In this document: positions 1-64,000 of the stretch, piece after piece
Numbering within the stretch: the first letter of the stretch is position 1
Layout of the letters: each line of letters begins with the position of its first letter
From: Akkermansiaceae bacterium
Lineage (GTDB): Bacteria; Verrucomicrobiota; Verrucomicrobiia; Verrucomicrobiales; Akkermansiaceae
Reading direction: 5' to 3'
Assembly: GCA_015062005.1 (NCBI GenBank)
Contig: SUVL01000007.1
Coordinates: forward strand, 1-64,000
DNA length: 64,000 bases
Translations under genes and position numbers: made by a program
The notes under the pieces: generated by a model
The model's database searches: none
What the model was told of the DNA's origin: nothing
What the model saw: the letters and a program-made list of their open reading frames with translations, nothing else

Positions 1-820
1 AGAAGAGCACGGCAAAAGCATCGCGCATGGGCAAGGCATCGCTCGCGGCGCGGCTGGCAAACTTGCTCTGCCCCACCACCATGCCGGAAAGGAAGGCGCC
101 GAACTCCATGGAGGCATTGAACACATAAGACGACAGCACAGCAATGCCCAGAGCAATGACCAGCACACCCAGGGTGAAGAGTTCATCCGAGCCATTGCGG
201 GCCACATAGGTGAGCACCCTGGTGATGATTCGCTTGCCCAGGAAGGCCACAATGAGCACCAGCAGGGTGAGTTTCACCGCCATGCCTCCCAGCGCGGGCA
301 GCAGCGCATCGTTCCCGAACATGACGGGCATGAGCACCAGCAGGATGATGGTGAACAAATCCTCCACCACCAGCCAGCCCAGGGCGGTGTGCCCCGCGGG
401 GGTCTGGAGCATCTTGTTGTCCTCCAGCACGCGGGTGAGCACCACCGTGCTGGAAACGCACACGCACATGCCGAATATGGCCGCCGCCACCCAACCGCCG
501 GAGCCGCCACAGAAATAGTACACCAGGCCGCCGATACCGGTCCAGAGCAGGCTGCAGGTCACCGCACCCGGCACCGCCACCTTGCGCACCGCCAGCAGGT
601 CCTTGAAATGGAAATGCAGACCCACGCCGAACAGCAGCAGCACCACGCCGATGTGCGAGAACTCCTCCACCACATGGTGGTCCACCGGGTGGCCCCACCA
701 GTCCTGCGCGGCCAGCATGCCGGCCACCAGGTACCCCACCAGCGGGGAGAGGTGCAGTTTCTGCGCAACCATCCCCAACACAAAGGCCAGGGCCAGACCA
801 ATGACAAGTGTGAAAATCAT
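1..820 (-). CDS. Kef/CPA2-type cation:proton antiporter (partial, runs off window start)
   Basis: Minus-strand frame starting at 820 reads MIFTLVIGLALAFVLGMVAQKLHLSPLVGYLVAGMLA...; hydrophobic multi-TM, CPA2-like. Confidence 0.85.
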   Translation of the reverse strand, partial: MIFTLVIGLALAFVLGMVAQKLHLSPLVGYLVAGMLAAQDWWGHPVDHHVVEEFSHIGVVLLLFGVGLHFHFKDLLAVRKVAVPGAVTCSLLWTGIGGLVYYFCGGSGGWVAAAIFGMCVCVSSTVVLTRVLEDNKMLQTPAGHTALGWLVVEDLFTIILLVLMPVMFGNDALLPALGGMAVKLTLLVLIVAFLGKRIITRVLTYVARNGSDELFTLGVLVIALGIAVLSSYVFNASMEFGAFLSGMVVGQSKFASRAASDALPMRDAFAVLF

Positions 821-2199
821 ACCAGTACGCGAGCCCAGAGTACTTTGAGATAACGGCCCTCAGGATATGTGGAAAGGAAGGGATGATCCCAGCCGGGGCC
901 GGTCATATCCAGAATCTGCAGGCGGCGCCCCAGGCGCTGCGCGGCCTTGATGACCACCTTCTCGAACTCCGCAGGGCTCACCAGCCCGCTGCACGAGCAG
1001 GTCACAAACAAACCGCCTCGGCGCACGCACTGCAAGCCCAGCATGTTCAGGTCATTGTACTTCTTGAGGCCCTCCTCCTTCTCCTCATCACGCCCCAGCA
1101 CAAACTTGGGCGGGTCGAGCAGCACCACATCGAACAGCTTGCCGTTGCGCACCATCTGGCGGGCGTACACGAAAGCGTCCGCATGCACAAAGTCAATCCG
1201 CAGCGGGCCGTTCTGGGCGTTGATATTGGCGTTGCGCTTCGCCATCAGGATGGCTTTTTCATCCAGGTCCACTGCGGTCACCTCGGCAGCGCCACCGTGC
1301 AGCTTCGAGTAGATGGAGAAACCGCCGGAGTAGCAGCACAAATCCAGCATGGTCTTGCCCTGCACCAGGCGGGAAAGCTTCAAGCGGTTATCACGCTGGT
1401 CGCAGAAGAAACCGGTCTTGTGCCCCTGGGCAAAGTCCACTTCAAAATTCACACCGTTTTCCACGATGCGCACCTTGTGTACCGGCTCGCTCTTCGGCGC
1501 CTGGCTCACATCGATACCCTCCATGCGGGCAATGCCCTCATCCACCGTGATGACATGGCGGCTCGTGCCGCAGAGCTCATGAAGCAGCGGCAGCCACTGC
1601 GGCAGGCGCAGCCACACCCCCAGGGTGGTCACCTCCAGGCTCAGCACATCGTTATAGCGGTCCACAATCAGGCCTCCCAGACCATCCGAATCGCCGTGAA
1701 TCACACGGTAGGCATTCGTTGTTTCCTCCAGCCTGCAATCCTGGCGGCGCCAGCTCACTGCGCGGCGGATGGCGGCTTCCAGATCCTTCTCCTTCAGCAC
1801 ATCCGGCCCATGCTGCAACATACGCAGAGGGGTGCGGCTCTGCGGATTCCAGAACCCGCCGCCGAACAAGTCGCCGTTCTTGTCGTAAACATTGATAAGC
1901 CCGCCCTGCACCGCATCCGGGCTCACCGCCCCCAGCATACGCGGGAATACCGCGGGATTGTAGGTAAAATACTTGAGCTGCACCCAGGGGCGCACCCAGT
2001 TCTCGCTCCCTTCCGGAGCATCCGCCGTCTTGAACGCCCGCACCCGCGGTGCAGGCGCCCCCTGCGGGCGCTTCTTATCCTTGTACTTCGGCTTGAATCC
2101 CTGGTTTCTCTGCTGGTAATCGCTCACGCGCGAGATTATACGGGCAAGGAGGAGAAAAGTCAACCTCTGGCTTCCATTGTGAAGAAAAAGCCACAGCAA
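817..2199 (-). CDS. class I SAM-dependent rRNA methyltransferase, RlmI/RlmK-like (true start may be near 2127)
   Basis: LDLCCYSGGFSIYSKLHGGAAEVTAVDLDEKA, LLDPPKFV and CSCSGLVS motifs. Confidence 0.85.
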   Translation of the reverse strand: MLWLFLHNGSQRLTFLLLARIISRVSDYQQRNQGFKPKYKDKKRPQGAPAPRVRAFKTADAPEGSENWVRPWVQLKYFTYNPAVFPRMLGAVSPDAVQGGLINVYDKNGDLFGGGFWNPQSRTPLRMLQHGPDVLKEKDLEAAIRRAVSWRRQDCRLEETTNAYRVIHGDSDGLGGLIVDRYNDVLSLEVTTLGVWLRLPQWLPLLHELCGTSRHVITVDEGIARMEGIDVSQAPKSEPVHKVRIVENGVNFEVDFAQGHKTGFFCDQRDNRLKLSRLVQGKTMLDLCCYSGGFSIYSKLHGGAAEVTAVDLDEKAILMAKRNANINAQNGPLRIDFVHADAFVYARQMVRNGKLFDVVLLDPPKFVLGRDEEKEEGLKKYNDLNMLGLQCVRRGGLFVTCSCSGLVSPAEFEKVVIKAAQRLGRRLQILDMTGPGWDHPFLSTYPEGRYLKVLWARVLV

Positions 2200-2235
2200 G
2201 CCCCCACTGCGGGCGTGGTTCAGCAGGCGCGCATC

Positions 2236-2427
2236 TTAATTTCCGCCTTTGGCTTCTTCCTTGAGAAGCTCCTCGTATTCCTGCACCGTTTCCTCGATGA
2301 AGAGGGTGACGGCGGAGGTCATGGTCTGGCCATAGTAGGCGCAGGCCTGTTGAAACTTTGCAACCAGGGCACTGTCTACATACAAGCCCAGCATTTTCTT
2401 ATTTTCAGCTCTCTGTCGGGGTGCCAT
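2236..2427 (-). CDS. small ribbon-helix-helix-like protein
   Basis: 63 aa, MLGLYVDSALVAKFQQACAYYGQTMTSAVTLFIEETV, RHH-like pattern. Confidence 0.5.
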   Translation of the reverse strand: MAPRQRAENKKMLGLYVDSALVAKFQQACAYYGQTMTSAVTLFIEETVQEYEELLKEEAKGGN

Positions 2428-2431
2428 GTTC

Positions 2432-3418
2432 TTATTCAGTGGGGGTTGAGGGGATTCCTAAAATGGTGCCGGGCATAATCTTGTGGCCGGCGAAAAAACT
2501 TTCGGCGTTCATCTTGCGCGCGCCGCTGGGTTGCATGGTGGAAATACGGATAGCCCCACCGCGGCGGCCACCACAGGAAACCAGCATGCCATCCGGCCCG
2601 GATTCCAGCACCATGCCGGGCACGGCATCCGCCGGTTTGCGCACGTTCAGGAACATATCGATGGGTGGGAAAATCTTCAACGTCTTGTCCTGCCCGCTGT
2701 GTACGGAGGGATAAATCGTAAAGGTACCAGGCCAGGAGTGGTAAGCGCGAATCTTGCGCGCCACCTGCAGCGCCGGTTGCGCCCAGTCAATCTGGCCGTG
2801 GGAACGCAGCAGCTTGGGCGCATAGGTCATGAGATTCTCGTCCTGTTCCTCGCGCATATCCACGCCATCCTTGAGCGCATTGACAGCCTCCATGAGCGCC
2901 TCCGGCGCCAGCAGGGAGAGATCATCGTGCAGGCTTTCCCCCGTCTCCGTGCCCCGCAGCGGAATCGCCACCTTGCAGATGATATCGCCGGCATCCAGCT
3001 TCTTGACCACGTGCATGATGGTGATACCCGTCTCATCATCGCCTGCCTCAATCGCGGCCTGAATACAGGCCGCCCCACGGTGGCGGGGCAGCAGTGATGC
3101 GTGGGCATTGATGCAGGCCACCTTTGCCACGTCGATGACTTCCTGGGAAAGTATCTGCCCGTAGGCCATGACCACCACCACATCCGGCTCATATGCCCGC
3201 AGCTGTTCCACAGCAGCAGCATCGCGCATCTTTTCCGGCTGGAATACAGGTATGCCCAGCTGCTCTGCCACCACTTTCACGCGTGGCGGCGTCAGCTCCA
3301 TATGGCGTCCCACCGGACGGTCCGGCTGGGTTATCAGAGCCACAACCTGCTCCGTTTCTGCCAGCTTCTGTAATGAGGGAATGGCTATATCCCCCGTGGC
3401 CATCATCACGATTCGCAT
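2432..3418 (-). CDS. fmt: methionyl-tRNA formyltransferase
   Basis: MATGDIAIPSLQKL, NAHASLLPRHRGAACIQAAI, GETGITIM-like motifs. Confidence 0.93.
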   Translation of the reverse strand: MRIVMMATGDIAIPSLQKLAETEQVVALITQPDRPVGRHMELTPPRVKVVAEQLGIPVFQPEKMRDAAAVEQLRAYEPDVVVVMAYGQILSQEVIDVAKVACINAHASLLPRHRGAACIQAAIEAGDDETGITIMHVVKKLDAGDIICKVAIPLRGTETGESLHDDLSLLAPEALMEAVNALKDGVDMREEQDENLMTYAPKLLRSHGQIDWAQPALQVARKIRAYHSWPGTFTIYPSVHSGQDKTLKIFPPIDMFLNVRKPADAVPGMVLESGPDGMLVSCGGRRGGAIRISTMQPSGARKMNAESFFAGHKIMPGTILGIPSTPTE

Positions 3419-3424
3419 AGCGAC

Positions 3425-3453
3425 TAAATACCAGATTACCGGTGTTTAGTCAA
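3425..3453 (-). promoter_or_regulatory. sigma70-type promoter of fmt: TTGACT-N17-TATTTA, 6 nt before ATG
   Basis: Direct reading of minus strand upstream of the fmt start at 3418. Confidence 0.6.
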
Positions 3454-3503
3454 GCAATATTACGGAATTCCTTAACATTTTTTCATTCCACCCAGGAAGC
3501 AAA

Positions 3504-3575
3504 CAGCCCCGACGGGAATCGAACCCATATCTGCCCTTTAGGAGAGGGCCGTTCTATCCATTGAACTACGGGGCC
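3504..3575 (-). tRNA. tRNA-Arg (anticodon CCT)
   Basis: Cloverleaf readable: GGCCCCG acceptor, GCCCT-CTCCTAA-AGGGC anticodon arm, GGGTTCGATTCCC T arm. Confidence 0.92.
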
Positions 3576-3603
3576 AGGACTGTTTGAGAAGAGGAGTGTG
3601 GAC

Positions 3604-4428
3604 TCAGGCTTTGAATGCTTCGCGCACTTCCTGGAGCTGGTCTGCATCCAGGGCCGGTTGGAGTTCCGGGAGCATGCGGGCGAAGTATTCGGCCGGGGTC
3701 CAGCCGTGGAGCGGCTGGGGGGTGGGTTTCTCGAAGGCCCAGGTGGGGATGGGCAGCGCGAGATCCAGGATGACGGGAGAAAGCGGAGCCATGCGGCAGA
3801 GCGCATCTGCGGCTTCCTGCGCCAGAGAGGGGTGAGCTTCCAACACGCGGAGCACAAAGGTGCAGCTGAGGCGGTTGGGGGTGGTTTCGAGCTCGTCGAG
3901 CAGCTCCTCCAGACGCTCGGCAGGGAGCTCGAACAGGGGTTGCAGGAGCGGCAGCACGCGCATATCGGCCAGGCTGAGCACGGCATCCAGCAGCGTGGTG
4001 GGGGCGAACTCATCGCGCACCAGGCGGTTCACCAGCTCCTGCACACCGGCCAGAGGCTCGGTAGGGCCAGGCTGCGCAAGCGTCACCACGTAGGTGGCGG
4101 CTTTGCGGCTGAGTGCTTCATCGGGTTCATTGGAGGCGTAGGGGATGAGCGATTTCCAGCCTTCGCCCTTGCGGCCGGTGATGAAGCGGGAAAGCTGGAT
4201 GAGGCTGCTCTTGCGGGCTGCAACAGTAGTCTTGGCAGCGAAGATATCGTAGATATCGAAATTTTCCTCCAGTTTTTCCTCATCATTGCTGGCCATGAGC
4301 CCGCAGGCCATCATGGTAAGCGGCCATTGGTCCGTTCCGATTTCATGCACACGGACCGGGTCGTGAGCCATGGCAGCGAGACGCTCCAGCTCCGAAAGAC
4401 CGGTGAAGTTGTCCTGGTAAAGTCCCAT
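3604..4428 (-). CDS. hypothetical protein, helical-repeat-like
   Basis: 274 aa ORF, no recognised family. Confidence 0.6.
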   Translation of the reverse strand: MGLYQDNFTGLSELERLAAMAHDPVRVHEIGTDQWPLTMMACGLMASNDEEKLEENFDIYDIFAAKTTVAARKSSLIQLSRFITGRKGEGWKSLIPYASNEPDEALSRKAATYVVTLAQPGPTEPLAGVQELVNRLVRDEFAPTTLLDAVLSLADMRVLPLLQPLFELPAERLEELLDELETTPNRLSCTFVLRVLEAHPSLAQEAADALCRMAPLSPVILDLALPIPTWAFEKPTPQPLHGWTPAEYFARMLPELQPALDADQLQEVREAFKA

Positions 4429-4443
4429 GAGTCAGTGAATATA

Positions 4444-5259
4444 TCAGAAACCAGGGTTGAACTCGGCGCCACCCACCTCAGGGGCCTCGCCAAAGGGATT
4501 GCCCAGGGGATTGGCGTCCTGCCTGGGCTGGGCCACGGGCTCCACCGGGGTGGGGGCATCCACATCCAGCAGGGTAAGGCGCATCTCGACCGTCTTATCA
4601 GCCACCAGGGCGCTGGTGGGGCACTTGGTCTTGCACTGCTCATACCAGGAGCGTGCGGCATCCTTATCGCCCTTGGATTTGGCAAGGTCGCCCAGCATGA
4701 GGTAGGCCAGGGCTGAGTAGGGATTGGTCTCCAGCTGGGTGATGCGGGTCCAGGTGGGAGCGGAGTCCTTGTTCTGCTGCAATTCGTGCGTGGCGAGAGC
4801 TGCCAGGGCGCGGGCGCGCAGCGGCACGGGGGCATTGCTGGCGGCAGCTTTTTCAAGGGCCGCGATGCCGGCTTCATCCCCCTTGGCCAGCAGGGAGAGG
4901 CCACTCATGAGCTCCGCAGTCACGGCAGACGGGGTGCTGCTGTATTCCTGCCGGAGAGTCTCTATGGCGGCGGCATCATACTCATCTGCGCTGGCAATTC
5001 CCCCGCCGGGGGAAGTAATCTTCATGGCCTGGATGACCTGGGCCGCAGCCTCGTGGCGCATATCATTGCGGTGAGAGAAGAACGCGATGATACCACCGGC
5101 CACGATACCGAGGGTAATGCCACCCCACATCAGCTTCTTATAGTGAGCGTTGAGGAACTGCTCGTGCTTAGACGGGCCGATGGCGATTTCGCCGATGGCC
5201 TTGATTTCCTCAGGAGAAAGAGGCATGGTATCCTCATTGGTCTTGCTGTTGGTGTCCAT
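4444..5259 (-). CDS. single-TM protein with TPR-like C-terminal region (YfgM-like)
   Basis: N-terminal TM YKKLMWGGITLGIVAGGIIAFFS followed by TPR-like helices. Confidence 0.55.
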   Translation of the reverse strand: MDTNSKTNEDTMPLSPEEIKAIGEIAIGPSKHEQFLNAHYKKLMWGGITLGIVAGGIIAFFSHRNDMRHEAAAQVIQAMKITSPGGGIASADEYDAAAIETLRQEYSSTPSAVTAELMSGLSLLAKGDEAGIAALEKAAASNAPVPLRARALAALATHELQQNKDSAPTWTRITQLETNPYSALAYLMLGDLAKSKGDKDAARSWYEQCKTKCPTSALVADKTVEMRLTLLDVDAPTPVEPVAQPRQDANPLGNPFGEAPEVGGAEFNPGF

Positions 5260-5270
5260 AGTGCGGTGGT

Positions 5271-6200
5271 TTATCTGTAAACTTTGTTGAGGGAGCGGAG
5301 GCGCTCCAGGTCGAAATAGTTATTGAAGCCCAGGTTGTGGTAAATTTCCAGGGTGGCTTTGGATTTATTGAGCGTGTAGAAGTGGATACCATCCACATCG
5401 GCATCGAGCAATTCGCTGCACTGGTTGCTGGCGTAGTTGATGCCTATGCGCTCGATGGAGGCTTTATCGCCCCCGGCGCGAAGCATAGCCTTGAGCAAGC
5501 GGGCCGGGAAGTTGGTACCGGCAGAGAGTTCAGCCATGCGGTTCATGCTGGAAATAGAGGTTACGGGCATGATACCGGCGATGATGGGCACGTTGATATC
5601 CATGATGCGGCAGCGGTCACGGAAATCGAAGAAGGCGTGATTATCAAAAAAGAGCTGCGTGCAGATGTAGTCTGCCCCCTCATCAACCTTGGCCTTGAGA
5701 AAATCCATTTCCCTGAGGCGGTTGCGGGAGTCCGGATGCCCCTCGGGGAATCCAGCCACTCCAATGGAGAGCCGGTAAGGAAGATTCTGGCGTTCCTCCC
5801 AGCTGCGGATGAAGCGCACAAGGTCGGCCGCGTGGCGGAAAGCATCCTGCGAGGGGTCGTAGGGACAGTTGCGGGGAGGATCCCCACGCAAGGCCATGAT
5901 GGCGCGGGCTCCGGCACTGATGTAGCCATGCAGGATTTCCTCAATCTCAGCCTCGGTGTGTCCCACGCAGGTGAGATGGGGCACAGTGGGAATACCACGG
6001 CTCTGCATGTCGTGCACCACGGAACGGGTGAGACCGCGGGAACTTCCGCCGGCACCGTAGGTGACGCTCACGAAACTCGGATTGAACTCCTGAAGCTTGA
6101 CGACCGTTTCCAGCAGAGTGGCTGCCCCCTCCGGTGTCTTGGGGGGGAAGAACTCGAATGAGAAACTCGGGGTTCTGTCGAACAGAGCGTTCATGAACAC
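5271..6200 (-). CDS. metF: methylenetetrahydrofolate reductase
   Basis: SFEFFPPKTPEG, VSVTYGAGGSSR, GVAGFPEGHP motifs. Confidence 0.95.
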   Translation of the reverse strand: MFMNALFDRTPSFSFEFFPPKTPEGAATLLETVVKLQEFNPSFVSVTYGAGGSSRGLTRSVVHDMQSRGIPTVPHLTCVGHTEAEIEEILHGYISAGARAIMALRGDPPRNCPYDPSQDAFRHAADLVRFIRSWEERQNLPYRLSIGVAGFPEGHPDSRNRLREMDFLKAKVDEGADYICTQLFFDNHAFFDFRDRCRIMDINVPIIAGIMPVTSISSMNRMAELSAGTNFPARLLKAMLRAGGDKASIERIGINYASNQCSELLDADVDGIHFYTLNKSKATLEIYHNLGFNNYFDLERLRSLNKVYR

Positions 6201-6221
6201 TGCATACGTAAAACGTGAAGG

Positions 6222-6953
6222 TCAGGGAACAGGCGTGAGCACCGCCTCAATTTCGGGCATGGGCTCGGGGGTCTCCGAGGGCGGTGCGGGCGGCGTGTAA
6301 TTTTCCAGCCGGAGGTCCCGGCTGCTCAGGAAAGGAGACACAATTACCACATCCCCGGGACGAGGCTTGCGGTTTTCTTCAGCCACTGGGTCCTTCACAC
6401 CGCCGAAATTGGCCTCCTTGATGGCAGCTGTGTACTGCCCGGATTCCTCATCACGGCCATCCACGGTGGCTTCGCACACAATGTAGTCCTCGCGCTGCAC
6501 TGCTATAATCAGGCCTTCATTCACCGGCATGTTTCCCTCTGCCTTGAAAAGCAACACGGCGCAATCCTCCAGATATGCGGTCACCGCCCCCAGGGGAGAA
6601 GGCTTGGCGGCATCCTCGGCAGCGGTAGCGGCTTCCTCAATTTCCTGGCGACGCTTGGCAGAAGCCAGCACGCTGGTCTCCTCTGCGGCGTTCAATTCGG
6701 CCTCATTCTTCTTGGCTTCCTCCTCCGCAGCGGCGCGGGCAGCAGCAACCTCGGGGGCATCCACATCCTTCCCCAATTGGGACATGCGGGCATCGTGCTC
6801 CTGCTGGCGCTTCTCATACTCATTGATTTTCAACTGAGTCTGATACATCTCATACTGCATCTGGCGCGCCGGCAGCAGCACCGTAAACGCGTAGAACATG
6901 AGTCCCACGGTGGCAATGAGAAGCACAAGGATGGTTGCGCGAAAAGCGTTCAT
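6222..6953 (-). CDS. hypothetical single-TM coiled-coil protein
   Basis: MNAFRATILVLLIATVGLMFYAF TM then Ala/Glu-rich coil. Confidence 0.6.
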   Translation of the reverse strand: MNAFRATILVLLIATVGLMFYAFTVLLPARQMQYEMYQTQLKINEYEKRQQEHDARMSQLGKDVDAPEVAAARAAAEEEAKKNEAELNAAEETSVLASAKRRQEIEEAATAAEDAAKPSPLGAVTAYLEDCAVLLFKAEGNMPVNEGLIIAVQREDYIVCEATVDGRDEESGQYTAAIKEANFGGVKDPVAEENRKPRPGDVVIVSPFLSSRDLRLENYTPPAPPSETPEPMPEIEAVLTPVP

Positions 6954-7084
6954 GCGGGCAAGTATAGCAAAAACAGTTTCGGATTCAAGCAAAGAATCTG
7001 TCACAAAATGTGCCTGTTTTTGGCATACAGGCTTGATTTCTGCTTGCAAGTTGGCAGTCGGCGGGATATAAAACAGGTGATACA

Positions 7085-7711
7085 ATGTTGAATCTGCCAA
7101 ACACCATCACGCTTTCCCGCATCATCCTCGTCATTGTCTATACGGTGGCTCTGGCCATTGATGGCAGTGTCTCGCCCCACATCAATGAAGTGACGGGGGG
7201 ATGGTTCAAGCCCATTTCCATGACCGCCTGCATCGCACTGTGGGCGTTCGTTGTGGCCGCCATCACGGACTTTTTCGACGGCTACCTGGCCCGCAAATAC
7301 AATCTGATAACCAATTTCGGCAAGCTGATGGACCCGCTGGCAGATAAGATTCTGGTCAGTGCAGCGTTTATCTACCTGACCGCCGTGGGGATATGCCCAT
7401 TCTGGGTATCCATTCTCATCATCTTCCGGGAGTTTCTGGTGACAGGGCTCCGCCAGCTGGCAGTGGCTCAAGGAGTGGTGATAGCGGCGGATCGCCTGGG
7501 CAAGTGGAAGACCGCCGCCCAGCTCACCTACTGCATAGCCTGCATGGCGCAGCTGGCCTATGGCGGCAACCTGTTCGAGCCCCTGCGTTCGCTGAGCATC
7601 GGCGAGAGCGGCTGGTGGTTCCGCGAAATTGCCCTGTGGCTGAGTGTCATTCTCACCCTCTGGAGCGGTGCAAACTACTGCATCCACAGCCGTCACCTGG
7701 TGCGCGGCTAA
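7085..7711 (+). CDS. pgsA: CDP-diacylglycerol--glycerol-3-phosphate 3-phosphatidyltransferase
   Basis: LPNTITLSRIILVI; ITDFFDGYLARKYNLITNFGKLMDPLADK CDP-alcohol phosphotransferase motif. Confidence 0.93.
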   Translation: MLNLPNTITLSRIILVIVYTVALAIDGSVSPHINEVTGGWFKPISMTACIALWAFVVAAITDFFDGYLARKYNLITNFGKLMDPLADKILVSAAFIYLTAVGICPFWVSILIIFREFLVTGLRQLAVAQGVVIAADRLGKWKTAAQLTYCIACMAQLAYGGNLFEPLRSLSIGESGWWFREIALWLSVILTLWSGANYCIHSRHLVRG

Positions 7712-7736
7712 CCCCATAATCCAACCGATTTACGCG

Positions 7737-8318
7737 ATGAACCACATTTTTACCATTTTCTGTGCAGCGGCAGGGGTACTGCTGCTGGGCAGTTGCCAGC
7801 AGAAGCAGTACAAAGCCTATTTCCTGACCGAGTCCTCCAACCCGGAGGCAGGTGCTGCGTTCAACGTGCGCTACAATGGCCGCATGTACAACCGCATGCC
7901 CATCATGAGCCTGAAGCACTTTGAGAAGTTCAAATCCTTCATGGCAGATGACGGCTCCTACGGCATGGTGCTCTACACCCCCAAGGAATACCGCATGCGC
8001 CTGTATACGGAAACCCAGCAGAACCTCGGCAAGCACATTCTGCCGGTTATCGATGGTCTGGCCTTTGACCCCATGGAAATTGACTGTGGCATTTCCGATG
8101 GTCAGCTTATCATCTGGGGCGGTCTGAATGGTTATGACCTCAGGCGCATCAGCGAAACACTGGAGCCGGTTGACCCGGAAATCGAGGAAAAGCGCTATCT
8201 GGATGATGACCCGCGCCCGAAGCCTGAGCTGCCCAAGGAAGCAGCCCCGATGAAGGACGAGCACGGCCGCATCATCCCCGAATTGTACTCCTCCGCCACC
8301 CGAAATAAAAAGCAGTGA
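7737..8318 (+). CDS. hypothetical lipoprotein
   Basis: MNHIFTIFCAAAGVLLLGSC lipobox; in-frame start inside the longer ORF. Confidence 0.6.
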   Translation: MNHIFTIFCAAAGVLLLGSCQQKQYKAYFLTESSNPEAGAAFNVRYNGRMYNRMPIMSLKHFEKFKSFMADDGSYGMVLYTPKEYRMRLYTETQQNLGKHILPVIDGLAFDPMEIDCGISDGQLIIWGGLNGYDLRRISETLEPVDPEIEEKRYLDDDPRPKPELPKEAAPMKDEHGRIIPELYSSATRNKKQ

Positions 8319-9379
8319 CGCTCCCCCGGCTCATAACGACACTGGCCCTGCTCTGCTGCACCGCCTGGGCAGCCCCGCAGGATTTGGTTTTCCGTCTTCC
8401 CACGGCAAACAAAGCCCTCTTCACCACGGGGAAGGATGACTACTACGTGTACGTGGACCGCACCTTCGAAGGCGTCAAATCCAGACCCTGGCAGGCCGGG
8501 ACCTACGGCATGGTGCGCAATCCATTCCGCCCGAGCCCGGGCGGAGCCGTGATGTACAGCCGTTTTCACGAAGGAATCGACGTGAAGCCCATCTACCGCG
8601 ATGCCAATGGGGAGCCGCAGGATGAGGTACACCCGGTGGCCCCCGGACGGGTGGTGCATGCCAGCAGTAATCCGCGCCACAGCAACTACGGCCGCTATGT
8701 GGTGGTAGCCCACCAGGTGCCGGAAGGAACCATCTACTCACTGTATGCGCACCTGGCCTCCGTCACCTGCAGCGTGGGGCAGCATGTCGGCACCGGGAAT
8801 GTGCTGGGCAGACTCGGCTACAGCGGCGTAGGGCTCAACAAAACCCGCGCCCACCTGCACCTGGAAATCGGCCTCATGATTAACAGCCGCTTTGCAGACT
8901 TCTACATGGGCGAAAACAAGCACGGCCACTATAACGGGATGAACCTGGCAGGCTTCAATCCCACCGATGTGCTCATGGCCTGCAAGAATGGAACCCCTTT
9001 CTCTCTCAAGAGATATTTTTCCACGCTGAAGGAGCATTACCGCGTGGCGGTTCCCTGCGTGGGTACCATGGACATACTGCGCCGCCACCCGTTCCTTTAC
9101 AAGGGAAGCAGGGACGAGTGCTCGCGCCCCCGCTCCCTGGAAATCGCCTTCACGGCAGAGGGGGTGCCCATCGGCATCTACCCTGCCGACAGGGAAGTCA
9201 GCCAGCCCTGCATTATTTCCTGCAGCCCCATGCCCACATTGCAACAGAATTGCACCGTCAACCGCGTGAAAAACGATAGCAAACGGGCAGCGCTCACCCG
9301 CTCCGGGCTGGGCTACATCACACAATTCCTGTGGCAGGAGGGCATATATCCGCCCCCTGCGCCTGATACCGAATCCTGA
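8315..9379 (+). CDS. M23 family metallopeptidase
   Basis: RFHEGIDVKP, HSNYGRYVVVAH, YAHLAS, HLHLEIG motifs; GTG start. Confidence 0.85.
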   Translation: MTLPRLITTLALLCCTAWAAPQDLVFRLPTANKALFTTGKDDYYVYVDRTFEGVKSRPWQAGTYGMVRNPFRPSPGGAVMYSRFHEGIDVKPIYRDANGEPQDEVHPVAPGRVVHASSNPRHSNYGRYVVVAHQVPEGTIYSLYAHLASVTCSVGQHVGTGNVLGRLGYSGVGLNKTRAHLHLEIGLMINSRFADFYMGENKHGHYNGMNLAGFNPTDVLMACKNGTPFSLKRYFSTLKEHYRVAVPCVGTMDILRRHPFLYKGSRDECSRPRSLEIAFTAEGVPIGIYPADREVSQPCIISCSPMPTLQQNCTVNRVKNDSKRAALTRSGLGYITQFLWQEGIYPPPAPDTES

Positions 9380-9408
9380 TTTTACTGCAACCTCTCTCCA
9401 CCAGCACC

Positions 9409-11868
9409 ATGAAACCGCATTTTCTCCTTGCACTTACCCTTCTGGCTGGCTCTGCCGCCTTGGCAGACACCCAGAAAGCCGAATCACTGGTGCGGGACAA
9501 CCGCCCAGCCGATGCGCTGGATGCCCTGCAAGGGGATACCTCGCCCGAAGCAGACTTCTGGAGAGGAAGAGCCCTCATCGCCCTTGGCCGCTTGCAGGAA
9601 GCTGCGGCTTCGCTCCAACACATTCCCACAGAGCACAGGTTGTACCCCTACGCAGCCAAGGGGCTGCTGTACTGCGCCTGGAAGAGCAACAGCGTGGATT
9701 TCGCCGTCATCGCCACCCCCATGGTGACCAGCAGCAATAAAGAAATTGCCACGCTTGCCACAGCCGCTTTAGCAGAGCACTGGCTGCGCCAGCCCTACAG
9801 CCAGGACAACTCCGCCCTGGAGCGGCTCCGCCAGCTGGCCAGGGAGCAGCCGGAATTGCAGCCCGTTCTGCACCTGCTGGAAATAGGTAACCTGCGCAAC
9901 CGCGGAGAATTTGAAAAAGCCATAGAGCAGTGCAGGCTGATGGAGGCAGACCGCACCCTGCCCCTCATCATGCGGCAGAGGGCCCGGCTCGCCCTTTCAT
10001 CCGTCTACTACGCCAAGGAAGCAGCAGAAAAGCGGGAAAGGGTGACCGCCCGGCCGCAGAAGCAGCAAGGGAGCTCAGCCCCTGTTGCCAATGATGACCA
10101 GATACTCTCAACCTACGATGACGGCAAGGGAGAAGAGACTCTGCTCCATTTCATTTCATCTCACCCCGATTCACCACTTCTGGAGGAAGCCTTCCGGCGA
10201 CTGCACGAGAACGGCGCCTTCCAGAGCAGCGAATATGCCGGAGTCAAGCTGAAGGAATGGATGGCCGAGCCCCTCAAATCACGCCGGGCTTCACTGGCGC
10301 TGCTGATCCAGCAGCACCTCCAGACCCCGGAAGGCGCCCTGGAGATTACGCCGGATGTAACCTACGCCAACAATGCCGCCGCCACCTGCCCCCACGAACC
10401 GGCCACCCGCACCATCCTGCTGGAGCAAGTGCGCTGGTTCCTGGAGCGCGGGCAAACCCATGAAGCCTTGCTATACCTGGGGATGATTCAGGGGGATGAT
10501 GTACTGAAACGCTTTTACGAAAACCAGTTGCATAGCCCCGATGCAGAATCCACAGCCCGCAACTATCTATCCTGCGCCCGGGATGCCTCTGACACGCTGC
10601 GCGCCCCTGCGCTGACCAATGCGCTCATCTGCGCGTTGCGCTCCGGTGATACTGCCACCCAGGAAGCCGTGCTCAACATGCCGGATATCACGAAAGAGCA
10701 GCACTACGAACTCCTGCTGGCCCGCATTGCCTACTGGCTGGATAAAGATGCCGCCAAAGCCCAGGCCGATATCGATTTCCTGCGCTCCCAGCCGGCGCCC
10801 AATATGCAGCTGCAGGCCGACCTGGAAATGGACCAGGCCTACCTGCAGCTCAGGCACGCCCCTGGCACCACACGCGAACTTCTGCAACAAAGCGCCGTCT
10901 TAAACGATAACCTTACCAAATTGAGTGATGAGCGCCAGCTCCGCTTTTTTGCCCTGCAAGAGGAAGCCATCAGGCGCATCTCCGGCACAGAAGACGGAGT
11001 CGATGCACCCAGAGAGGCAATAGACATGATACAGCAGGCCGCCGGGAAAGTACGTTCCCCGCGTGTGGTAGCCGTCCTTACCCTGCATCTGGCCAGTCTT
11101 CAATCCAGCCGGGGGCAGCATGTGGAAGCGCTGAACACCCTGCACATGCTGCTGCGTAAATACCCCAAAAGTGATTTTGCCGAACGCGCGCGCTACATGG
11201 CTGCCCGCGAATCCGAATTCATCGCCACGCCGGATTCTCTGAAACGGGCCGCAGAACTCTATGAACTCTGCGCCAGCCGCAGCGAAGAACTGAAAATCAA
11301 GGCAGGAATCCGCCATGCCGCCGTGTTGCTCCGGCTGGGGCATCTCGAAGACTCCGAACACATTCTGGTTCGGCTGATGAGAAACAACCCGGACATGAGG
11401 CCGGAGGACAAAGTGCTGGCCAATGCGGTGCTCGCCAACAACAAAGCACTTCTGGGTACCGATGAAGGCCGGGCAGAAGCCATCCACATCGTCGGGCAAT
11501 CCCTTACGGATGCAACCCTGCCGACGTGGTGGCGCTACCGCGTGCTGCTGCACCACGCCACCCTCTGCTCCCGCGCCGCCCGTCATGAAGAGGCCCTGCG
11601 CGATTATGAGGAAGTGCTGGGCATGAAGCCGGCGACCGGAGAATCCCCCACCCCGGCAGACTGGCATATCCTGTACAGCGCGGGCTCAGGTGCCGTCATG
11701 CAGTTGCTCTACCAGAAGCGCTATGCGGAAGCCGCAGAAAAAGCCGACCAGATAGCCGCGTGGAATCCGGAAAGAGCAGAGCCGGCCAAGCGCAAGCAAT
11801 TCAGCGACTGGGCACAGTACATCCGCCAGACGAACTTCTTAGAAGCCTCTGACGTGCTGCCCTTCTGA
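9409..11868 (+). CDS. secreted TPR-repeat protein
   Basis: Signal peptide and many TPR-like helices over 819 aa. Confidence 0.65.
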   Translation: MKPHFLLALTLLAGSAALADTQKAESLVRDNRPADALDALQGDTSPEADFWRGRALIALGRLQEAAASLQHIPTEHRLYPYAAKGLLYCAWKSNSVDFAVIATPMVTSSNKEIATLATAALAEHWLRQPYSQDNSALERLRQLAREQPELQPVLHLLEIGNLRNRGEFEKAIEQCRLMEADRTLPLIMRQRARLALSSVYYAKEAAEKRERVTARPQKQQGSSAPVANDDQILSTYDDGKGEETLLHFISSHPDSPLLEEAFRRLHENGAFQSSEYAGVKLKEWMAEPLKSRRASLALLIQQHLQTPEGALEITPDVTYANNAAATCPHEPATRTILLEQVRWFLERGQTHEALLYLGMIQGDDVLKRFYENQLHSPDAESTARNYLSCARDASDTLRAPALTNALICALRSGDTATQEAVLNMPDITKEQHYELLLARIAYWLDKDAAKAQADIDFLRSQPAPNMQLQADLEMDQAYLQLRHAPGTTRELLQQSAVLNDNLTKLSDERQLRFFALQEEAIRRISGTEDGVDAPREAIDMIQQAAGKVRSPRVVAVLTLHLASLQSSRGQHVEALNTLHMLLRKYPKSDFAERARYMAARESEFIATPDSLKRAAELYELCASRSEELKIKAGIRHAAVLLRLGHLEDSEHILVRLMRNNPDMRPEDKVLANAVLANNKALLGTDEGRAEAIHIVGQSLTDATLPTWWRYRVLLHHATLCSRAARHEEALRDYEEVLGMKPATGESPTPADWHILYSAGSGAVMQLLYQKRYAEAAEKADQIAAWNPERAEPAKRKQFSDWAQYIRQTNFLEASDVLPF

Positions 11869-11875
11869 GCCGTTT

Positions 11876-13864
11876 TCACGGTTTCAGAAGCTCCAGCAGC
11901 AACTCCGCAACACGCAGCGAGCCATAGCGGCTCAGGTGATTCGTATCGCGGTACAGGAACATGCCATCCATCCGCAGCGGGTAGGTTCCCTGCATCTCCA
12001 GCGCGGGTGAAATATCCACCACCGTGGCCAGTTGCAGGCGTTCGAGGCTCTGCATGAAGGGTTCTTCCGTGGCGGTCGCTTCGGCGTACTGCTCCAGCGT
12101 CTGGAGAGGGAGCTCATATTCCAGGCCCAGCAGGTCGCGCCGCAGGTAGCGGTTCACATGGTTAGTGCTGCGAGGGTGGAAAGGGTTATCGCGCAGCACC
12201 AGCACCTGCTTGCCCATTGCTTTCAGACGGCGGGTGGTCTCGCGCAGCCCCTCCTCCATGTGGCGGCGGATATCTGCCGTCGGGATGCGGCCCAGGTTCC
12301 AGTCGCGCATGCTGCCGGCAGAAAAGCGCAAGTGCCAGTAGCAGGAAATCACCACGGTGCGGATGTGTTTCTGCCGCTCCAGCCAGGCCAGCAGCAGCTC
12401 CCCGCGCTGGCGGTTCCAGCGGGCATTGCCGCCTTGCATCTCCATAAAGCAATTCCAGGCCGGCACGCAGGAGTTGTTCAGATACAGGCCGCGCATACCG
12501 CCGCGTTCGCGCAGCAGTTTATCCAGCCCGTAGTGCAGGTGCCAGGCGTGGCTGTCGCCCATCAGGAAAAAGCTCACCGGCTCGCCCACATCATTTCCGG
12601 CTACCAGCGGCACGTGCTGGAAAGCGCGGCTCGGAAAGCCGTTCAAATCAGCAGCCTTGGCGCGCCCCGTCAGAATATAGTGCGAAAACTGCATTTCCTC
12701 CTCATCCATGGCATTGGGCAGGGATTTCTGAAGCTCAGCATCAGCGTACACCCACTGGCTCACACCACCCGGCAGCGCAAGCGCCAGCACCGCCACGGCG
12801 CCGGCATAGCGCAGTCCCCTGCCCCAGCCCCCGCAGCGGGATTCCACCAGCCGCCAGAGGCCCCACGCCAGCAGGAAGGAGAGCACCACCATGCCCACCT
12901 TGTCCGAAACGCCCACGTCGTCAAAAGTGGCATAGCGCCAGAGCGCCATCACCGGCCAATGCACCAGGTACAGGGAAAAGGAGACAGCGCCGACCTGCTG
13001 CAGCGGGCGCCAGTTCAGCAGGGAGCCCACCGGGCCATGCGCTCCATAGCGCAGCAGCAGGGCCGTCCCCAGCAGGCTGGGCAGCACCATGGGAGAGCCC
13101 GTCTCGCACCACCAGACCGGGAGAATCAGCAGCACCGCGCCCCATATGGCCAGCCCCGTGCGCATCCACTCACGGCGCGGCAGCGGCGCCACCAGCACCA
13201 GGCCGGCCAGCAGCGGTTCCCACAGGCGGGTTGCCAGGCTGTAATACGGCGGAAAAATCTCCAGCATCACCGTGACCAGCGGCAGCAGGGCGTCCCATTC
13301 ATCCCCATATTGCAGGAAGAAGTACAGCCCCGCCGAAAGCACCGCCAGCAGGGCAAACACCGCATGCCGCCAGCGGCCACTCAGCCTCGCCACCAGCGGC
13401 AGCAGCAGGTAGAGCTGCACCGTGAGCCCCACATACCACAGGTGCATCAGCGGGTTATCCTGCGTGGCAGGGCTGAAATAATCGCCACTGTGCGCCACAT
13501 ATTCATTGCTCACCCCGGCACAGGCCGCGGCAAAGGTGCCCAGCATCACCTTGTACAAATCCGGCTGCAGCACCGCAGCCCCCGCCAGCACCAGCGGAAG
13601 CCCCACGGCCAGCACGGGTGGAGCCAGTCGCCACACCTTGCGGTTCAGGTAGGCGCCATAGCGCAGCCCGGGCAGTTTTTCTCCGCTCAACTCGGAGCGG
13701 AACATCAGGAAACCAGTGATGAGCAGAAACACATCCACCCCGAAATAACCACAGGGGCAGAGCTCTGCATCCAGATGATACAGCAGCACAGCCAGAATAG
13801 CCAGGGCCCGCAGACCGTTGATATGCGGCAGGAACGATTGTGGAGCAAGAGAGACGTTTTGCAT
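11876..13864 (-). CDS. acyltransferase 3 (OafA/YrhL-like) with SGNH domain
   Basis: HINGLRALAILAVLLYHLDAELCPCGYFGVDVFLLITGF; FLMGDSHAWHL SGNH block. Confidence 0.9.
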   Translation of the reverse strand: MQNVSLAPQSFLPHINGLRALAILAVLLYHLDAELCPCGYFGVDVFLLITGFLMFRSELSGEKLPGLRYGAYLNRKVWRLAPPVLAVGLPLVLAGAAVLQPDLYKVMLGTFAAACAGVSNEYVAHSGDYFSPATQDNPLMHLWYVGLTVQLYLLLPLVARLSGRWRHAVFALLAVLSAGLYFFLQYGDEWDALLPLVTVMLEIFPPYYSLATRLWEPLLAGLVLVAPLPRREWMRTGLAIWGAVLLILPVWWCETGSPMVLPSLLGTALLLRYGAHGPVGSLLNWRPLQQVGAVSFSLYLVHWPVMALWRYATFDDVGVSDKVGMVVLSFLLAWGLWRLVESRCGGWGRGLRYAGAVAVLALALPGGVSQWVYADAELQKSLPNAMDEEEMQFSHYILTGRAKAADLNGFPSRAFQHVPLVAGNDVGEPVSFFLMGDSHAWHLHYGLDKLLRERGGMRGLYLNNSCVPAWNCFMEMQGGNARWNRQRGELLLAWLERQKHIRTVVISCYWHLRFSAGSMRDWNLGRIPTADIRRHMEEGLRETTRRLKAMGKQVLVLRDNPFHPRSTNHVNRYLRRDLLGLEYELPLQTLEQYAEATATEEPFMQSLERLQLATVVDISPALEMQGTYPLRMDGMFLYRDTNHLSRYGSLRVAELLLELLKP

Positions 13865-13917
13865 GAGAGCGCCGCATGCTAACACATTTCCGCCCATTGC
13901 ACAAGGGCTAAAATCCC

Positions 13918-13946
13918 TTGACCCGCCGCGAGCCTTCATGTAGAAT
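13918..13946 (+). promoter_or_regulatory. promoter of hprK: TTGACC-N17-TAGAAT, 9 nt before ATG
   Basis: Direct reading. Confidence 0.7.
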
Positions 13947-13955
13947 AGGCGGCAG

Positions 13956-14930
13956 ATGAAGAAGCCCATAGTCCGCAAAGTAGAGCAGGTTCCGGTATCC
14001 CGTTTCTATGAAACCTACCGCAGCACCCTGGAAATGCAGCTGCTGAATACCCCGCTGGGTATGTCCCGCCCCATCGTGCAGGCGGCATTCAACCGCCCGG
14101 GCCTGGCGCTGGCCGGCTACTTCGGCTACTTTGCCCACGAGCGAATCCAGGTCTTCGGCGCGGCGGAGATGGCCTACCTGGGCACCATGACCCAGGCCGA
14201 GCGCGAGGAACGCCTGGATCACATCTGCAGTCTGGATGCCCCCTGCCTCATCTTTGCCCGCGGGGTGGATGTGCCGGCGGATGTGCTGGCCATTGCAGAC
14301 CGCTACAACCTCTGCGTGTTCCGCACGGCGCTGCTCACCATGGATTTCGTGAACCGCGCCACCTACATCCTCGAAAACGAGTTTGCGGACAGCACCACCA
14401 TGCACGCCTGCATGGTCGACGTCCGCGGTGTGGGCGTACTCATCACCGGCAAGGGTGGCGTGGGCAAGAGCGAAATTTCCCTCGGTCTGGTGGAGCGCGG
14501 CTCCTCCCTGGTGGCGGACGACATGGTGCGCATCCGCAACCTGGGCGGCGACCTCATTGCCTCCGCTCCCCCGCTGAGCAGCGGCTTCATCGAAATCCGC
14601 GGGCTGGGCATTATCAACGTAACCAACCTCTTCGGCCTGAAAGCCTACCGCAAGGAAAAGCGCATCGACCTCGTCATCAACCTCTTCAGCGGAGAAATGA
14701 CCGAGCTGGAGCGCCTCGGTCTGGAGCGCAAGTACATCAACATCCTGGGCGTGGAGGTGGAGCACCTCAACCTGCCCGTAGCCCCGGGCCGTGATATGTG
14801 CCGTCTCGTGGAAGTGGCCGCCCTGGGCCGCTACCTGCGCGACAGCGGCTACGATATGGCCAGCGAATTCAACAAGCGCCTGAACAAGGAAATCGCCAAC
14901 CGCACCGTCTACCCCGGCAACGCCGAATAA
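13956..14930 (+). CDS. hprK: HPr kinase/phosphorylase
   Basis: GVGVLITGKGGVGKSEISLGLVERGSSLVADD, EIRGLGIINV. Confidence 0.92.
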   Translation: MKKPIVRKVEQVPVSRFYETYRSTLEMQLLNTPLGMSRPIVQAAFNRPGLALAGYFGYFAHERIQVFGAAEMAYLGTMTQAEREERLDHICSLDAPCLIFARGVDVPADVLAIADRYNLCVFRTALLTMDFVNRATYILENEFADSTTMHACMVDVRGVGVLITGKGGVGKSEISLGLVERGSSLVADDMVRIRNLGGDLIASAPPLSSGFIEIRGLGIINVTNLFGLKAYRKEKRIDLVINLFSGEMTELERLGLERKYINILGVEVEHLNLPVAPGRDMCRLVEVAALGRYLRDSGYDMASEFNKRLNKEIANRTVYPGNAE

Positions 14931-14937
14931 TCACACC

Positions 14938-15699
14938 ATGAGCACTCCCCTTTCCGAAATCGTTTCCCTGCTGGATTCCACCCTGCGCATCAGCGAAATA
15001 CGCGATGCCTCCGTAGCCATGAACGGCCTGCAGGTAGAGAATGACGGCACCGTGACCAAGGTAGCCCTGGCGGTGGATGGCTCGCAGAAGAGCATCGATG
15101 ATGCCATTGCCGCCGGAGCCGACCTGCTGGTGCTGCACCACGGCATCTACTGGTGCGGGCTGCAAGCCGTCAAAGGCTGGTGGAAGCAGAAACTCGTTTC
15201 CTGCCTGAGCCACAACCTGGCCATCTACTCCGCCCACCTGCCCCTGGACCTGCACCCGCAGCTCGGCAACAACGCCGGCATTGCCAAAGCCCTGGGGCTC
15301 ACCGATGTGCAGCCGGAGGTGGACTACCACGGCACCCTCATCGGCCTCTCCGGCATCTTCCCCGGCACCGTGGGTGAGCTGCGGGCAAAGTACGCCGAAA
15401 TCACCGGCTCCCCGGTCACCGGCGTGGTACATGATACCACCCTGCCCGCCGGGCGCATCGCCCTGTGCAGCGGCGGCGGCGGCGAGGAGATTTACCAGAT
15501 GCACGCCAAGGGCTACGGCACCTACCTCACCGGCGAGGAAAACCACTGGGTGAGCAACGCCGCACGCGATATGGGCATCAACATCCTCTTTGCCGGGCAC
15601 TACGCCACCGAAACCTTCGGCGTGAAAGCCCTGGGCGAGCTGCTGGCCGACCGCTTCGGGCTGCCCACCGTGTTCATCGATAACCCCACCGGCATGTAA
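14938..15699 (+). CDS. Nif3-like dinuclear metal center protein
   Basis: LLVLHHGIYW, YSAHLPLDLHPQLGNNAGIAKALGL, GHYATETFGVKAL. Confidence 0.9.
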   Translation: MSTPLSEIVSLLDSTLRISEIRDASVAMNGLQVENDGTVTKVALAVDGSQKSIDDAIAAGADLLVLHHGIYWCGLQAVKGWWKQKLVSCLSHNLAIYSAHLPLDLHPQLGNNAGIAKALGLTDVQPEVDYHGTLIGLSGIFPGTVGELRAKYAEITGSPVTGVVHDTTLPAGRIALCSGGGGEEIYQMHAKGYGTYLTGEENHWVSNAARDMGINILFAGHYATETFGVKALGELLADRFGLPTVFIDNPTGM

Positions 15700-15701
15700 C
15701 C

Positions 15702-16655
15702 ATGCTCATCATCGTCGAAGACCAGCTCGGCACCCGGCTGGACCAGTACCTCGCCGCCCAGCTGCCGGAGCTCTCCCGCGCCCGCATCCAGGCCCTCATC
15801 AAGGAAGGCGAAATCACCGTGAACGGCAAATCCACCAAGGCCAAAACCCCGGTGGAGCGCAGCATGCGCATCGAGGTGAACATCCCCGAGCCCGAACCTG
15901 CCGAAGCCCAGCCGCAGGATATCCCCATCTCCGTGCTCTTCGAGGATAAGCACGTCATCGTCATCGATAAGGAAAGCGGCATGGTGGTACACCCCGCCGC
16001 CGGCAACCCGGATGGCACCCTCGTGAACGCCGTGCTCTTCCACTGTGGCGATTTATCCGGCATCGGCGGCGTGGAGCGCCCCGGCATCGTCCACCGGCTC
16101 GATAAAGACACCAGCGGCTGCATCGTGGTCGCCAAGAACGACCAGGCCCACCTCTCCCTCACCACCCAGTTCGCCGAGCGCGACACCGGAAAAATCTACC
16201 TCGCCGTCGTCCAGGGCTGCCCGAAGGAACCGAAAGGCACCGTCTTCACCAACATTGGCCGCCACCCGGTCAACCGCCTCAAAATGGCCGTGGTGAACCC
16301 CGGCAGCGGCAAACCCGCCATCACCGACTGGGAAGTGCTGCACTACGATGCCGCCACTGATTCCTCGCTCGTCATGTGTACCCTGCACACCGGCCGCACC
16401 CACCAGATACGCGTCCACATGCTGCACCTGGGCCACCCCCTCATCGGCGACCCCATCTACGCCCACCCCCAGCGGCAGAAAGCCAGACCCGGCCGGCTCA
16501 TGCTGCACGCCTGGCGCCTCGCCTTCAACCACCCGGCAGATGGCCGGCGCATCGCCATCCAATCCCCCATTCCGGCGGAGTATACCCCCTGGCTCATCGG
16601 CCACGAGCTCCCCGAGTGGGAAGAAACCCGGACAAATTATTGCTCCGGCAGTTAA
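15702..16655 (+). CDS. RluA-family pseudouridine synthase
   Basis: GIVHRLDKDTSGCIVVAKN, HTGRTHQIRVHMLHLGHPLIGD. Confidence 0.93.
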   Translation: MLIIVEDQLGTRLDQYLAAQLPELSRARIQALIKEGEITVNGKSTKAKTPVERSMRIEVNIPEPEPAEAQPQDIPISVLFEDKHVIVIDKESGMVVHPAAGNPDGTLVNAVLFHCGDLSGIGGVERPGIVHRLDKDTSGCIVVAKNDQAHLSLTTQFAERDTGKIYLAVVQGCPKEPKGTVFTNIGRHPVNRLKMAVVNPGSGKPAITDWEVLHYDAATDSSLVMCTLHTGRTHQIRVHMLHLGHPLIGDPIYAHPQRQKARPGRLMLHAWRLAFNHPADGRRIAIQSPIPAEYTPWLIGHELPEWEETRTNYCSGS

Positions 16656-16685
16656 AGAATATTGCCTTGACGGAACGTCAAATTC
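16632..16685 (+). repeat. dispersed repeat, copy 1 (second copy at 60555-60608)
   Basis: ATTGCTCCGrCArTTAAAGAATATTGCyTTrACGGAACGwCAAAT shared by both loci. Confidence 0.75.
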
Positions 16686-16686
16686 C

Positions 16687-16884
16687 AATCCCTCATGTGC
16701 TAGCATGAGGGATTTCATACATGCCACAGGCATGTATTTCATGCACTGCGATAGCAGTGCTTTCATACCGCTGCTCGCAGCGGTATTTACATACTTGCGA
16801 TAGCAAGTATTTCATTGAGCGACCCGTCTCGGCGTAGCTTTAGCGGAGACAGAAGCGACTAGTTACCGCTGCATTAGCAGCGGT
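16687..16884. repeat. array of perfect short inverted repeats with ATTTCAT-type spacers
   Basis: Palindromes 16687-16714, 16717-16737, 16743-16760, 16765-16786, 16791-16810, 16865-16884. Confidence 0.85.
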
Positions 16885-16889
16885 ACTGC

Positions 16890-17061
16890 CATCGCGCCGG
16901 CAGATGGATGCCGGAAAGCACTCCTTCACAGCCACCGGGCGGTTCAGCTTCTCATCCCACGCGCGGTACAGCACCCCGAACCCGCCGCGCGACGCGGCCG
17001 CCTGCAAGCGATAATGTCCCAGCAGAGTACCGGGCGGCAGCGCATCCACAAGGCCATCCAT
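16890..17061 (-). pseudogene. N-terminal fragment of a serine/threonine protein kinase
   Basis: LLGHYRLQAAASRGGFGVLYRAWDEKLNRPVAVKECFP = Gly-rich loop and VAVKE lysine; rest of kinase absent, tail encoded by hairpin repeat. Confidence 0.75.
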
Positions 17062-17078
17062 AGAGGATCAGATAAAAA

Positions 17079-17477
17079 TCAATTTCCCAGGCGCGGCACC
17101 TCATCCGCCAGGAACTCAGAAAGCGTCTTGCCCTGCGCAAAGGCACGCTTCTCCAGCGCAGCGCGAGTAGCGGCATCCAGGCTCAGCGTTATCTTCGTCT
17201 CCTCTTCCACCTGCACCCGGCCGGGCAACACCAGGGGCAGCTCCTTCACCATCTCCCGGATGATATGCACCTTGGCCGCCGGTATCAGCTTCTTGGCCAT
17301 CCAGTTGCGCACCGTGGCCTCTGATACATAGCAACGCTCCGCCAGCCAGGCGTAACTGTAATTGTTCGCCTTCAGCCAAATTTTAATGCTTTTCTTCAAA
17401 TCGGACTGGTCTTGCGTCTCCACGCTGCAAAAATAGCATTTTAGTGACATTATTGCAAGCAGTTTGTGCAGCTGCAC
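17079..17477 (-). CDS. putative DNA-binding regulator (HTH-like N-terminus, RHH-like C-terminus)
   Basis: YSYAWLAERCYVSEATVRNWMAKKLIP; KITLSLDAATRAALEKRAFAQGKTLSEFLADEV. Start uncertain (17477 or 17450). Confidence 0.6.
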   Translation of the reverse strand: MQLHKLLAIMSLKCYFCSVETQDQSDLKKSIKIWLKANNYSYAWLAERCYVSEATVRNWMAKKLIPAAKVHIIREMVKELPLVLPGRVQVEEETKITLSLDAATRAALEKRAFAQGKTLSEFLADEVPRLGN

Positions 17478-17558
17478 AGAATTTCTCCACGTCTAACCTG
17501 CAATTAAAGTTGACTTTCTATCTGTTTTGCGACATATTATAAAACGTAACGTATCTTT

Positions 17559-18014
17559 ATGGCCACTAAAATCATTTTCACCTGTCCGGCTTGCGGGGGA
17601 CACGAGCTCATGCAGATTCAACAGGCCGTGCACCGCATCCCCATCGACCTCCAGCGAACAGCAGATGGTGAATGGGAAGCCCTGCCCGTGGGCAGCACAC
17701 AGGAGCTCAAAGGCCGCACCCTGGGTTACCGCTGCGCCCGGTGCCGCTACCCGGACGTACCCAACCACGAAGATTCGGACGGCTTCTACTGGCAGACTCC
17801 GGAGCAGATAGCCACCAGCGGCGCCCTCACCGGATTCGCGCCGCAGCAGGCAGCCAGCATCTCCGCCTTCACCATCTGCCAGCCGGATGGCACCACCCGC
17901 CGCATCACCCACACCCCGCCCCACCCCGGCACCCTCACCATCGAGGAGCGCACCTCCATCCTCGCCGCCCACCACGCCCCCGCCGGCTCCGTGCTGCTCA
18001 TGGAGGGGGAGTGA
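17559..18014 (+). CDS. hypothetical zinc-ribbon protein
   Basis: FTCPACGGHE and YRCARCRYPDVP cysteine pairs. Confidence 0.55.
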   Translation: MATKIIFTCPACGGHELMQIQQAVHRIPIDLQRTADGEWEALPVGSTQELKGRTLGYRCARCRYPDVPNHEDSDGFYWQTPEQIATSGALTGFAPQQAASISAFTICQPDGTTRRITHTPPHPGTLTIEERTSILAAHHAPAGSVLLMEGE

Positions 18015-18098
18015 CAACCTTTCCAATGGAAAAAACACAAAACTCAGGCAGCCGCAACACAGGCATTTCAAAAGTACCTACCATAGCATTGCAGAGAC

Positions 18099-18821
18099 AT
18101 GACTTGTCCTCTCCCCAAACTGATTCAGCGCCTTATCCGGACACTCATATGTGCTGCTCGCTCACTCCAACGCAGACTTCGCTGGAGTGAAATAAAAAAA
18201 ATCATCGTCTTCCTACAAAGAATGGCAAAAGCAGGGTCGGACGAGTGTCCCATTTCACGGGGCTTCCCGTCAAAGTCTGCTGTGGATGATTTTGATATAT
18301 GCAAACTGAATCCGTTGCCAGAAATAAAAAAAAGTCCCCATCAAAATACCTGTGCCGCTTCCATTTCCGAGCCTCTTGTCCTTCAGCCTGCGACAAATAA
18401 AGGGTTCGAAACTGCCGCGATTTTAGCATTGACTGACTGTATTACAGATTCAAACCTAAAAGAATTAATCAAAGACAGGTTGTCTGAGATTGATGACGAA
18501 ACAGGTAATATTGAAAAGCAGGCACTTTGCGCAGTCAATCTGTACGATGAAATCAACACCTTCATTAGATCATACAAGGGTAAAAACAACGAACAATTAG
18601 AAAAAATTCTTTCCCGGATTCGCTCCGAATTGCGACATCACCATTGCGAGTTAATCGACGAAGATACCTGGAATCCAGAACATCAACGAGCCGTTGCCAT
18701 TGCCTACACTCTTCCAGAAAACAGCACTCCTATAATTTCAGAAAAAAAATCAACAGGATTAATAGTAAACAACCGACTCATCCGCAAACAAGAAGTAACC
18801 CTCCAGAAAAGCAAAATCTAA
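18099..18821 (+). CDS. divergent GrpE-like nucleotide exchange factor
   Basis: C-terminus DTWNPEHQRAVAIAYTLPENSTPIISEKKSTGLIVNNRLIRKQEVTLQKS resembles GrpE FDPxxHEAV...VLQKGYxLNDRVLRPAxVxVxK. Confidence 0.65.
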   Translation: MTCPLPKLIQRLIRTLICAARSLQRRLRWSEIKKIIVFLQRMAKAGSDECPISRGFPSKSAVDDFDICKLNPLPEIKKSPHQNTCAASISEPLVLQPATNKGFETAAILALTDCITDSNLKELIKDRLSEIDDETGNIEKQALCAVNLYDEINTFIRSYKGKNNEQLEKILSRIRSELRHHHCELIDEDTWNPEHQRAVAIAYTLPENSTPIISEKKSTGLIVNNRLIRKQEVTLQKSKI

Positions 18822-18833
18822 GCCCCATACACT

Positions 18834-19727
18834 ATGTTAGATATAGATCCCCTAATCGATTCTCTTCAGGACATCAATGCCCAGGATGTCGCACAAATTA
18901 TTTCAACAGGATACGCCATAGTAGATGCGTTCCAACCGCAATCTACTCTTATCGGCACTCCGGATGTATACGACTGGACGCAGCAGATTATGCCCGATAA
19001 CTGCGCAGTCGAAGCAGAGCGAGCTATTCTCAACCTCTTTACAGACACTCCACTGTCCCAGGTTGAAGCCATGTTCATATCAGCAACAAACGGCTGGTAT
19101 ATGCCAGGGGTGGGAACATCTCCCTCAGATATCGGTCATCTTCTGGAAATGAACGGAATACCTACCCACACCATATATGGTGCAACCATATCAGACCTTG
19201 CCTCAGAGCTATCCATGGGTCATGGCCTGATTGTGGGAGTTGATTCACTGGAACTCTGGGATTCCGGCCCATTATCAGAACTCAAACAGTGGATGAGTCA
19301 CACATGGAATGTGGATTTTGGGGATGTAGCGGCTAATCATGCGGTACTCGTAACAGGAATAGATATCTCCGATCCGTTGGACCCCAAAGTAATTCTCAAT
19401 GATTCAGGCGTACCGAATGGCCAGGGGGTTGCTTATCCGTTGGAAAAGTTCATGCAGGCATGGCAGGATAGTGGTTTCTACTACACGGCTACTGATATTT
19501 CTCTTCCAGACCAGCAAGTTCTGGGTAACCTTAGTGATATGGAAAGTATCATAAACAATCTGAGTATGTTTGCTGGTGGATTTGTCGGAACCTTTGTCGG
19601 GCTGGAAACATTTGCCACGACGGGAGATATCGCGGCCTCAGTCTCTACTGGCGTAAGCTCCGCTAACATGACCATCAATCTGGTTGAAAATCTCTTTTCA
19701 GACGATTCATTTATCTGCGCTCTTTAA
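18834..19727 (+). CDS. C39/papain-like cysteine peptidase with hydrophobic Gly-rich C-terminal segment
   Basis: WTQQIMPDNCAVEAERAILNLF (Q..C), ANHAVLVTGIDI (His), VILNDSG (Asn/Asp); MFAGGFVGTFVGLETFATTGDIAASVSTG. Confidence 0.65.
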   Translation: MLDIDPLIDSLQDINAQDVAQIISTGYAIVDAFQPQSTLIGTPDVYDWTQQIMPDNCAVEAERAILNLFTDTPLSQVEAMFISATNGWYMPGVGTSPSDIGHLLEMNGIPTHTIYGATISDLASELSMGHGLIVGVDSLELWDSGPLSELKQWMSHTWNVDFGDVAANHAVLVTGIDISDPLDPKVILNDSGVPNGQGVAYPLEKFMQAWQDSGFYYTATDISLPDQQVLGNLSDMESIINNLSMFAGGFVGTFVGLETFATTGDIAASVSTGVSSANMTINLVENLFSDDSFICAL

Positions 19728-19750
19728 TTTTTACCACCCAACTGAATACT

Positions 19751-21601
19751 ATGGAACAGTTCACCAATTCTCTGCTCGCCCTTTCCAAATTGCATAGCAA
19801 GCTCACCAATACAGAGGAGAGCGAAGATTTCGTCACCAACATCAAAGCATGGGGTGCGGGCATCTTCCGTCTCATCGTCATGGGTGAAATCAAAAAGGGA
19901 AAATCATCCTTTATTAATGCCTTGCTTGGCGTGAATGAGCTCGTCCCGACCTCATCCGATATAGCCACCTCCACTGTCTACAAAATCCACTATGGCGCTA
20001 AAAGCAGCTACAGAGTGCACTTTGAACCCGAAACCAGGCAGAAGCCGATTGCCATTACAGCCGATGAAGTAGAAGACTATGGCACAGAAAAAGGCAATCC
20101 ACTCAACAAGAAGCACGTGGATTTCATCGAGGTTATCTCCGACGCAGAACTGCTTAAAAGTGGTTTGGTCATCATCGACACCCCCGGGCTCGGCGGACTT
20201 TTCAAAGAACACAAAAAAATCACATGGCAGCACGTGCCTAAAGCGGATGCCGTTTTCTTTGTGACTGATAGTGTTGAGTCTCCCATAGGCATGGAAGAAT
20301 TGGTACATCTTTCCACCGTCCAGAAAATTACTCCGCACATCTTCTTTGTTCAGACCAAAGCGAGCGTGGTCAGTGAAGAAGCCGCAATCGCCAGAAAAAA
20401 CAACAATCTGGAAATCCTTTCCCGCCATTTAAAAGTTAATAGTGCCAGGATTCCATACTTCATCACAGATGCCGTATTAAAGCAAGAATCGGCACAATGT
20501 CAAGATATGGAATTGCTGCAGATGAGCGGTTACCCAGCCCTCCTTCATTTCATGCAGAATGGGCTCATAGCCAAGCAAAGGCAACTCATTAAATCAAAAG
20601 CAATCCGCTATGCTGCCCCCATGCTGGAAGCCCTCCAGGCTGCTCTCTCGCAGCGTAAAGAAATCCTGCAGGCGGATTCCACAGAAAAACAACAGGCTAC
20701 TCAAAAAGCGATAAAACTGGCTCAGGATGAACTCCGCGAATGGCAGCAATCCCGGTTGCCGCAGCTACAGAAGGAAATTAACAGAGGCTTCAAACGCATT
20801 CAGTCAGATTGTGAAGAATACTGTGCCCAGCTCAGACCGAATGGGGAAATGCAGGCATCTCTGGAAAATGAAATCAACAAGGCAACCTCTACCAAGAATC
20901 TTGGTGAGATAATCGCCACCATTCAGGAAAAACTGCCAGAAACCGCTTCTGTCTGCATCACAGAAGTTCAAAAACGATACGACCAGGGAATCAAGCAGCT
21001 ATTCGAAGAACTCACTTCAACAGAAAACACAGAAAGCGAAACTTCTACAGAAATCTCTCAGCAATCTCAGTTTCCAAACACAAATGCCTTCGCCTCAGTA
21101 TTAAAAGGAATAGAAAAGGGGGATGCAAAATGGAATCAGGTTAAATCTATTGCCATGGGTGGCACCATAGGTGGCAATATCGGGGGGCTCATAGGGGGTG
21201 CCATAGGTAGTGTCATTCCCGTCATTGGTACTGCCGTCGGAGGTTTTGTTGGTGCCGCTATCGGTGCTATGTGGGGCGGAGCCGTTGCCAGCGAAGAACG
21301 AGCAGAACATGCTTTGGACTCAGCCAAAATGCAAGCCCGGAACGAACTTGTCAAAAACATTTCCTCTATATATAACAACATCTCATTCACTCTGCGCAAA
21401 CTCAATGAGCGGTATAGTCAGCACGTTGAAGACTCACTCCAGACCGCTCTTACGCAACGCTCTCAAGAGCTTAACAAAGCCTATCAATCAATCGTTGACC
21501 GAAGTAAAATGGATGCAAAGGCTCTCGCAGAGGCAAAGACAGAGCTAAAACAAGATGAGGAACAACTGCATGCCATACTGCGAATTCTGAAAGCACAATA
21601 A
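19751..21601 (+). CDS. dynamin-like GTPase 1 with glycine-zipper membrane segment
   Basis: GEIKKGKSSFINALLG (G1), IIDTPGLGG (G3), FVQTKA (G4-like); GGTIGGNIGGLIGGAIGSVIPVIGTAVGGFVGAAIGAMWGG. Confidence 0.88.
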   Translation: MEQFTNSLLALSKLHSKLTNTEESEDFVTNIKAWGAGIFRLIVMGEIKKGKSSFINALLGVNELVPTSSDIATSTVYKIHYGAKSSYRVHFEPETRQKPIAITADEVEDYGTEKGNPLNKKHVDFIEVISDAELLKSGLVIIDTPGLGGLFKEHKKITWQHVPKADAVFFVTDSVESPIGMEELVHLSTVQKITPHIFFVQTKASVVSEEAAIARKNNNLEILSRHLKVNSARIPYFITDAVLKQESAQCQDMELLQMSGYPALLHFMQNGLIAKQRQLIKSKAIRYAAPMLEALQAALSQRKEILQADSTEKQQATQKAIKLAQDELREWQQSRLPQLQKEINRGFKRIQSDCEEYCAQLRPNGEMQASLENEINKATSTKNLGEIIATIQEKLPETASVCITEVQKRYDQGIKQLFEELTSTENTESETSTEISQQSQFPNTNAFASVLKGIEKGDAKWNQVKSIAMGGTIGGNIGGLIGGAIGSVIPVIGTAVGGFVGAAIGAMWGGAVASEERAEHALDSAKMQARNELVKNISSIYNNISFTLRKLNERYSQHVEDSLQTALTQRSQELNKAYQSIVDRSKMDAKALAEAKTELKQDEEQLHAILRILKAQ

Positions 21602-21613
21602 GGGCATATACAT

Positions 21614-23227
21614 ATGAACACAGAAAGCACACTGGCAGCCAACAGGATACATCTCACCTACAGAGATTCTCTCCTGCAGTTGGCTGATGCCATGGGCAAA
21701 TACGATTTCTTGAACAAAAAAGAGCAAGAGCTGCGTGTGCTGGCTGCTAATCTGCAATCTCCGTTTAATGTAGCTGTTTTCGGCCGCATGAAAACAGGCA
21801 AAAGTACACTTATTAATGCGCTCATCGGCAGGCAACTCGCTATTACCGGGGTAGAAGAGGCAACCGCCACCATCAACCGTATCTCGTACGCCTCCGGAGA
21901 ACAGCTGGATACTTTTACTGTTCACTGGCAGGACACCCAGCCAGAAACTTTCCCCATAGAGCAACTTCAAAAAGATTGGACAGGCAAATCCTCAGATGTG
22001 TTGAACCGGGTTCGACGCGCCGCATGGTTGGAGCTCTTTTCTGATGCTCCAGCATTACGGGATATCCACATCACAGACACCCCCGGTACCGGGGCTGATG
22101 TTGCAGAACACGAAACCATAGCTAAACAATTCATTAACGGTCAAGAGGCTGACGCTTTGCTTTATGTGTTTTCTCCAACAGGAAGAGAAAGCGACGAATC
22201 GGACTTGGAGGCATTCCGCAGCGGATGTCTGCCTGGCTCTTCGTTAGATAACAGCATAGCAGTACTTCATAAATGGGACCACATTTACTGGAATGAAGAT
22301 AACTGGGAGTCTATTGTTTCCAAAGCAAATCGCGTTCACGGTTTTATGCAGGACCTGGTTTCTTGCGTTATCCCCATCAGCGCGCCATTAGGCCTCATTG
22401 CCAAAACAGCTCCTGAATCATTCTGGCAAGACTGCCGGGAACTACTGTCCTCGTTTACCGATGAACTGGCACTCAAACGTGCACTTCTGGCTCATAGTCT
22501 CTGGAAAAGGAATCCTCAACAACTGGCACTTTCTTCAAGGGCTGAACAGCTGGGCTGTCCCTGGAGCAGTTTCTGTGTATTGTTGCGACACCTCTATCGG
22601 AATCCGGGAACAGATGAGGCGAGCGCCATACTGGAGCTTAGCGGCATACTCAGATTAGAACAACTGTTGGATAAACAAATCTTTTCCGTCAGGTCCGTCA
22701 TTCAGCAAAAGCAGAACTGTGCCCGAGCCCGCAAACTGCTGGATGACGTCTACCGGGTCATCAACAGCGAACAGGAAAGGCAACAGGATAACATCAGCAT
22801 GATGGAAAAAATCTACTCCCTGATTGATGAATCTGAAATCGATGCCAGACGATGGCTGGATAACCTGCAGGGAACGGCAAAGTGGCAACATCAGCAGCTG
22901 GCGCAGGACTCTCTCAGTCTGGATAGATTACGCATCCGCATCCGCGATTGGGCAGATGCCATTACCAATGCGCACGACCTCATCCCCTGGCTTAAAGACA
23001 ATGACGGACTCCCGCTTCAACGGGAAGCCGCGGATTTATGCGTACGCATTTTGAAATCGCTTCTTCCCAATGGGGAATCCACAACAGACATTTCACGAGA
23101 AACAATAGTACAACTCCTGCCTGCAATTGCCAGACTTGCGAACCTCCCCTGCGTTTCAGATAAACACAAGGCTGAACGTTTACGCAACTGTCTCATGTAC
23201 TGGGGGTCGCAATCCAATCATTCCTGA
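21614..23227 (+). CDS. dynamin-like GTPase 2
   Basis: VFGRMKTGKSTLINALIG (G1), ITDTPGTGADVAEHE (G3), VLHKWDH (G4). Confidence 0.85.
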   Translation: MNTESTLAANRIHLTYRDSLLQLADAMGKYDFLNKKEQELRVLAANLQSPFNVAVFGRMKTGKSTLINALIGRQLAITGVEEATATINRISYASGEQLDTFTVHWQDTQPETFPIEQLQKDWTGKSSDVLNRVRRAAWLELFSDAPALRDIHITDTPGTGADVAEHETIAKQFINGQEADALLYVFSPTGRESDESDLEAFRSGCLPGSSLDNSIAVLHKWDHIYWNEDNWESIVSKANRVHGFMQDLVSCVIPISAPLGLIAKTAPESFWQDCRELLSSFTDELALKRALLAHSLWKRNPQQLALSSRAEQLGCPWSSFCVLLRHLYRNPGTDEASAILELSGILRLEQLLDKQIFSVRSVIQQKQNCARARKLLDDVYRVINSEQERQQDNISMMEKIYSLIDESEIDARRWLDNLQGTAKWQHQQLAQDSLSLDRLRIRIRDWADAITNAHDLIPWLKDNDGLPLQREAADLCVRILKSLLPNGESTTDISRETIVQLLPAIARLANLPCVSDKHKAERLRNCLMYWGSQSNHS

Positions 23228-23231
23228 CACC

Positions 23232-25460
23232 ATGAACACCCACGCCATCGGTATCGACTTCGGCACCAGCAAAACGCTGGTCAGCCACATTAATCCCCAG
23301 ACAGGGCATCCCGAAACCATCCGGCTCGGCCGCGGTGGAGATTTGATTCCTACCACAATCTTTATCGATTCTGCCGGGCGTTTTTCTTTCGGGGACGACG
23401 CCGATGATATGATTGAAGATATTTCCGGCACCTACCTGCGGGGGGTCAAAATGCAGCTGGGGTCTGATACCCCTGTTCACATGTATCTGGCTTCCAATGG
23501 AGATTGCAGGCAATTAACAGCTAAAGACCTGGTAAGGGAATATCTGCTCTATATCCGGCAACAGGTGGAAAAACTGGTTTACCAGGGAGAATCGGTCACC
23601 AGGGCTACCATCACCCGTCCTGTCAATTTCTCGCCAGCCCAGTGTCAGGAACTGCAACAGGCGGCGATTGCCGCCGGCTTTAAGCATGTGGAGTTCACTA
23701 CCGAACCGGAAGCCGCCGGCCTTGCCTATTGCAGGCTCAACGCAGCCCATGCCTTTGCCAGAAATGCGCTGGTGGTCGACTGGGGTGGCGGTACGCTCGA
23801 TTTTGCGCTCGTCACCCGTAGTCACGATTCTGTCAGAACTCATGGGCACCTGACAGATGGTGATATGGAAATGGGCGGCGAGAAGTTCGATGAAATACTG
23901 TGGAACTATGCAGTAGAATCGCTGAAAAGCCATGGTGTAACCACCCTGAATCCAGTTTCTCAATTACCAAGGGTTCGCAGAAGCAAAGAGTTGCTCAGCT
24001 CTCGACAGGAAGTCATCCTGCGACTGAGCCAGGAAAACGGGGCCTGTCCACCGTTGGCGCTCAGCCGAGAGACCTTCAACCTCATGATTGCTGCCTATAT
24101 TGACAAGGCTGCACAGAAACTCCACAGTTTATTATCGCGCATACCCTCAGAACACCAGCCCGAGATGTTGCTCCTCGTAGGCGGTAGCAGCCAGATTCCG
24201 CTGATTAAGGAAAAGCTGGAGGAGGCATGCGGGCTTCCTGCCTACATGTGGCACTACTCCCGCGAAGCTGTGGCACTTGGAGCTGCGTTGTGGAGCTATG
24301 TTCCACCTACTCCCGAAGAGAAGATTCAACATGAAAGGAATAAGGCTAGAATCGAATTGAACAGGAGAGGAATCGAACCAGATGAGTACGATACAAATCT
24401 GCTTCGTGCGGCAGGGAAAGGCGACATTGCTTTCATTCAATTGCTCCTTTCCGCTGGGACTGATATTAACGCCACCGGTAATAATCTCGAAACCGCTCTA
24501 TATGAAGCTGTATATTCCGGGAACATGGAGTGCATAGTATTTCTGACTGAAATCAATGATATTGATATCAACAAAGCGGATAATACAGGTTGTACTCCAC
24601 TCATACTGGCTGCCGCGTCAGGCAATACACAGTGTGTTGATTTACTTCTCTCTAAACCTGATATAAAAGTAAACCAAACGGACAATCATGGACGGAGTGC
24701 CCTTTTCGTAGCATGCCAGACAGGGCACGCAGAATGTGTCAAGAAATTGGTTTCGGCAAAAGGAATAAACGTAAACCTCCAGACAGAAAACAAACTTTCT
24801 CCGCTTCATATTGCCACATACCTGTGCCATTCAGAGTGTGTCCGGGAATTGCTTGCAGCTCCACACATACAAGTTAATCTTCCAGAAGAATCGGGGGGAA
24901 CTCCCCTCATCCTGTTAATGATGCCAAATGAGGAAACAAAGCAGCAGAATAAGCTCGAATGCTTACGAACCTTACTTCAATGTGCTGAAGTCAACATCAA
25001 CGCTACCGCTTACAATGGGAACACTCCACTCGTTATAGCCGCAATGTCAGGGTATCACCTTCTTGTTCGGGAGCTTTGTAAAACACAGCACATTGACATC
25101 AACAAAAAAGGCAATAATGATACCACAGCCCTTGGTGCCGCCATTTTGGCTAATCATGTTAAATGCGTGTCTGAATTACTTCAAGCACCAGCGATTAACG
25201 TCAACTTAAAGTGCAATGATTGCACCCCCCTCTACATTGCAGAACAAATGGGGCACAATGAATGCGCAGATTTGCTCCGTGCTAAACTTAACTCTGAAAA
25301 ACAAGCGCATCAACAACAGCCGACACCTTCTCAACCTCAAAGAAGGCCCAGCGGTTCAGACTTGGCAGGCTGTAGTTCTGAGTTTGCAGGCTGTTTGAAA
25401 TGGATAGCGTGGGGCTTTCTTCTGCACTTACCCATGTGGCTTATGAAATCATGTGACTAA
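23232..25460 (+). CDS. Hsp70-type ATPase domain fused to ankyrin repeats and C-terminal hydrophobic tail
   Basis: AIGIDFGTSKTLVSH, LVVDWGGGTLDFALV, LLLVGGSSQIPLI; repeated GxTPLxxAAxxGxxxCVxxLL units. Confidence 0.9.
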   Translation: MNTHAIGIDFGTSKTLVSHINPQTGHPETIRLGRGGDLIPTTIFIDSAGRFSFGDDADDMIEDISGTYLRGVKMQLGSDTPVHMYLASNGDCRQLTAKDLVREYLLYIRQQVEKLVYQGESVTRATITRPVNFSPAQCQELQQAAIAAGFKHVEFTTEPEAAGLAYCRLNAAHAFARNALVVDWGGGTLDFALVTRSHDSVRTHGHLTDGDMEMGGEKFDEILWNYAVESLKSHGVTTLNPVSQLPRVRRSKELLSSRQEVILRLSQENGACPPLALSRETFNLMIAAYIDKAAQKLHSLLSRIPSEHQPEMLLLVGGSSQIPLIKEKLEEACGLPAYMWHYSREAVALGAALWSYVPPTPEEKIQHERNKARIELNRRGIEPDEYDTNLLRAAGKGDIAFIQLLLSAGTDINATGNNLETALYEAVYSGNMECIVFLTEINDIDINKADNTGCTPLILAAASGNTQCVDLLLSKPDIKVNQTDNHGRSALFVACQTGHAECVKKLVSAKGINVNLQTENKLSPLHIATYLCHSECVRELLAAPHIQVNLPEESGGTPLILLMMPNEETKQQNKLECLRTLLQCAEVNINATAYNGNTPLVIAAMSGYHLLVRELCKTQHIDINKKGNNDTTALGAAILANHVKCVSELLQAPAINVNLKCNDCTPLYIAEQMGHNECADLLRAKLNSEKQAHQQQPTPSQPQRRPSGSDLAGCSSEFAGCLKWIAWGFLLHLPMWLMKSCD

Positions 25461-25532
25461 ATCTACATAACAATAAACTCAGGCAACTCTTGGAAATTGT
25501 CGCATATTTTTCACTACGAATAAAAAATCATT

Positions 25533-27677
25533 ATGCATTCCCACGCCATCGGTATAGACTTCGGCACCAGCAAAACGCTGGTCAGCCACATTAATCCCCA
25601 GACAGGGCATCCCGAAACCATCCGGCTCGGCCGCGGTGGAGATTTGATTCCTACCACAATCTTTATCGATTCTGACGGGCGTTTTTCTTTCGGGGACGAC
25701 GCCGATGATATGATTGAAGATATTTCCGGCACCTACCTGCGGGGATTCAAGATGCAGCTGGGGTCTGATACCCCTGTTCACATGTATCTGGCTCCCAATG
25801 GAGATTTCAGGCAATTGACTGCTAAAGACTTGGTAAGGGAATATCTGCTCTATATCCGGCAACAAGTAAAAAAACTGGTTTACCAGGGAGAACCAGTCAC
25901 CAGAGCCACCATCACCCGTCCCGTCAATTTCTCTCCCGCCCAGTGTCAGGAACTGCAACAGGCGGCGCTTGCCGCTGGCTTTGAGCATGTGGAGTTCACT
26001 ACCGAACCGGAAGCCGCAGGCCTTGCCTATTGCAGGCTCAATGCAGCCCACGCCTTTGCCAGAAATGCGCTTGTTGTCGACTGGGGTGGCGGTACTCTGG
26101 ATTTTGCGCTCGTCACCCGTAGTCACGATTCTGTAAGAACTCATGGGCACCTGACAGATGGTGATATGGAAATGGGCGGCGAAAAGTTCGATGAAATACT
26201 GTGGAACTATGCAGTAGAATCGCTGAAAAGCCATGGTGTAACCACCCTGAATCCAGTTTCTCAATTACCAAGGGTTCGCAGAAGCAAGGAGTTGCTCAGC
26301 TCACGACAGGAAGTCGCCCTGCGACTGAGCCATGAAAACGGTGCTTGCCCACCGTTGGAGCTCAGCCGAGAGACCTTCAACAGCATGATTGCAGCCTACA
26401 TTGACAAGGCTGCGCAAAAACTCCACGGGTTATTATCACGCATTCCCGCAGAACACCAGCCTGAGATGCTGCTTCTCGTAGGCGGCAGCAGTCAGATTCC
26501 GCTGATTAAGGAAACGCTGGAGGAGGCATGCGGGCTTCCTGCCTACATGTGGCACTACTCCCGCGAAGCCGTCGCGCTGGGAGCGGCTTTGTGGAATCAT
26601 GTTGAACAGAAACCAGCGGCTCCTAAGACGGAATCAAAGGCAGACAGAATTAAATTGATTAGTTCTGGAAATAATAAAATTGCGGTCATTAATACATTGC
26701 GCGATATTTACCCCCAGCTGGGACTTGCTGATGCAAAACAACTGGTTGAATCCGCCCCTGTCATTCTTCCTGATAAAACGGAAATGAACCCTTGTGTTGC
26801 AGCTGGCATGCTGGAACGCGCAGGCTGTAAAGTTAAGATTCTTTCAAAAGCTGAAGAATACGAACCTGAACAACACGAGTCTCTTTATAATAATATATCA
26901 GGAGTATGGGAAGGCTCGTGCACAAACCTCTCCGCAGGCGGCATAACCGCCCCTATAATGCTGGTTCTCGACACCAAAGCCCAGAAAATTACCGGAAATC
27001 TTGTGATAGGCGGTACTGAGCTAGTTGGAAGTGGAAAAATCACTGGACAAATCATCGGTAACTCCATAACTTTTCAATCCCCAGGCGACAACATCCACTT
27101 CTCTCAAATAACATGGAGGGGAACTGCATCCAATAATGTTATTGAGGGAACTTATGTCGTAGAGCCAAAGAATATATTCATTAAACCACAACATGGACTA
27201 TTCCGTACATCAAAACAAGAAAGGCAGAAGGGGACAAAGTCAGGCAGACTCAAATTGCTCAGCTTTGGAAATAATAAAATTGCGGTCATTAAGACATTGC
27301 GCGATATTTACCCCCATCTGGGACTTGCTGATGCAAAACAACTGGTTGAATCCGCCCCTGTCATTCTTCCTGATAAAACGGAAATGAACCCTTGTGTTGC
27401 AGCTGGCATGCTGGAACGCACAGGCTGTAAAGTTAAGATTCTTTCAAAAGATGAAGAATACGAAGGAGAACAAAAGGACACGCAGTTTGATAACGAATCA
27501 GGAACAAATGAAGGTTCCTGCACAAACCACCCCGCCGCTCAGGCTCCCACACACATCCCCCAACCAACGCATGAGCCTGCGGCTCCGCCAAAATCTGGAG
27601 GTTCATCAGATGACTCGGGATGTTGGAAAATTGTCTTTATAATCATAGCCATCGTTCTTATGTGTGCTTGCGGTTAA
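25533..27677 (+). CDS. Hsp70-type ATPase domain fused to two ribosomal L7/L12-CTD-like domains, a beta-rich middle region and a C-terminal TM
   Basis: NBD near-identical to previous gene; NNKIAVINTLRDIYPQLGLADAKQLVESAPVIL...GCKVKIL twice; CWKIVFIIIAIVLMCACG tail. Confidence 0.9.
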   Translation: MHSHAIGIDFGTSKTLVSHINPQTGHPETIRLGRGGDLIPTTIFIDSDGRFSFGDDADDMIEDISGTYLRGFKMQLGSDTPVHMYLAPNGDFRQLTAKDLVREYLLYIRQQVKKLVYQGEPVTRATITRPVNFSPAQCQELQQAALAAGFEHVEFTTEPEAAGLAYCRLNAAHAFARNALVVDWGGGTLDFALVTRSHDSVRTHGHLTDGDMEMGGEKFDEILWNYAVESLKSHGVTTLNPVSQLPRVRRSKELLSSRQEVALRLSHENGACPPLELSRETFNSMIAAYIDKAAQKLHGLLSRIPAEHQPEMLLLVGGSSQIPLIKETLEEACGLPAYMWHYSREAVALGAALWNHVEQKPAAPKTESKADRIKLISSGNNKIAVINTLRDIYPQLGLADAKQLVESAPVILPDKTEMNPCVAAGMLERAGCKVKILSKAEEYEPEQHESLYNNISGVWEGSCTNLSAGGITAPIMLVLDTKAQKITGNLVIGGTELVGSGKITGQIIGNSITFQSPGDNIHFSQITWRGTASNNVIEGTYVVEPKNIFIKPQHGLFRTSKQERQKGTKSGRLKLLSFGNNKIAVIKTLRDIYPHLGLADAKQLVESAPVILPDKTEMNPCVAAGMLERTGCKVKILSKDEEYEGEQKDTQFDNESGTNEGSCTNHPAAQAPTHIPQPTHEPAAPPKSGGSSDDSGCWKIVFIIIAIVLMCACG

Positions 27678-27709
27678 TTTTATCCAATACCAGATACTAT
27701 ATAAACTGC

Positions 27710-28135
27710 ATGAAACACCGCACTAGAAAGAGTCTTTATTTACACATTGCAACGTGCAGTACCGTCATTGCATGCTATTTAATCAACAAGTTCATCCTTT
27801 CAAACATTATAATACTGAAATGCTACTTCAATGATTTATTGTGTGGATTTGGTTTCTATTCCTTCATCTACACTAGCTATTACCTCGTTTCCGGGAAAGA
27901 GCCACCTAAAACGATTGACCACTTCTCCGGCATTCTTTGCCTAATATCCTTGGCATCTCTATTCTGGGAATATGTAGCTCCTCTATACATCAAAAGTTCC
28001 ACATCAGATTGTTATGATGTTATCTGCTATATGAGTGGCTGTTGCGTTTTTCTCATTCTACGTCTTATCGCAATATCCGAGTATCGAACTATAAAATTCA
28101 TACATACAGGACGCATACCTTCCCGTAGCCGATGA
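27710..28135 (+). CDS. small multi-TM membrane protein
   Basis: In-frame ATG within the 27620 ORF; several hydrophobic helices; 32 bp after previous stop. Confidence 0.6.
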   Translation: MKHRTRKSLYLHIATCSTVIACYLINKFILSNIIILKCYFNDLLCGFGFYSFIYTSYYLVSGKEPPKTIDHFSGILCLISLASLFWEYVAPLYIKSSTSDCYDVICYMSGCCVFLILRLIAISEYRTIKFIHTGRIPSRSR

Positions 28136-28183
28136 TAATAATCAGGATTATGGAATAAGAGCAATTGAATGAAACTAGTAAAA

Positions 28184-28279
28184 TTACCTCCAGATGCAGA
28201 GCAGGCCGTAGAGGACTCCGGCGAAAAGGAGGATGAAGGCCAGGAGGTAACCCAGGAACTGGAGGTAGCGGTAAAGCAT
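28184..28279 (-). CDS. 31-aa single-TM micropeptide MLYRYLQFLGYLLAFILLFAGVLYGLLCIWR
   Basis: Manually translated; below ORF-track cutoff. Confidence 0.45.
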   Translation of the reverse strand: MLYRYLQFLGYLLAFILLFAGVLYGLLCIWR

Positions 28280-28400
28280 TTTGAAGTACGAAGGTAAGCA
28301 TCAATTTGTCGAGCTCTTTACTCCAACATTGGGACACATGCAGGGATTTTGCCGCAAGAGCAAGGTAACGATGATGCAAGCAATGGCAATATCAAATGCA

Positions 28401-28434
28401 AACCGGCCCGCATGCTTAGGCATGCAGGCCGGTT
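28401..28434 (-). terminator. terminator-like hairpin after rpsD
   Basis: AACCGGCC-TGCATGC-CTAA-GCATGCG-GGCCGGTT on minus strand. Confidence 0.6.
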
Positions 28435-28462
28435 GAAGTTTGTGCTATCGGGAACCCCGTTA

Positions 28463-29074
28463 TTAGCGGGAGTAGAGCTCAACGATGAGCTGCACGTTCA
28501 CGATGGGGGCGATCTCCTCGACGGAGGGGATGCGGGTCACCTTGCCGGTGAGCTTGGCGGTGTCAACCTCCAGCCAGTCGGGGGTGGTGGCGCTGGCGGC
28601 CAGCTCCACGAAGCGGTTGGCCAGAGCCTGGGAGCGAGCCTTGGCGGCCACGCTGATCACGTCGCCGGGCTTGCAGGAGTAGGAGGCGATGTTCACCTTC
28701 TTGCCATTCACGGTCACGTGGCCGTGGGAGACCATCTGACGGGCAGCGGCGCGGGTGGTGGCAAAGTTCAGGCGGTAGATGATGTTGTCGAGGCGGAGCT
28801 CCAGCAGCTGCAGGAGGATATCGCCGGTCACGCCGCGGCGGCGGGAGGCTTCCTCATAGTACTTGCGGAACTGGCCTTCGAGCACGCCGTACATGAAGCG
28901 AAGCTTCTGCTTTTCGGCAAGCATGATGCCGTAGTCAGACTTCTTCTTGCGGCCGGCGCGGGCACCGTGCTGACCCGGAGGGAAGGGACGACGGGCGAAA
29001 GCCTTGGAGGCACCGAAGAGCTCAACGCCGAAACGGCGGCTGATCTTGGCGGTAGGACCTGTGTAACGAGCCAT
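28463..29074 (-). CDS. rpsD: 30S ribosomal protein S4
   Basis: MARYTGPTAKISRRFGVELFG; LRLDNIIYRLNFATTRAAARQMVSHGHVTVNGKKV. Confidence 0.98.
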   Translation of the reverse strand: MARYTGPTAKISRRFGVELFGASKAFARRPFPPGQHGARAGRKKKSDYGIMLAEKQKLRFMYGVLEGQFRKYYEEASRRRGVTGDILLQLLELRLDNIIYRLNFATTRAAARQMVSHGHVTVNGKKVNIASYSCKPGDVISVAAKARSQALANRFVELAASATTPDWLEVDTAKLTGKVTRIPSVEEIAPIVNVQLIVELYSR

Positions 29075-29112
29075 AATGTTCTGTTATCTTTCTTGGTTCT
29101 TGTTAAACTCTA

Positions 29113-29643
29113 TTAGGCGCGACGAGCCTTGGGAGGACGGCAACCGTTGTGGGGGATGGGGGTCACATCAGCGATGGAGGAAATCTCCAGACCGATGGCC
29201 TGCACGGCACGCACAGCGGACTCACGACCGGAACCCGGTCCCTTCACGCGAACCTCGACCTCCTTGAGGCCGTGGCCCATGGCCTGGCGGCAAGCGTCCT
29301 GGCACACAACCTGACCGGCATAAGCGGTGCTCTTGCGGCTGCCCTTGAAGTTGAGCTTGCCGGCGGAGGACCAGCCAATCACGTTGCCCTTCAGGTCGGT
29401 CACGCTCACCACGGTGTTGTTGAAGGTGGAGGAGATGTGCACGATACCGGTGGTAACGTTCTTGCTGCCCTTAGCCTTGAGAATCTTGACCTTGTCGTCA
29501 TCATCAGCGAGACCCAGCTCGGCAAAGATGTCGCGACGACCCTCGGGCTTCTTCTGCTCGGCGGGAGCGGGAGCCTCGGTCTGAACGGGAGCCTCGGCGG
29601 CCACTACGTCCTTCACTTCTTCCTGGATGGTTTCTTCAGCCAT
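29113..29643 (-). CDS. rpsK: 30S ribosomal protein S11 with acidic N-terminal extension
   Basis: [46 protein letters not shown]. Confidence 0.97.
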
Positions 29644-29670
29644 TTTCAGTATATTCTCTTAAAGGGTTAA

Positions 29671-30039
29671 TTACTTCTTGGCGCCCACAGTCTTCTTGCG
29701 GCCCTTACGGGTGCGGGCATTGGTGCGGGTGCGCTGGCCGCGGACCGGAAGGCCCTTGCGGTGGCGGATGCCGCGCAGACAGTTGATGCTGGTCAGACGC
29801 TTGAGAGCCATCTGCTTCTCACGGCGCAGGTCACCCTCGATGAGGATGTTGTTGCTGGTGATAGCCTGGACAATCTTGGTCAGCTGAGCGTCAGAGAGCG
29901 TGCCGGTGCGAAGGTCCGGGGAGATACCGGCCTGCTCCAGCACCTTCTTAGCCGTGGAGGGCCCGATGCCGTAGATGTAGCACAGGGAGGCCTCAACGCG
30001 CTTCTCGTTGGGAATTTCGATACCGAAAAGACGAGCCAT
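29671..30039 (-). CDS. rpsM: 30S ribosomal protein S13
   Basis: MARLFGIEIPNEKRVEASLCYIYGIGPSTAKKVLEQAGI; GLPVRGQRTRTNARTRKG. Confidence 0.98.
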   Translation of the reverse strand: MARLFGIEIPNEKRVEASLCYIYGIGPSTAKKVLEQAGISPDLRTGTLSDAQLTKIVQAITSNNILIEGDLRREKQMALKRLTSINCLRGIRHRKGLPVRGQRTRTNARTRKGRKKTVGAKK

Positions 30040-30210
30040 AGTGGTGTGTTATTATTAGATGTGTTTTCTGTTCGCCACCGGGCGGCGGCAATTTGTCGGC
30101 GCAGATTCTACACGCTTTTTGCCTTTTTGCAAGCACAATTTCACAAAAATTACAACTTTGGGTAATTTTGGGATTTTCGAATCCCCAAATCAGTGCTCAG
30201 GTGGCAGTTT

Positions 30211-30645
30211 TCAGTCCAGCTCCGGCATGGGGCGGAGGGCGGGGGGCTCAGGGAGGGCGGCCTTGGTGGAGCCACCGCCGCCGGTGTATTTCGGCATCAC
30301 GCTGGGGGTGTAGGTGGCGGGGGTGGGAATCTTTTTAAGCGTGATAGCCACGGAGTCCTCCTCTATATACTTGGCCTTGGGGTCGCTCTCCGTCCAGACA
30401 AAGGAAAGTAACTTGCTGGTGACGGGGGAAATCGTCTCGGAGGCGATTTCGTAACCGCTCTTGCGGGCCACAATGCCGAGGGTCTTATCCTGCGCAATTT
30501 CTGTGGTGACGGGGCTCTTGCCCACATAATCGCCGTTGATGGTGATATCTGCCCCTTCGGGGAAGGTGTTCACGGTGAAATCCTTGGTACCCACGCAGGA
30601 GACCAGCGCGGCAGTGAGCACGGAAAGACAGAGCAGCTTCTTCAT
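30211..30645 (-). CDS. PEGA-domain lipoprotein
   Basis: MKKLLCLSVLTAALVSC lipobox; TVNTFPEGADITINGDYVGKSPVT. Confidence 0.8.
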   Translation of the reverse strand: MKKLLCLSVLTAALVSCVGTKDFTVNTFPEGADITINGDYVGKSPVTTEIAQDKTLGIVARKSGYEIASETISPVTSKLLSFVWTESDPKAKYIEEDSVAITLKKIPTPATYTPSVMPKYTGGGGSTKAALPEPPALRPMPELD

Positions 30646-30652
30646 GGCGCCC

Positions 30653-30682
30653 AGTTTACCGCAAGGCAGGCACGGCTTGCAA
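30653..30682 (-). promoter_or_regulatory. promoter: TTGCAA-N18-TAAACT, 7 nt before ATG
   Basis: Direct reading of minus strand. Confidence 0.55.
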
Positions 30683-30799
30683 GCCAAAATTAGGCATTTT
30701 GAAAAACTCAGTCCTAATCGTTAAAACCATGAGGGTGCAAGAGCATCAGAATGAACCGCCCCGCCCAGGACGAACCGTGGGCGGGGACAATTGGGGGCT

Positions 30800-30898
30800 T
30801 CACCGCAGCAGCTGCACCGTCTTCACGAAGATTTCAAGTACATACCAGACAATCGCAAGAATTGTCACAACTTTGGTGGGGGTATTATCGTTATTCAT
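30800..30898 (-). CDS. 32-aa single-TM micropeptide MNNDNTPTKVVTILAIVWYVLEIFVKTVQLLR
   Basis: Manually translated; GC-rich hairpins lie just upstream on the same strand. Confidence 0.45.
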   Translation of the reverse strand: MNNDNTPTKVVTILAIVWYVLEIFVKTVQLLR

Positions 30899-31142
30899 AA
30901 CAAAATGCCGCCCCCACGGCACCATGCCGCAGAAGCGGCAGCCGCATTATATGCTCCCGCCCCAAGCACCGTCAAGAAAAACATTCAGGCCGCCTGACGA
31001 CAAGCGCCAAGCGGCCTTAAAGTTAATGAATAACGCCCGGGACCCCTCCCGGGACAAGGCGTTTCCACCCTGCAACCGTATTCAAGCATAGCACCACACC
31101 ATTGTCAAGCAAAAACAGAACCTAAGGAGTTTGCACCCCACA

Positions 31143-31166
31143 CGTGTCCCAAAGATTTGGGACACG
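31143..31166. promoter_or_regulatory. 11-bp perfect palindrome CGTGTCCCAAA-GA-TTTGGGACACG
   Basis: Direct reading; half-site repeated at 31334-31346. Confidence 0.5.
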
Positions 31167-31414
31167 AGGATTTACGGTTGACAATTTACGATTGACGAAT
31201 TGAAAGTTAGCGACTTACGCCGATAGAGACACAAAATGAAAGCTTACTGCCGATGGTGAGGCGTCTGATACCCCACTACGAATTTTCACACAGAATACTA
31301 TGCCTTTATCTTGTTTAGGACTATTTTTCCATAATCTTTGGGACACATATGGCTTGCACCGAGAGTGACAAAGCCAAAATTACGTGCTTGCACCGGCATG
31401 CAATATATGATAGT

Positions 31415-32509
31415 ATGGCGGGTAATATGATACGCAAGCTGAAGGTGGAAGGGATGACGGTATTCCAGCGGCCGGAATCGTTCCATTTTGTGCCGGGAAT
31501 CAACATCATCGTGGGTGGCAATGATTCCGGAAAAAGCCACCTCATGAAACTTTGCTACGCCATCAGCAAATGGGGCTGCGGCGGCAGCCGGCGCGATTTG
31601 CCGGAGGTGTGGGCCGAGGAGAAGCGCCTGCGGCAGGATCTGCTGCGCGTGTTCGGCACGCGGGATCTGACCAGTCTCACCTCGCGCAGCGGGGGGCACG
31701 ATGTGGTGGCCAGGGTGCGCGCCTCGCTGGAGGGCGACAAGGTGCCCCCGGGCACCGCCGACATGGCCTTCACCTTCAAGGCCCACTGCGAGGAAGAAGG
31801 CCTGCGCATCTCCACCATGCCGGAGCGCTACCTGAGCAGCAACGCCGTGTTCCTCTCCCCGCGCGAAGTACTCTCCATCTACCCCTGCTACATGCAGGCC
31901 GGCAAGCGCTACCCGGAGCTGCTGGACTCCGCCAGCTGGGAGCTCTGCCGCGCGCTGGAAACCGAACCCAGCGCCCCCCTGCCCCAGGCCCTGCGCTATG
32001 TGGTGAAACAGATTGAGCAGCTGCTGGGCGGCAAGCTCCAGCGGCGCAATGGCCGCTTCTACCTGCAACGCCCCGGTCAGGAAGCCCTGGAGCTGAACCT
32101 CATTGCAGAAGGCTTCAAGCGCATCGGCACCCTGGGCCTGCTGCTCAGCAACGGCACCGTGCGCCCCGGCACCGCCCTCTTCTGGGATGAACCGGAAATG
32201 AACCTGAACGCCGGCCACCTGCCCCTACTGGTGAACCTGATGATGACCCTCTGCCGCGCCGGGGTGCAGCTGGTGCTCACCACGCACAGCCTCTTCCTGC
32301 TGCGCGAGCTGGTCATCCAGCTGGCTGAGCAGCAGAACCGCAGCGTGAGCCGCCGCTTCTTCGGCCTGCAGGCCGGCCAGGTGGCAGGCCCCCGCGTGAG
32401 CGAAGCCGAGGAACTCGACCAGCTGGCCCACCTGGACAGCCTGGAAGCCGAACAGGAACAGGCAGACCGCTACCTCAGCCTCATGCCCAACCTCAGCGAC
32501 GAAATCTGA
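31415..32509 (+). CDS. ABC/OLD-like (AAA_15/AAA_21-type) ATPase
   Basis: INIIVGGNDSGKSHLMKL (Walker A), ALFWDEPEMNLNAGH (Walker B), VQLVLTTHSLFLLREL (H-loop). Confidence 0.85.
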   Translation: MAGNMIRKLKVEGMTVFQRPESFHFVPGINIIVGGNDSGKSHLMKLCYAISKWGCGGSRRDLPEVWAEEKRLRQDLLRVFGTRDLTSLTSRSGGHDVVARVRASLEGDKVPPGTADMAFTFKAHCEEEGLRISTMPERYLSSNAVFLSPREVLSIYPCYMQAGKRYPELLDSASWELCRALETEPSAPLPQALRYVVKQIEQLLGGKLQRRNGRFYLQRPGQEALELNLIAEGFKRIGTLGLLLSNGTVRPGTALFWDEPEMNLNAGHLPLLVNLMMTLCRAGVQLVLTTHSLFLLRELVIQLAEQQNRSVSRRFFGLQAGQVAGPRVSEAEELDQLAHLDSLEAEQEQADRYLSLMPNLSDEI

Positions 32510-32511
32510 AC

Positions 32512-33276
32512 GTGTTCCAGACCGGTACCAGCTGCGTGGAAGGCCTGCACCGCTTCAATTTCGAAGCGGGGTACTACGTGTGCCGCTTCGAGTGCTCCCC
32601 CTTCTACTCCCACCACGCGCAGAACTTCTGCAACAGCTGCAAGGAGATGGATTTCGTGCTCTACCACCCCGGCAAGAAAGAGCTCTGGCTCATCGAGGTG
32701 AAGGACTACCGCTTCAACGCCCGCCCCAAGGTGCGCGAGCTGGTGGAAAAGCTCTGCCGCAAGGTGCGCGACTGCCTCTTCCTGCTGCGCACGGCGGCCC
32801 TCTGCGCGCCGGAGGAAGAACCGGAGGAAGGCATCTCCCTGCGCGAGATGGCCCGCATGAGCATGCAGGCCCGTCACATCCGCCTGGCCTTCACCATCGA
32901 GCTGGGCAACACCGGACTCTTCCCGCCCAAGGCCCTGCTCTCCACCATCCGCGACCTGCTCTACCGGCAGATGCGCTTCATCGACCCGCAGATGCTCTGC
33001 CTGCCCATCACGGAATCCGGCGGCGCAGGCCCCTGGACCATCACGCCCGCCGGCAATGACCACTCCGCCCGCATCCGCAAGCGCATGGAAACCGCCCAGC
33101 GGGAGCGCGACCACGCCCGCAAGCTGGCCGAGGAACAGGAACGCCACCGCGAGCGCGTGGCCGCACGCAAGCGCCGCAAGGCCCGCAAGAGCCACCTGCC
33201 CCTCTGGAAGCAACGCGCCATGGAACGCGAGGAAGGCAAGACCGGCACCCACGCCGACCGCCGCATGCGGGAATGA
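32512..33276 (+). CDS. PD-(D/E)XK-like putative nuclease with basic C-terminus
   Basis: KEMDFVLYHPGKKELWLIEVKDYRF (D...ExK); 2 bp after ATPase stop, GTG start. Confidence 0.65.
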   Translation: MFQTGTSCVEGLHRFNFEAGYYVCRFECSPFYSHHAQNFCNSCKEMDFVLYHPGKKELWLIEVKDYRFNARPKVRELVEKLCRKVRDCLFLLRTAALCAPEEEPEEGISLREMARMSMQARHIRLAFTIELGNTGLFPPKALLSTIRDLLYRQMRFIDPQMLCLPITESGGAGPWTITPAGNDHSARIRKRMETAQRERDHARKLAEEQERHRERVAARKRRKARKSHLPLWKQRAMEREEGKTGTHADRRMRE

Positions 33277-33288
33277 GTCTACCCCAAA

Positions 33289-33316
33289 AAAAGAGCGGCA
33301 GGATGGCCGCTCTTTT
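33289..33316. terminator. hairpin AAAAGAGCGGC-AGGATG-GCCGCTCTTTT
   Basis: Perfect inverted repeat between convergent genes. Confidence 0.85.
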
Positions 33317-33335
33317 GGAAAATCTGTGGTTCGTA

Positions 33336-34637
33336 TTATTTTGCCGCCATAAGGCGTTCGATATCATCCGGCTCAATGGGGGCATTCGGGATGAGGTCTT
33401 CCACGCCGTCCTCAGTGATGAGCACGTCCGTCTCCAGGCGGATACCGATGGCCTCTGCGGGGATGTAGATGCCGGGTTCCACGGTCCAGACCTGACCGGC
33501 GGCAAAGCTCTTGGTATCGGAGCCGACATCGTGTACATCGATACCCAGGGAATGAGAAGTACCGTGCATGTAGTACTTGCGCACGCAAAGCGGATTCTCC
33601 CCCTGGGCATCCACCTCCTCCTGGGTAAGCAGGCCGAGCTTCACCAGCTCAGCAGCCATATTCACACGAACCACGCGCTCGTATTCCGCTTTCTCCAGGC
33701 CGGGGCGCATGATGCTCATGGCATAGCGCTGCACGCGGAGCACGGCCTCATACACCTCACGCTGGCGGGGCGAGAACTTGCCATTGGCGGGGATGGTGCG
33801 GGTCATATCGCCAGCGTAGCCGCCGTATTCGGCGCCGATATCGAGCAGGATGAGGTCGCCATCCTGCACTTCCTTGTGGTTGGAAATGTAATGCAGCACG
33901 CAGGTATCTGCCCCGCTGGCAATGATGGGCAGGAATGAGAACTTGCGGGCACGGCGGCGGATATAAGCGGCGCTCAGTGCGGCCTCAATCTCCCACTCGC
34001 CCATGCCGGGTTTCACCTGCGGCAGAAGCTCCACAAAACCGGCGCCGGTAATCTCGCAGGCGCGGCGCTGCTGCACCATTTCCTCAGGGCTCTTGACCAG
34101 ACGCATCTCAGCCAGCAGGGGGTACAGGCTCTCCTGCTTCGCATCCGGGTAGGAAGCGCGGATGGCGGCAGCCATGCGCTCATTACGGGTCTGCACATAA
34201 GTGAAGCGGCGGGGGTGGTTATCCGTCTCCAGCCAGAGGGCGGAGGCCGCAGGCACCCACTCAGCCAGCAAAGAGTTGTACACATCCGTCCACCGCACGT
34301 CCTCCACTCCACTCAACGCGGTGGCGGCCTCGGCCGTAAGGCGGGCGCCCTCCCAGATGACGATATTCTCGTTTGTCTCACGCAGCAGGAGCGTATCGAA
34401 GTGCTCGCCGTTCTCACCCACGCGCATGAGGAGCACGGTTTCCTCCTGGTCAATGCCGGTGAGGTAGAACAGGTTGGCATTCTGGTGGTGGGCCAGCGTA
34501 CCATCTGCATTCGTGGGGTAGATATCATTGGCATGCACAATCACCAGTGCACCGGCAGGCAGCCGGGCTGCCAGCTTGTCGCGGTTGGTCTGGTAGAAAG
34601 AGGCAGGAACGGGCTCGTAACGGAGTGTATGTTTCAT
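33336..34637 (-). CDS. pepP: Xaa-Pro aminopeptidase (M24B)
   Basis: ILLDIGAEYGGYAGDMTRTIPANGKF, HGTSHSLGIDVHDVG, VEPGIYI. Confidence 0.92.
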   Translation of the reverse strand: MKHTLRYEPVPASFYQTNRDKLAARLPAGALVIVHANDIYPTNADGTLAHHQNANLFYLTGIDQEETVLLMRVGENGEHFDTLLLRETNENIVIWEGARLTAEAATALSGVEDVRWTDVYNSLLAEWVPAASALWLETDNHPRRFTYVQTRNERMAAAIRASYPDAKQESLYPLLAEMRLVKSPEEMVQQRRACEITGAGFVELLPQVKPGMGEWEIEAALSAAYIRRRARKFSFLPIIASGADTCVLHYISNHKEVQDGDLILLDIGAEYGGYAGDMTRTIPANGKFSPRQREVYEAVLRVQRYAMSIMRPGLEKAEYERVVRVNMAAELVKLGLLTQEEVDAQGENPLCVRKYYMHGTSHSLGIDVHDVGSDTKSFAAGQVWTVEPGIYIPAEAIGIRLETDVLITEDGVEDLIPNAPIEPDDIERLMAAK

Positions 34638-34762
34638 ATTCTTCTGGCAGGCAGTATACTCTTTCTCCCCCTGCTCCGCAATGCGAAATCATGTAAGCAA
34701 CCGGCTTTTTCCTTGACAGAATGCCCCCCGGGGAGTAAAAAGGGCTCACACTTCAAGACATT

Positions 34763-35212
34763 ATGAACCGCGACGAAAAAACACTCATTCTGTTCAAGCC
34801 GGACTGCGTCCGCAAGAATCTTTCCGGTGTCATCCTGCAGCGACTGCTGGGCGAAGGTTTCCGCCTGCGCGGCATGAAGATGATGCAGCTGGACGATGCC
34901 ATCCTGCGCGAGCACTACGCCCACATCATCGACCTGGTGATTGACGACAAGCCCCTCTTCCCCACCCTCTCCGCCTTCATGCAGACCAGCCCGGTTGTGG
35001 CCCTGGTGCTTTCCGGCCCTGGTGTCATCACCCGCGTGCGCTCTATCCTGGGGCCCACCAACTCCATGAAAGCGGATAAAGGCACCATCCGCGGCGATTT
35101 CGGTACCAACAGCATGCTCAATATCTGCCACGCTTCAGACTCCCCCGAGAGCGCCGAGGCGGAAATCAAGCGCTTCTTCAAGCCGGAGGAAATCTTCGAC
35201 AACGTGGACTGA
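34763..35212 (+). CDS. ndk: nucleoside-diphosphate kinase
   Basis: KTLILFKPDCVRKNLSG, GPTNSMKADKGTIRGDFG, NICHASDSPESAEAEI. Confidence 0.94.
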   Translation: MNRDEKTLILFKPDCVRKNLSGVILQRLLGEGFRLRGMKMMQLDDAILREHYAHIIDLVIDDKPLFPTLSAFMQTSPVVALVLSGPGVITRVRSILGPTNSMKADKGTIRGDFGTNSMLNICHASDSPESAEAEIKRFFKPEEIFDNVD

Positions 35213-35241
35213 TTATCCCGGTCGGAATCATCTTTCAAATC

Positions 35242-35267
35242 AAAAGGGCAGCAGCGGCTGCCCTTTT
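35242..35267. terminator. hairpin AAAAGGGCAGC-AGCG-GCTGCCCTTTT
   Basis: Perfect inverted repeat with T tract. Confidence 0.88.
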
Positions 35268-35286
35268 CGTTTTCCGGATAACGCGC

Positions 35287-36519
35287 TCAGCGGCGGCGGC
35301 GGTTGTTGCGGCGCTGCGGCTTCGTATTCTTCCTAGCCGGTGCGCGGCGGCGTTCGGCGCGTTTGCGCGGCTGGACATTCTTCCTGGCAGGCTGAGCCTT
35401 TCTGGCAGGGGCCGGTTCCACCTTCACGGGAGCTGGCGGCGGCTCCACCACCGGAGCCTTCTGCACCTGCAAATTCGTGGCAGGATTCATCACCCGGGCA
35501 AAGGCATCCACGCCATCGGCCAAGGCACCAGCAAGCTTCATCTGATACTCCTCGGTCGAAAGGCGGGTACCCTCCTCCGGGTTGGTAGCATAGCCCAGCT
35601 CCACCATCACCCCGGGGCAACGCAAGGAATTCAGCGGGCTGTAGTGGGCGCGGCGGCACCCACCATCCTCTGTTTCCGCCTTTTCCACCAGGCTGGATTG
35701 CAAGGCCAGGGCCAAGGCTATGCTGGACTGGCTGTACGCATGACCAGCAAGCGTTTTTTCACCCTGTTCCAAAGGAGCGATGGTATACACCTGCGAGCCC
35801 ATCACATCGCTGCGGCCACTGTTGAGATGCAGGCTCAGAAAAATGGCTGCCGGTGCGGCATTGGCCTTATCCACCCGGCTCTGGGGAGACACATACTGAT
35901 TGTGTTCCTGGGTGTAGATGACCTCGTAACCGCGCTTCTTAAGCTCAGCCCCCAGTTTGAGGGCTACAACCAGGGCTACATCCGCCTCGCGGGCATAGGG
36001 AGTGACCGTACCGGTATCATGGCCACCGTGGGCGGGGTCAATCACCACCGTACGCACGGCGCAACGGTTGGCGATGTACGTGGGGCGCAGCACCGGTTCA
36101 ATCACCTGCAAGACATCTGTTTTTGACACCAGCAAATCACCGGAAGCATCCTCCTGCACCGGATGGGAGAGGATGAACAGGCGTTCCTGGATACGCAGCT
36201 CGCGCGGTTCCGGACCAAACACCAGTGTCACCTCGCCATTGCCCAGCATGCGCTGCCCCACTACCCTGCGCCCCTTCGGCTGCAAAGGCATCAACTTGTA
36301 AAAACTGCGCAAATCCTCCAGTGGCAGATACTCCACCCCCTCTACCTCACGCACATGCCAGGGGCTCGCTACCGGTGCTGCCGGTGCCGCCGGAGGTGCA
36401 GACGGGGCGGACTCGGCCACCTTGACGGCTTCATCTGCGGCATTACCATATACGCAGGGAAGCACCAACGCCCCCGCGAGCAGAAAAACACCCCACCCTG
36501 CCAGCCGCCCCCTCATCAT
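35287..36519 (-). CDS. N-acetylmuramoyl-L-alanine amidase (Amidase_3), basic C-terminal tail
   Basis: VVIDPAHGGHDTGTV, FLSLHLNSG, VMVELGYATNPEE. Confidence 0.9.
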   Translation of the reverse strand: MMRGRLAGWGVFLLAGALVLPCVYGNAADEAVKVAESAPSAPPAAPAAPVASPWHVREVEGVEYLPLEDLRSFYKLMPLQPKGRRVVGQRMLGNGEVTLVFGPEPRELRIQERLFILSHPVQEDASGDLLVSKTDVLQVIEPVLRPTYIANRCAVRTVVIDPAHGGHDTGTVTPYAREADVALVVALKLGAELKKRGYEVIYTQEHNQYVSPQSRVDKANAAPAAIFLSLHLNSGRSDVMGSQVYTIAPLEQGEKTLAGHAYSQSSIALALALQSSLVEKAETEDGGCRRAHYSPLNSLRCPGVMVELGYATNPEEGTRLSTEEYQMKLAGALADGVDAFARVMNPATNLQVQKAPVVEPPPAPVKVEPAPARKAQPARKNVQPRKRAERRRAPARKNTKPQRRNNRRRR

Positions 36520-37583
36520 TTCTTACGGGAGTATTTATTTACGCGGGAGCCGGACATGCTGGTGCGCACATGCGCAGAACCAGGATTGTTGGCGGCCACA
36601 TTCTGGCGGGCAGGACGGCACACCGTCTTATCATAGGCCGCAATCCCCTGGCAAATACTGTTGGCCAGCATCGTCTGATAGCTGTCCGTCACCATCTTGC
36701 GACACTCTGCGGGGTTAGAGACAAAACCGCCCTCGAACAGAATGGCCGGACGGCGAATCGTGCAGAGCACAGAAAAACGGGCACGCTGAATCCCGCGGTC
36801 AATCGCACCGGAACTGCGAATAGCGCGGCTGTGCACAGCTGTGGCCAGGGCTATGTTCTCGCTGTCCTGATTGTTGCCGGCCAGGTCATCGAAACGGCGG
36901 GAGCGGGCAAAGGGAGAGGTGGTACCTTGGGGGGCCAGGGTAAAAGTCTCAATGCCACTGGCAGCGTGGCGCCCTGCGTTGTGATGAATGCTCACGAACA
37001 CGGAATCGGGAATGCGGTTGGCTATGTCCACCCGCTGCTGCAGGGTCAGGAAATAATCACCATCGCGAGTCATCACCACGCGGTAGCCCTGGCGTTCCAG
37101 CATGCGGCGGAGCTTACGCGCCACCGCCAGATTCAAATCCTTTTCCTTGACACTGCCCCTCACAGCACCGGCATCGTGCCCACCGTGACCTGGGTCAATC
37201 ACCACCGTGCGCAACTTCAACTGGGGAGAATACTGCGGATTGAGCACCGGATCCACCAGTTTTCGCATGTCAACAGCGGAAATCATGAGCTCTGTTCCCT
37301 GCTTACGCACCGGGTGGGAGAGTACAAAGCGGTAGTTATTCACGTAAAAATCCGAATGTTCCGGCTTGAAGGACACCACGCGCTTTCCCTTGCCATAGGA
37401 AACACAACCAGGGCGCCCCTTGCATGGAGTGTACTTGTAATAACGCCACACATCGCGAAGCTTCACATAATCAACGCCTTCTATATCTGCCACATCCCAG
37501 GCGGACTGAGCAGAAACCGACCCTGCCAGGCACACAAGCAGTGCCAGCATCATCATCAACAAGTGTGAGGCAATTCGTCTCAT
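36516..37583 (-). CDS. N-acetylmuramoyl-L-alanine amidase (Amidase_3)
   Basis: VVIDPGHGGHDAGAV, VSIHHNAG, ILFEGGFVSNPAE. Confidence 0.9.
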   Translation of the reverse strand: MRRIASHLLMMMLALLVCLAGSVSAQSAWDVADIEGVDYVKLRDVWRYYKYTPCKGRPGCVSYGKGKRVVSFKPEHSDFYVNNYRFVLSHPVRKQGTELMISAVDMRKLVDPVLNPQYSPQLKLRTVVIDPGHGGHDAGAVRGSVKEKDLNLAVARKLRRMLERQGYRVVMTRDGDYFLTLQQRVDIANRIPDSVFVSIHHNAGRHAASGIETFTLAPQGTTSPFARSRRFDDLAGNNQDSENIALATAVHSRAIRSSGAIDRGIQRARFSVLCTIRRPAILFEGGFVSNPAECRKMVTDSYQTMLANSICQGIAAYDKTVCRPARQNVAANNPGSAHVRTSMSGSRVNKYSRKK

Positions 37584-37741
37584 GTTTAAACGCTTCCTTA
37601 ATTTAGCATTTATGAGCCGCTCCCCTCAAGTCCAAAATGTTGCAGCCTGTCATTTTGTTGCATTTCCCCGTGTCAGCATGCCAGATAAATCTTGACACTC
37701 ACCACCTGAACAGGCAGAATATGCCCCGCAAACACCACCGT

Positions 37742-37829
37742 GGAGAGATGGCTGAGTTGGTCTAAGGCACTCGACTCGAAATCGAGCGTGGCAGAGATGT
37801 CACCGTGGGTTCGAATCCCACTCTCTCCG
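37742..37829 (+). tRNA. tRNA-Ser (anticodon CGA)
   Basis: Class II cloverleaf: GGAGAGA acceptor, CTCGA-CTCGAAA-TCGAG, long variable arm, GGGTTCGAATCCC. Confidence 0.95.
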
Positions 37830-37831
37830 GA

Positions 37832-37876
37832 GCAGAAAAGCGCAGGATGAAGGAATTCATTCTGCGCTTTTTTTGC
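37832..37876. terminator. hairpin after tRNA-Ser with T7 tract
   Basis: AAAAGCGCAG...CTGCGCTTTTTTT. Confidence 0.85.
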
Positions 37877-38035
37877 TCACAACAGCACCATAAGCCCGAG
37901 GGCGGCGATAGTTCCCACCGCAGCGATGCTCCAGCCGAGCACGAAACGGGGGTGCCCACGCTCCAGCCACTCTTCATGCAGGCCCAGCGGCAGCATGCAC
38001 CCCACAAAAACAACGGTAAGCAGTAGCTCAGACAT
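37877..38035 (-). CDS. small two-TM membrane protein
   Basis: MSELLLTVVFVGCMLPLGLHEEWLERGHPRFVLGWSIAAVGTIAALGLMVLL; overlaps end of NhaC-like gene. Confidence 0.55.
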   Translation of the reverse strand: MSELLLTVVFVGCMLPLGLHEEWLERGHPRFVLGWSIAAVGTIAALGLMVLL

Positions 38036-39674
38036 CTTCCACCGGAACCTTTTTCCCACCGTAATATTTTTTCAGCGCAAGTGTTACCACCACTAGCGAG
38101 CCCAGAGCCAGGGGGAACACGATGAACCAGTTGTGCACAAACCCGGCCAGCAGGAAGGCCACCAGCGACACTGCCGCCACGGTAAGCACATAAGGCAGCT
38201 GCGTGGAAACGTGGCTGAGGTGGTCGCACTGCGCACCGGCGCTGGACATGATGGTGGTATCAGAAATAGGGGAGCAATGGTCGCCACACACTGCACCGGC
38301 CAGGCAGGCAGACATGCCGATGAACATGAGCGGGCTGGTGGGGTCGAACGTGCTCACCACGATGGGGATGAGGATACCGAAGGTGGCCCAGGAGGTGCCG
38401 GTGGAGAAGGCCAGCACTGCCGCCACCACAAAAATAACCGCGGGCAGGAAGTTCACCAGCCCCGCAGCACTGTGCTCCATGTGGAATGCAATGAACTCGC
38501 GAGCTTCCAGTGCGCCCGTCACATTCTTCAGCGCCGTGGCCAGAGTCAGAATGAGGATGGCGGGAACCATGGCAATGAATCCCTCCGGAATGCAGCGCAT
38601 GGCCGCGCGGAAACTGAGCACCCCACGCAGACAGTAGAAGGCCATGACCAGCACCAGGGCGATGACGGCGCCCCAGGGCAGTCCCACAGTGGCATCGGTC
38701 GAGCTCAGGGCATCAGCGAAGGATTTTCCCTTCAGGATACCGCCCACGTAGACCAGGGCAAAGGTTTCCAGCGCAATCAGCAGCAGAACCGGCACCACGA
38801 GGTCAGCCAGCTTGCCACGGCCGGGTGAGTGCTCATCCAATTCCTGCATGACCTGCTCCGGCACTACAGTGTGGACATCCCCCTTCTCTATGGCATTGCG
38901 CTCATAACGGACCATGGGGCCGTAATCAAAGCGGGCCAGCACCAGCATCACCACGAAGCACAGGGTGAGAAGTGAATAGAAATTATACGGGATAGCCTGA
39001 ATGAAGAGCTCCAGCCCGTTGTACCCGGTTCCGGAGGAATATTGCGAAACCGCCGCAGCCCAGCTGGAAATGGGGGCAATCATGCACACGGGCGCAGCGG
39101 TGCAGTCGATAATGTAGGCCAGTTTCGCGCGGGAGACCCGCTTGGCATCGGTAACAGGCTTCATCACACTGCCTACGGCCAGGCAGTTGAAATAGTCATC
39201 AATGAAAATGAGTACCCCCAGAACAAAGGTGGCCAGCTGGCTGCCGATGCGTGATTTGACATGACGATGAGCCCATTCACCGAAGGCACGCGCCGCACCG
39301 GTCTTGTTAATCATGCAGACGAAGGCTCCCAGAATCACCAGGAAGATGAACACGCCGGTGGTATCCTTCATACCATCCATGAGGCCCTTGTTCACCACGA
39401 AGTCTACCGTATCGAGGAAGGAGAACTGGGTTACAAAGCAACCACCCAGCACAATACCGGCGAAAAGGGATGAATACACCTCCTTGAAAATCAGAGCCAG
39501 CATGATGGCAAACAAGGCCGGAGCAAGGGACCAGAACGTGCCGCAGAAGGCAGATTTCTGAGCGACAACCGGCAACGCTTCCTGCACCGCAGCCGGTTCA
39601 GTTGAAGCATAGCCCTGCATCGTCAGCACCACGCCCAACAGGAGCAGAAGGAGATTCTTTAAGATATTCCGCAT
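38028..39674 (-). CDS. NhaC-family Na+/H+ antiporter
   Basis: 548 aa; FIDDYFNCLAVGSVMKPVTD, GDHCSPISDTTIMSSAGA. Confidence 0.9.
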   Translation of the reverse strand: MRNILKNLLLLLLGVVLTMQGYASTEPAAVQEALPVVAQKSAFCGTFWSLAPALFAIMLALIFKEVYSSLFAGIVLGGCFVTQFSFLDTVDFVVNKGLMDGMKDTTGVFIFLVILGAFVCMINKTGAARAFGEWAHRHVKSRIGSQLATFVLGVLIFIDDYFNCLAVGSVMKPVTDAKRVSRAKLAYIIDCTAAPVCMIAPISSWAAAVSQYSSGTGYNGLELFIQAIPYNFYSLLTLCFVVMLVLARFDYGPMVRYERNAIEKGDVHTVVPEQVMQELDEHSPGRGKLADLVVPVLLLIALETFALVYVGGILKGKSFADALSSTDATVGLPWGAVIALVLVMAFYCLRGVLSFRAAMRCIPEGFIAMVPAILILTLATALKNVTGALEAREFIAFHMEHSAAGLVNFLPAVIFVVAAVLAFSTGTSWATFGILIPIVVSTFDPTSPLMFIGMSACLAGAVCGDHCSPISDTTIMSSAGAQCDHLSHVSTQLPYVLTVAAVSLVAFLLAGFVHNWFIVFPLALGSLVVVTLALKKYYGGKKVPVEDV

Positions 39675-39762
39675 TTCTCTTTCAGTAAGTTACGCGCAAA
39701 CTTAACACAAAACCCAAATTATGTCAACATAATTGATTAAGGAACCTTGCCGTTGAAATAGT

Positions 39763-39791
39763 TTGATTTACCCGTTCGGCAGTGCTAGAAT
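39763..39791 (+). promoter_or_regulatory. promoter TTGATT-N17-TAGAAT, 9 nt before ATG
   Basis: Direct reading. Confidence 0.65.
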
Positions 39792-39800
39792 ACGCGCCGT

Positions 39801-40550
39801 ATGAACAACTGGATTTCTGCTGTATTCAGCCCCACGGGCGGCTGCTCCAACATTGCGACCGCCATAGCAGGTGCCCGCATGGGTAAACGAATCGACCTCA
39901 GCGCCCCCGTGGAGCCACTGGAGGTACCCGGCTGGGTGCCGTTGCTTGCCGTGGTTCCTGTGTATGGCGGGCGAGTACCTGCAATAGCCATCCAGCGCCT
40001 GCGCGCTCTGAAAGGACAGGGCGGCCCGGCCATTGCCGTGGTGGTATACGGCAACCGAGCCTATGAGGACGCCCTGCTGGAACTCCGGAACACCCTCACG
40101 GAATCCGGTTTCGCCGTGGTAGCCGCTGCCGCCTTCATTGCAGAGCACAGCATCATCCGCAGCATTGCATCCGGCCGGCCGGATGCCGCAGACCTTACCC
40201 GATGTGTGGAATTCGGTGCTGCGGTGGAAGCAAAGCTGGCTCAGGAATCACCCGCCACTGTTGATGTACCAGGCAATGAGGAATACCGCCCCCTGCCCCA
40301 GATGCCCGTCACGCCGGTGGTGACAGATGCCTGCGGCGGCTGCGGCATGTGCGCCCGCAAATGCCCGGTAGGAGCCATTCCGCTGAGTAACCCGCGCAGC
40401 ACAGATGCCACCAGGTGCATACTCTGCATGCGCTGCGTGGCCATCTGCCCGCGCAAGGCTCGCATCCTGCCCCAGCCCGTGGTTGATGCCTTCACCGCCA
40501 AGCTCACCGCCATTGCCTCCGAGCCGAAACAACCGGACCTTTTCATCTGA
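39801..40550 (+). CDS. EFR1-like ferredoxin (flavodoxin-like fold plus two 4Fe-4S clusters)
   Basis: SPTGGCSNIATAIA; CGGCGMCARKCPVGAI and CILCMRCVAICPRKA. Confidence 0.88.
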   Translation: MNNWISAVFSPTGGCSNIATAIAGARMGKRIDLSAPVEPLEVPGWVPLLAVVPVYGGRVPAIAIQRLRALKGQGGPAIAVVVYGNRAYEDALLELRNTLTESGFAVVAAAAFIAEHSIIRSIASGRPDAADLTRCVEFGAAVEAKLAQESPATVDVPGNEEYRPLPQMPVTPVVTDACGGCGMCARKCPVGAIPLSNPRSTDATRCILCMRCVAICPRKARILPQPVVDAFTAKLTAIASEPKQPDLFI

Positions 40551-40615
40551 TTATCAAAAGCCCGCTCAAAACCGTGCCGGGGTCTGGCATTCAGGTGACC
40601 GCCGGGAAGAAAAAA

Positions 40616-40650
40616 ACGCCGACAGTTATTTTTGACTGTCGGCAAATTTT
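40616..40650. terminator. hairpin GCCGACAGT-...-ACTGTCGGC followed by AAATTTT
   Basis: Perfect 9-bp stem. Confidence 0.8.
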
Positions 40651-40655
40651 CTAGC

Positions 40656-40683
40656 TTGCCTTCTTGTTAATTTCTGATACCAT
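40656..40683 (+). promoter_or_regulatory. promoter TTGCCT-N16-TACCAT, 9 nt before GTG
   Basis: Direct reading. Confidence 0.45.
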
Positions 40684-40692
40684 GGCAGGCGA

Positions 40693-41355
40693 GTGCAACC
40701 AGAAGATTCCATCACCACGCCAGCAGACAACGAGCTTGAAAAGCTTGCTGCCCGCACCCGGCGCAGCCTCATCATGCGGCTGGGCGACTGGAAGGACCAG
40801 AGGAGCTGGGATGAGTTCTACCGCACATACTGGCGCCTGATATATTCCGTGGCCATCAAGGCAGGGTTGCGCGAGGATGAAGCATGGGATGTGGTGCAGG
40901 AGACCGTACTGACCATCGCGAAGCAGAGTCTCAAGAACACCTACGACCCGGAGCGTGGTTCATTCAAGATGTGGCTGTGGAATGTGACCCGCTGGCGCAT
41001 CAATGACCAGTTCCGCCTGCGCGGCAAGGCGCCCCTGCCCGCCACCGGGACTGACGAAAGCAGCAGCCCCCGCGAACCGGTGGAGAACCTGCCCGATACC
41101 TCCGGCCACAATTTCACCGAAATCTGGGAGCGGGAGTGGCAGCAGAATGTGATGAAAGCCGCACTGGAGCGAGTGAAGATGCGCGTTTCACCGCGGCAGT
41201 TCCAGATTTTTGACTACAATGTGCTTCAGGGGATGAGCGCCACTGATGTGCGCCGCCGTCTGGGCGTGAGCATGGCGCAGGTCTACCTGGCCAAGCACCG
41301 CGTGGGCGCCATCCTGAAAAAGGAGATCGAGTACATCCGCGAACAGGAGAAATGA
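40693..41355 (+). CDS. ECF-type RNA polymerase sigma factor
   Basis: SWDEFYRTYWRLIYSVAIKAGLREDEAWDVVQETVLTIAKQ; region-4-like ATDVRRRLGVSMAQVYLAKHRV. Confidence 0.9.
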   Translation: MQPEDSITTPADNELEKLAARTRRSLIMRLGDWKDQRSWDEFYRTYWRLIYSVAIKAGLREDEAWDVVQETVLTIAKQSLKNTYDPERGSFKMWLWNVTRWRINDQFRLRGKAPLPATGTDESSSPREPVENLPDTSGHNFTEIWEREWQQNVMKAALERVKMRVSPRQFQIFDYNVLQGMSATDVRRRLGVSMAQVYLAKHRVGAILKKEIEYIREQEK

Positions 41356-41403
41356 CCACCCGCCCCCGCGCTGGATAATGACACAGCGGAGCGGTTTTCT
41401 GGC

Positions 41404-41431
41404 TTGCAACGGCGCGGGAAAAGCGTAGAAT
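41404..41431 (+). promoter_or_regulatory. promoter TTGCAA-N16-TAGAAT
   Basis: Direct reading upstream of 41455. Confidence 0.6.
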
Positions 41432-41454
41432 AGCCGCATTAGCACGTTTTCATC

Positions 41455-43215
41455 ATGAGCGCACTCGAATTCATCCGTAAAAACTCGCTTCTCGTACTCA
41501 TCGTGGTGGCCGGCGTAGGTCTCGGTCTGCTGATGATGGACTACGGAGACCGCGGCAGCATGTTCGTCAAGGACTATTATATCCAGGTGAATGGCACAGG
41601 GTATTCCTACCCCGAAACAGCAAACCTGGGCGAAAATGGCCAGCACTATGTGCAGACGCTGCACAACAACACCAGCAGCAAGCTGCGCAACATGTTCGAC
41701 AAGAACCAGAATGAAGAGCTGGATGACACCGAAATGGCAGCGCTGCAGGCCTGGACCTCCCAGCACCCGGAATATGACCAGTTCGTGCAGTTCCTGGGTA
41801 ACATGTACCAGAGCTGGAGCTACGGTTTTGCGGATGACGGCGCAGTAAACACCGCGGTAAACCGTGCGGTAATCCAGGCTCAGGCAGCTGAACTGGGTAT
41901 TTCCCCCTCCAAGGAGCAGATTGATACTTACCTGCAGGCCATGCCCGTGTTCAAGAAGGCTGACGGCAGCTTTGACCAGGAACTCTACCAGCGCCTGACC
42001 GGTTTCCGCAACGGAGCCGCTAATAATCAACAGGAAAAGGCATTCCGCAGCGTGATTGCCGACATGATGGTCTGGGAAGCAGTGGGCAACCTGATGACGG
42101 ATGGCCTGCAGCTGCAGAGCAAGAGCACCAGCGAACTGGTGGACGTGATGAACCAGCAGCTTCGCGGCAAGACCGCCTGGCTTGCCAAAGACACCCTGCC
42201 CGCCCCCGCCGCTGCCACAGAAGAAGAAATAAAGGCCTACTGGGAGGAGCATAAGGATAAATACCAGAGCACCGAGCGCCGCATTGTCTCCGTCTACACC
42301 CTCACCCCGGGCGAAGGCTCCAACCTGGACAGCCTCATGGCCACAGCCGATGTGCTCATGCAGGACCTCTCCCAGGCCAACGGCAAGGGCTTTGACGCCA
42401 AGCTGGCTGCAGCCGCGGAGAACCCTGAGAATGAACCCTTTACCTATCTGAACGCCGATGGCAGGAGCCGCACCACCTTCGGGCTCTGCACCCTGGCTGA
42501 CGCCCCGGAGGCCATGCGCATCCACGTGGAGCATAACGGCAACACCACCACCCTGGCCGATATCGCCTTCAAGGAAGTGGAAGCAGCCCCCACCGTGGCT
42601 GAGTTTGAAGCCGCCAAGGCCGCCGGCACCGAGGACGACCTGGCCAGCATCCGCCAGGTGCGTGGCTACTTCCCCACCCGCGATGGCAAGATTGCCTTCA
42701 TCCGCGTGGAAGCCATTGAGACACCCAGCGTGCTACCCTACGAACAGGCTCGCGAGGCTGCCGCAGCCGATTTGCAGGCCGAGCGCGTGACCAACGCCCT
42801 GGCCGATGCCTCCAGCAAACTGTATGAAACCATGACCGCAGCATGCAACGAAGGCGGAATCGATGCCGCCTTTGCCAAGGCTGCCGAGGCAGGTGCCATC
42901 GTGGAGGATTTCGGCCCGGTGGGTCTTGGCATTTCCCACAAGGGACTGCCCATGGGGCTTGAGGTTCAGGCTCTTATCAGCGTACCCAGCGGCAAACTGG
43001 CTCCCATGGTCACCCTGAATGGCGGAGCCCGCATCAGCGGCGTCACCGGCCGCACCGTGGAAACCAGCCCGCAGTATGCAGCCATGAAATCCTTCATGCA
43101 CATCCCCAGCATGAATGCCCGCCTGCGCGGCAATGTGCTGCTCGACTGGCTGCACGATGCCTACGTTCGCTACAACGTCAAATTCTCCGAACACATCAAG
43201 CTTAACAACCAGTAA
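41455..43215 (+). CDS. SurA/PpiD-like periplasmic folding protein
   Basis: N-terminal TM, SurA_N-like region (AELGISPSKEQIDTYLQAMPVFKKADGSFDQELYQRL). Confidence 0.75.
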   Translation: MSALEFIRKNSLLVLIVVAGVGLGLLMMDYGDRGSMFVKDYYIQVNGTGYSYPETANLGENGQHYVQTLHNNTSSKLRNMFDKNQNEELDDTEMAALQAWTSQHPEYDQFVQFLGNMYQSWSYGFADDGAVNTAVNRAVIQAQAAELGISPSKEQIDTYLQAMPVFKKADGSFDQELYQRLTGFRNGAANNQQEKAFRSVIADMMVWEAVGNLMTDGLQLQSKSTSELVDVMNQQLRGKTAWLAKDTLPAPAAATEEEIKAYWEEHKDKYQSTERRIVSVYTLTPGEGSNLDSLMATADVLMQDLSQANGKGFDAKLAAAAENPENEPFTYLNADGRSRTTFGLCTLADAPEAMRIHVEHNGNTTTLADIAFKEVEAAPTVAEFEAAKAAGTEDDLASIRQVRGYFPTRDGKIAFIRVEAIETPSVLPYEQAREAAAADLQAERVTNALADASSKLYETMTAACNEGGIDAAFAKAAEAGAIVEDFGPVGLGISHKGLPMGLEVQALISVPSGKLAPMVTLNGGARISGVTGRTVETSPQYAAMKSFMHIPSMNARLRGNVLLDWLHDAYVRYNVKFSEHIKLNNQ

Positions 43216-43236
43216 ACATAGAAGACACGATTCGTC

Positions 43237-44877
43237 ATGGCCCTGCCTGCACAGACTAAATACATCGTGGGCAATGAGGCCTGCGAACGTTTCAGCTTCT
43301 ATGGTATGCGGAGCATCCTCGTCGCGTATATGACGGGGATGCTTCTCATGTCTAAGAACGAAGCCACGGAAGTGGTACACCTCTTCATTGCCTGCACCTA
43401 CCTGCTACCGCTGCTGGGAGCCTGGCTGGCAGACCGCTTCCTGGGGCGCTACCGCACCATCATTTCCATCTCCCTGCTCTACTGCCTGGGCAATGCCGTG
43501 CTGGCCATGGCCGATTTTGCCGGCGACGAGGAAGCCCGCAAGTGGGTACTCTTCACTGGTCTGGCCATCATCGCCATTGGCGCTGGTGGCATTAAGCCTT
43601 GTGTATCTGCATTTGTGGGCGACCAGGTACCGGCTGAAGAAAAGAACGGCCCCACCATGACCCGCCTGTATGCCGCCTTCTACTGGTCCATCAATCTGGG
43701 ATCCTTCTTCTCCTTCCTTGTCATCCCGTGGGTACGCCAGAACTGGGGCTACAGCTGGGCCTTCGGAATTCCCGGCATCTTCATGGCACTGGCCACGCTC
43801 ATTTTCTGGCTGGGCCGCAAGAAATACAACCACGTACCGCCCACCCAGCCGGAGTTCCTTAAAGCGCTGTTCTCCCGCATATTCCAGGGTGCCGGACGGG
43901 CCTGCGAGCGCTTCGGTGGCGAAGCCGTGGCCCGCGCCTCCAGCACAGCCATCGGCATTGCAGCCTTCATCGTCATTGCCCCCATCGTGGTGCTGCTGGG
44001 CAAATGGGCCCACGGAGGAGCCGCCCAACTGGCAACTCTGAGCGGAGCCGGCGAAACTGCTGCTGCGCTCTGCGGGCTGGTTGCGCTGCTGCTCTACATA
44101 GCCGCCCTGCTCCTGGCAGGGCTGAAACTGGCAGCCTCCACCGGCATGAATGGTTTCCTCGGCGTGGCTGGCAGCATGATTTTCAACACGAAGGAAGAAA
44201 CCGCCGCCCGCTTCAGCGAAAGCGAGCAGCGCGGCGTGCGCAACCTGGTGCGCGTGCTCATCGTCTTCCTCATGATTATCCCCTTCTGGAGCCTCTATGA
44301 CCAGACAGCCTCCACCTGGGTGCTCCAGGGCAAGCAGATGCAGAGCATCGACCTGAGCTGGGGCAGCATCAAGTTCTGCTTCGGGGCTGAAGAAATGCAG
44401 AGTTTCAACCCTCTGCTCATCATGATTTTTGTTCCTTTAGTCACCTTGTTTATATACCCCTACATAGGCCGCTGGGGAGCACCGCTCAAGCGCATGGGCA
44501 TGGGCATTCTGCTGGCCGGCATTGCATATGGAGCCGTTGCAGCGCTCCAGCAGCGCATCGATACAGGAGCCCAGTTAAGCATTCTCTGGCAGTGCATTCC
44601 GTATTTCCTGCTCACACTGTCCGAGATTCTGGTAAGCACCACCGGTCTGGAGTATGCTTACACCGCCGCAGGCAAGAATCTGAAGAGCATTGTATCCAGC
44701 TTCTGGCTGCTCACCAGTACGCTGGGCAACCTGCTTGTAGTCTTCCTCACCGGGCTTGTGGACGATCCGGCCAGCGTGCAGGCATTCATTCTCTATGGCT
44801 GCATGTCCATCTGCGTGGGCGCTCTCTTCCTCTTCGTGACATCCCGTCCCCGTTTCGCGGCGGAAGAAGAGAATTAA
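43237..44877 (+). CDS. POT-family oligopeptide:H+ symporter
   Basis: NEACERFSFYGMRSILVAYMTGML; GAGGIKPCVSAFVGDQ; FYWSINLGSF. Confidence 0.92.
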   Translation: MALPAQTKYIVGNEACERFSFYGMRSILVAYMTGMLLMSKNEATEVVHLFIACTYLLPLLGAWLADRFLGRYRTIISISLLYCLGNAVLAMADFAGDEEARKWVLFTGLAIIAIGAGGIKPCVSAFVGDQVPAEEKNGPTMTRLYAAFYWSINLGSFFSFLVIPWVRQNWGYSWAFGIPGIFMALATLIFWLGRKKYNHVPPTQPEFLKALFSRIFQGAGRACERFGGEAVARASSTAIGIAAFIVIAPIVVLLGKWAHGGAAQLATLSGAGETAAALCGLVALLLYIAALLLAGLKLAASTGMNGFLGVAGSMIFNTKEETAARFSESEQRGVRNLVRVLIVFLMIIPFWSLYDQTASTWVLQGKQMQSIDLSWGSIKFCFGAEEMQSFNPLLIMIFVPLVTLFIYPYIGRWGAPLKRMGMGILLAGIAYGAVAALQQRIDTGAQLSILWQCIPYFLLTLSEILVSTTGLEYAYTAAGKNLKSIVSSFWLLTSTLGNLLVVFLTGLVDDPASVQAFILYGCMSICVGALFLFVTSRPRFAAEEEN

Positions 44878-44937
44878 CCCCGGGCACTCCGCAAACGGAC
44901 CATCACATTTCCGTATAGTGACACCCGCCGCAAGACG

Positions 44938-45633
44938 ATGGAAAGCACGGAAGGAATCGTACGCTGGTCGGCCTCACATTGGGGGGCAGTCATTGTGACC
45001 CTGGCGGTGACGTTTGCCATTATCGGGGGTGCCGTGCGGAAACCACTGGACGTGCGGCAGAAAGTCTGCCGCGCACTGGCCGTGGTAGTCGGGCTCATCT
45101 ACCTGGCCGATAGCGGATACATCCTCATCACCCAGCACCACGGGAGCTGGGAGCAGAACCTGCCCATCCACTATTGCAGCATGATGCTCCTGGTGGCGGT
45201 GTATGCCCTGTGGACCCGCAACCGCACGGCATGCTGGGTGCTGTACTTCGGAGCCCTTACAGCCTGTCTTCAAGGCCTGATAACGCCGGCGCTGGAACGG
45301 GATTTTCCCACGCAGCGCTACTTCCTGTTCTTCTGTGTGCATGGGATCCTGATGCCGGCAGCCCTGGCCGTGCCCCTGCTGCTGGGGATGAAGGCACGAA
45401 TCAAGGATGCCTTCAAGAGCCTGCTGCTGATGGATGCCTACCTGCTGTGCATCCACCCGCTGAACCTGCTGCTGGGAACCAATTACGGTTTCACCACCGA
45501 AAGCCCCGTGCCCGGGTGCATCCTGGACTATCTGGGGCCGGCGCCACAGTACTACCTGTTATTGCAGATTCCCGCCTTCCTGGTATTCAGCCTCATGTCG
45601 CTACCGGTCAGGGAGCGGAAAGGAGCAGCTTAA
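44938..45633 (+). CDS. YwaF/TIGR02206-like integral membrane protein
   Basis: LPIHYCSMMLLV, multi-TM. Confidence 0.8.
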   Translation: MESTEGIVRWSASHWGAVIVTLAVTFAIIGGAVRKPLDVRQKVCRALAVVVGLIYLADSGYILITQHHGSWEQNLPIHYCSMMLLVAVYALWTRNRTACWVLYFGALTACLQGLITPALERDFPTQRYFLFFCVHGILMPAALAVPLLLGMKARIKDAFKSLLLMDAYLLCIHPLNLLLGTNYGFTTESPVPGCILDYLGPAPQYYLLLQIPAFLVFSLMSLPVRERKGAA

Positions 45634-46217
45634 GCCCCAAGAAGCTTGAGAATCACATCCCGGACCAGAGGGTCCTGCACGCGGCGTGCGTAAGCCGCGG
45701 CGTTGTTGCCCTGGTCATCTACCAGCGCGGTATCAGCCCCGGCTGTGAGCAGCTGCTGCACCAGGGCATCGGCCCCGGCACCCGCAGCCACCATCAGCGG
45801 AGTGACGCCCCTCTTGTTGCGGGCATTGACCGAAGCGCCACTCTCCAGCAGGAGGGAGCAGACCTCCGGATTCAGACCAATGGCAGCAAAATGCAAAGGA
45901 GTGTCGCCCGCGGCATTGGTCGCATTCACCTGGGCACTGTGCATCAGAAGCACGCGCAGCACCTCCAGGTGCCCCTCGGCCGCAGCTGTCATGAGGGCGG
46001 AAGTTCCATCCTCATCCACCGCTTCCACGCAGGCACCCTGCTCCACCATGCGCTGCACGGCCAGAGCATCGCCCACACGCGCCCACTGCGCCAGTTTGGC
46101 CGTTTGTTCAGGGGCCAGTTCGGCCTGTGTGGGCAGATACGGAGCCAGAAAAACAGCAGTCAGCACACAGGCTGAGGCAAACAGGCCGCCCACAATCGGT
46201 ATGTAGCGCATCTGCAT
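45630..46217 (-). CDS. ankyrin-repeat membrane-anchored protein
   Basis: EDGTSALMTAAAEGHLEVLRVLLMHSAQVNATNAAGDTPLHFAA. Confidence 0.88.
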   Translation of the reverse strand: MQMRYIPIVGGLFASACVLTAVFLAPYLPTQAELAPEQTAKLAQWARVGDALAVQRMVEQGACVEAVDEDGTSALMTAAAEGHLEVLRVLLMHSAQVNATNAAGDTPLHFAAIGLNPEVCSLLLESGASVNARNKRGVTPLMVAAGAGADALVQQLLTAGADTALVDDQGNNAAAYARRVQDPLVRDVILKLLGA

Positions 46218-46232
46218 AAGCTGCGAAAAAAA

Positions 46233-47471
46233 TCAAGCAAGGGATTTCAGCACGGAATGGAGGATTTCGAGACCTTCAGCCAGTGTTTCCTCCGGAACGT
46301 TCAGCGCAGGGATGAGACGCAGCGTATCCGGGCCGGCGGGGCATGCCAGCAGACCAGCCTCACGGCAGAGGTTGTTCACATAACCGGCGGGAGTCTGCCC
46401 GGCCGGCACGGCAAACGAGTTCCTGCGCAGGCCCACACCGCGCAGCAGCCCCAGACCGCGCACCGTTTCCACGCAAGGAAGATTCCAGCCCTCCACTGTT
46501 TCCTTGATAAGCTTGCCCAGACGCTCGGCGCGCTCAGGGAGCTGCTTATCCAGCACCTCGGAAACAACGGCCAGGGATGTGGCGCAGGCAATAGGCGTGC
46601 CGCCAAAGGTGGAACCATGCGAGCCGGGGCTCATGATGGAGGAAAGCGGGGTACCCTCGGCATCAATGGCGCGGTTATTCACCCAGAAGCAGCCCATGGG
46701 GAACCCACCGCCAATCCCCTTGGCGCAGGAAACAAGGTCGGGCTCCACCTCGGGGCAGATTGCCTTCCAGCCCATGGTGGTACCGCAGCGGCCCACGCCG
46801 CACTGCACCTCATCTATCATGAGCATCAGGTTGTGTTCCTTGCAAAGACTGGCCACACCGCGCAGGAATTCCGGGGTGGCAGGATTCACGCCACCCTCAC
46901 CCTGCACCGCTTCCAGCATAATGCCGCAGGTCACTGGCGAAATGGCGGCGCGCAATGCCTCCAAATCGTTGAAATCTACATATTTGAATCCGGTCAGCAG
47001 CGGGTCAAACTCCACCTGCACCTTCTCCTGACCGGTTGCAGCAAGGGTACCGAGCGTGCGGCCATGAAAACTCTTGTTGAACGTAATCACCTCGTAGCGG
47101 GGCGAACCATCTGCCGCCGGGCACCGGTGACCGAAGCGGCGGGCGGTCTTAATCATTCCCTCGTTGCCTTCAGCGCCGGAATTGCAGAAAAACACACGGC
47201 CGGGAATCCCGATGAGCTTCTCCACCACCAGCTCAGCCAGCTTTGCCTGGCCAGGGATACCGTAGAGGTTCGAGCAGTGCATCAGCGTGGCGGCCTGCTC
47301 CGTGAGAGCCTTGACTACCACCGGGTTACAGTGTCCCAGCGAACAGGTGGCAATGCCGGCGCAGAAATCCACATAGCGTCGACCTTCCGTATCATACAGG
47401 TAAGAGCCCTCACCACGCGCTGCGTCAAAAGGCGCGCGCCCATACGTCGGCAATACATACTGGTCGTTCAT
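46233..47471 (-). CDS. argD: acetylornithine/class-III aminotransferase
   Basis: VFFCNSGAEGNEGMIKTARRFG, LMIDEVQCGVGRCGTTMG, HGSTFGGTPIACA. Confidence 0.88.
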   Translation of the reverse strand: MNDQYVLPTYGRAPFDAARGEGSYLYDTEGRRYVDFCAGIATCSLGHCNPVVVKALTEQAATLMHCSNLYGIPGQAKLAELVVEKLIGIPGRVFFCNSGAEGNEGMIKTARRFGHRCPAADGSPRYEVITFNKSFHGRTLGTLAATGQEKVQVEFDPLLTGFKYVDFNDLEALRAAISPVTCGIMLEAVQGEGGVNPATPEFLRGVASLCKEHNLMLMIDEVQCGVGRCGTTMGWKAICPEVEPDLVSCAKGIGGGFPMGCFWVNNRAIDAEGTPLSSIMSPGSHGSTFGGTPIACATSLAVVSEVLDKQLPERAERLGKLIKETVEGWNLPCVETVRGLGLLRGVGLRRNSFAVPAGQTPAGYVNNLCREAGLLACPAGPDTLRLIPALNVPEETLAEGLEILHSVLKSLA

Positions 47472-47489
47472 ATCAGCAGTAATCTACAC

Positions 47490-47948
47490 CTATATAGTGG
47501 ATTTGTCAATGTTTTCCCGCTCCAGCAGCAACCGCTTGAGGGTGCTACCCGCGGCATAGCGGCCGACACCGCCGGAAACAGGCAGCACACGGTGGCAGGG
47601 AACAATGATGAGCAAAGGATTGCGAGCGAGGGCTGTTCCAACAGTCCGGGCAGCACCCGGGCACCCCATCCTGCATGCCAGCGCACCATAGCTGAGGGTC
47701 TGACCGAGGGGAATCGACATGCATTGTTCCCATACCGTCAAGCGGAAAGAAGACCCGTACATCCTGAGTTTCGGGCGAGGAAGCTCCACCCCCTGAAACC
47801 AGGCATCGAGCCAGCGGAAAGTCTCCCGGAACACCATTTCATCCCCCTGCACGAGCCCCGTACCGAACTGAAGGGAAACAAGGGCCTCACCATCACTTCG
47901 CAGTGTCAGAGGCCCCAGCGGTGAATCATACAGCGCGCAGTGCATCAC
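47490..47948 (-). CDS. ogt: methylated-DNA--protein-cysteine methyltransferase
   Basis: IPLGQTLSYGALA, IIVPCHRVLPVSGGVGRYAAG. Confidence 0.93.
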   Translation of the reverse strand: MMHCALYDSPLGPLTLRSDGEALVSLQFGTGLVQGDEMVFRETFRWLDAWFQGVELPRPKLRMYGSSFRLTVWEQCMSIPLGQTLSYGALACRMGCPGAARTVGTALARNPLLIIVPCHRVLPVSGGVGRYAAGSTLKRLLLERENIDKSTI

Positions 47949-49468
47949 TTCTTCTGCGGTTGGGACTGAGGCTTGGGAGCCGGGCGCAGTTCGGGCATGA
48001 AGGTTTCAGCCGTCTTCTGCACCGCAGGGCGGAAGGGAGAACGAGGTGTTTCCTCCAGAAGGCGCTGCATCAGCTGGCGCCCGTAGCGCTCATCCTTATC
48101 CACGAAAGCAAGCGTGGCCTGCAGCAAGGCTGGACGCACGCGGTTGCGCTCACTCTGAGCACGGCGCGCCACCTGCCCGAAGCACTCGGCTGCTTCATCC
48201 AGTTCCCCGAGCCCGGCCAGGTGCCAGGCGAGCATCTCCATCAACCGCGGGCCCTGAGGAGCCGCAAGCTGGCGATGAACAGAATCCACCATACCTTTGC
48301 GGTTCCCGCCCGTCTGTAGTATCAGTTGCCGCCACTGGACAAAGAGATTTCCGGCATCTCCGCCGTTCCGGCTGAGCACCTCATACGGCCGGTAGAGGGG
48401 GTCCCCCAGCACCACCCCCTGCCAGGAAAGCCAGGGGGTTGCCATCAGCGCCGCCTCCGCCACGGTATAACCTTTCAGCAGGCGGTCGTAAAAAATATCA
48501 AAGCGAAGGCAGCCGCCCAGCGTGGGTTCATACACATTGCCAGCCGTCACCGCAGCGCCGCGCTGCAACAGGGCACCCACCCAGGAATCGGGGGATTTCA
48601 CGGAAGTGCCGCTGTAGGAATGCAGGTGTACTGCCACCGCTCCGGGAGCAAAGTGAAAATCGGCATGCGTCTTAGGATTGAACGGTCCGTTGGCCGGGTG
48701 TGCATACCAGCCGAAATACACGGCCGTATCCTGCATCAGGGGGAAGGTCGGAGCCAGCGTAGCCTTGCTTTCCTCGTGGAAAAGTGGTTGTCCCTTTTCT
48801 TTTGCAGCACGAGCAATCGTGGTAAACCAGGCATCGCCCTGGGGATAAGGCCCCCCCTGATCCACCACGGTCCAGCCCCACAGGCCGCGCCGCTCCACTT
48901 CAGCCGGGAACTGAATCATGCGGCGGATGGTCTTATTATCCGGCGCGTCGATGCGAGTAACGGCCAGCACCGGGGGCTTGGCATCCTCCAGCCGGGCATC
49001 TTTCTCAAAAAAAGGGTTATTCAAGGGGCCATTTGCCGGATAATTGGCACCCAGCAGCATCAATTCCGAATCAACCGAGGCACAATTCTGAAAATGGAAT
49101 CCGGGCTTCTTCCCCGGTTCCTTCTCTTCGCGCACACGCAGGGGAATATCCGGCATGAGCACCATGGCCGCCACGGGTTTAAATCCCTGCTGAGGCGTCA
49201 CGGGCAGGCGCCAGCTGTTCTGCCGGGCATGCAGCAGCAGCGGATAGCGCACCTTGGTATCAAATTCCTGGCGGGTAATATCCTGCCCCTTGGGCAGGCC
49301 CCGAAGCCCCACACACTGCTTGACGGAAATCGCACGTTTGGCACAGTAGGCGCGGGCGCACTGCTCGCTGCGTTCGGACTCCGAGTTGAACACCACCACC
49401 ACCTGGGCAGGAGTGAGCCCCCAAGCAGACATACAGCCCAGCACTACCACCAGCAACGCCCGGAACAT
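47945..49468 (-). CDS. TIGR03790-like secreted protein
   Basis: VVVFNSESERSEQCARAYCAKRAI; family recognised by overall pattern. Confidence 0.7.
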   Translation of the reverse strand: MFRALLVVVLGCMSAWGLTPAQVVVVFNSESERSEQCARAYCAKRAISVKQCVGLRGLPKGQDITRQEFDTKVRYPLLLHARQNSWRLPVTPQQGFKPVAAMVLMPDIPLRVREEKEPGKKPGFHFQNCASVDSELMLLGANYPANGPLNNPFFEKDARLEDAKPPVLAVTRIDAPDNKTIRRMIQFPAEVERRGLWGWTVVDQGGPYPQGDAWFTTIARAAKEKGQPLFHEESKATLAPTFPLMQDTAVYFGWYAHPANGPFNPKTHADFHFAPGAVAVHLHSYSGTSVKSPDSWVGALLQRGAAVTAGNVYEPTLGGCLRFDIFYDRLLKGYTVAEAALMATPWLSWQGVVLGDPLYRPYEVLSRNGGDAGNLFVQWRQLILQTGGNRKGMVDSVHRQLAAPQGPRLMEMLAWHLAGLGELDEAAECFGQVARRAQSERNRVRPALLQATLAFVDKDERYGRQLMQRLLEETPRSPFRPAVQKTAETFMPELRPAPKPQSQPQKK

Positions 49469-49477
49469 AACACCAGG

Positions 49478-51022
49478 TCAACGTCTGCGGAACAGACCGT
49501 TAAAAGCATTCATGCCCTTGGGAGCCTTCGGCTTGCCGCCACCGCCCATCAAGGCAGAGAGGTCGGGCATCTGGCTCATATCCGGCATACCGCCCTGCCC
49601 CATCAGGGCGCTCATATCGGGCATACCCGCGCCACCCTGAGCATTCATCAGGGCGCTCATATCGGGCATACCCGCGCCGCCCTTGGCAGCACCGGCCGAA
49701 CGCATGAGATTCTTCATCATGCCACCCATCTTGCCCTTGCCCCCCATCATTTCCTTCATTTCCTTGAAGTTCTTGATGAAGCGGTTCACCTCTATCTCCG
49801 ACACACCGGAGCCCTTGGCAATGCGGCGGCGGCGGCTCGGGATGAGCAGCTTGTAGTTGAGACGCTCTACCGGGGTCATGGACAGCACAATGGCCTCCAT
49901 GCGCTTCATGCGCTTCGGATCCATGGCGCCATCCGGCAGCTGCTTGCGAATCTTGCTGAAACCAGGGAGCAGCCCCAGCAGCCCCTCCAGCGGCCCGAGG
50001 CTCTGCATCATCTTCATCTGGCTCAGGAAATCATTGAAGTTGAACTCACCGCTCATCATGCGGGTCATGGAGTTCAAGGCCGATTCCTGGTCAATCTTCT
50101 CAGCAGCCTTCTCCACCAGGCCCACGATATCGCCCATGCCCAGAATGCGGTCGGCCATGCGCTGCGGCACAAAGGGACCGAACATATCCAGCTTTTCACC
50201 CTCGCCCATGTACTTGATGGGCTTGCCGGTAATGGCGCGCATGGAAAGCGCAGCACCGCCGCGGGCATCGCCATCGAGCTTAGTCAGGATGATACCGGTG
50301 AGGCCTACGGCCTGGTCGAAGGTCTGGGCCACGCGCACGGCCTGCTGACCAGTGGCGGCATCCGCCACCAGCAGAGCCTCCTGAGGCTGCAGGAACCTGG
50401 CCAGTTTCTTCAGCTCTGCCACCAGTTCCTCGTCCACCTCCTGGCGGCCGGCGGTATCAAAGATAATCACATCATGCTCCTGAGCAGCAGCCCACTTGAG
50501 GGCATCCTTCGCCACGCGGATGACATCTTTCTCCGAAGCGGAGGGGGTATACACCGGCACCTCAATCTGGGCGGCCAGCGTGGCCAGCTGGTCAATAGCA
50601 GCGGGGCGAATCAGGTCACAGGCCACCAGCAGAGGCTTGTGGCCCTCCTTCAGCAGGCGGCGGGCAAGCTTGGCGCTCGTGGTGGTCTTACCGGCACCGT
50701 TCAGACCCACCACCAGCACACGGGCGGGGGCGGGTTCCAGCTGCAGCGGGGCGGCATCGCCACCCAGCAACTCCGCCAGCTGGTCGCGGAAAATCTTCAC
50801 AATCTGCTCACCCGGCTTCACCGACTTGAGCACCTTTTCACCCATGGCCTCTTCCTTCACATGCGCAATAAACTCACGGGCAACGCTGTATTCCACATCG
50901 GCATCCAGCAGTGCCATACGCACATCGCGCAGCGCGTCCTTAATGTTGGACTCTGTTATCTTGCTCAGCCCCCGCATTTTGCGGAAGGCGTCATCGAGCT
51001 TATCGGAAAGAAGCGAAAACAT
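49478..51022 (-). CDS. ffh: signal recognition particle protein Ffh
   Basis: VGLNGAGKTTTSAKLA, DTAGRQEVDEELVAEL, LTKLDGDARGGAALS, Met-rich C-terminus. Confidence 0.97.
   Translation of the reverse strand: MFSLLSDKLDDAFRKMRGLSKITESNIKDALRDVRMALLDADVEYSVAREFIAHVKEEAMGEKVLKSVKPGEQIVKIFRDQLAELLGGDAAPLQLEPAPARVLVVGLNGAGKTTTSAKLARRLLKEGHKPLLVACDLIRPAAIDQLATLAAQIEVPVYTPSASEKDVIRVAKDALKWAAAQEHDVIIFDTAGRQEVDEELVAELKKLARFLQPQEALLVADAATGQQAVRVAQTFDQAVGLTGIILTKLDGDARGGAALSMRAITGKPIKYMGEGEKLDMFGPFVPQRMADRILGMGDIVGLVEKAAEKIDQESALNSMTRMMSGEFNFNDFLSQMKMMQSLGPLEGLLGLLPGFSKIRKQLPDGAMDPKRMKRMEAIVLSMTPVERLNYKLLIPSRRRRIAKGSGVSEIEVNRFIKNFKEMKEMMGGKGKMGGMMKNLMRSAGAAKGGAGMPDMSALMNAQGGAGMPDMSALMGQGGMPDMSQMPDLSALMGGGGKPKAPKGMNAFNGLFRRR
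49544..49683 (-). repeat. in-frame tandem repeat encoding G-x-GMPDMSALM units in Ffh tail
   Basis: GCGCTCATATCGGGCATACCCGCGCC repeated. Confidence 0.75.
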
Positions 51023-51080
51023 GCTTGCAAACTAGCAGAAAACGCCCACACTGTCAAGCAACCACGCCGTCAGCAAATGG

Positions 51081-51488
51081 TCATTTGAGCAGTTTTGCCA
51101 CATGCGGCAGTGCATCCACATCGGCCGGCAACCAATCAACGCTGTGCAGGGAGGCAGAATCCAACCAGCGGGCATCGGTATGTTCACGCAGCTGCAGGGT
51201 GCCACTGAGCACATGCGCCACAAAGCAACGCATGCTCAGATGAAAGGGCGGGTAGTCCCACTCCACCGTGTGCAACAACTCTCCAGGGGCAATGAGCACC
51301 CCCAGTTCCTCGCGGATTTCGCGCACGATGGCGGCCTGTGGCGTTTCGCCGGGTTCAATCTTGCCACCGGGGAATTCCCATCCCCCGCCGTGCTTGTGCT
51401 CCGGGCATTTCACTGCCAGCACCCGGCCGGCAGCGTCCACTATAATGGCCGCCACCACATCAACGATTCTGGGAGGGTTCGTGCTCAC
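51081..51488 (-). CDS. NUDIX (deoxy)nucleoside triphosphate pyrophosphohydrolase
   Basis: GGKIEPGETPQAAIVREIREELGV Nudix box. Confidence 0.93.
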   Translation of the reverse strand: MSTNPPRIVDVVAAIIVDAAGRVLAVKCPEHKHGGGWEFPGGKIEPGETPQAAIVREIREELGVLIAPGELLHTVEWDYPPFHLSMRCFVAHVLSGTLQLREHTDARWLDSASLHSVDWLPADVDALPHVAKLLK

Positions 51489-51500
51489 CGGAATCCATTA

Positions 51501-54410
51501 CTAAGCATCCACGAGCACTTCGCGGGCGCGGGTGGCGCCGGAGGGGGCAGAAATCACGCCATTCTCCTCCATCATGTCCATAATCTTGGCGGCGCGGCCG
51601 TAGCCGATGCTGAAACGGCGCTGCAAGAGCGAGGTACTGGCTTTGCGTTCTGTCACCACGAGCTGCACGCAACGGGTATAGAGCTCAGAATCTTCATCAT
51701 TCATAGACTTGTTGCCAATGCGGCCGCCGTTGTCGGCATTCGGGGAGCCACCTTCTGCATTATCCATCTCCGCAGCCACGCCCTGCTCAAACTTCTGCTT
51801 GGCATGAGCCGCACAGTGGGCGATAATCTTAGCGATTTCCGCATCGCTCACGAAGGCGCCCTGCACGCGGGTCATCTTGGTGATACCGCCCGGCGGCAGG
51901 AAGAGACTGTCACCCTTGCCCAGCAGGTTTTCAGCACCGGCGGTATCCAGAATGATGCGGGAGTCCAGCGGGCTGGCCACGCGGAAGGCAATACGGCTGG
52001 GGATGTTGGCCTTGATGGTGCCGGTCACCACATTGGCGCGCGGAGTCTGCGTGGCGGCCACCAGGTGGATGCCGGCAGCTCGGGCCTTCTGCGTGAGGCG
52101 GGCGATGTAGGTTTCCAGGTCTTCCTTCACCACCATCATGAGGTCTGCCAACTCATCAATAATGATGACGATATAGGGCAGCTTGAGAGGGATGGGCTCC
52201 GGATCATCGAAATCAAACTCATCCTGTTCCTCCTCCTTGGAAAGAGCCACCTCATCCTCGGCCTGGCGCTCAATCTCGCTGGCCATGGCCTCAATAGCGG
52301 CGAAGTCGATGGGGGCCTCCTCTTCTTCCTCCGGCTCCTCGATGGGGCCATCGTCCTCGCGGTTATTGAAGTCCTCGAAATTGCGCACACCCACCTGGCT
52401 GAACAGGCGGTAGCGGCGTTCCATCTCATTCACCGCCCAGCGCAGGGCACCAATGACGCGGCCAGGCTGGGTAACCACCGGGCAGATAAGATGAGGCAGT
52501 TTGCGGTAAGGCTGCATTTCCACCACCTTGGGGTCCACCAGGATGAGTTTGAGTTCCTCCGGGCGGAACTTGTAAAGCATGGAAAGAATCATGCTGTTGA
52601 TACACACGGATTTACCGGAACCAGTGGTACCGGCCACCAGGGTATGTGGCATGGCAGCCAGGTCGCCGATGACGGCGTTGCCGTACACATCCTTACCCAG
52701 CGCCACCGGGATGCGAAGCTTGGGATTGTTGAAATTCTCAGACTGCAGCAACTCACGCAGGTAGACGGGAGATTTCTGGGCGTTCTCCAACTCGATACCC
52801 ACGGTATTCTTGCCCGGGATGGGCGCCAGGATGTTCACCGACTTGGAGCTGGTGGCCATCATGATATCCTTATCCAGCGCAGCAATGCGGTTCACGCGCA
52901 GGCCGCGCGGCGGGAAGAACTCGTAGCGGGTGATACTGGGGCCTCGCGTAATGTCTCCGGGCTCGACCGTTATCTTGAAGGTATCCATCGTATCGATGAT
53001 GCGCTGCTGCATCTCCATCATCTCACGCTGGGCGGCGGCTGTCAGTTCCTGAGATACAGGCTCAAACTTGAGCAAGTCGTAGGACGGCAGGGGATAGTCC
53101 TCGTACTGCACGCGTGTATCCTTCTTATCAAGCACGGATACCGCTGCCGGTTTATTGACCTTGGCCGGAAGCGCTGCGGCGCGGGGGGCGGGCTCAGGCG
53201 GCGCCACGGGTGCAGGAGCAGATTTGGGAGCAGGCTCGGGAGCACGCGCTTTCACGCGCCGCTCCACCTGCTGCTGCAAACGCGGATTCAGCACACTGCG
53301 GCGCGGCTGCTGTGGCTGGGGTGGGGGGGCATCGTCCGCTCCCGGAGCATTGCGCAGGGCAATTTCCTCCTCCACCGGCGCCATGAGGTCCAGCAGGTTC
53401 GAACGATTGCTTGCGGGAGCATACTGGCGGCCGCGGCCAGTGGGCGGGCGCTGGGTTTCCACCCGCTCCGCCTCGCGGCGGCGGCTCTCCGCCATTTGCT
53501 GCTCAAATGGTTGCAGCGGCGGATAGTCCGGTTCTTCGTACGCAGCTTCCACCTGCCGGCGGGATTCCAGAGCCGAACGTTTGCGAGCGGGAAGCGGTGT
53601 CTGCTGCTCTTCGGGGAAGAGATACTGCTCATCCTTACCGGCAGCACGGCGGGCCTCCACCGCGGCCACCTCTGCATCAGCGGCAGCAGCAGCCCGAGCT
53701 GCTGCGAGCTCACGGTCCAGCTGCTCCTGGCGCTCCTGCAGGCGCTGTTCGCGCTCAGCGCGGCGCTGCTCGCGTTTCGCAATGCGATTATCACGCCAGC
53801 GGCGCCAGAGGTCAACCTGGTCATACCAGGCCTCGCGCCAGAACTGAATGAAGGTGAAGCGAGCAAAATAAATCAATGCCGTGGCATGCAGCAACAGAAA
53901 GGCCACCAGCGACCAGCGGGTTCCGATAAGGGGCTCCACAACACAGCAGCCATCCAGATACCCGAGAAGACCGCCCACGGAATACAGATTATGCGCCCGC
54001 TGCCAGCCACTCAGGAACCAAGGCTGCAACGCCAGCAATGCAGACGCAAAAATAACCAGACAGAACATGGCCACCAGCTGCAGCACATAGGGGCGGCGCG
54101 GCCATATCACCAATCCGGCAGAAAAAATAATCAGCAAGCCGAGAGAATAAAGAGAAGTTGCCCCCAGAAACCAGTTGCAGAGACCCGCCAGGTATAAGCC
54201 CACAAGCCCCAGCCAGTTGGTGCATGGTGCCTCCTCCGCCGCAGTACCACCGGTGGGGTTCAGGAAATCCCACCCCATTTCTCCGTGATTATAACTCAAC
54301 AGGCTGGCAGCCAGACACAAAGCCCCCACAATCAAGCTGATACCGACCACGCGCGTCGGCCATGTCATTTCTTCCCTGGCGGGCATCTGGGGCTCTGTAT
54401 CGTACTCCAT
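51501..54410 (-). CDS. ftsK: DNA translocase FtsK/SpoIIIE
   Basis: TLVAGTTGSGKSVCINSMILSML, IIIDELADLMMV, C-terminal gamma winged helix. Confidence 0.97.
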   Translation of the reverse strand: MEYDTEPQMPAREEMTWPTRVVGISLIVGALCLAASLLSYNHGEMGWDFLNPTGGTAAEEAPCTNWLGLVGLYLAGLCNWFLGATSLYSLGLLIIFSAGLVIWPRRPYVLQLVAMFCLVIFASALLALQPWFLSGWQRAHNLYSVGGLLGYLDGCCVVEPLIGTRWSLVAFLLLHATALIYFARFTFIQFWREAWYDQVDLWRRWRDNRIAKREQRRAEREQRLQERQEQLDRELAAARAAAAADAEVAAVEARRAAGKDEQYLFPEEQQTPLPARKRSALESRRQVEAAYEEPDYPPLQPFEQQMAESRRREAERVETQRPPTGRGRQYAPASNRSNLLDLMAPVEEEIALRNAPGADDAPPPQPQQPRRSVLNPRLQQQVERRVKARAPEPAPKSAPAPVAPPEPAPRAAALPAKVNKPAAVSVLDKKDTRVQYEDYPLPSYDLLKFEPVSQELTAAAQREMMEMQQRIIDTMDTFKITVEPGDITRGPSITRYEFFPPRGLRVNRIAALDKDIMMATSSKSVNILAPIPGKNTVGIELENAQKSPVYLRELLQSENFNNPKLRIPVALGKDVYGNAVIGDLAAMPHTLVAGTTGSGKSVCINSMILSMLYKFRPEELKLILVDPKVVEMQPYRKLPHLICPVVTQPGRVIGALRWAVNEMERRYRLFSQVGVRNFEDFNNREDDGPIEEPEEEEEAPIDFAAIEAMASEIERQAEDEVALSKEEEQDEFDFDDPEPIPLKLPYIVIIIDELADLMMVVKEDLETYIARLTQKARAAGIHLVAATQTPRANVVTGTIKANIPSRIAFRVASPLDSRIILDTAGAENLLGKGDSLFLPPGGITKMTRVQGAFVSDAEIAKIIAHCAAHAKQKFEQGVAAEMDNAEGGSPNADNGGRIGNKSMNDEDSELYTRCVQLVVTERKASTSLLQRRFSIGYGRAAKIMDMMEENGVISAPSGATRAREVLVDA

Positions 54411-54526
54411 AGGTAAGCCCCATTATCATACGCGCTCCACCCTGCCCCGGCAAGCGAAAAGTGCGTTCTATTCGCAACGAATGCGGCAACCCGCAGACGC
54501 AGAGAGAAAGGAGAAAAGGAGCGGGC

Positions 54527-55396
54527 TCAACGCAAGAGCTCATCTACTGTCTGCAGCGTGGTTGAACCATACCACTTCTGCTCATGGAGTGCCCGGCGAG
54601 TCTGAATAAGACGGCTTGTAGCAGCATCCAGCATCTGGATAGCCAGCCGCTCTGCCGGGGTCAGTTGTTCCGACAATGCAGCAGCGTGATAGCGGGTCTG
54701 CTGTGTAGTATCCCAGAGGGGGAGCAGGGATTGCAGGCGGCGCGCAGCGGCATCCGCCGTGGCAGCATTGTACACCGTGCGCAGAATCTCATCAGCCTGC
54801 CGCAAGACGGTGGTCATGAGCTGAATATCCGGCAACACGCGTTCGCGAGGCGGCAACTGCGTGGACACCATGTCAAACATTCCACCGGCAGGCAACTGCA
54901 GCATGAAGAGCATGTGCTGAGGGGCAGGCAGTTGCAATGATTCCGAAATCAGGCGCATCTGCAAGGTGTCAATGCCATAGACCTCCTGCAGCAAATAGCG
55001 CAAGGCCTGGTTCACAGCGTATTGCTGGCGGCGGCTCAGCGTATCACTGCCAAGCAGCCTGAGATACTCACTGAAAATAGCAGGAGCCGCCAGGCGCTGA
55101 GCCATGGCAGCACAAGCCTTGTTATTCTCAGGGGTAATCCGCCCGCGTTCGGCCCTGGTCAGGCTGGTGCGGTACACCAGCACCAGCTTCATCGCCCTGC
55201 GCTCCTGGTCAAAGCGGAATCCCCTGCCCTGCCGGACCTCACTTCCGGCAGGCGGCAGGGGCAGCCCGCTCTCCAGCACGGTAGCCTGGGGTTCTTCCCC
55301 CAGCAAGGCGGCCATTTCATTCTGCGAGGGAGCCTCCCATGCCCCAAGCGGGAGGCAGGCTGCCACTGCGCACAGAACTGACCGCACCAGACGCAT
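54527..55396 (-). CDS. hypothetical secreted protein
   Basis: 289 aa with signal peptide. Confidence 0.55.
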   Translation of the reverse strand: MRLVRSVLCAVAACLPLGAWEAPSQNEMAALLGEEPQATVLESGLPLPPAGSEVRQGRGFRFDQERRAMKLVLVYRTSLTRAERGRITPENNKACAAMAQRLAAPAIFSEYLRLLGSDTLSRRQQYAVNQALRYLLQEVYGIDTLQMRLISESLQLPAPQHMLFMLQLPAGGMFDMVSTQLPPRERVLPDIQLMTTVLRQADEILRTVYNAATADAAARRLQSLLPLWDTTQQTRYHAAALSEQLTPAERLAIQMLDAATSRLIQTRRALHEQKWYGSTTLQTVDELLR

Positions 55397-55399
55397 TGC

Positions 55400-56623
55400 T
55401 CACGCAAATTCGCCCATGTAGAACTTCTTCTTACCGCGGCGGATGATAACGATACCACCCTCCAGCGCGGCCTCCGGGGTGAGCGGCCAGGTGGCATCCT
55501 TCACGATTTCGCCGTTGATGGAAATGGCACCGTTGCCGATGAACTCACGGGCTTCACGCTTGGAAGTACAGACCTTGGCGGCCACCAGTGCATCAGCCAG
55601 AGGACCGGCGGTAAGCGTCACCTGCGGCACATTCTTCATGCCGCTCTTGATATCGCGTGCAGACAAACTCTTGAAATCGCCAGCGAAAAGCTTTTCACTC
55701 ACCTCCACCGCGTGCTCGAATTCGGCGGAACCGTGCAGGTCGGTGATGATTTCACGAGCCAGGGCTTTCTGGGCAATTCGCAGCTCCGGGTGCTCGTTGT
55801 GGCGGGCTTCAATCTCCATGATTTCCTCCGGGGAAAGGAAAGTGAGGCGCTTCAGGTAGGTGATGACACATGCATCATCGCTATTGAGCAGGAACTGGTA
55901 CAGCTCGTAGGAGGAAGTCTTCTCCTTGTCCAGCCAGAGGGCGTTACCCTCACTCTTGCCGAACTTGTTGCCCTGGGCATCCGTGACCAGCGGCATGGTG
56001 AGGGCATACACCTCATCGCCAGTGGTCTTGCGGATAAGCTCGATACCGGTGGTGATATTGCCCCACTGGTCACTGCCGGCCACCTGCAGGTCCACCCCGC
56101 GCGTCTCGTGCAGGTGTTTGAAATCAATAGCCTGGATGAGCATGTAAGAGAACTCAGCGTAGGAAATGCCGCTTTCCATCTGGCGGCGCACGTGGTCCTT
56201 GGTGAGCATGTAGCCCACGTTGATGTACTTGCCGTAATCGCGGAAGAAGTCGATGACGTTCATTCCGTTAATCCAATCGTAGTTGTTCACCACCTCAAAG
56301 CCGAACACCTTCTCCACCTGAGCACGCAGCGCATCATAGTTGCGGAAGACTTCTTCCTTCTGCTTCAGTTCGCGCTCCACCGTGCCGCGGGGGTCGCCGA
56401 TGAGACCGGTAGCCAGGCCCACCAGCAGAATCGGGTGGTGGCCGTGCTCCTTCATGCGGCGGGTGATGAGGAAGCTGGAATAGTGGCCCAGGTGCAGGCT
56501 GTCGGCAGTCGGGTCGGTGCCGATATAGAAGGTAAGGCCGCCCTTGTTGAGCTTCTCAATGAGATCCGGGCTGGAAATCTGATTCACCAGCCCGCGCCAT
56601 TCCAGTTCTTCATAAAAGGTCAT
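55400..56623 (-). CDS. tyrS: tyrosyl-tRNA synthetase
   Basis: YIGTDPTADSLHLGHYSSFL, GSDQWGNITTGIELI, KFGKSEGNALWLD; C-terminal S4. Confidence 0.96.
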   Translation of the reverse strand: MTFYEELEWRGLVNQISSPDLIEKLNKGGLTFYIGTDPTADSLHLGHYSSFLITRRMKEHGHHPILLVGLATGLIGDPRGTVERELKQKEEVFRNYDALRAQVEKVFGFEVVNNYDWINGMNVIDFFRDYGKYINVGYMLTKDHVRRQMESGISYAEFSYMLIQAIDFKHLHETRGVDLQVAGSDQWGNITTGIELIRKTTGDEVYALTMPLVTDAQGNKFGKSEGNALWLDKEKTSSYELYQFLLNSDDACVITYLKRLTFLSPEEIMEIEARHNEHPELRIAQKALAREIITDLHGSAEFEHAVEVSEKLFAGDFKSLSARDIKSGMKNVPQVTLTAGPLADALVAAKVCTSKREAREFIGNGAISINGEIVKDATWPLTPEAALEGGIVIIRRGKKKFYMGEFA

Positions 56624-56728
56624 ATGCGGATATTGTTGATGCGGTTGAGCCAGCATCATATCACGCCAGCCCCGTGCTGTCAATCCGCTGTCAGGTCAGC
56701 CCCAGGGCAAACGCAGATTTTTCCGGGC

Positions 56729-56757
56729 TTGACCCAGCCGAAAGCTCAGGGTATACT
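56729..56757 (+). promoter_or_regulatory. promoter TTGACC-N17-TATACT, 7 nt before ATG
   Basis: Direct reading. Confidence 0.7.
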
Positions 56758-56764
56758 CTGCGGC

Positions 56765-57826
56765 ATGAGTAATTATGCGCTGATTCTCGCCGGTGGCAGC
56801 GGCACGCGTTTCTGGCCGCTTTCCCGCAATGCCAAGCCCAAGCAGCTTCTCGATTTATTCGGCAGCGGCACCATGCTGCGCCAGGCCATCGACCGCGTGA
56901 AGGGGCTGGTGCCGGCAGAAAACATCTTCATTCTCGCCAACCACCTGCAGGAAGCCGAGGTGCGCCGCCAGGCCGCCGAGCTGCCCGCAGAGAACATCGT
57001 GGCCGAGCCCGCCCGCCGCGACACCGCACCCGCCGTGGCTCTGGGTGTGGGGCTTATTGCCGCCCGCGACCCGCAGGCCAACATGATCATCATCCCCAGT
57101 GATTCGCTCATTCTGGACGACAACGCCTTCCGCTCCCTGGCGGAGGATGCGCTCGCCCTGGCCGGGCGCGAAGCCGCGCTCATCACCATCGGCATCAAAC
57201 CCACCTGGGCCTGCCCCAGCTATGGCTACATCGAGCGCGCCGGCAAGCTGGAGGATGCCGCTCTCACCCACAATTGCTACAAAGTGGTGCGCTTCCGAGA
57301 AAAACCGGATGCCGCCACCGCCGCCGGATACCTGGCCAGCGGCAATTTCTCGTGGAATGCCGGCATGTTCATCTGGAATGTGGCTCACGTGCGCAGCCAG
57401 CTGGCCGCCCACAGCCCGGAGCTTGCCGGATTCATCGACCGCCTGACTGCGGCCACTGACTTACCCGCCTTCATCGGCAGCGAGTTCCCGCAGCTCACCC
57501 CCATTTCCATTGACTTTGCGCTGCTGGAGAAAGCCGACCGCGTGCTCAATTTCGAAGCCACCTTCGACTGGGACGACGTGGGCTCCTGGATTTCCGTGGG
57601 CAAGTACCTGCCGCAGCATGAGGGCGGCAACGTGAGCAACAGCCCGCTGAGCCAGGTGCAGGCCGGCAACAATATCGTGTTCACCGATTCCGGCAAACGC
57701 GTGGCCCTGGTGGGCGTGGATGACCTCATTGTGGTGGACACCGGCGATGCCCTGCTCGTGGCCCGCCGCTCCGAGGCCGATAAGATTAAGAACATCGTCT
57801 CCGGCCTGCCGGAAAACCTGGTCTGA
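56765..57826 (+). CDS. manC: mannose-1-phosphate guanylyltransferase
   Basis: ALILAGGSGTRFWPLSRNAKPKQLLDLFG, FSWNAGMFIW, FDWDDVGSW. Confidence 0.92.
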   Translation: MSNYALILAGGSGTRFWPLSRNAKPKQLLDLFGSGTMLRQAIDRVKGLVPAENIFILANHLQEAEVRRQAAELPAENIVAEPARRDTAPAVALGVGLIAARDPQANMIIIPSDSLILDDNAFRSLAEDALALAGREAALITIGIKPTWACPSYGYIERAGKLEDAALTHNCYKVVRFREKPDAATAAGYLASGNFSWNAGMFIWNVAHVRSQLAAHSPELAGFIDRLTAATDLPAFIGSEFPQLTPISIDFALLEKADRVLNFEATFDWDDVGSWISVGKYLPQHEGGNVSNSPLSQVQAGNNIVFTDSGKRVALVGVDDLIVVDTGDALLVARRSEADKIKNIVSGLPENLV

Positions 57827-58260
57827 TGCACCCTGCCCTCGGCATTGATTACGGAGAAGCCCGCATCGGCATTGCCGCCACGGATGCCTGCGGCATTCTC
57901 GCGCACCCGGTGGAGAGCATCCACCTGCAACGCACCGAGCCGCTGGAGCGCATCGCTGCGCTGGTATCCGAGCGCGGCATCCGCACCCTGGTGCTGGGGC
58001 TTCCCCTCCGCATGGATGGCACCGAAGGCACCGCCTGCGCCAAGGTGCGCGCCTTCGGCGACAAACTGCACGCCCGCCTGCCCCGGCTCCCCCTCATCTA
58101 TGTGGATGAATACCTGACCACCACTGTGGCCCAGGAAAAACTGCACCAGGCCGGCAAGAAGGCAAAGAATTTCCGACCCATCATCGACCAGGCCGCCGCG
58201 GTGGAAATTCTCAACAACTGGCTGGGTTGCACTGCCACTGAGCTACCCTACCCCGATTGA
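57826..58260 (+). CDS. ruvX: Holliday junction resolvase RuvX/YqgF
   Basis: LGIDYGEARIGIAATD, YVDEYLTTTVAQ. Confidence 0.92.
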   Translation: MHPALGIDYGEARIGIAATDACGILAHPVESIHLQRTEPLERIAALVSERGIRTLVLGLPLRMDGTEGTACAKVRAFGDKLHARLPRLPLIYVDEYLTTTVAQEKLHQAGKKAKNFRPIIDQAAAVEILNNWLGCTATELPYPD

Positions 58261-58315
58261 TGGGGTAAAATCAGCCCTTTCCACCAAAACTTTGCCATAA
58301 AAATGCCAAAGTTGC

Positions 58316-58344
58316 TTGCAAACAGTTGGCCGGAGTGCTACAAT
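58316..58344 (+). promoter_or_regulatory. promoter TTGCAA-N17-TACAAT
   Basis: Direct reading. Confidence 0.65.
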
Positions 58345-58400
58345 CCGTTGCGGAGCCGTGTATACCGGTTCTTCAATTTTTCAACCAAATAACAACAACC

Positions 58401-60482
58401 ATGTCACTCGAAACATTCTTCAATCCGAAGAGCATTGCAGTCGTCGGTGTATCCGCCGACCCCACGAAGCTGGGCGCCGTTGTATTCAACAACATCATCT
58501 CCGCTGATTACAAGGGCAAGCTTTACGGCATCAACCCCAAGATGGCCGGTCAGGAACTCTGCGGCAAGCCCTGCTACGCCAGCGTGGACGCCCTGCCTGA
58601 ACCCATGGACCTGGTCGTTATCCTCGTTCCCGCCCGTTTCACCGAGGCCGTGATTGACGCCTGCATCGTGAACGGCACCAAGAACATTTCCATCATCACC
58701 GCCGGTTTCGCCGAAGTGGGTGAGAAGGAGCTCGAGAAGCGCATTGCCCAGAAGTGCCTGGACAACGGCATCAACCTGCTGGGTCCGAACTGCCTTGGCC
58801 ACATCTCCACCTTCGACAACGTGAACGCCTCCTTCGCCGATGGTTTCCCCGCACGCGGTAACGTGGCTTTCGTTTCCCAGTCCGGTGCCTACTGCTCCGC
58901 CATCATGGACTGGGCCGCCGGCAAGGGCATCGGCTTCTCCCACTTCATCTCCATCGGTAACAAGGCTGTGATGGGTGAGGACGCCCTGCTCGCCGCCCTG
59001 AAGGACGACCCCAACACCAACGCCTTCGTGTTCTACCTGGAATCCCTCAAGAACGGTAAGGAATTCCTCAAGGTGATCAAGGAGGTTTCCGACACCAAGC
59101 CCTGCGTGATCATGGAGCCCGGCAAGAGCGCCAAGGCCCAGGCCGCTTCCCTTTCCCACACCGGTTCCCTGGCACCGAACTACCGCGTGCTGGAGATGGC
59201 CCTGCAGGGCGCCGGCGCCATCCAGGCCTACAACGACCGCGAGCTCTTCGGCCTGCTTGAGGTGCTGCAGTACTGCAACCACAACCAGTTCGACGGCCAG
59301 GTGGCCGTGCTGACCAACGCCGGTGGCGTGGGCGTGCTCACCTCCGACCTCTGCGAAGAAGCCGGGCTCGACCTGGCCCGCCCGAGCGAAAAGACCATCG
59401 AGGCCCTGCGCGCCGTGCTTACCCCCGAGGCTTCCCTGGGCAACCCCATCGACGTGGTGGGCGATGCCAAGGCCGACCGCTACGAGGCCGCCCTCAAGGT
59501 GCTCTGCGAGAGCGGTGAGTACAAGAACATCCTCGTGCTCCTCACCCCGCAGCGCGTGACCGATTGCCCCGGCACCGCCGAGGCTGTCATCAAGCTGGCT
59601 CCCCAGTACCCGGACGTGAACATCTATTGCTCCTTCGTGGGTGGCGCCCGCGTGGACGAAGGCCGCGTGCTGCTCGACAAGGCCAAGATTCTTAACTACG
59701 AGTACCCGGCCGACATCGTGCGCCTGCTCGGTCTGCTGAAGGCCCAGATGGCTTTCCGCGGCAAGAAGCTGGCCACCTGCGAGACCGGCGAAGTGCCCGC
59801 CGAAATCAAGGCTGCTGTAACCGCCGCCAAGGAAGCCGGTCTGGCCTCCCTGCCCCAGGACACCGTGAACATGCTCATGGACCACTACGGCATCGATTAC
59901 CCGAAGTGCGGCAACTTCACCGATAAGGAAGAAGCCCTGGCCTTCTGCAAGACCATCTTCCCGAACGCCGTGGTGCTCAAGCTCTCCGCTCCCGATGCTC
60001 TGCACAAGACCGAAATGAAGGGTATCTACCTCAACATCAATGACGAGGCTTCCTTCACCGAGGCCTGGGAAGGCCTGTGGGGCTCCATCACCAAGTTCAA
60101 CCTGAAGGGCGCTTCCGTGCTCATCCAGGAGATGATTACCAAGGCCACCGAAACCATCATCGGTGTGAACAGCGACAAGAACTTCGGCCGCGTCATGGTG
60201 TTCGGCACCGGCGGTATCTACACCGAAGTGATGCGCGACACCACCATGCGCATCCTTCCGGCCGATGACTTCACCGACATGATCAAGGAGACCAAGGTCG
60301 GCACCATCCTCAACGGTGTGCGCGGCGAGGCTCCCAAGGCTGTGGGCCCGCTGGCCGACACCCTGGCCAAGGTGCAGAAGCTCGTGCTCGAGATTCCCGA
60401 AATCACCGCTATCGACGGCAACCCGGTGCTCGTCACCGCCGACCGCGCCGTGGTGGTGGACTTCAAGATGATTCTCAAGTAA
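58401..60482 (+). CDS. ADP-forming acyl/acetyl-CoA synthetase, fused alpha-beta
   Basis: FNPKSIAVVGVSADPTKLG, GPNCLGHIST, VSQSGAYCSAIMDWA, ATP-grasp C-terminal half. Confidence 0.92.
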   Translation: MSLETFFNPKSIAVVGVSADPTKLGAVVFNNIISADYKGKLYGINPKMAGQELCGKPCYASVDALPEPMDLVVILVPARFTEAVIDACIVNGTKNISIITAGFAEVGEKELEKRIAQKCLDNGINLLGPNCLGHISTFDNVNASFADGFPARGNVAFVSQSGAYCSAIMDWAAGKGIGFSHFISIGNKAVMGEDALLAALKDDPNTNAFVFYLESLKNGKEFLKVIKEVSDTKPCVIMEPGKSAKAQAASLSHTGSLAPNYRVLEMALQGAGAIQAYNDRELFGLLEVLQYCNHNQFDGQVAVLTNAGGVGVLTSDLCEEAGLDLARPSEKTIEALRAVLTPEASLGNPIDVVGDAKADRYEAALKVLCESGEYKNILVLLTPQRVTDCPGTAEAVIKLAPQYPDVNIYCSFVGGARVDEGRVLLDKAKILNYEYPADIVRLLGLLKAQMAFRGKKLATCETGEVPAEIKAAVTAAKEAGLASLPQDTVNMLMDHYGIDYPKCGNFTDKEEALAFCKTIFPNAVVLKLSAPDALHKTEMKGIYLNINDEASFTEAWEGLWGSITKFNLKGASVLIQEMITKATETIIGVNSDKNFGRVMVFGTGGIYTEVMRDTTMRILPADDFTDMIKETKVGTILNGVRGEAPKAVGPLADTLAKVQKLVLEIPEITAIDGNPVLVTADRAVVVDFKMILK

Positions 60483-60506
60483 TCTTCCCTGAAAATCACA
60501 TTCAGC

Positions 60507-60542
60507 AACACCCCCTCTTTCTCCGGAAAGCGGGGGTGTTTG
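60507..60542 (+). terminator. hairpin AACACCCCC...GGGGGTGTTTGT
   Basis: Perfect 9-bp stem after stop. Confidence 0.85.
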
Positions 60543-60554
60543 TATGACGCCTGT

Positions 60555-60608
60555 GATAAAATATTGCTCCGACAATTAAAGAATATTGCTTTAACGGAAC
60601 GACAAATG
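60555..60608 (+). repeat. dispersed repeat, copy 2 (see 16632-16685)
   Basis: ATTGCTCCGACAATTAAAGAATATTGCTTTAACGGAACGACAAAT. Confidence 0.75.
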
Positions 60609-60658
60609 GGAATTTAACAGAATTGACAATTGACGAGTGACTATTGACAATTGAAGAA

Positions 60659-60777
60659 GTTCCGCGGGCCTCCGGCCCGCCATTTTAAACGGCTGGGGCT
60701 TCCGTCTTCGCCCTGCGGTCTACGCCGAGACTAGTTGCCGCAGCCGTTTAAAATGGCGAGCTTATAGAGAGCGGAAC
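60659..60777. repeat. long nested inverted repeat with 18-bp perfect arms (60678-60695/60741-60758)
   Basis: CGCCATTTTAAACGGCTG ... CAGCCGTTTAAAATGGCG, flanked by GTTCCGC/GCGGAAC. Confidence 0.8.
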
Positions 60778-60797
60778 CTGTTATCATCTTCTTTCAT

Positions 60798-60835
60798 ACA
60801 CAAACCCCCGGGGCTGACGGCCCGGGGGTTTGTGT
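60798..60835. terminator. 15-bp stem hairpin ACACAAACCCCCGGG...CCCGGGGGTTTGTGT
   Basis: Perfect inverted repeat. Confidence 0.8.
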
Positions 60836-60855
60836 AAAAACAGGGCTGGGGCAAC

Positions 60856-61779
60856 TTATTTCTTCCCATTACCGCCACCCCAGATCTTGATAACCTGGTC
60901 AGCAGAAATACCCAGGTTCGATTCCGGGTTCAGGCGTTTCATCTCATTGGCGTAGCCTTTGATCTGCATGGCATTGCCACCGCCGCGGTTCAACACACCG
61001 ATGATGATGGCATAGAACGTCTGGCGCTGCTCCGGGGTATAGGCCGGATCTTTCATAAATTCCTTCATCTTGGCAATGGTAGCCTCATCGCCGAGTTCCA
61101 AGCCGCCATCGCTCTTCTTGCCGCAGTATTTCTGAGCCAGGCCCCAGCCATCGAAGTGCAGGCGGCGTACCATGCCGGATTCATCATTCGGGTCAGCGGC
61201 TTTCACAAGGTTGCGGTAGTTTTTCGGGGGCTCGATACCGGGCACGGCCCAGGCTTCAGCAATGAGCTTGGCGGCCTCCACGCCGCTGGCGGCTTCAGCG
61301 CGCTTCATGATTTCCTCCTGCTTGTGCTTGGCTTCCAGCTTGGCCTTCACCTCGGCGGCAATTTCAGCCATCGTGCCGCGCAGCAGCACCGGGCCCTGCA
61401 CGCGGCCATAGAGGAATCCTTCCTTATCATACATCAGCAGGCTGGGATAAGTCTCCATGGAGTGTGCGGCAGGCTCTGCAAGAGCACCCCAGACGGCACG
61501 CTGGGCCTCTTTGTCCTCCGGAGTGGCATACTGGTAGAACGGGGTCAGGATGAGCGCAGCATTGCCGGCAGCCTCACTGATTTCCGGTGCGGCAATGACC
61601 TTTTTGCAGAGGTCCTCACTGTAGCGATCCCAGCCTTTGCCGTACACAAACAGAATGTAACCGTCATCCGTGGCATTCTCGGCGGCCTTCTCCTGAGTAT
61701 CGTACTGCTGGGCAGCCTCCAAGGGGAGCGGGGCCAGCAGACCGGCCGCAACCAGAGCGATATAAAATGCTTTCTTCAT
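60856..61779 (-). CDS. secreted hypothetical protein, possibly thioredoxin-fold
   Basis: Signal peptide; GYILFVYGKGWDRYSEDLCKKV...YPSLLMYDKEGFLYGRVQGP. Confidence 0.55.
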   Translation of the reverse strand: MKKAFYIALVAAGLLAPLPLEAAQQYDTQEKAAENATDDGYILFVYGKGWDRYSEDLCKKVIAAPEISEAAGNAALILTPFYQYATPEDKEAQRAVWGALAEPAAHSMETYPSLLMYDKEGFLYGRVQGPVLLRGTMAEIAAEVKAKLEAKHKQEEIMKRAEAASGVEAAKLIAEAWAVPGIEPPKNYRNLVKAADPNDESGMVRRLHFDGWGLAQKYCGKKSDGGLELGDEATIAKMKEFMKDPAYTPEQRQTFYAIIIGVLNRGGGNAMQIKGYANEMKRLNPESNLGISADQVIKIWGGGNGKK

Positions 61780-61805
61780 ATTGAATCGAATGTAGGGCTG
61801 TTAGA

Positions 61806-64000
61806 TTATGCGGCAGGACGACCGAATACGTAGATACCGCCGAGGTGGAAGAACTCCGGCCCACCCTTGCGGAGGATGCGGACAAAGCGACCGAGGGTCT
61901 CCGGGAACTCGACCTTGATGACGCGCTGGGTGCAGGGGCCCAGGTCCTTGCTCACGTTACGCCAGCTCTGGCCATCATCCGAAATCTGCACAACCATATT
62001 ACCGAGGCGGTGGTGGTTGCTGTTCGTGGTCATGATAACCACCCCGTTCACATAAGCAGGTTTGGGCATCATGACAGCAGCCCAGGGATTTTCCTCCTTA
62101 TCGGTATGGAAGCGGCCACCAGTGGTACGAAGCACCCCCCAGTGGGAGATGGGGGAGTCATGACCGCAGGTAGAGCTGGTGATGAGCAAGCCCTCTTCGG
62201 ACAGCATCTCCTGACCGGACATTGCCGGCAGTTCCGGCATATCACCGGGGACTTCCACAGCGTCAGAGCTGTTGGAACCCAGGCGCTGGAAAGTGGCGAT
62301 ATCCTTGGCCTTGGCGGCGGAAAGCATGAGCTGCCCCGTCACCTTCTTGTTGTCACCGCCGCCCATGGCGCCGGTGCCGGTGCGGGAAAGGAGTTTGGAG
62401 ATATCGGCGATGGTCTTGGCGTGTGAACCACCCAGGCCCTTGGCCATTTCCTCACCCCAGCCCATCACCACAGGCAGGTAATCCCCCTTGGAAGAGAGGT
62501 TGCCCATCATGAGGTTGAACACAGGCAGTGCGCGCTGGGGATCAGGCGGAGGGATTTTCTCGCCATTGGGCGGATCCTGGTGAGCCAGCAGCTCAATCTG
62601 CCGCCGCCCGAACTTCTCAATGCGCCAGCGCTCCGGCCCCATCTTGTACACATTGTCCCAGAATACATGGAAGCGGGTCATGAGTTCCTTAGCGGGAAGT
62701 TTTGCATTCTTGAACTTGGGATATACCCAGGCACCCAGGAATTCGGACACTACCTCCGGATAACGGGGGGCGAGCAGATAGCAGAGATTATCCTGCATCT
62801 CGCAGAGTAACTTCATATCATCCCCCTTGAACTGGGTAAGATAGTTGTTGTACTCCTGCCACACTGCGATGTTGATAGGCTGGGCAGTAGTGGCATCGCG
62901 GAAGTAGTCGAGAGCCTGCTTGTCCTTCTTGGTATTGGCAGCATTATGCGCGAGCACGCGGTAGACATTGGACATGTGGGTATCCTTGTCCAATTTGTTG
63001 TATAGCTCGGAGCCGAGGTGCAGGGAAGAGAAGGCACTCCACATATTAAGCACCGGCTGCCAGTGCAGGCCGCGTTCCCAGCTCACAGAGTTACCGGGTA
63101 CCCACTTGCCGTTCACCCACAGCACATAGGCACAGTGTCCAGGCTCACCGCAGGTGAGGGAAGGTACGCCATTTGCCAGAGCGGCAAAGGCGCCGAAGTG
63201 CGAAATACCGCCGCACACGCAACCTACATACAAAGATTTGGTGAAATGGTTGCCACCGTATATGTGATCCCACGGCCTGTAGTAATTGGAACCGTGAATA
63301 CTGTCACCATAAAGGCTGTAAAGGCGATAGCCCAGGCGGTGCGGACTGCCCATATAGCGCTCTGCCGGCACGTGTACATTGTCCAAGGCCCACTCCAGAC
63401 TGATGCGGTCACCGGCGATGTTGTCGCCCTTGCAGCCGCATACGATGCGCCGCAGGAACATGGGCAGGTCATCGAACAAGGAGTTCAGGCGGCCAGCCTT
63501 CCAGTTGGTGATATAGTAATCGGCGCGGTCAAGAGCTTTCTCAAAGTTCCAGTTGTAGCGGGCGTATTCAATACCCACGGCGGTGGCAATGTCGCGCACC
63601 ACCTTGTCTTTGTACACATCCGGGTGTTTTTTCGCAATGTTGGCAATGATGTGCAGCGCACGACCGGGAGCCACGCAGGGGCCGGAGAAGCAGAGGTTCT
63701 CCATCCATTCCAGGTTGCCGGTGACCTGCTTGAGGACAGTGCGGCCATCGCGGTGAGCGTTCAGCTCCTTGAGAGTCCAGGGCATGTTCTTAATCTCCTG
63801 CTCCATCTTCTTGAGCATTTGCTGCTTGGCCTTGATGGCGGCCTGGAACGCCATACGCTCCTTACCTCGGAGAGTCTTGAGCTTATTCTTGTCCTGCTCA
63901 ATTTCACCCGGCAGGCGGTTGATATCGTCCTGAAGCTTCTTGCGGCTCTTATTCGCCATATCCTCAGGAGTCATCTTATCGTATTGCGCCAGCATATACT
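61806..64000 (-). CDS. large secreted protein with transglutaminase-like region and C-terminal F5/8-type (discoidin) domain (probably partial)
   Basis: CVCGGISHFGAFAALANGVPSLTCGEPGHCAYVLW; C-terminal ISDDGQSWRNVSKDLGP...GRFVRILRKGG. Confidence 0.6.
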   Translation of the reverse strand, partial: YMLAQYDKMTPEDMANKSRKKLQDDINRLPGEIEQDKNKLKTLRGKERMAFQAAIKAKQQMLKKMEQEIKNMPWTLKELNAHRDGRTVLKQVTGNLEWMENLCFSGPCVAPGRALHIIANIAKKHPDVYKDKVVRDIATAVGIEYARYNWNFEKALDRADYYITNWKAGRLNSLFDDLPMFLRRIVCGCKGDNIAGDRISLEWALDNVHVPAERYMGSPHRLGYRLYSLYGDSIHGSNYYRPWDHIYGGNHFTKSLYVGCVCGGISHFGAFAALANGVPSLTCGEPGHCAYVLWVNGKWVPGNSVSWERGLHWQPVLNMWSAFSSLHLGSELYNKLDKDTHMSNVYRVLAHNAANTKKDKQALDYFRDATTAQPINIAVWQEYNNYLTQFKGDDMKLLCEMQDNLCYLLAPRYPEVVSEFLGAWVYPKFKNAKLPAKELMTRFHVFWDNVYKMGPERWRIEKFGRRQIELLAHQDPPNGEKIPPPDPQRALPVFNLMMGNLSSKGDYLPVVMGWGEEMAKGLGGSHAKTIADISKLLSRTGTGAMGGGDNKKVTGQLMLSAAKAKDIATFQRLGSNSSDAVEVPGDMPELPAMSGQEMLSEEGLLITSSTCGHDSPISHWGVLRTTGGRFHTDKEENPWAAVMMPKPAYVNGVVIMTTNSNHHRLGNMVVQISDDGQSWRNVSKDLGPCTQRVIKVEFPETLGRFVRILRKGGPEFFHLGGIYVFGRPAA

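Follow-up and report, generated by a model that had tools for sequence, protein, structure and literature searches.

The array of six hairpins at positions 16687-16885 of the window, i.e., the whole 64-kb stretch of DNA that was analysed, was identified with good confidence as the orphaned arm of an element from a family that carries S23 genes. Full members of this family consist of two inverted arrays of spacers and hairpins, which surround either a short non-coding core or an S23 gene. With less assurance, the fuller explanation is probable as well: that the window array is a decayed arm of a gene-less member, and that the family has been copied or inserted with the aid of S23 and has partly spread by hitch-hiking in an element with terminal inverted repeats (TIR). 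Support at the level of sequence comes from the multicopy dispersal of the arrays, a gene-bearing parent, the retention of stems, presence and absence at the same sites in congeners, inversion of element interiors and breakage within a kinase gene. That S23 itself drives the mobility of the elements is a tentative proposal, somewhat short of an even prospect.

Structure of the array and its flanks

The original prediction of six perfect hairpins in about 200 bp was confirmed. These six are among the 37 perfect stems of at least 7 bp in the window, in which every other 200-bp stretch holds at most two, and the array folds with a z-score of -9.2 as RNA and -11.6 as DNA, values equalled by 0 of 200 shuffles. 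The features of the array and of its neighbours are as follows:

15702-16655, plus strand: rluD-type pseudouridine synthase gene, left neighbour (ORF of 317 aa)
16635-16684, unstranded: dispersed repeat of about 50 bp (TTATTGCTCCGGCAGTTAAAGAATATTGCC...AAATTCCAAT) abutting the array (query 334-391 matches)
16687-16714, unstranded: hairpin 1, stem of 11 bp, outermost unit of the arm by comparison with sister copies
16717-16737, unstranded: hairpin 2, stem of 9 bp, TTTCAT spacer on either side
16731-16817, minus strand: match to the full Rfam model RF01706, Gut-1 RNA (38.1 bits, gathering score 50, E 6.9e-6)
16743-16760, unstranded: hairpin 3, GCACTGC-GATA-GCAGTGC, stem of 7 bp, TTTCAT spacer on either side
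16765-16786, unstranded: hairpin 4, ATACCGCTGC-TC-GCAGCGGTAT, stem of 10 bp, followed by TTTACAT
16791-16810, unstranded: hairpin 5, ATACTTGC-GATA-GCAAGTAT, stem of 8 bp, followed by the inner landmark TTTCATTGAG
16823-16851, unstranded: 29-bp dispersed palindromic repeat (CCGTCTCGGCGTAGCTTTAGCGGAGACAG), an insertion in the sixth unit relative to sister copies
16864-16885, unstranded: hairpin 6, TACCGCTGC-ATTA-GCAGCGGTA, stem of 9 bp, innermost unit
16897-17061, minus strand: remains of the 5' part of a protein-kinase gene (MDGLVDALPPGTLLGHYRLQ...PASICRRDG), truncated where the arm has its inner edge

As predicted, the stems vary from hairpin to hairpin, but the spacer, which had been taken as constant, is only nearly so, running in the order TTTCAT (three times), TTTACAT and TTTCATTGAG. 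The comparison with a CRISPR in reverse holds for the differing palindromes and the near-constant short motif, but as a visual analogy only. As a CRISPR array proper the window array was rejected, since identical repeats with unique spacers are absent and the palindromes differ. About 53 bp separate hairpins 5 and 6 and hold the dispersed palindrome, which is missing from L005, L009 and other sister copies and has repeated matches of its own in congeners (query 138-179). Hairpin 6 is found in most copies of the array, which in the window ends at about 16896, within the truncated kinase gene.

The left neighbour, which we take from its translation to be rluD, has homologues in congeners at contig places unlinked to the right flank of the array. 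On the right, a longer open reading frame homologous to the kinase remnant is present in G018 (L116), and G010 (L120) has a flank homologous to it. The remainder of this gene, i.e., the rearrangement partner, was not found in the own draft genome, where only paralogue fragments of 71-75% were detected. The left and right flanks of the window copy were unlinked in the relatives searched, nearly all of which are draft genomes, and contig breaks may partly account for this. The unlinked flanks and the kinase portion missing at home indicate that the window copy marks a point of deletion or rearrangement. The proposed role as a recombination hot spot finds circumstantial backing in the joining here of flanks unlinked elsewhere and in the element interiors inverted in some species.

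The dispersed repeat at 16635-16684 has many matches in G005 and G011 (86-92%, query 334-391), a similar stretch in L017, and a second copy within the window near 60562-60610 (read at 60556-60617). The latter adjoins a solo heptamer array at 60621-60654 (4.9 copies of AATTGAC), which has no S23 gene nearby and is followed by a long palindrome. A search around the window copy revealed no promoter-like or terminator-like site, leaving a promoter or terminator reading of the array unsupported. No rRNA match was found in the 64-kb window either, the copy lying between rluD and the kinase remnant. Elsewhere in the window, two adjacent genes at 19751-23227 resemble dynamin-type GTPases.

Related arrays and the gene-bearing parent

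In the own genome (G000; 2.43 Mb in 51 contigs), related arrays occur at about 20 loci. Complete copies (L005, L006, L009, and L011) have a core of about 105 bp with an array on one side and its inverted counterpart on the other, as compared to the single arm, devoid of an S23 gene, of the window copy. At C42:30454-31207 of the same genome, two inverted TTTCAT arms enclose a gene of PF05635, the S23 family of 23S-rRNA intervening-sequence proteins (23S-rRNA-IVP, TIGR02436), which are four-helix bundles.

At the site of this C42 element (site B) in congeners, orthologues with arms and an S23 gene, the gene in opposite orientation, are present in G190, G188, G195, and G012; G041 and G018 have arms without S23, G010 a remnant, and G011 remnants in which a TIR element is nested. 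On the S23 tree, the proteins of site B fall into a single clade, which is most simply explained by one inherited element with a flipped interior, and such flipping would be the expected outcome of recombination between inverted arms. At site G, between the same gene neighbours, some species carry S23 elements whose arm sequences differ, others have arrays without a gene, and others show nothing that can be recognised. Similar arrays in related genomes, on whose existence the original prediction had staked itself, are thus present, and among the proposed roles that of a non-autonomous mobile element is the best supported, by the approximately 20 loci, the presence and absence at the same sites of congeners, and the gene-bearing parent. 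Against the reading as S23 elements counts that S23 is wholly missing from several congeners. A target-site duplication of the S23 elements themselves was undefinable in the relatives compared, in which empty sites are too diverged.

Several edges and sites of these elements have peculiarities of their own. At site E of the own genome (contig C35, L027 1398-1890), the start of the downstream folC-like gene is apparently encoded by the array (ATGACCCAGTCAATTGTCAATAGTCAATTGTC...), which may have replaced the N-terminus of the folC-like protein. At the right edge of L026, on the side of site B that faces clpB, the element's outer end and the adjacent clpB coding end form a palindrome (GAAGACGGCAAAATCATCTGAAGACGATTTTGCCGTCTTC), whose two halves apparently change together between species. 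At site A of G018 (L187), a single 21-bp hairpin (GTCCGGGCTGGTGCCCGGACT) stands where relatives carry an S23 element, and is either what an element left on collapsing or the original terminator, in the loop of which the element came to be inserted.

This terminator-like hairpin, together with the several palindromes nested or adjacent in the window array, would fit a mosaic of REP-like palindromes and host transcription terminators lacking any identity as an element. Such a mosaic is hardly credible and is largely refuted by the mirrored multicopy organisation: unit order is fixed, the spacer is near-constant, a second arm mirrors the first, copies are nearly identical, and an S23 gene or a common 105-bp core lies between the arms.

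Contribution of a TIR element

Carriage in a TIR element explains some, not all, of the array copies in the own genome. With one mismatch allowed, 72 TIR ends (CACACGTGTCCCAAAG) were counted in G000, against none for a reversed control pattern, and many of them are paired about 196-232 bp apart. The array copies L009, L011, and L013 are bracketed by these ends, accompanied by 8-bp direct repeats (CATTTTTT, GTCCACAC, and GAAAAAAA). A short element of the same 72-end family was also observed at 31139-31352 of the window (CACACGTGTCCCAAAG ... CTTTGGGACACATATG), with a small array of the 7-bp type (ATTTACGATTGACGA) at 31170-31201, near its left end.

Given the numerous, often paired ends and the copies enclosed by them and by 8-bp duplications, the arrays could be passengers of a conventional MITE with CACACGTGTCCCAAAG ends, moved by a transposase in trans and linked to S23 only historically. 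The amplified copies of the own genome may indeed owe their spread largely to the TIR element, which counts against spread driven by S23. As an account of the arrays in general, however, passage in a MITE is rather unlikely: the array would not fit into the short TIR copies, the arrays of the window, L005, L002, and L003 have no TIR alongside, G010 has 19 array matches and only 3 TIR ends, and none of the gene-bearing elements at sites A, B, E, F, and G is edged by such a TIR.

Inverted arms at S23 loci across bacteria

The association of S23 genes with inverted arrays extends beyond the window copy and its sisters. Most S23 genes of the own genome, which has nine, and of the genus lie between arrays that are mutually inverted and differ from element to element, and a minority lie mainly between direct repeats. 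Inverted-arm scores of the nine own genes were 32-203, compared to means of approximately 20-25 for most mismatched comparisons, and those of L021 and L029 were only marginally above the mismatched ones. S23 genes were present in 95 of 146 genomes sampled across the phylum, in whose other families degenerate tandem repeats with a unit of about 7 bp make up the arms.

A scan of named genomes across phyla, which retained the best 80 matches to a single peptide pattern and does not represent unbiased sampling (metagenome-assembled drafts predominate), gave 61 S23 loci with enough flank, from Bacteroidota, Bacillota, Planctomycetota, Acidobacteriota, Pseudomonadota, and other groups. In 70.5% of these loci, the upstream arm matched the reverse complement of the downstream arm with a score of at least 28, and such arms are mostly tandem repeats of about 7 bp. 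Distal flanks of the same loci reached this score in 0% of cases (Mann-Whitney p 2e-17) and arms taken from different loci in 2.5% (p 7e-29). Repetition peaked at lags of 7, 14, and 21 beside the S23 gene, with no such peaks further away. Approximately 20-30% of the cross-phylum loci lacked clear arms, perhaps by decay or because the arms lie beyond the 300-bp windows. For the collection scan, a wide alignment of S23 proteins proved too divergent and a closer protein set was used.

Inverted arms were also found at six plasmid S23 loci, four of them cyanobacterial. In a Nostoc edaphicum plasmid, TAGGGAG/CTCCCTA arrays lie on both flanks of the S23 gene. On plasmid AZO_p2 of Azospirillum lipoferum (L293), an S23 intervening sequence within a 23S rRNA gene has inverted arms of the 7-bp type (AGGACGGATGACAG); this intervening sequence is unannotated in the gene table. 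A search of open-access full text returned no paper that joins S23 genes to flanking arrays or to Gut-1.

S23 proteins also gave sub-threshold matches to bAvd (7 of 25 members) and Avd (8 of 25), the latter a protein of diversity-generating retroelements. As a relative of Avd, S23 could act with a reverse transcriptase from another locus, which would copy the folded RNA of the element, but this retro-mobilisation is very unlikely, because no PF00078 reverse transcriptase was found in the drafts G000, G010, G018, and G021, which have 9, 16, 7, and 7 S23 genes, respectively. Dependence on reverse transcriptase was rejected given its absence from these S23-richest draft genomes. We know of no catalytic domain in S23, and no element was seen to move; both points likewise count against mobility driven by this protein. 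Among its relatives of solved structure are 2rld and XCC0516 (2gsc), the latter reported as a ring of five four-helix bundles, as cited in PMC4990558.

Retention of stems and coordinated change of spacers

The arms of the own and related genomes were split at their spacers into 173 spacer-bounded units, which comprise 99 distinct sequences. At least six consecutive outer pairs were present in 87% of the units, compared to 1.1% after shuffling. Stems that are retained while their sequences change argue for selection or copying by which folding is preserved, be it in RNA or in single-stranded DNA.

The spacers, in turn, change in concert. At site A, counting both arms, the spacer is GATATCGT in 8 of 8 cases in G000 and in G010 and in 7 of 8 in G005, and it is GATTTCGT in 8 of 8 in both G012 and G188, whose S23 proteins are sisters on the S23 tree. 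Coordinated change on both arms requires either conversion from unit to unit or selection for a common recognition site, and this rewriting of every spacer unit is an unusual evolutionary pattern in need of a mechanism. Gene conversion could account for it without S23, which counts against the S23 model. When congeneric S23 loci were labelled by the number of hairpins in their flanks, hairpin-rich flanks required 4 changes on the S23 tree and 300 shuffles of the labels never fewer than 12, indicating that in this sample the type of arm follows the descent of S23.

Relation to Gut-1 RNA

At gathering score, the only RNA families in the window were two tRNAs; a permissive search added Gut-1, whose model the array matches on the minus strand over positions 1-77 of 77. 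TTTCAT reads as ATGAAA, the Gut-1 motif, on the opposite strand, and the window array has three hairpins separated by AUGAAAU, one spacer being TTTACAT. Its 38.1 bits lie below the gathering score of 50, probably because of this TTTACAT spacer and the longer stems, whereas L026, a gene-bearing arm of the own genome, reaches it with 50.7 bits, and the arms in L208, L198, and L044 exceed it (53.9-61.8 bits). Under stricter filters, a scan of 291 genomes of the phylum revealed matches with E<=0.001 in ten and above the cut-off in two. One control genome also had a sub-threshold match, and thus weak Gut-1 matches alone are untrustworthy.

The suggestion that the array is a structured RNA therefore stands by half: the Gut-1 match and the stems kept as stems speak for it, but stems on their own fit RNA and single-stranded or cruciform DNA alike. 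Weinberg et al. 2010 (PMC2864571) include Gut-1, marked "human gut only", among the probable non-cis-regulatory RNAs. Following that view, and in keeping with the strong retention of stems and the folding of the array as RNA (z -9.2), the hairpins might act only as a functional non-coding RNA that happens to be repeated. We consider this improbable, since the units form inverted pairs that enclose S23 genes or short cores, at sites differing from one relative to another, the window copy has no promoter-like or terminator-like site nearby, and related arrays have other spacers or plain 7-bp repeats.

Proposed mechanism and implications

In the proposed mechanism, S23 would bind the repeated units of spacer and stem in its own arms, as folded RNA or single-stranded DNA, and the hairpin-folded arms would aid copying or insertion of the element. 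S23 would act in cis and, on gene-less copies, in trans; a host enzyme, or one from another element, would do the cutting and joining. Part of the spread in the own genome is ascribed to hitch-hiking in the TIR element with its 8-bp target duplications, inside which several arrays lie.

The mirrored layout around most sampled S23 genes suggests that a class of mobile element has been overlooked, in which the orphan Gut-1 RNA would find its place. A broader reading, to which we give close to even chances, is that, in bacteria at large, S23 (TIGR02436) genes are carried as cargo by a distinct and unrecognised class of mobile element bounded by inverted arrays of short repeated units, and probably confer its specificity. 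Most lineages would have tandem repeats of 7 bp as units, the present lineage has spacer-hairpin units, and both arms of each element would evolve together. Gut-1 RNA, the intervening sequences of rRNA and perhaps part of the intergenic heptamer repeats would belong to this class or be what is left of it.

To our knowledge, S23 has solved structures and no assigned function, and it had looked mobile only inside 23S rRNA. Its position between mirrored arrays turns the question of its role into a direct test of binding and mobility. The orphan Rfam family Gut-1 gains a host lineage and a genomic context, and a possible origin is offered for intergenic heptamer repeats, which are currently explained separately.

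Comparison with known systems

For Gut-1, the S23 intervening sequences, MITEs and CRISPR arrays, the window copy lacks at least one defining feature of each, and its sisters have several of them. REPIN/RAYT systems, in which a single-gene element lies between inverted palindromic units and has non-autonomous palindromic derivatives, resemble the S23 elements; they differ in that S23 is not a Y1/HUH transposase and that the present arms are arrays of different hairpins or heptamers. With MITEs the arrays share small size, multiple copies, non-autonomy and palindromic sequence, and several copies lie inside a TIR element. The window array itself, however, has neither conventional TIRs nor a defined target-site duplication, both of which are present in the element enclosing L009, L011, and L013.

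Gut-1 shares with the array the three hairpins of variable stem and the constant AUGAAAU spacer, but it was published as an isolated non-coding RNA from environmental gut sequence (PMC2864571), whereas the Gut-1 stretch here is part of a longer array that occurs in inverted pairs around an S23 gene or core. Heptamer repeats have been described in Xanthomonas (GGGAATC) and Nostoc (GGGGA(C/T)T; PMC4692102), in Geobacter as paired heptanucleotide sites (PMC2700814), and in Beggiatoaceae (TAACTGA; PMC4679880). As far as the descriptions in these sources extend, they too are intergenic tandem units of about 7 bp, often in inverted pairs in Xanthomonas and Geobacter, but are explained as regulatory or quadruplex-forming and carry no link to S23.

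A further parallel is with the S23 intervening sequences in the 23S rRNA of Coxiella and Leptospira, long proposed to be a mobile or selfish element, in which an S23 gene likewise lies between terminal inverted repeats (PMC4990558). The window copy has no S23/PF05635 gene, no inverted repeats at both ends and no insertion in 23S rRNA; the C42 member of its family has the gene, and full sisters have both repeats. In contrast to the rRNA form, the present elements lie between protein-coding genes, are bounded by arrays in place of a single stem, vary in their arms from copy to copy and have gene-less derivatives. We regard them as a form of the S23 intervening element, and there is a substantial likelihood that the class as a whole merits a name of its own.

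What the first reader, a model, noticed from the sequence alone, without database searches (positions are those of the whole stretch)
18099..28135. Seven-gene cassette pairing dynamin-like GTPases with Hsp70/GrpE-type chaperone parts and a cysteine peptidase
Seven genes lie on one strand with gaps of about 4-72 bp: GrpE-like, C39/papain-like peptidase, two dynamin-like GTPases, two Hsp70-type ATPases, and a small TM protein. The DNA is visibly AT-richer than its flanks and sits between an RluA/kinase-fragment region and the ribosomal rpsM-K-D cluster. Established: bacterial dynamins often act as tandem pairs at membranes (e.g. LeoABC; DynA of Bacillus in membrane protection), and GrpE is the exchange factor for Hsp70. 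Inference: this is one membrane-associated surveillance or conflict system in which chaperone-type ATPases gate a protease and membrane-remodelling GTPases. Hsp70/GrpE/dynamin neighbourhoods may already be annotated in other genomes; I cannot check.
Basis: partly seen in the sequence, partly recalled or inferred. Interest (0 to 1): 0.92.

Follow-up and report, generated by a model that had tools for sequence, protein, structure and literature searches.

The report
Widespread dynamin-Hsp70-GrpE-protease gene cassette
An Akkermansia-type bacterium carries an acquired cassette of two membrane-bending dynamin GTPases, a GrpE-like factor, a papain-like protease and Hsp70 ATPases with interchangeable sensor-like tails; versions of it occur in at least seven bacterial phyla, I found no published description of the combination, and its role (defence or membrane repair) is untested.

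Summary
Window 18099-28135 is an AT-rich one-strand operon: GrpE-like (g1), C39 papain-like peptidase (g2), two dynamin-like GTPases (g3, g4), two Hsp70 ATPase-domain proteins (g5, g6) and an unconserved TM protein (g7). The Hsp70s lack a substrate-binding domain: their ATPase domains are 94% identical in DNA, then abruptly become unrelated tails (ankyrin repeats versus L7/L12 domains); in congeners tails are ankyrin, Sel1 or unknown, one to four copies per locus. Anchored on the peptidase, 69 of 80 loci carry dynamin, 61 Hsp70 and 54 both within 10 kb; 237 kb of control DNA had no hit. Carriers span at least seven phyla. Within the genus it is patchy (10 of 36 congeners) and missing from the closest relatives, so it is accessory and probably horizontally acquired. 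Best mechanism: tail-bearing Hsp70 ATPases sense, GrpE resets, the protease transduces, the dynamin pair acts on membrane. Every step of that circuit is inferred; defence is plausible, not shown. Closest published kind: the HSP70/GrpE theme of DO-GTPase conflict systems (Kaur et al. 2020), which uses different GTPases. New variant of a known kind.

The parts
18099..18821 (+). g1, GrpE-like protein (240 aa); GrpE-like C-terminal part about residues 104-240
   Evidence: No Pfam hit itself; syntenic relatives hit PF01025 GrpE up to 4.9e-14; AlphaFold model pLDDT 84, top 11 Foldseek hits GrpE; 9bls GrpEL1 Z 9.9, rmsd 2.5, 102 aligned
18834..19727 (+). g2, C39/papain-like cysteine peptidase (297 aa); triad Cys57, His169, Asp190; C-terminal hydrophobic helices
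   Evidence: Alignment of 67 relatives: C in 66, H in 66, D in 66; model pLDDT 81, 3erv Z 17.1
19751..21601 (+). g3, dynamin-like GTPase 1 (616 aa) with glycine-zipper hydrophobic segment at about 473-512
   Evidence: Dynamin_N 2.7e-19; IniA 6j72 7.3e-25 over residues 25-610; GEIKKGKS and DTPG motifs
21614..23227 (+). g4, dynamin-like GTPase 2 (537 aa)
   Evidence: Dynamin_N 2.1e-18; 5owv_C 8.3e-11; GRMKTGKS and DTPG motifs
23232..25460 (+). g5, Hsp70 ATPase domain (about residues 1-356) fused to ankyrin repeats (742 aa)
   Evidence: HSP70 4.2e-30, Ank_2 5.8e-47
25533..27677 (+). g6, Hsp70 ATPase domain fused to two L7/L12 C-terminal-like domains and a C-terminal TM segment (714 aa)
   Evidence: HSP70 3.6e-31, Ribosomal_L12 7.6e-22 in 2 stretches; TM 696-714; DnaK 2v7y 2.8e-25 over residues 4-355
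23239..24294 (+). duplicated ATPase-domain block in g5; its partner in g6 is 25540-26595
   Evidence: 93.9% identical over 1056 bp, 46 of 64 differences at third codon positions; identity collapses just after the block
27710..28135 (+). g7, small predicted TM protein (141 aa), not conserved; doubtful member
   Evidence: No relative in the other cassettes; predicted TM segments

Best explanation
The cassette is one member of a widespread accessory module that probably works at the inner face of the cell membrane. Shown here: its products are a GrpE-like factor, a C39/papain-like peptidase with an intact triad, a pair of dynamin-like GTPases, and one to four Hsp70 ATPase domains whose peptide-binding half is replaced by interchangeable tails (ankyrin, Sel1, L7/L12-like, sometimes TM). 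Inferred: the tails recognise a signal (an intruder's protein, a misassembled complex or a damaged membrane site); ATP/ADP cycling of the Hsp70 domain, reset by the GrpE-like protein, is the switch; the switched state licenses the peptidase and/or the dynamin pair by contact or limited proteolysis; the dynamins then assemble on the membrane to seal or block it, as a late protective response to phage or envelope attack.
For: Conserved order GrpE-C39-dyn1-dyn2-Hsp70 in congeners; linkage in 54 of 80 loci for C39, dynamin and Hsp70 together, none of the profiles hitting 237 kb of control DNA; same set on cyanobacterial and actinobacterial plasmids; constant ATPase domain with swapped tails; peptidase triad conserved in 66 of 67; hydrophobic segments in dyn1 and g6; patchy, AT-rich, absent from closest relatives; DO-GTPase-like neighbours in some Bacteroidota loci. 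Published: DynA clusters on the membrane and delays lysis after phage infection (PMC8844932); a dynamin next to BDLP1 carries a DnaJ-like domain (PMC6104087).
Against: No experiment. Canonical defence genes identified beside only 2 of 17 verrucomicrobial loci. Some loci have peptidase plus dynamins without Hsp70, or peptidase plus Hsp70 without dynamins, so the linear circuit is not obligatory. A J-domain protein was found at only one locus. Peptidase substrate and tail ligands are unknown.
Confidence: 0.4

Rival explanations
1. Membrane maintenance rather than conflict: the Hsp70/GrpE parts recycle dynamin polymers from membranes, as Hsc70 uncoats clathrin, and the peptidase clears spent or damaged complexes; the module answers envelope stress such as pore formers or detergents.
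For: GrpE-like factor and ATP-binding motifs are kept; dyn1 is closest to the stress-associated dynamin IniA; a published dynamin carries a DnaJ-like domain; few canonical defence genes nearby.
Against: The Hsp70s lack the substrate-binding domain needed for classical uncoating; diversifying tails and patchy spread are unusual for a housekeeping role; many loci lack a J-domain gene.
Confidence: 0.3
2. Protease-effector system: the C39 peptidase is the toxic effector that cleaves host or phage proteins, held inactive by the Hsp70/GrpE and dynamin parts, which sense membrane perturbation.
For: The peptidase is the common hub: it is found with dynamins and Hsp70, with either alone, or with an AAA+ ATPase; triad conserved; predicted cytosolic, no signal peptide seen.
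Against: No toxicity data; selection of loci was anchored on the peptidase, which inflates its apparent centrality; congener G029 has GrpE-like and both dynamins without the peptidase between them.
Confidence: 0.2
3. The genes are a chance or island-driven neighbourhood, not a functional unit.
For: Only the composition and position in one genome, if seen alone.
Against: Cross-phylum linkage and conserved order; empty controls.
Confidence: 0.02

Closest known systems
GAP1-N2-type DO-GTPase conflict systems, HSP70/GrpE theme (Kaur et al. 2020, eLife, PMC7159879)
   Same: Paired GTPases with Hsp70 and GrpE, including an Hsp70 without its peptide-binding domain; TM components; variable repeat domains; accessory distribution. 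Some Bacteroidota relatives carry DO-GTPase-like genes beside the cassette.
   Different: The window GTPases are dynamins, not DO-GTPases; no GAP1 or FNIII-DnaJ component detected; a C39 peptidase is central; dynamin is not mentioned in that paper.
LeoABC/Eleos dynamin-like systems (PADLOC LeoA, LeoB, LeoBC)
   Same: Paired dynamin-like GTPases; LeoBC model matches dyn1 at 3e-24 and dyn2 at 1.7e-17.
   Different: No Hsp70, GrpE or peptidase is part of those systems as I know them; the better full-length match of dyn1 is IniA.
DynA of Bacillus subtilis
   Same: Tandem dynamin activity at the inner membrane; shown to delay lysis after phage infection (PMC8844932).
   Different: One fused protein without chaperone or protease partners.
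IniA and Campylobacter DLP1/DLP2
   Same: Closest solved dynamins by sequence: IniA for dyn1, Cj-DLP2 for dyn2; heterotypic operon pair in Campylobacter.
   Different: No Hsp70/GrpE/C39 partners reported in the passages read.
DnaK-GrpE chaperone pair
   Same: ATPase domain with Hsp70 nucleotide-binding motifs, and a GrpE-fold partner in the operon.
   Different: No substrate-binding domain; tails replaced by repeats; no DnaJ in the cassette.
C39 peptidases of ABC transporters (ComA, PCAT1)
   Same: Papain-like fold and Cys-His-Asp triad (PCAT1 Z 15.9, ComA Z 15.9).
   Different: Stand-alone protein, not fused to a transporter.

Membership tests
GrpE nucleotide-exchange factors (g1) | GrpE sequence/fold: helical part followed by beta-wing | tested here: met
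   Relatives hit PF01025 up to 4.9e-14; model's top 11 Foldseek hits are GrpE. Full-length superposition is poor (long helix arrangement differs); the C-terminal 102 residues fit at 2.5 A.
GrpE nucleotide-exchange factors (g1) | Accelerates nucleotide exchange on an Hsp70 | not testable with these tools
   Needs purified g1 and g5/g6.
DnaK/Hsp70 chaperones (g5, g6) | Hsp70 nucleotide-binding domain | tested here: met
   HSP70 4.2e-30 and 3.6e-31; DnaK 2.8e-25.
DnaK/Hsp70 chaperones (g5, g6) | Hydrophobic linker and peptide substrate-binding domain | tested here: not met
   Pfam match ends at profile position 373-375 of 599; the rest is ankyrin or L7/L12 domains.
Dynamin superfamily (g3, g4) | Dynamin G domain with G1 and G3 motifs | tested here: met
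Dynamin superfamily (g3, g4) | GTP-dependent membrane remodelling | not testable with these tools
   Needs liposome assays.
Peptidase family C39/papain-like (g2) | Papain-like fold | tested here: met
   3erv Z 17.1; ComA 3k8u Z 15.9.
Peptidase family C39/papain-like (g2) | Catalytic Cys, His, Asp | tested here: met
   Conserved in 66 of 67 aligned relatives at each position.
DO-GTPase conflict systems (Kaur et al. 2020) | DO-GTPase family GTPases | tested here: not met
   Window GTPases hit Dynamin_N; no PF19975/PF19993 match at E up to 1.
DO-GTPase conflict systems (Kaur et al. 2020) | GAP1 protein | tested here: inconclusive
   No GAP1-named family among Pfam or NCBIfam matches of the window proteins; not searched with a dedicated profile.
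LeoABC/Eleos dynamin defence | LeoA- and LeoBC-type dynamin pair | tested here: inconclusive
   PADLOC LeoBC 3e-24 (dyn1) and 1.7e-17 (dyn2), LeoA 6.6e-14 (dyn2), no curated cut-off shown.
Anti-phage defence system | Protects cells or the population against phage | not testable with these tools
   Needs phage challenge; genomic context is suggestive only.

The most novel reading that the evidence does not exclude
The Hsp70 ATPase domain has been converted into an NLR-like receptor scaffold: arrays of tail-swapped Hsp70s with a dedicated GrpE reset factor form a diversifying sensor layer that, through a papain-like protease, fires a dynamin pair at the membrane. This would be a chaperone-based counterpart of STAND-protease-pore immune circuits, present across bacterial phyla.
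Probability: 0.25. Interest if true: 0.9.

Novelty: new variant of a known kind. Interest (0 to 1): 0.74.

Why it matters
Hsp70 is almost always thought of as a chaperone. Here its ATPase domain recurs without the client-binding half, with a dedicated GrpE-like partner and exchangeable repeat tails, linked to membrane-active dynamins and a protease in at least seven phyla. If the tails are sensors, this is a widespread surveillance system, and it makes the open question of what paired bacterial dynamins are for directly testable in tractable hosts such as Streptomyces or Bacteroides. It may also explain the DnaJ-like domain reported on a cyanobacterial dynamin. Even if it proves to be membrane repair rather than defence, it ties three well-known protein families into one unit for which I found no prior description.

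Tried and rejected
Chance adjacency: rejected by the survey and control. 'g1 is not GrpE' (my view): rejected. g7 as a core component: no relative in other loci. Classical DnaK chaperone: no substrate-binding domain. DO-GTPase membership: window GTPases are dynamins. Phage-borne cassette: no peptidase relative confirmed among viral contigs, one distant dynamin match in phage records. Single-sequence scan of genome contigs with dynamin 2 found nothing; the peptidase alignment was the useful bait. Empty site: G011 and G018 lack the cassette, but contig breaks prevented seeing the joined site. Similarity of the g1 helices to helical bundles of unrelated proteins is treated as a common arrangement. 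PADLOC kinase hits among neighbours are generic. Eight literature searches found no description of the combination, but preprints and most subscription papers are not held.
Full report
What is there. The window lies on contig C41 of a 2.43-Mb genome; the closest relatives in the named collection are Akkermansia MAGs. Seven ORFs lie on the + strand between 18099 and 28135 with gaps of 4-72 bp. GC is 0.42-0.52, against about 0.60 on either side. Left flank: RluA, a truncated kinase, an HTH protein and a zinc-ribbon-like ORF. Right flank: rpsD and rpsK.

Protein identities. g3 and g4 are dynamin-like GTPases (Dynamin_N 2.7e-19 and 2.1e-18) with Walker A and DTPG motifs. g3 aligns along nearly its whole length with IniA (7.3e-25) and has a glycine-zipper segment; g4 is closest to Campylobacter DLP2 (8.3e-11). 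g5 and g6 carry an Hsp70 ATPase domain (4.2e-30, 3.6e-31), but the match stops at the end of that domain, and what follows is ankyrin repeats (g5) or two L7/L12 C-terminal-like domains and a C-terminal TM (g6). g2 is a C39/papain-like peptidase: weak by Pfam, clear by predicted structure (3erv, Z 17.1, rmsd 2.9, 162 aligned), with Cys57, His169 and Asp190 each conserved in 66 of 67 relatives. g1 gives no Pfam hit above chance, but syntenic relatives reached by an iterated HMM match GrpE (up to 4.9e-14), and its predicted structure finds GrpE in all of the top eleven Foldseek ranks.

Constant ATPase, swapped tails. The ATPase blocks of g5 and g6 are 93.9% identical over 1056 bp, with 46 of 64 differences at third codon positions, and similarity ends abruptly at the tail. 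In congeners the tails are ankyrin, Sel1, L7/L12-like or unrecognised, with one to four Hsp70 genes per locus. Some tails end in a TM segment. This is the pattern expected of a fixed switch with diversifying recognition parts; that the tails recognise anything is an inference.

The genes travel together. Congener loci L023, L026, L027, L028, L030, L031 and L032 keep the order GrpE-C39-dyn1-dyn2-Hsp70; L029 and L033 are variants, and G029 has GrpE-like, dyn1 and dyn2 without the peptidase. A scan of one genome per species with the peptidase alignment found 303 relatives, of which the best 80 were kept. Within 10 kb, 69 of 80 have a dynamin, 61 an Hsp70 domain and 54 both; the four with neither all have an AAA+ ATPase neighbour. 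Many loci are cut by contig ends, so these are lower bounds; seven of the 80 are the same genomes as the congener loci, and two of the dynamin counts (L101, L111) rest on single or weak matches. Leaving out the 13 Akkermansia-like loci, 57 of 67 have a dynamin and 49 of 67 an Hsp70. None of the five profiles hit anything in 237 kb of control DNA. Carriers by record title include Verrucomicrobiota, Bacteroidota, Bacillota, Actinomycetota, Planctomycetota, Cyanobacteriota and Proteobacteria. The set is also on plasmids: Anabaena sp. 90 pANA01 (two dynamins, C39, Hsp70) and Rhodococcus erythropolis pLRE138 (C39, dynamin, GrpE-like, GTPase, two Hsp70).

Accessory distribution. Among 36 congeners the peptidase is found in 10, and in none of the 22 other genomes of the order searched. 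Two very close relatives, G011 and G018 (rpsD about 99% identical), lack the cassette. In G011 homology to the window begins at 28390; in G018 the left flank is shared up to 18014 and a fragment on the right begins at 28183, bracketing the insertion, though contig breaks hide the joined site. With the GC contrast this supports horizontal acquisition.

Links to conflict systems. Several Bacteroidota loci carry DO-GTPase-like genes next to the cassette. Kaur et al. (PMC7159879) describe DO-GTPase systems with HSP70, GrpE and an HSP70 lacking its peptide-binding domain; dynamins are not mentioned there. Sigma-factor and zinc-ribbon genes recur as neighbours. Canonical defence genes were identified beside only two of 17 verrucomicrobial loci (pAgo in L050, HsdR-like in L051), so defence-island enrichment is not claimed.

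Mechanism. Most likely the Hsp70 domain is an ATP switch carrying exchangeable sensors, the GrpE-like protein resets it, the peptidase transduces or executes, and the dynamin pair acts on the membrane. Support for a dynamin end-point comes from DynA, which delays lysis after phage infection (PMC8844932), and for Hsp70-dynamin coupling from the DnaJ-like domain of a dynamin next to BDLP1 (PMC6104087). Rivals are membrane maintenance with Hsp70 recycling dynamin polymers, and a protease effector restrained by the rest. Current evidence cannot separate them; loci with only part of the set argue against a rigid linear pathway.

Verdict. A real, widespread accessory module for which I found no description, best filed as a new variant of the NTPase-centred conflict systems rather than as a member of any tested family: it fails the DO-GTPase criterion and the DnaK substrate-binding criterion. 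The literature check is limited to open-licence papers.

Noticed in passing
window 16840-18014: A truncated Ser/Thr kinase (74 aa), an HTH/RHH-like protein and a zinc-ribbon-like ORF left of the cassette form a recurring three-gene set: intact kinase version in L037 upstream of a full cassette, also in L113 with a lone C39, and in L152 (G018) without a cassette.
   Followed up: partly
L061, L088, L091, L113, L115: C39 homologues in these loci have an AAA+ ATPase neighbour; four of the five have neither dynamin nor Hsp70, suggesting a variant with a different NTPase.
   Followed up: partly
L080:8931-9623 (also L081, L085): Tubeworm-endosymbiont loci carry a second C39 copy beside the first; in L080 it has lost the catalytic Cys and His (both Gly).
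   Followed up: no
L077, L078, L092, L100, L114: Peptidase with three tandem dynamin-like genes and no Hsp70 domain within 10 kb: a distinct subtype.
   Followed up: no
L034, L035, L036: A second, distantly related Hsp70-pair locus in other congeners, with a weak GrpE-like match and a further GTPase-like gene; not the same cassette.
   Followed up: no
L022:12562-13125 and 17 other loci: A conserved unnamed protein of about 190 aa next to the C39 gene in cyanobacterial, actinobacterial, Bacillota and gammaproteobacterial cassettes; two members have no Pfam match.
   Followed up: no
L082:462-1055 and 18 other loci: A sigma-70-family factor gene recurs near the C39 gene, mostly in Bacteroidota loci, possibly a dedicated regulator.
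   Followed up: no
plasmid hits H8-H19, H42-H44, H55-H63: Prescottella equi plasmids have C39, GTPase and dynamin matches spaced as in the environmental Rhodococcus plasmids; these records were not opened.
   Followed up: no
window 26635-26864 and 27235-27464: The two L7/L12-like domains of g6 are 94.8% identical in DNA over 230 bp, a recent internal duplication separated by an unrelated beta-rich stretch.
   Followed up: no

What the first reader, a model, noticed from the sequence alone, without database searches (positions are those of the whole stretch)
23232..26590. Two Hsp70 paralogues with constant ATPase domain and swapped C-termini, no canonical substrate-binding domain
The first ~350 codons of the two genes are almost identical at DNA level; they diverge abruptly after YMWHYSREAVALGAALW into ankyrin repeats plus hydrophobic tail versus L12-like domains plus TM. 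A constant N-terminus with exchanged C-termini suggests recent duplication or gene conversion and modular diversification, as in polymorphic recognition systems. Neither shows the usual Hsp70 beta-sandwich SBD.
Basis: seen in the sequence. Interest (0 to 1): 0.8.

Follow-up and report, generated by a model that had tools for sequence, protein, structure and literature searches.

The report
Hsp70 motors with swappable tails
Gut bacteria of the genus Akkermansia carry families of proteins that keep the ATP-driven motor of the chaperone Hsp70 but replace its substrate-binding half with ever-changing tails, beside one shared set of genes for a GrpE-like cofactor, a papain-like protease and two membrane-remodelling dynamins, which looks like an undescribed modular sensing or defence machine.

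Summary
Two adjacent genes (23232-25460, 25533-27677) share an Hsp70 ATPase domain (353 codons, 93.7% DNA, 95% protein identity) and then have unrelated C-termini: ankyrin repeats in one, two L7/L12-CTD domains plus a membrane helix in the other. No Hsp70 substrate-binding domain is detectable. They end a conserved operon: GrpE-like exchange factor, C39/papain-like peptidase, paired dynamins, then one to four Hsp70 'arms'. In Akkermansia 20 of 76 genomes have such Hsp70s; one has 11. Of 72 within-genome pairs 50 have no C-terminal similarity. Tails include ankyrin, Sel1, TPR, L12, LysM, zinc-ribbon, DUF805, DnaJ-C and TM modules, with direct evidence of module insertion and tail sharing. A dynamin core stays single in the multi-arm genomes tested. 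Similar gene sets occur in Bacteroidota, Planctomycetota, Streptomyces, Cyanobacteria, Clostridia and Proteobacteria. I found no paper describing the system; the nearest are DO-GTPase/Hsp70 conflict systems and LeoABC dynamins. Best model: a common NTPase/protease core addressed by exchangeable Hsp70-driven sensor or adaptor arms, probably in phage or envelope-stress defence. Architecture and exchange are shown; function is inferred.

The parts
18099..18821 (+). GrpE-like nucleotide exchange factor gene (240 aa)
   Evidence: AlphaFold model, last ~140 residues at pLDDT >92; Foldseek top 11 PDB matches are all GrpE, best 1dkg_B E 8e-5, prob 1.00; a homologue at L112 hits Pfam GrpE PF01025 at 1.9e-5; family alignment
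18834..19727 (+). C39/papain-like cysteine peptidase gene (297 aa); candidate active site Q51-C57-H169-N189/D190
   Evidence: 14-member alignment with Q51, C57, H169, N189 invariant; all 14 hit PF13529 Peptidase_C39_2, best 1.9e-8, window protein itself only 0.06; other homologues above the Pfam cutoff
19751..21601 (+). dynamin-like GTPase A (616 aa)
   Evidence: Pfam Dynamin_N 2.7e-19; PADLOC LeoBC 3e-24
21614..23227 (+). dynamin-like GTPase B (537 aa)
   Evidence: Pfam Dynamin_N 2.1e-18; PADLOC LeoBC/LeoA
23232..24290 (+). HspA: Hsp70 nucleotide-binding domain
   Evidence: Pfam HSP70 4.2e-30, profile 99-373/599; catalytic motifs DFGT, K73, E158, DWGGGTLD, GG317-318 invariant among relatives
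24291..25460 (+). HspA: variable C-terminus, ankyrin repeats from about 24399, hydrophobic tail
   Evidence: Pfam Ank_2 1.3e-51 on the C-terminus alone, no Hsp70 match
25533..26591 (+). HspB: Hsp70 nucleotide-binding domain, 95% identical to that of HspA
   Evidence: phmmer to DnaK chains 8e-25; structure model
26619..26840 (+). HspB: first L7/L12 C-terminal-domain-like module
   Evidence: Pfam Ribosomal_L12 two stretches, 7.6e-22; TIGR00855 at 363-436
26889..27242 (+). HspB: middle region between the L12 modules, no assignable family
   Evidence: no significant Pfam match; pLDDT <40 in the model
27252..27440 (+). HspB: second L7/L12 module, internal duplicate of the first
   Evidence: 91% DNA identity to the first over 246 bp
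27618..27674 (+). HspB: C-terminal transmembrane helix
   Evidence: hydropathy 2.36 at residues 696-714
24267..24287 (+). recombination boundary in HspA: codons 346-352, protein identical, codons nearly all changed
26568..26588 (+). recombination boundary in HspB (codons 346-352)

Best explanation
A multigene 'one core, many arms' system. The core is a GrpE-like exchange factor, a C39/papain-like peptidase and a heteromeric dynamin pair. The arms are proteins with an intact Hsp70 ATPase switch whose substrate-binding domain has been replaced by exchangeable binding, scaffold or membrane modules. Proposed working: the variable tail binds a particular target or membrane site; ATP hydrolysis and GrpE-driven exchange by the constant NBD turn binding into a conformational signal that is read by the common core; the core's output is dynamin-driven membrane remodelling, gated by or accompanied by proteolysis. 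The most likely purpose is defence against phage or other envelope damage. Shown here: gene content and order, intact motifs, GrpE fold, lack of an SBD, NBD homogenisation, exchange of tail modules, arms outnumbering a single dynamin core, patchy distribution. Inferred: target sensing, physical coupling of arms to core, the role of the peptidase, and defence. Confidence is about 0.95 for the architecture and modular exchange and about 0.45 for the sensor-arm defence mechanism; the score given is for the mechanism.
For: Conserved order GrpE-like/C39/DynA/DynB/Hsp70 arm(s) in most of the Akkermansia core loci and most parts of it in distant phyla (by my count 35 of 65 C39 loci also show a dynamin and an Hsp70 NBD, 50 show a dynamin), also on a cyanobacterial plasmid annotated C39 peptidase, two dynamin family proteins and Hsp70. 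NBD under purifying selection, dN/dS about 0.11. 50 of 72 within-genome pairs have no C-terminal similarity; at least 13 changes of tail class among 30 labelled NBDs; DnaJ_C module insertion and shared-tail pair. One DynA per genome in G193, G190 and G046 although they hold 11, 3 and 6 Hsp70 NBD matches. Presence in 20 of 76 congeners and absence of DynA from the close relatives G204 and G219. Tail types (Ank, Sel1/TPR, FGE-sulfatase, zinc-ribbon/TM) resemble scaffold and sensor modules of the conflict systems described in PMC7159879. A dynamin-like protein protects against phage in Bacillus (PMC8844932).
Against: No functional data. Flanking genes were not rich in known defence families (two hits among 10 flanking proteins). 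No recognisable toxin or nuclease effector. Orphan arms far from the core may work independently of it. Some arms (G234/G237, G222/G223) keep long colinear tails between species, which fits conserved adaptors as well as diversifying sensors.
Confidence: 0.45

Rival explanations
1. Housekeeping membrane-remodelling machine: the Hsp70 NBD, with its GrpE, assembles or strips dynamin coats, much as Hsc70/auxilin uncoats clathrin, and the various tails are adaptors that place this activity at different cell sites (membrane, peptidoglycan, ribosome). Not a defence system.
For: GrpE-like partner and intact ATPase motifs; TM, LysM and zinc-ribbon tails could tether; a DnaJ protein or DnaJ_C module appears in some loci.
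Against: Patchy presence, absent from close relatives and fast turnover of tails are unusual for housekeeping; the papain-like peptidase has no obvious place in it.
Confidence: 0.27
2. Effector arms: the tails are the deployed weapons and the core regulates or releases them, the C39 peptidase cutting the tail off the NBD at the junction.
For: Constant N-terminus, variable C-terminus and a linked peptidase are the layout of polymorphic effectors; orphan arms exist.
Against: No toxin domain in the roughly 40 tails scanned; most are repeats or tethers; no dedicated immunity genes seen beside arms.
Confidence: 0.1
3. Plain duplication: recent tandem duplication followed by chance fusion of unrelated sequences, without a common function.
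For: The two window NBDs are sisters with full support; duplications inside HspB.
Against: Recurrent tail change at the same junction in many genomes, strong conservation of operon order and of NBD motifs, dN/dS about 0.11.
Confidence: 0.07
4. Assembly artefact of repeated sequence in metagenome-assembled genomes.
For: Window genome is in 51 contigs.
Against: Tandem arms with different tails also occur in the single-contig genome G085 and in many independent assemblies.
Confidence: 0.01

Closest known systems
DO-GTPase / GAP1-N2 conflict systems (Kaur et al. 2020, PMC7159879)
   Same: GTPase pair with HSP70 and GrpE, some with a second HSP70 protein lacking the peptide-binding domain; variable repeat and scaffold partners
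   Different: There the GTPases are a separate TRAFAC family with GAP1 and FNIII proteins and the word dynamin does not occur; here the GTPases are dynamins, with a C39 peptidase, and the variability is fused to the Hsp70 NBD itself
LeoABC bacterial dynamins (PMC4159319)
   Same: tandem dynamin-like GTPases; best PADLOC matches of both window GTPases
   Different: the LeoABC paper mentions no Hsp70, chaperone or DnaK
Canonical DnaK-DnaJ-GrpE chaperone
   Same: NBD motifs, GrpE-like partner, occasional DnaJ parts
   Different: no interdomain linker or SBD; tails are swapped; dynamins and peptidase instead of chaperone genes
Polymorphic toxin or Rhs-type constant/variable proteins
   Same: constant N-terminal part joined to exchangeable C-terminal part, orphan copies
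   Different: no toxin domains, no immunity genes, N-terminus is an ATPase switch

Membership tests
Hsp70 (DnaK-type chaperone) | actin-like nucleotide-binding domain with phosphate and adenosine motifs | tested here: met
Hsp70 (DnaK-type chaperone) | interdomain linker and beta-sandwich substrate-binding domain | tested here: not met
   Pfam match ends at profile 373-375/599; no match in the C-termini at E<=1; confident model ends at residue 354
Hsp70 (DnaK-type chaperone) | GrpE-type exchange factor | tested here: met
Hsp70 (DnaK-type chaperone) | J-domain partner | tested here: inconclusive
   no J-domain protein seen in the window operon; J-domain protein at L094 and DnaJ_C fused to an arm at L063
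Bacterial dynamin pair (Leo-type) | two adjacent Dynamin_N GTPases | tested here: met
Bacterial dynamin pair (Leo-type) | membrane binding and GTP-driven oligomerisation | not testable with these tools
   needs biochemistry
DO-GTPase/GAP1 conflict systems | GTPases of the DO-GTPase family | tested here: not met
   Pfam, which holds a DO-GTPase1 model (listed), gives Dynamin_N and not DO-GTPase for both window GTPases
DO-GTPase/GAP1 conflict systems | GAP1 protein in the operon | tested here: inconclusive
   Pfam scans of the window operon genes gave no GAP1 match, but I did not verify that Pfam holds a GAP1 model
DO-GTPase/GAP1 conflict systems | HSP70 sans peptide-binding domain with GrpE | tested here: met
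C39/papain-like peptidases | oxyanion Q, catalytic C, H, N/D | tested here: met
   Q51, C57, H169, N189 invariant in 14 members
Polymorphic toxins | toxin domain at the C-terminus with adjacent immunity gene | tested here: not met

The most novel reading that the evidence does not exclude
A bacterial innate-immunity-like repertoire in which the Hsp70 ATPase switch, not a STAND or NACHT NTPase, carries exchangeable recognition tails. NBDs kept alike by recombination allow tails to be traded, so that one genome can hold ten or more receptor arms feeding a single dynamin/peptidase output.
Probability: 0.3. Interest if true: 0.92.

Novelty: new variant of a known kind. Interest (0 to 1): 0.76.

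Why it matters
It would show Hsp70, the archetypal chaperone, reused as the switch of a diversifying receptor or adaptor family, and would give bacterial dynamin pairs a candidate regulator. It is widespread (several phyla) and lives in a major human gut genus, yet I found no paper describing it. The single-core, many-arm layout makes the sensor hypothesis testable by swapping tails in laboratory strains.

Tried and rejected
PDB profile searches with the GrpE-like and peptidase alignments gave nothing; structure prediction solved the first. Pfam on the Akkermansia GrpE-like members gave no GrpE hit. GC-biased conversion as the cause of NBD GC exceeding tail GC was tested and not supported: the step is seen in 30 of 41 genes (P=0.0003) but is no larger in multi-copy genomes (P=0.94). 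An empty site beside rpsD could not be closed: homology with G204/G219 ends just downstream of rpsD (28390-28401) and the left flank lies on another contig in G204. Defence-island context: little support. Peptidase homologue in phages: none at E<=1e-3. Literature searches for dynamin + Hsp70 + GrpE or C39 found no description. The label parsimony uses Pfam-visible modules only, so tails without Pfam hits were left out.
Full report
OBSERVATION. Genes HspA (23232-25460, 742 aa) and HspB (25533-27677, 714 aa) share an ungapped 353-codon N-terminal domain with 67 nucleotide differences (93.7% identity), then diverge to background. HspA continues with ankyrin repeats, HspB with two ribosomal L7/L12 C-terminal-type domains and a TM helix. 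Pfam HSP70 stops at profile position 373-375 of 599, and the C-termini searched alone give no Hsp70 match. The HspB model gives a confident NBD (pLDDT mostly about 90, to residue 354) and nothing confident after it except parts of the L12 modules; its best PDB matches are DnaK NBDs.

THE JUNCTION. dN is about 0.025 and dS about 0.22 (ratio about 0.11), with dS rising along the domain, 0.12, 0.22, 0.33 by thirds. Codons 346-352 still encode identical residues, but six of the seven differ synonymously (P=2e-5 against the 45 synonymous differences spread over 353 codons). So the DNA-level tract ends before the protein-level junction. This is the mark of recombination or gene conversion inside the NBD rather than a simple duplication with a later tail replacement; a crossover with another family member that brought its own NBD end and tail would look the same. 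That choice is inference.

THE OPERON. Upstream lie two dynamin-like GTPases (Dynamin_N), a C39/papain-like peptidase with invariant Q51, C57, H169 and N189 in 14 relatives, and a protein whose model matches GrpE: the first 11 PDB hits are all GrpE chains. The order GrpE-like/C39/DynA/DynB/Hsp70 arm(s) recurs in most core loci of the genus, which is Akkermansia by the matching contigs. Operon G+C is 42-49% against 58% for the window; the NBDs are 54% and the tails 44%.

DIVERSITY OF TAILS. In the genus 20 of 76 genomes hold relatives at E<=1e-30, with up to 11 copies in one genome. Tails found: ankyrin, Sel1, L12, LysM, DUF805, zinc ribbons, DnaJ_C with its zinc finger, TPR, TM segments. Outside the genus: LGFP repeats, TPR, beta-helix, FGE-sulfatase. 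Of 72 within-genome pairs, 50 have no C-terminal similarity at E<=1e-3. Pairs with highly similar NBDs and different tails: window 95%, G226 82%. Direct module events: L063 and L073 have NBDs 89% identical and tails 64% identical, but L063 holds an extra block of about 244 residues containing DnaJ_C and its zinc finger exactly at the junction. Two arms of G226 share the NBD (64%) and the last 56 residues (71%) with unrelated middles. The L12 module lies next to the NBD in HspB and G214 but behind ankyrins in G226. Tail class changes at least 13 times on the NBD tree among 30 labelled genes. Some pairs keep colinear tails (G222/G223), so turnover is fast but not universal.

ONE CORE, MANY ARMS. 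G193, G190 and G046 have a single DynA each although they hold 11, 3 and 6 Hsp70 NBD matches. In G193 and G190 the arms found are on other contigs than the dynamin core, so arms appear dispersed, within the limits of draft assemblies. The close relatives G204 and G219 (RpsD 100% identical) lack DynA.

BREADTH. A scan of 84,980 species genomes with the peptidase gave 65 loci; 35 also show a dynamin and an Hsp70 NBD with Akkermansia-built profiles, 50 show a dynamin (my count). They include Bacteroidales, Planctomycetota, Streptomyces, Desulfosarcina and gammaproteobacterial symbionts; several carry sigma-factor-like genes in front (Pfam Sigma70_r4_2 for one). A plasmid of Anabaena sp. 90 has Hsp70, C39 peptidase and two dynamins annotated together near an integrase. 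In a sample of 387 genomes of the phylum 12 had the peptidase, so presence is patchy.

MECHANISM. Conserved NBD motifs and a dedicated GrpE-like protein imply an ATP-driven switch. Without an SBD the switch must act on the tail or on partners. I think the tails choose the target or site, and the common dynamin/peptidase core gives the output. That the two are physically coupled is inference from operon conservation. Defence is suggested by patchiness, diversification, Leo-type dynamin matches and the likeness to the conflict systems of PMC7159879; the phage-protective role of a dynamin-like protein in Bacillus (PMC8844932) is a precedent. A coat-disassembly or trafficking role is the main rival.

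COMPARISON. [quoted passage not shown] the GTPase family, the peptidase and the fusion of variability to the Hsp70 NBD differ (one search finds no dynamin in that paper). I therefore call it a new variant of a known kind. Absence of a published description is limited to the open-access library searched.

LIMITS.

Noticed in passing
16635-16890: Dispersed repeat: pieces of this stretch match dozens of places in the related genome G204 and many in G219; possible short mobile or intergenic repeat family next to the left border of the operon region.
   Followed up: no
27620-28135: Small ORF overlapping the 3' end of HspB on the + strand, hydrophobic, no family hit; may be a membrane protein or chance.
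   Followed up: no
26643-27486: Internal duplication of the L12 module in HspB (91% DNA identity) extends past the domain into an EGSCTN motif, suggesting recent intragenic duplication.
   Followed up: partly
L046:10490-12052: Arm in G046 with two Hsp70 NBDs fused in one reading frame with only a short spacer; cut by the contig end.
   Followed up: no
L094:5854-8268 and L094:233-1036: Kuenenia-like locus with an Hsp70 NBD fused to an FGE-sulfatase domain and a DnaJ/TM/zinc-ribbon protein upstream.
   Followed up: partly
L112:654-1256, L105:8881-9489, L122:2321-3082: Sigma-factor-like genes directly in front of the C39 peptidase in Sunxiuqinia, Xenococcus and Desulfosarcina loci (Pfam Sigma70_r4_2 for the first).
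   Followed up: no
window genome G000: No full-length canonical DnaK was found in this assembly; probably missing contigs in a 92% complete genome.
   Followed up: no

Follow-up and report, generated by a model that had tools for sequence, protein, structure and literature searches.

An ABC ATPase and a PD-(D/E)XK-like nuclease, encoded side by side in the window (the whole stretch of 64,000 nucleotides that was analyzed), form a near-universal, single-copy and vertically inherited pair that is under strong purifying selection in Akkermansia. Sequence comparison assigns the pair to HEC-02, a candidate defense family that is already catalogued in PADLOC-DB and not new, and the new point is the near-fixation and vertical inheritance of HEC-02 in this genus, with a lineage-specific tail on the nuclease. 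The reading that we prefer, at about even odds (probability near 0.5), is that the pair is an ATP-gated DNA nuclease of the HEC-02 family that was acquired by the Akkermansia ancestor and fixed in the core genome, where its role would be DNA surveillance or maintenance.

The ATPase matches the PADLOC model PDLC04146 with E = 1.9e-63 over residues 1-352, and the HEC-02 ATPase models (2e-63) describe it far better than its Pfam match, AAA_21. The nuclease matches PDLC04145 (E = 1.1e-19) and solely HEC-02 nuclease models, no family being matched in a Pfam search. HEC-02 models are likewise matched by 38/38 nuclease relatives and 31/31 ATPase relatives, taken from Akkermansia, Chloroflexi, Proteobacteria, Planctomycetes, Bacillota and others, and in a genome scan the ATPase lies immediately upstream of the nuclease, in the same order and on the same strand, at 79/79 loci. 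The window is contig 41 of a draft genome, and the named genome collection places it nearest to MAGs of Akkermansia recovered from the guts of ruminants and deer, in two of which the nuclease is 100% identical. The original prediction of an ATPase-nuclease candidate defense pair, with an effector family differing from those recognized, is supported in part. The pair with its PD-(D/E)XK-type effector is borne out, and PADLOC lists it as a candidate defense system, HEC-02, a family other than OLD, Gabija, PARIS or Septu; the PADLOC search proposed with the prediction, in which both proteins match this catalogued family, leaves no claim to a new one.

The two ORFs are present as had been described, with 2 bp between the ATPase stop and the GTG of the nuclease on the same strand, and chance ORFs are excluded because both are conserved (dN/dS about 0.02-0.06). 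The features of the pair are as follows.

31427..32509, + strand: ABC/SMC-Rad50-type ATPase of the HEC-02 pair, 360 aa, with an alternative start at 31415
31514..31537, + strand: Walker A GGNDSGKS, residues 30-37, with G30, N32, G35 and K36 invariant in 31 relatives
32105..32113, + strand: ABC-signature-like AEG, residues 227-229, invariant in 31 relatives
32177..32197, + strand: Walker B LFWDEPE, with D254, E255 and P256 invariant in 31 relatives
32285..32287, + strand: H-loop histidine H287 (THS), invariant in 31 relatives
32512..33276, + strand: PD-(D/E)XK-like nuclease of the HEC-02 pair, 254 aa, with a GTG start at 32512
32650..32703, + strand: predicted catalytic core, with D47 at 32650-32652, E62 at 32695-32697 and K64 at 32701-32703
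33046..33273, + strand: basic C-terminal tail, Akkermansia-specific, residues ~179-254, about 75 residues

The ATPase ORF is open from an ATG at 31349, which is not conserved and belongs to the terminal part of an inserted repeat. The common start across the genus is 31427 (MIRKL...), and conservation of the unit in close relatives begins about 56 bp upstream of this position. From the sequence the ATPase is therefore taken to be 360 aa long and not 386, and 31415 appears less likely as its start than 31427. All of the ABC motifs are kept in the 31 relatives compared, which confirms the ABC ATPase predicted from GGNDSGKS, FWDEPE and THS. A helix at the C-terminus of the ATPase (LDxExxQSDRYL) is conserved as well. 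The AlphaFold model (pLDDT 89.5) resembles the heads of SMC, Rad50 and PtuA proteins without a coiled coil, the best PDB folds including an SMC head (E = 6e-15) and Septu PtuA (E = 2e-13). PtuA of Septu (PtuA-PtuB) and of retron I-A/Ec78 is among the closest solved ATPases, and these systems likewise join an SMC/Rad50-head-like ABC ATPase to a nuclease; however, PtuB is an HNH nuclease rather than PD-(D/E)XK, and the ATPases are about 11-12% identical. Gabija and OLD also couple an ABC ATPase to nuclease activity, but through a TOPRIM nuclease fused C-terminally to the ATPase, whereas here the nuclease is a separate PD-(D/E)XK protein and the 360-aa ATPase, in which no TOPRIM match was found, ends after the H-loop region.

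The assignment of the second protein to the PD-(D/E)XK superfamily, as first proposed, is supported by a D-x14-E-x-K motif and by residues K44, D47, E62, K64, D65, Y66 and K84, which are invariant in 38 relatives at about 26-30% identity. In the AlphaFold model (pLDDT 90.9), with strands at 48-52 and 57-66 followed by a helix at 74-98, the D...(E/D)xK residues that define the superfamily are predicted to sit on neighboring strands within an alpha/beta core. It is very improbable that this protein is instead an RNA nuclease or a structural partner and not a DNA nuclease. This alternative draws on the lack of any significant PDB match for the nuclease by sequence or fold, the best fold matches being sub-significant (E = 0.1-0.8) and including many PD-(D/E)XK enzymes (Hjc, Mus81, EcoRV, PspGI) as well as cap-snatching endonucleases. 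Against it stands the invariance of K44, D47, E62, K64 and K84 at such low identity, as would be seen in an active PD-(D/E)XK enzyme. A search of a viral structure library gave no significant match. The very basic C-terminus noted earlier is seen as a basic, helical tail that terminates in P-x-W-K-x-R... and evolves faster than the nuclease core (dN/dS 0.099 versus 0.019). HEC-02 nucleases outside Akkermansia end near residue 180, and the tail is missing in all 17 non-Akkermansia members of A2 and also in L083, L084 and L095. Separately, cysteines at nuclease residues 24, 28, 40 and 43 (C-x3-C...C-x2-C) are conserved in the Akkermansia rows of the alignment and not in other HEC-02, and may form a metal site.

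The nuclease is found in 69/76 genomes of the genus and in 53/55 of those of good quality (ffh: 73/76 and 53/55), almost always as one intact copy, the gene being in two pieces in G183 and carrying an internal stop in G025. In an order-wide sample the pair is present in 23/24 Akkermansia genomes and in 3 genomes outside the family, with none among the genomes listed for other genera of the family. Genomes without the genus-type pair are dispersed over the ffh tree, which is explained by losses or assembly gaps, and the pair is not strictly essential since one genome that is 98% complete (G028) is without it. No genus-type pair was found in G035; this genome has a divergent second HEC-02 pair (L075:639-2247), whose ATPase matches PDLC04146 at 1e-104 and which groups among accessory HEC-02 in the tree.

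Trees of the ATPase, the nuclease and ffh from 41 species show no conflict between splits with support of 0.95, and their distances are correlated (nuclease-ffh 0.83, ATPase-ffh 0.93; 0/1000 permutations as high). Median dN/dS is 0.019 for the nuclease core, 0.059 for the ATPase and 0.037 for ffh. While the Akkermansia form is like other HEC-02 in that both subunits match, in having two genes and no further subunit, and in its catalytic motifs, it differs in being genus-core and vertical, in the ~75-aa basic tail and in forming a separate clade (support 1.0) on a long stem. Between the close species G000 and G011 the dS of the pair is 0.06 and that of ffh is 0.45, which suggests that the pair region was recently exchanged between them.

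The neighborhood of the pair is conserved in part, as a single site between menB and ftsH-rsfS-mutS in the A. muciniphila group, where the two genes occupy about 413,070-414,900 of the complete A. muciniphila genome G088:C1; outside this group the flanks are clade-specific, although sister species have one or both in common. Descent as a mobile unit was considered and rejected: flanks vary by clade, but sister species keep them, the trees fit vertical descent and other core genes, such as pepP, likewise lose their neighbors. The sampled neighbors are mostly non-defense genes, few of 83 scanned against defense models giving a match, with at least AbiE, a methyltransferase and an IetA-like protein among the best 25 of 88 families.

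That the pair is plain HEC-02 anti-phage defense, with an ATPase that recognizes phage DNA or replication structures, a nuclease that breaks down the DNA of phage or host, and a core status that results from constant phage pressure, is a tentative possibility at somewhat less than even odds. Both genes match HEC-02, which outside Akkermansia is scattered over phyla and includes plasmid-borne copies, and the divergent pair in G035 is as expected of accessory defense. HEC stands for 'Hma-embedded candidate', that is, genes embedded in Hma defense systems, a discovery context that is not needed for membership. No Hma gene is present among the neighbors identified beside the Akkermansia copies, and searches of viral contigs and phage records gave no phage-borne copy. 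Some HECs have been validated against phages, among them HEC-04 and HEC-06, according to two papers that cite the primary work (PMC12988326, PMC12111858), while HEC calls were discarded as unverified or unpublished at that time in another study (PMC12409356). The literature collection searched gave nothing usable on HEC-02 itself or on transposon fitness data for A. muciniphila. Defense genes are normally patchy and mobile, and a near-universal single copy with an ffh-congruent tree and ffh-like dN/dS is unusual for them (the HsdR restriction model is above cut-off in just 29/76 genomes of the same genus sample); few defense families lie near the Akkermansia copies. With one copy in nearly every Akkermansia species, vertical inheritance and mostly non-defense neighbors, the distribution of the pair fits the defense reading poorly. 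A constant task is favored by core status and constraint, and defense by family history; on balance constant DNA surveillance or maintenance is slightly more likely than pure phage defense as the selected role. Single-copy, vertical inheritance with ffh-like constraint would mean that Akkermansia keeps a constitutive innate immunity or that a defense nuclease has turned housekeeping, and labeling every HEC/PDC match as accessory defense can mislead.

Under the preferred reading of an ATP-gated nuclease with a surveillance or maintenance role, what we infer of complex formation, DNA substrate, gating order, the role of the tail and biological purpose is as follows. By analogy with SMC, Rad50 and PtuA heads, the ATPase would dimerize head-to-head on DNA with ATP held between the subunits, the trigger being an abnormal DNA structure, for example an end, a fork or incoming DNA of an unusual kind. 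Binding of ATP would then position or release the partner nuclease, whose D47/E62/K64 site would cut the triggering DNA, and the basic tail of the Akkermansia protein may make the hold on DNA firmer or serve to dock the complex.

A more specific proposal, that an immune nuclease candidate was domesticated by the Akkermansia ancestor into a core maintenance complex, as a functional counterpart of SbcCD/Rad50-Mre11 assembled from HEC-02 components and given a new tail for binding DNA, is doubtful. SbcC-SbcD and Rad50-Mre11 likewise combine an ABC ATPase head with a separate nuclease and process DNA structures, although here the ATPase is without a coiled coil and the nuclease is not a metallophosphoesterase. 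Against the preferred surveillance or maintenance reading stand the nomination of HEC families as defense systems, some of which protect against phages, the lack of the pair in G028, the apparent exchange of the pair between G000 and G011, and the presence of RuvC throughout the genus sample, so that there is no missing Holliday-junction resolvase for the pair to replace. The pair as a simple substitute for SbcCD was also rejected: SbcD, the partner nuclease of Rad50, is patchy, with its model above cut-off in 9/37 Akkermansia genomes, which speaks for the preferred reading, yet 8 of those 9 also carry the pair. Most other genera of the order, in contrast to this 9/37, have an SbcD-like match.

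A toxin-antitoxin or abortive unit, in which the nuclease is a toxin restrained by the ATPase as AriB is by AriA in PARIS, is improbable. The ATPase does share the AAA_21 superfamily with AriA and AbiEii, and it precedes the nuclease within one transcription unit, adjoining its effector as in PARIS (AriA-AriB). Its match to AriA (E = 4e-15) is, however, weak and at the level of the superfamily, far below that to HEC-02, AriB is a TOPRIM-type nuclease to which the second protein has no match, and toxin-antitoxin modules turn over fast, whereas this pair evolves very slowly and has been lost from few genomes.

Two features in the DNA that flanks the pair bear on its limits.

33288..33318, no strand assigned: inverted repeat AAAAGAGCGGC-AGGATG-GCCGCTCTTTT, read directly in the sequence
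31138..31352, no strand assigned: MITE upstream of the pair and not part of the system; the spurious ATG at 31349 comes from its right end

The inverted repeat is probably a terminator between the nuclease and the convergent pepP, and the terminator proposed at this place is in that sense visible, but a terminator scan made no call at about 33288-33318. The upstream intergenic DNA is structured, as had been stated, although most of it is an insertion that includes the MITE and the structure stems partly from this element; a structured RNA upstream of the pair was rejected on this ground and because no Rfam family was matched. The MITE is about 215 bp long, with terminal inverted repeats (CCACACGTGTCCCAAAGATT.../...AATCTTTGGGACACATATGG) and a 7-8 bp target duplication (ttgcacc), and about 40 full or partial copies are present in this genome. 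Relative to the sister species G011, window positions 30692-31371 are an insertion of ~680 bp that contains the MITE and other repeated DNA and is bounded on each side by the direct repeat GCCAAAATTA.
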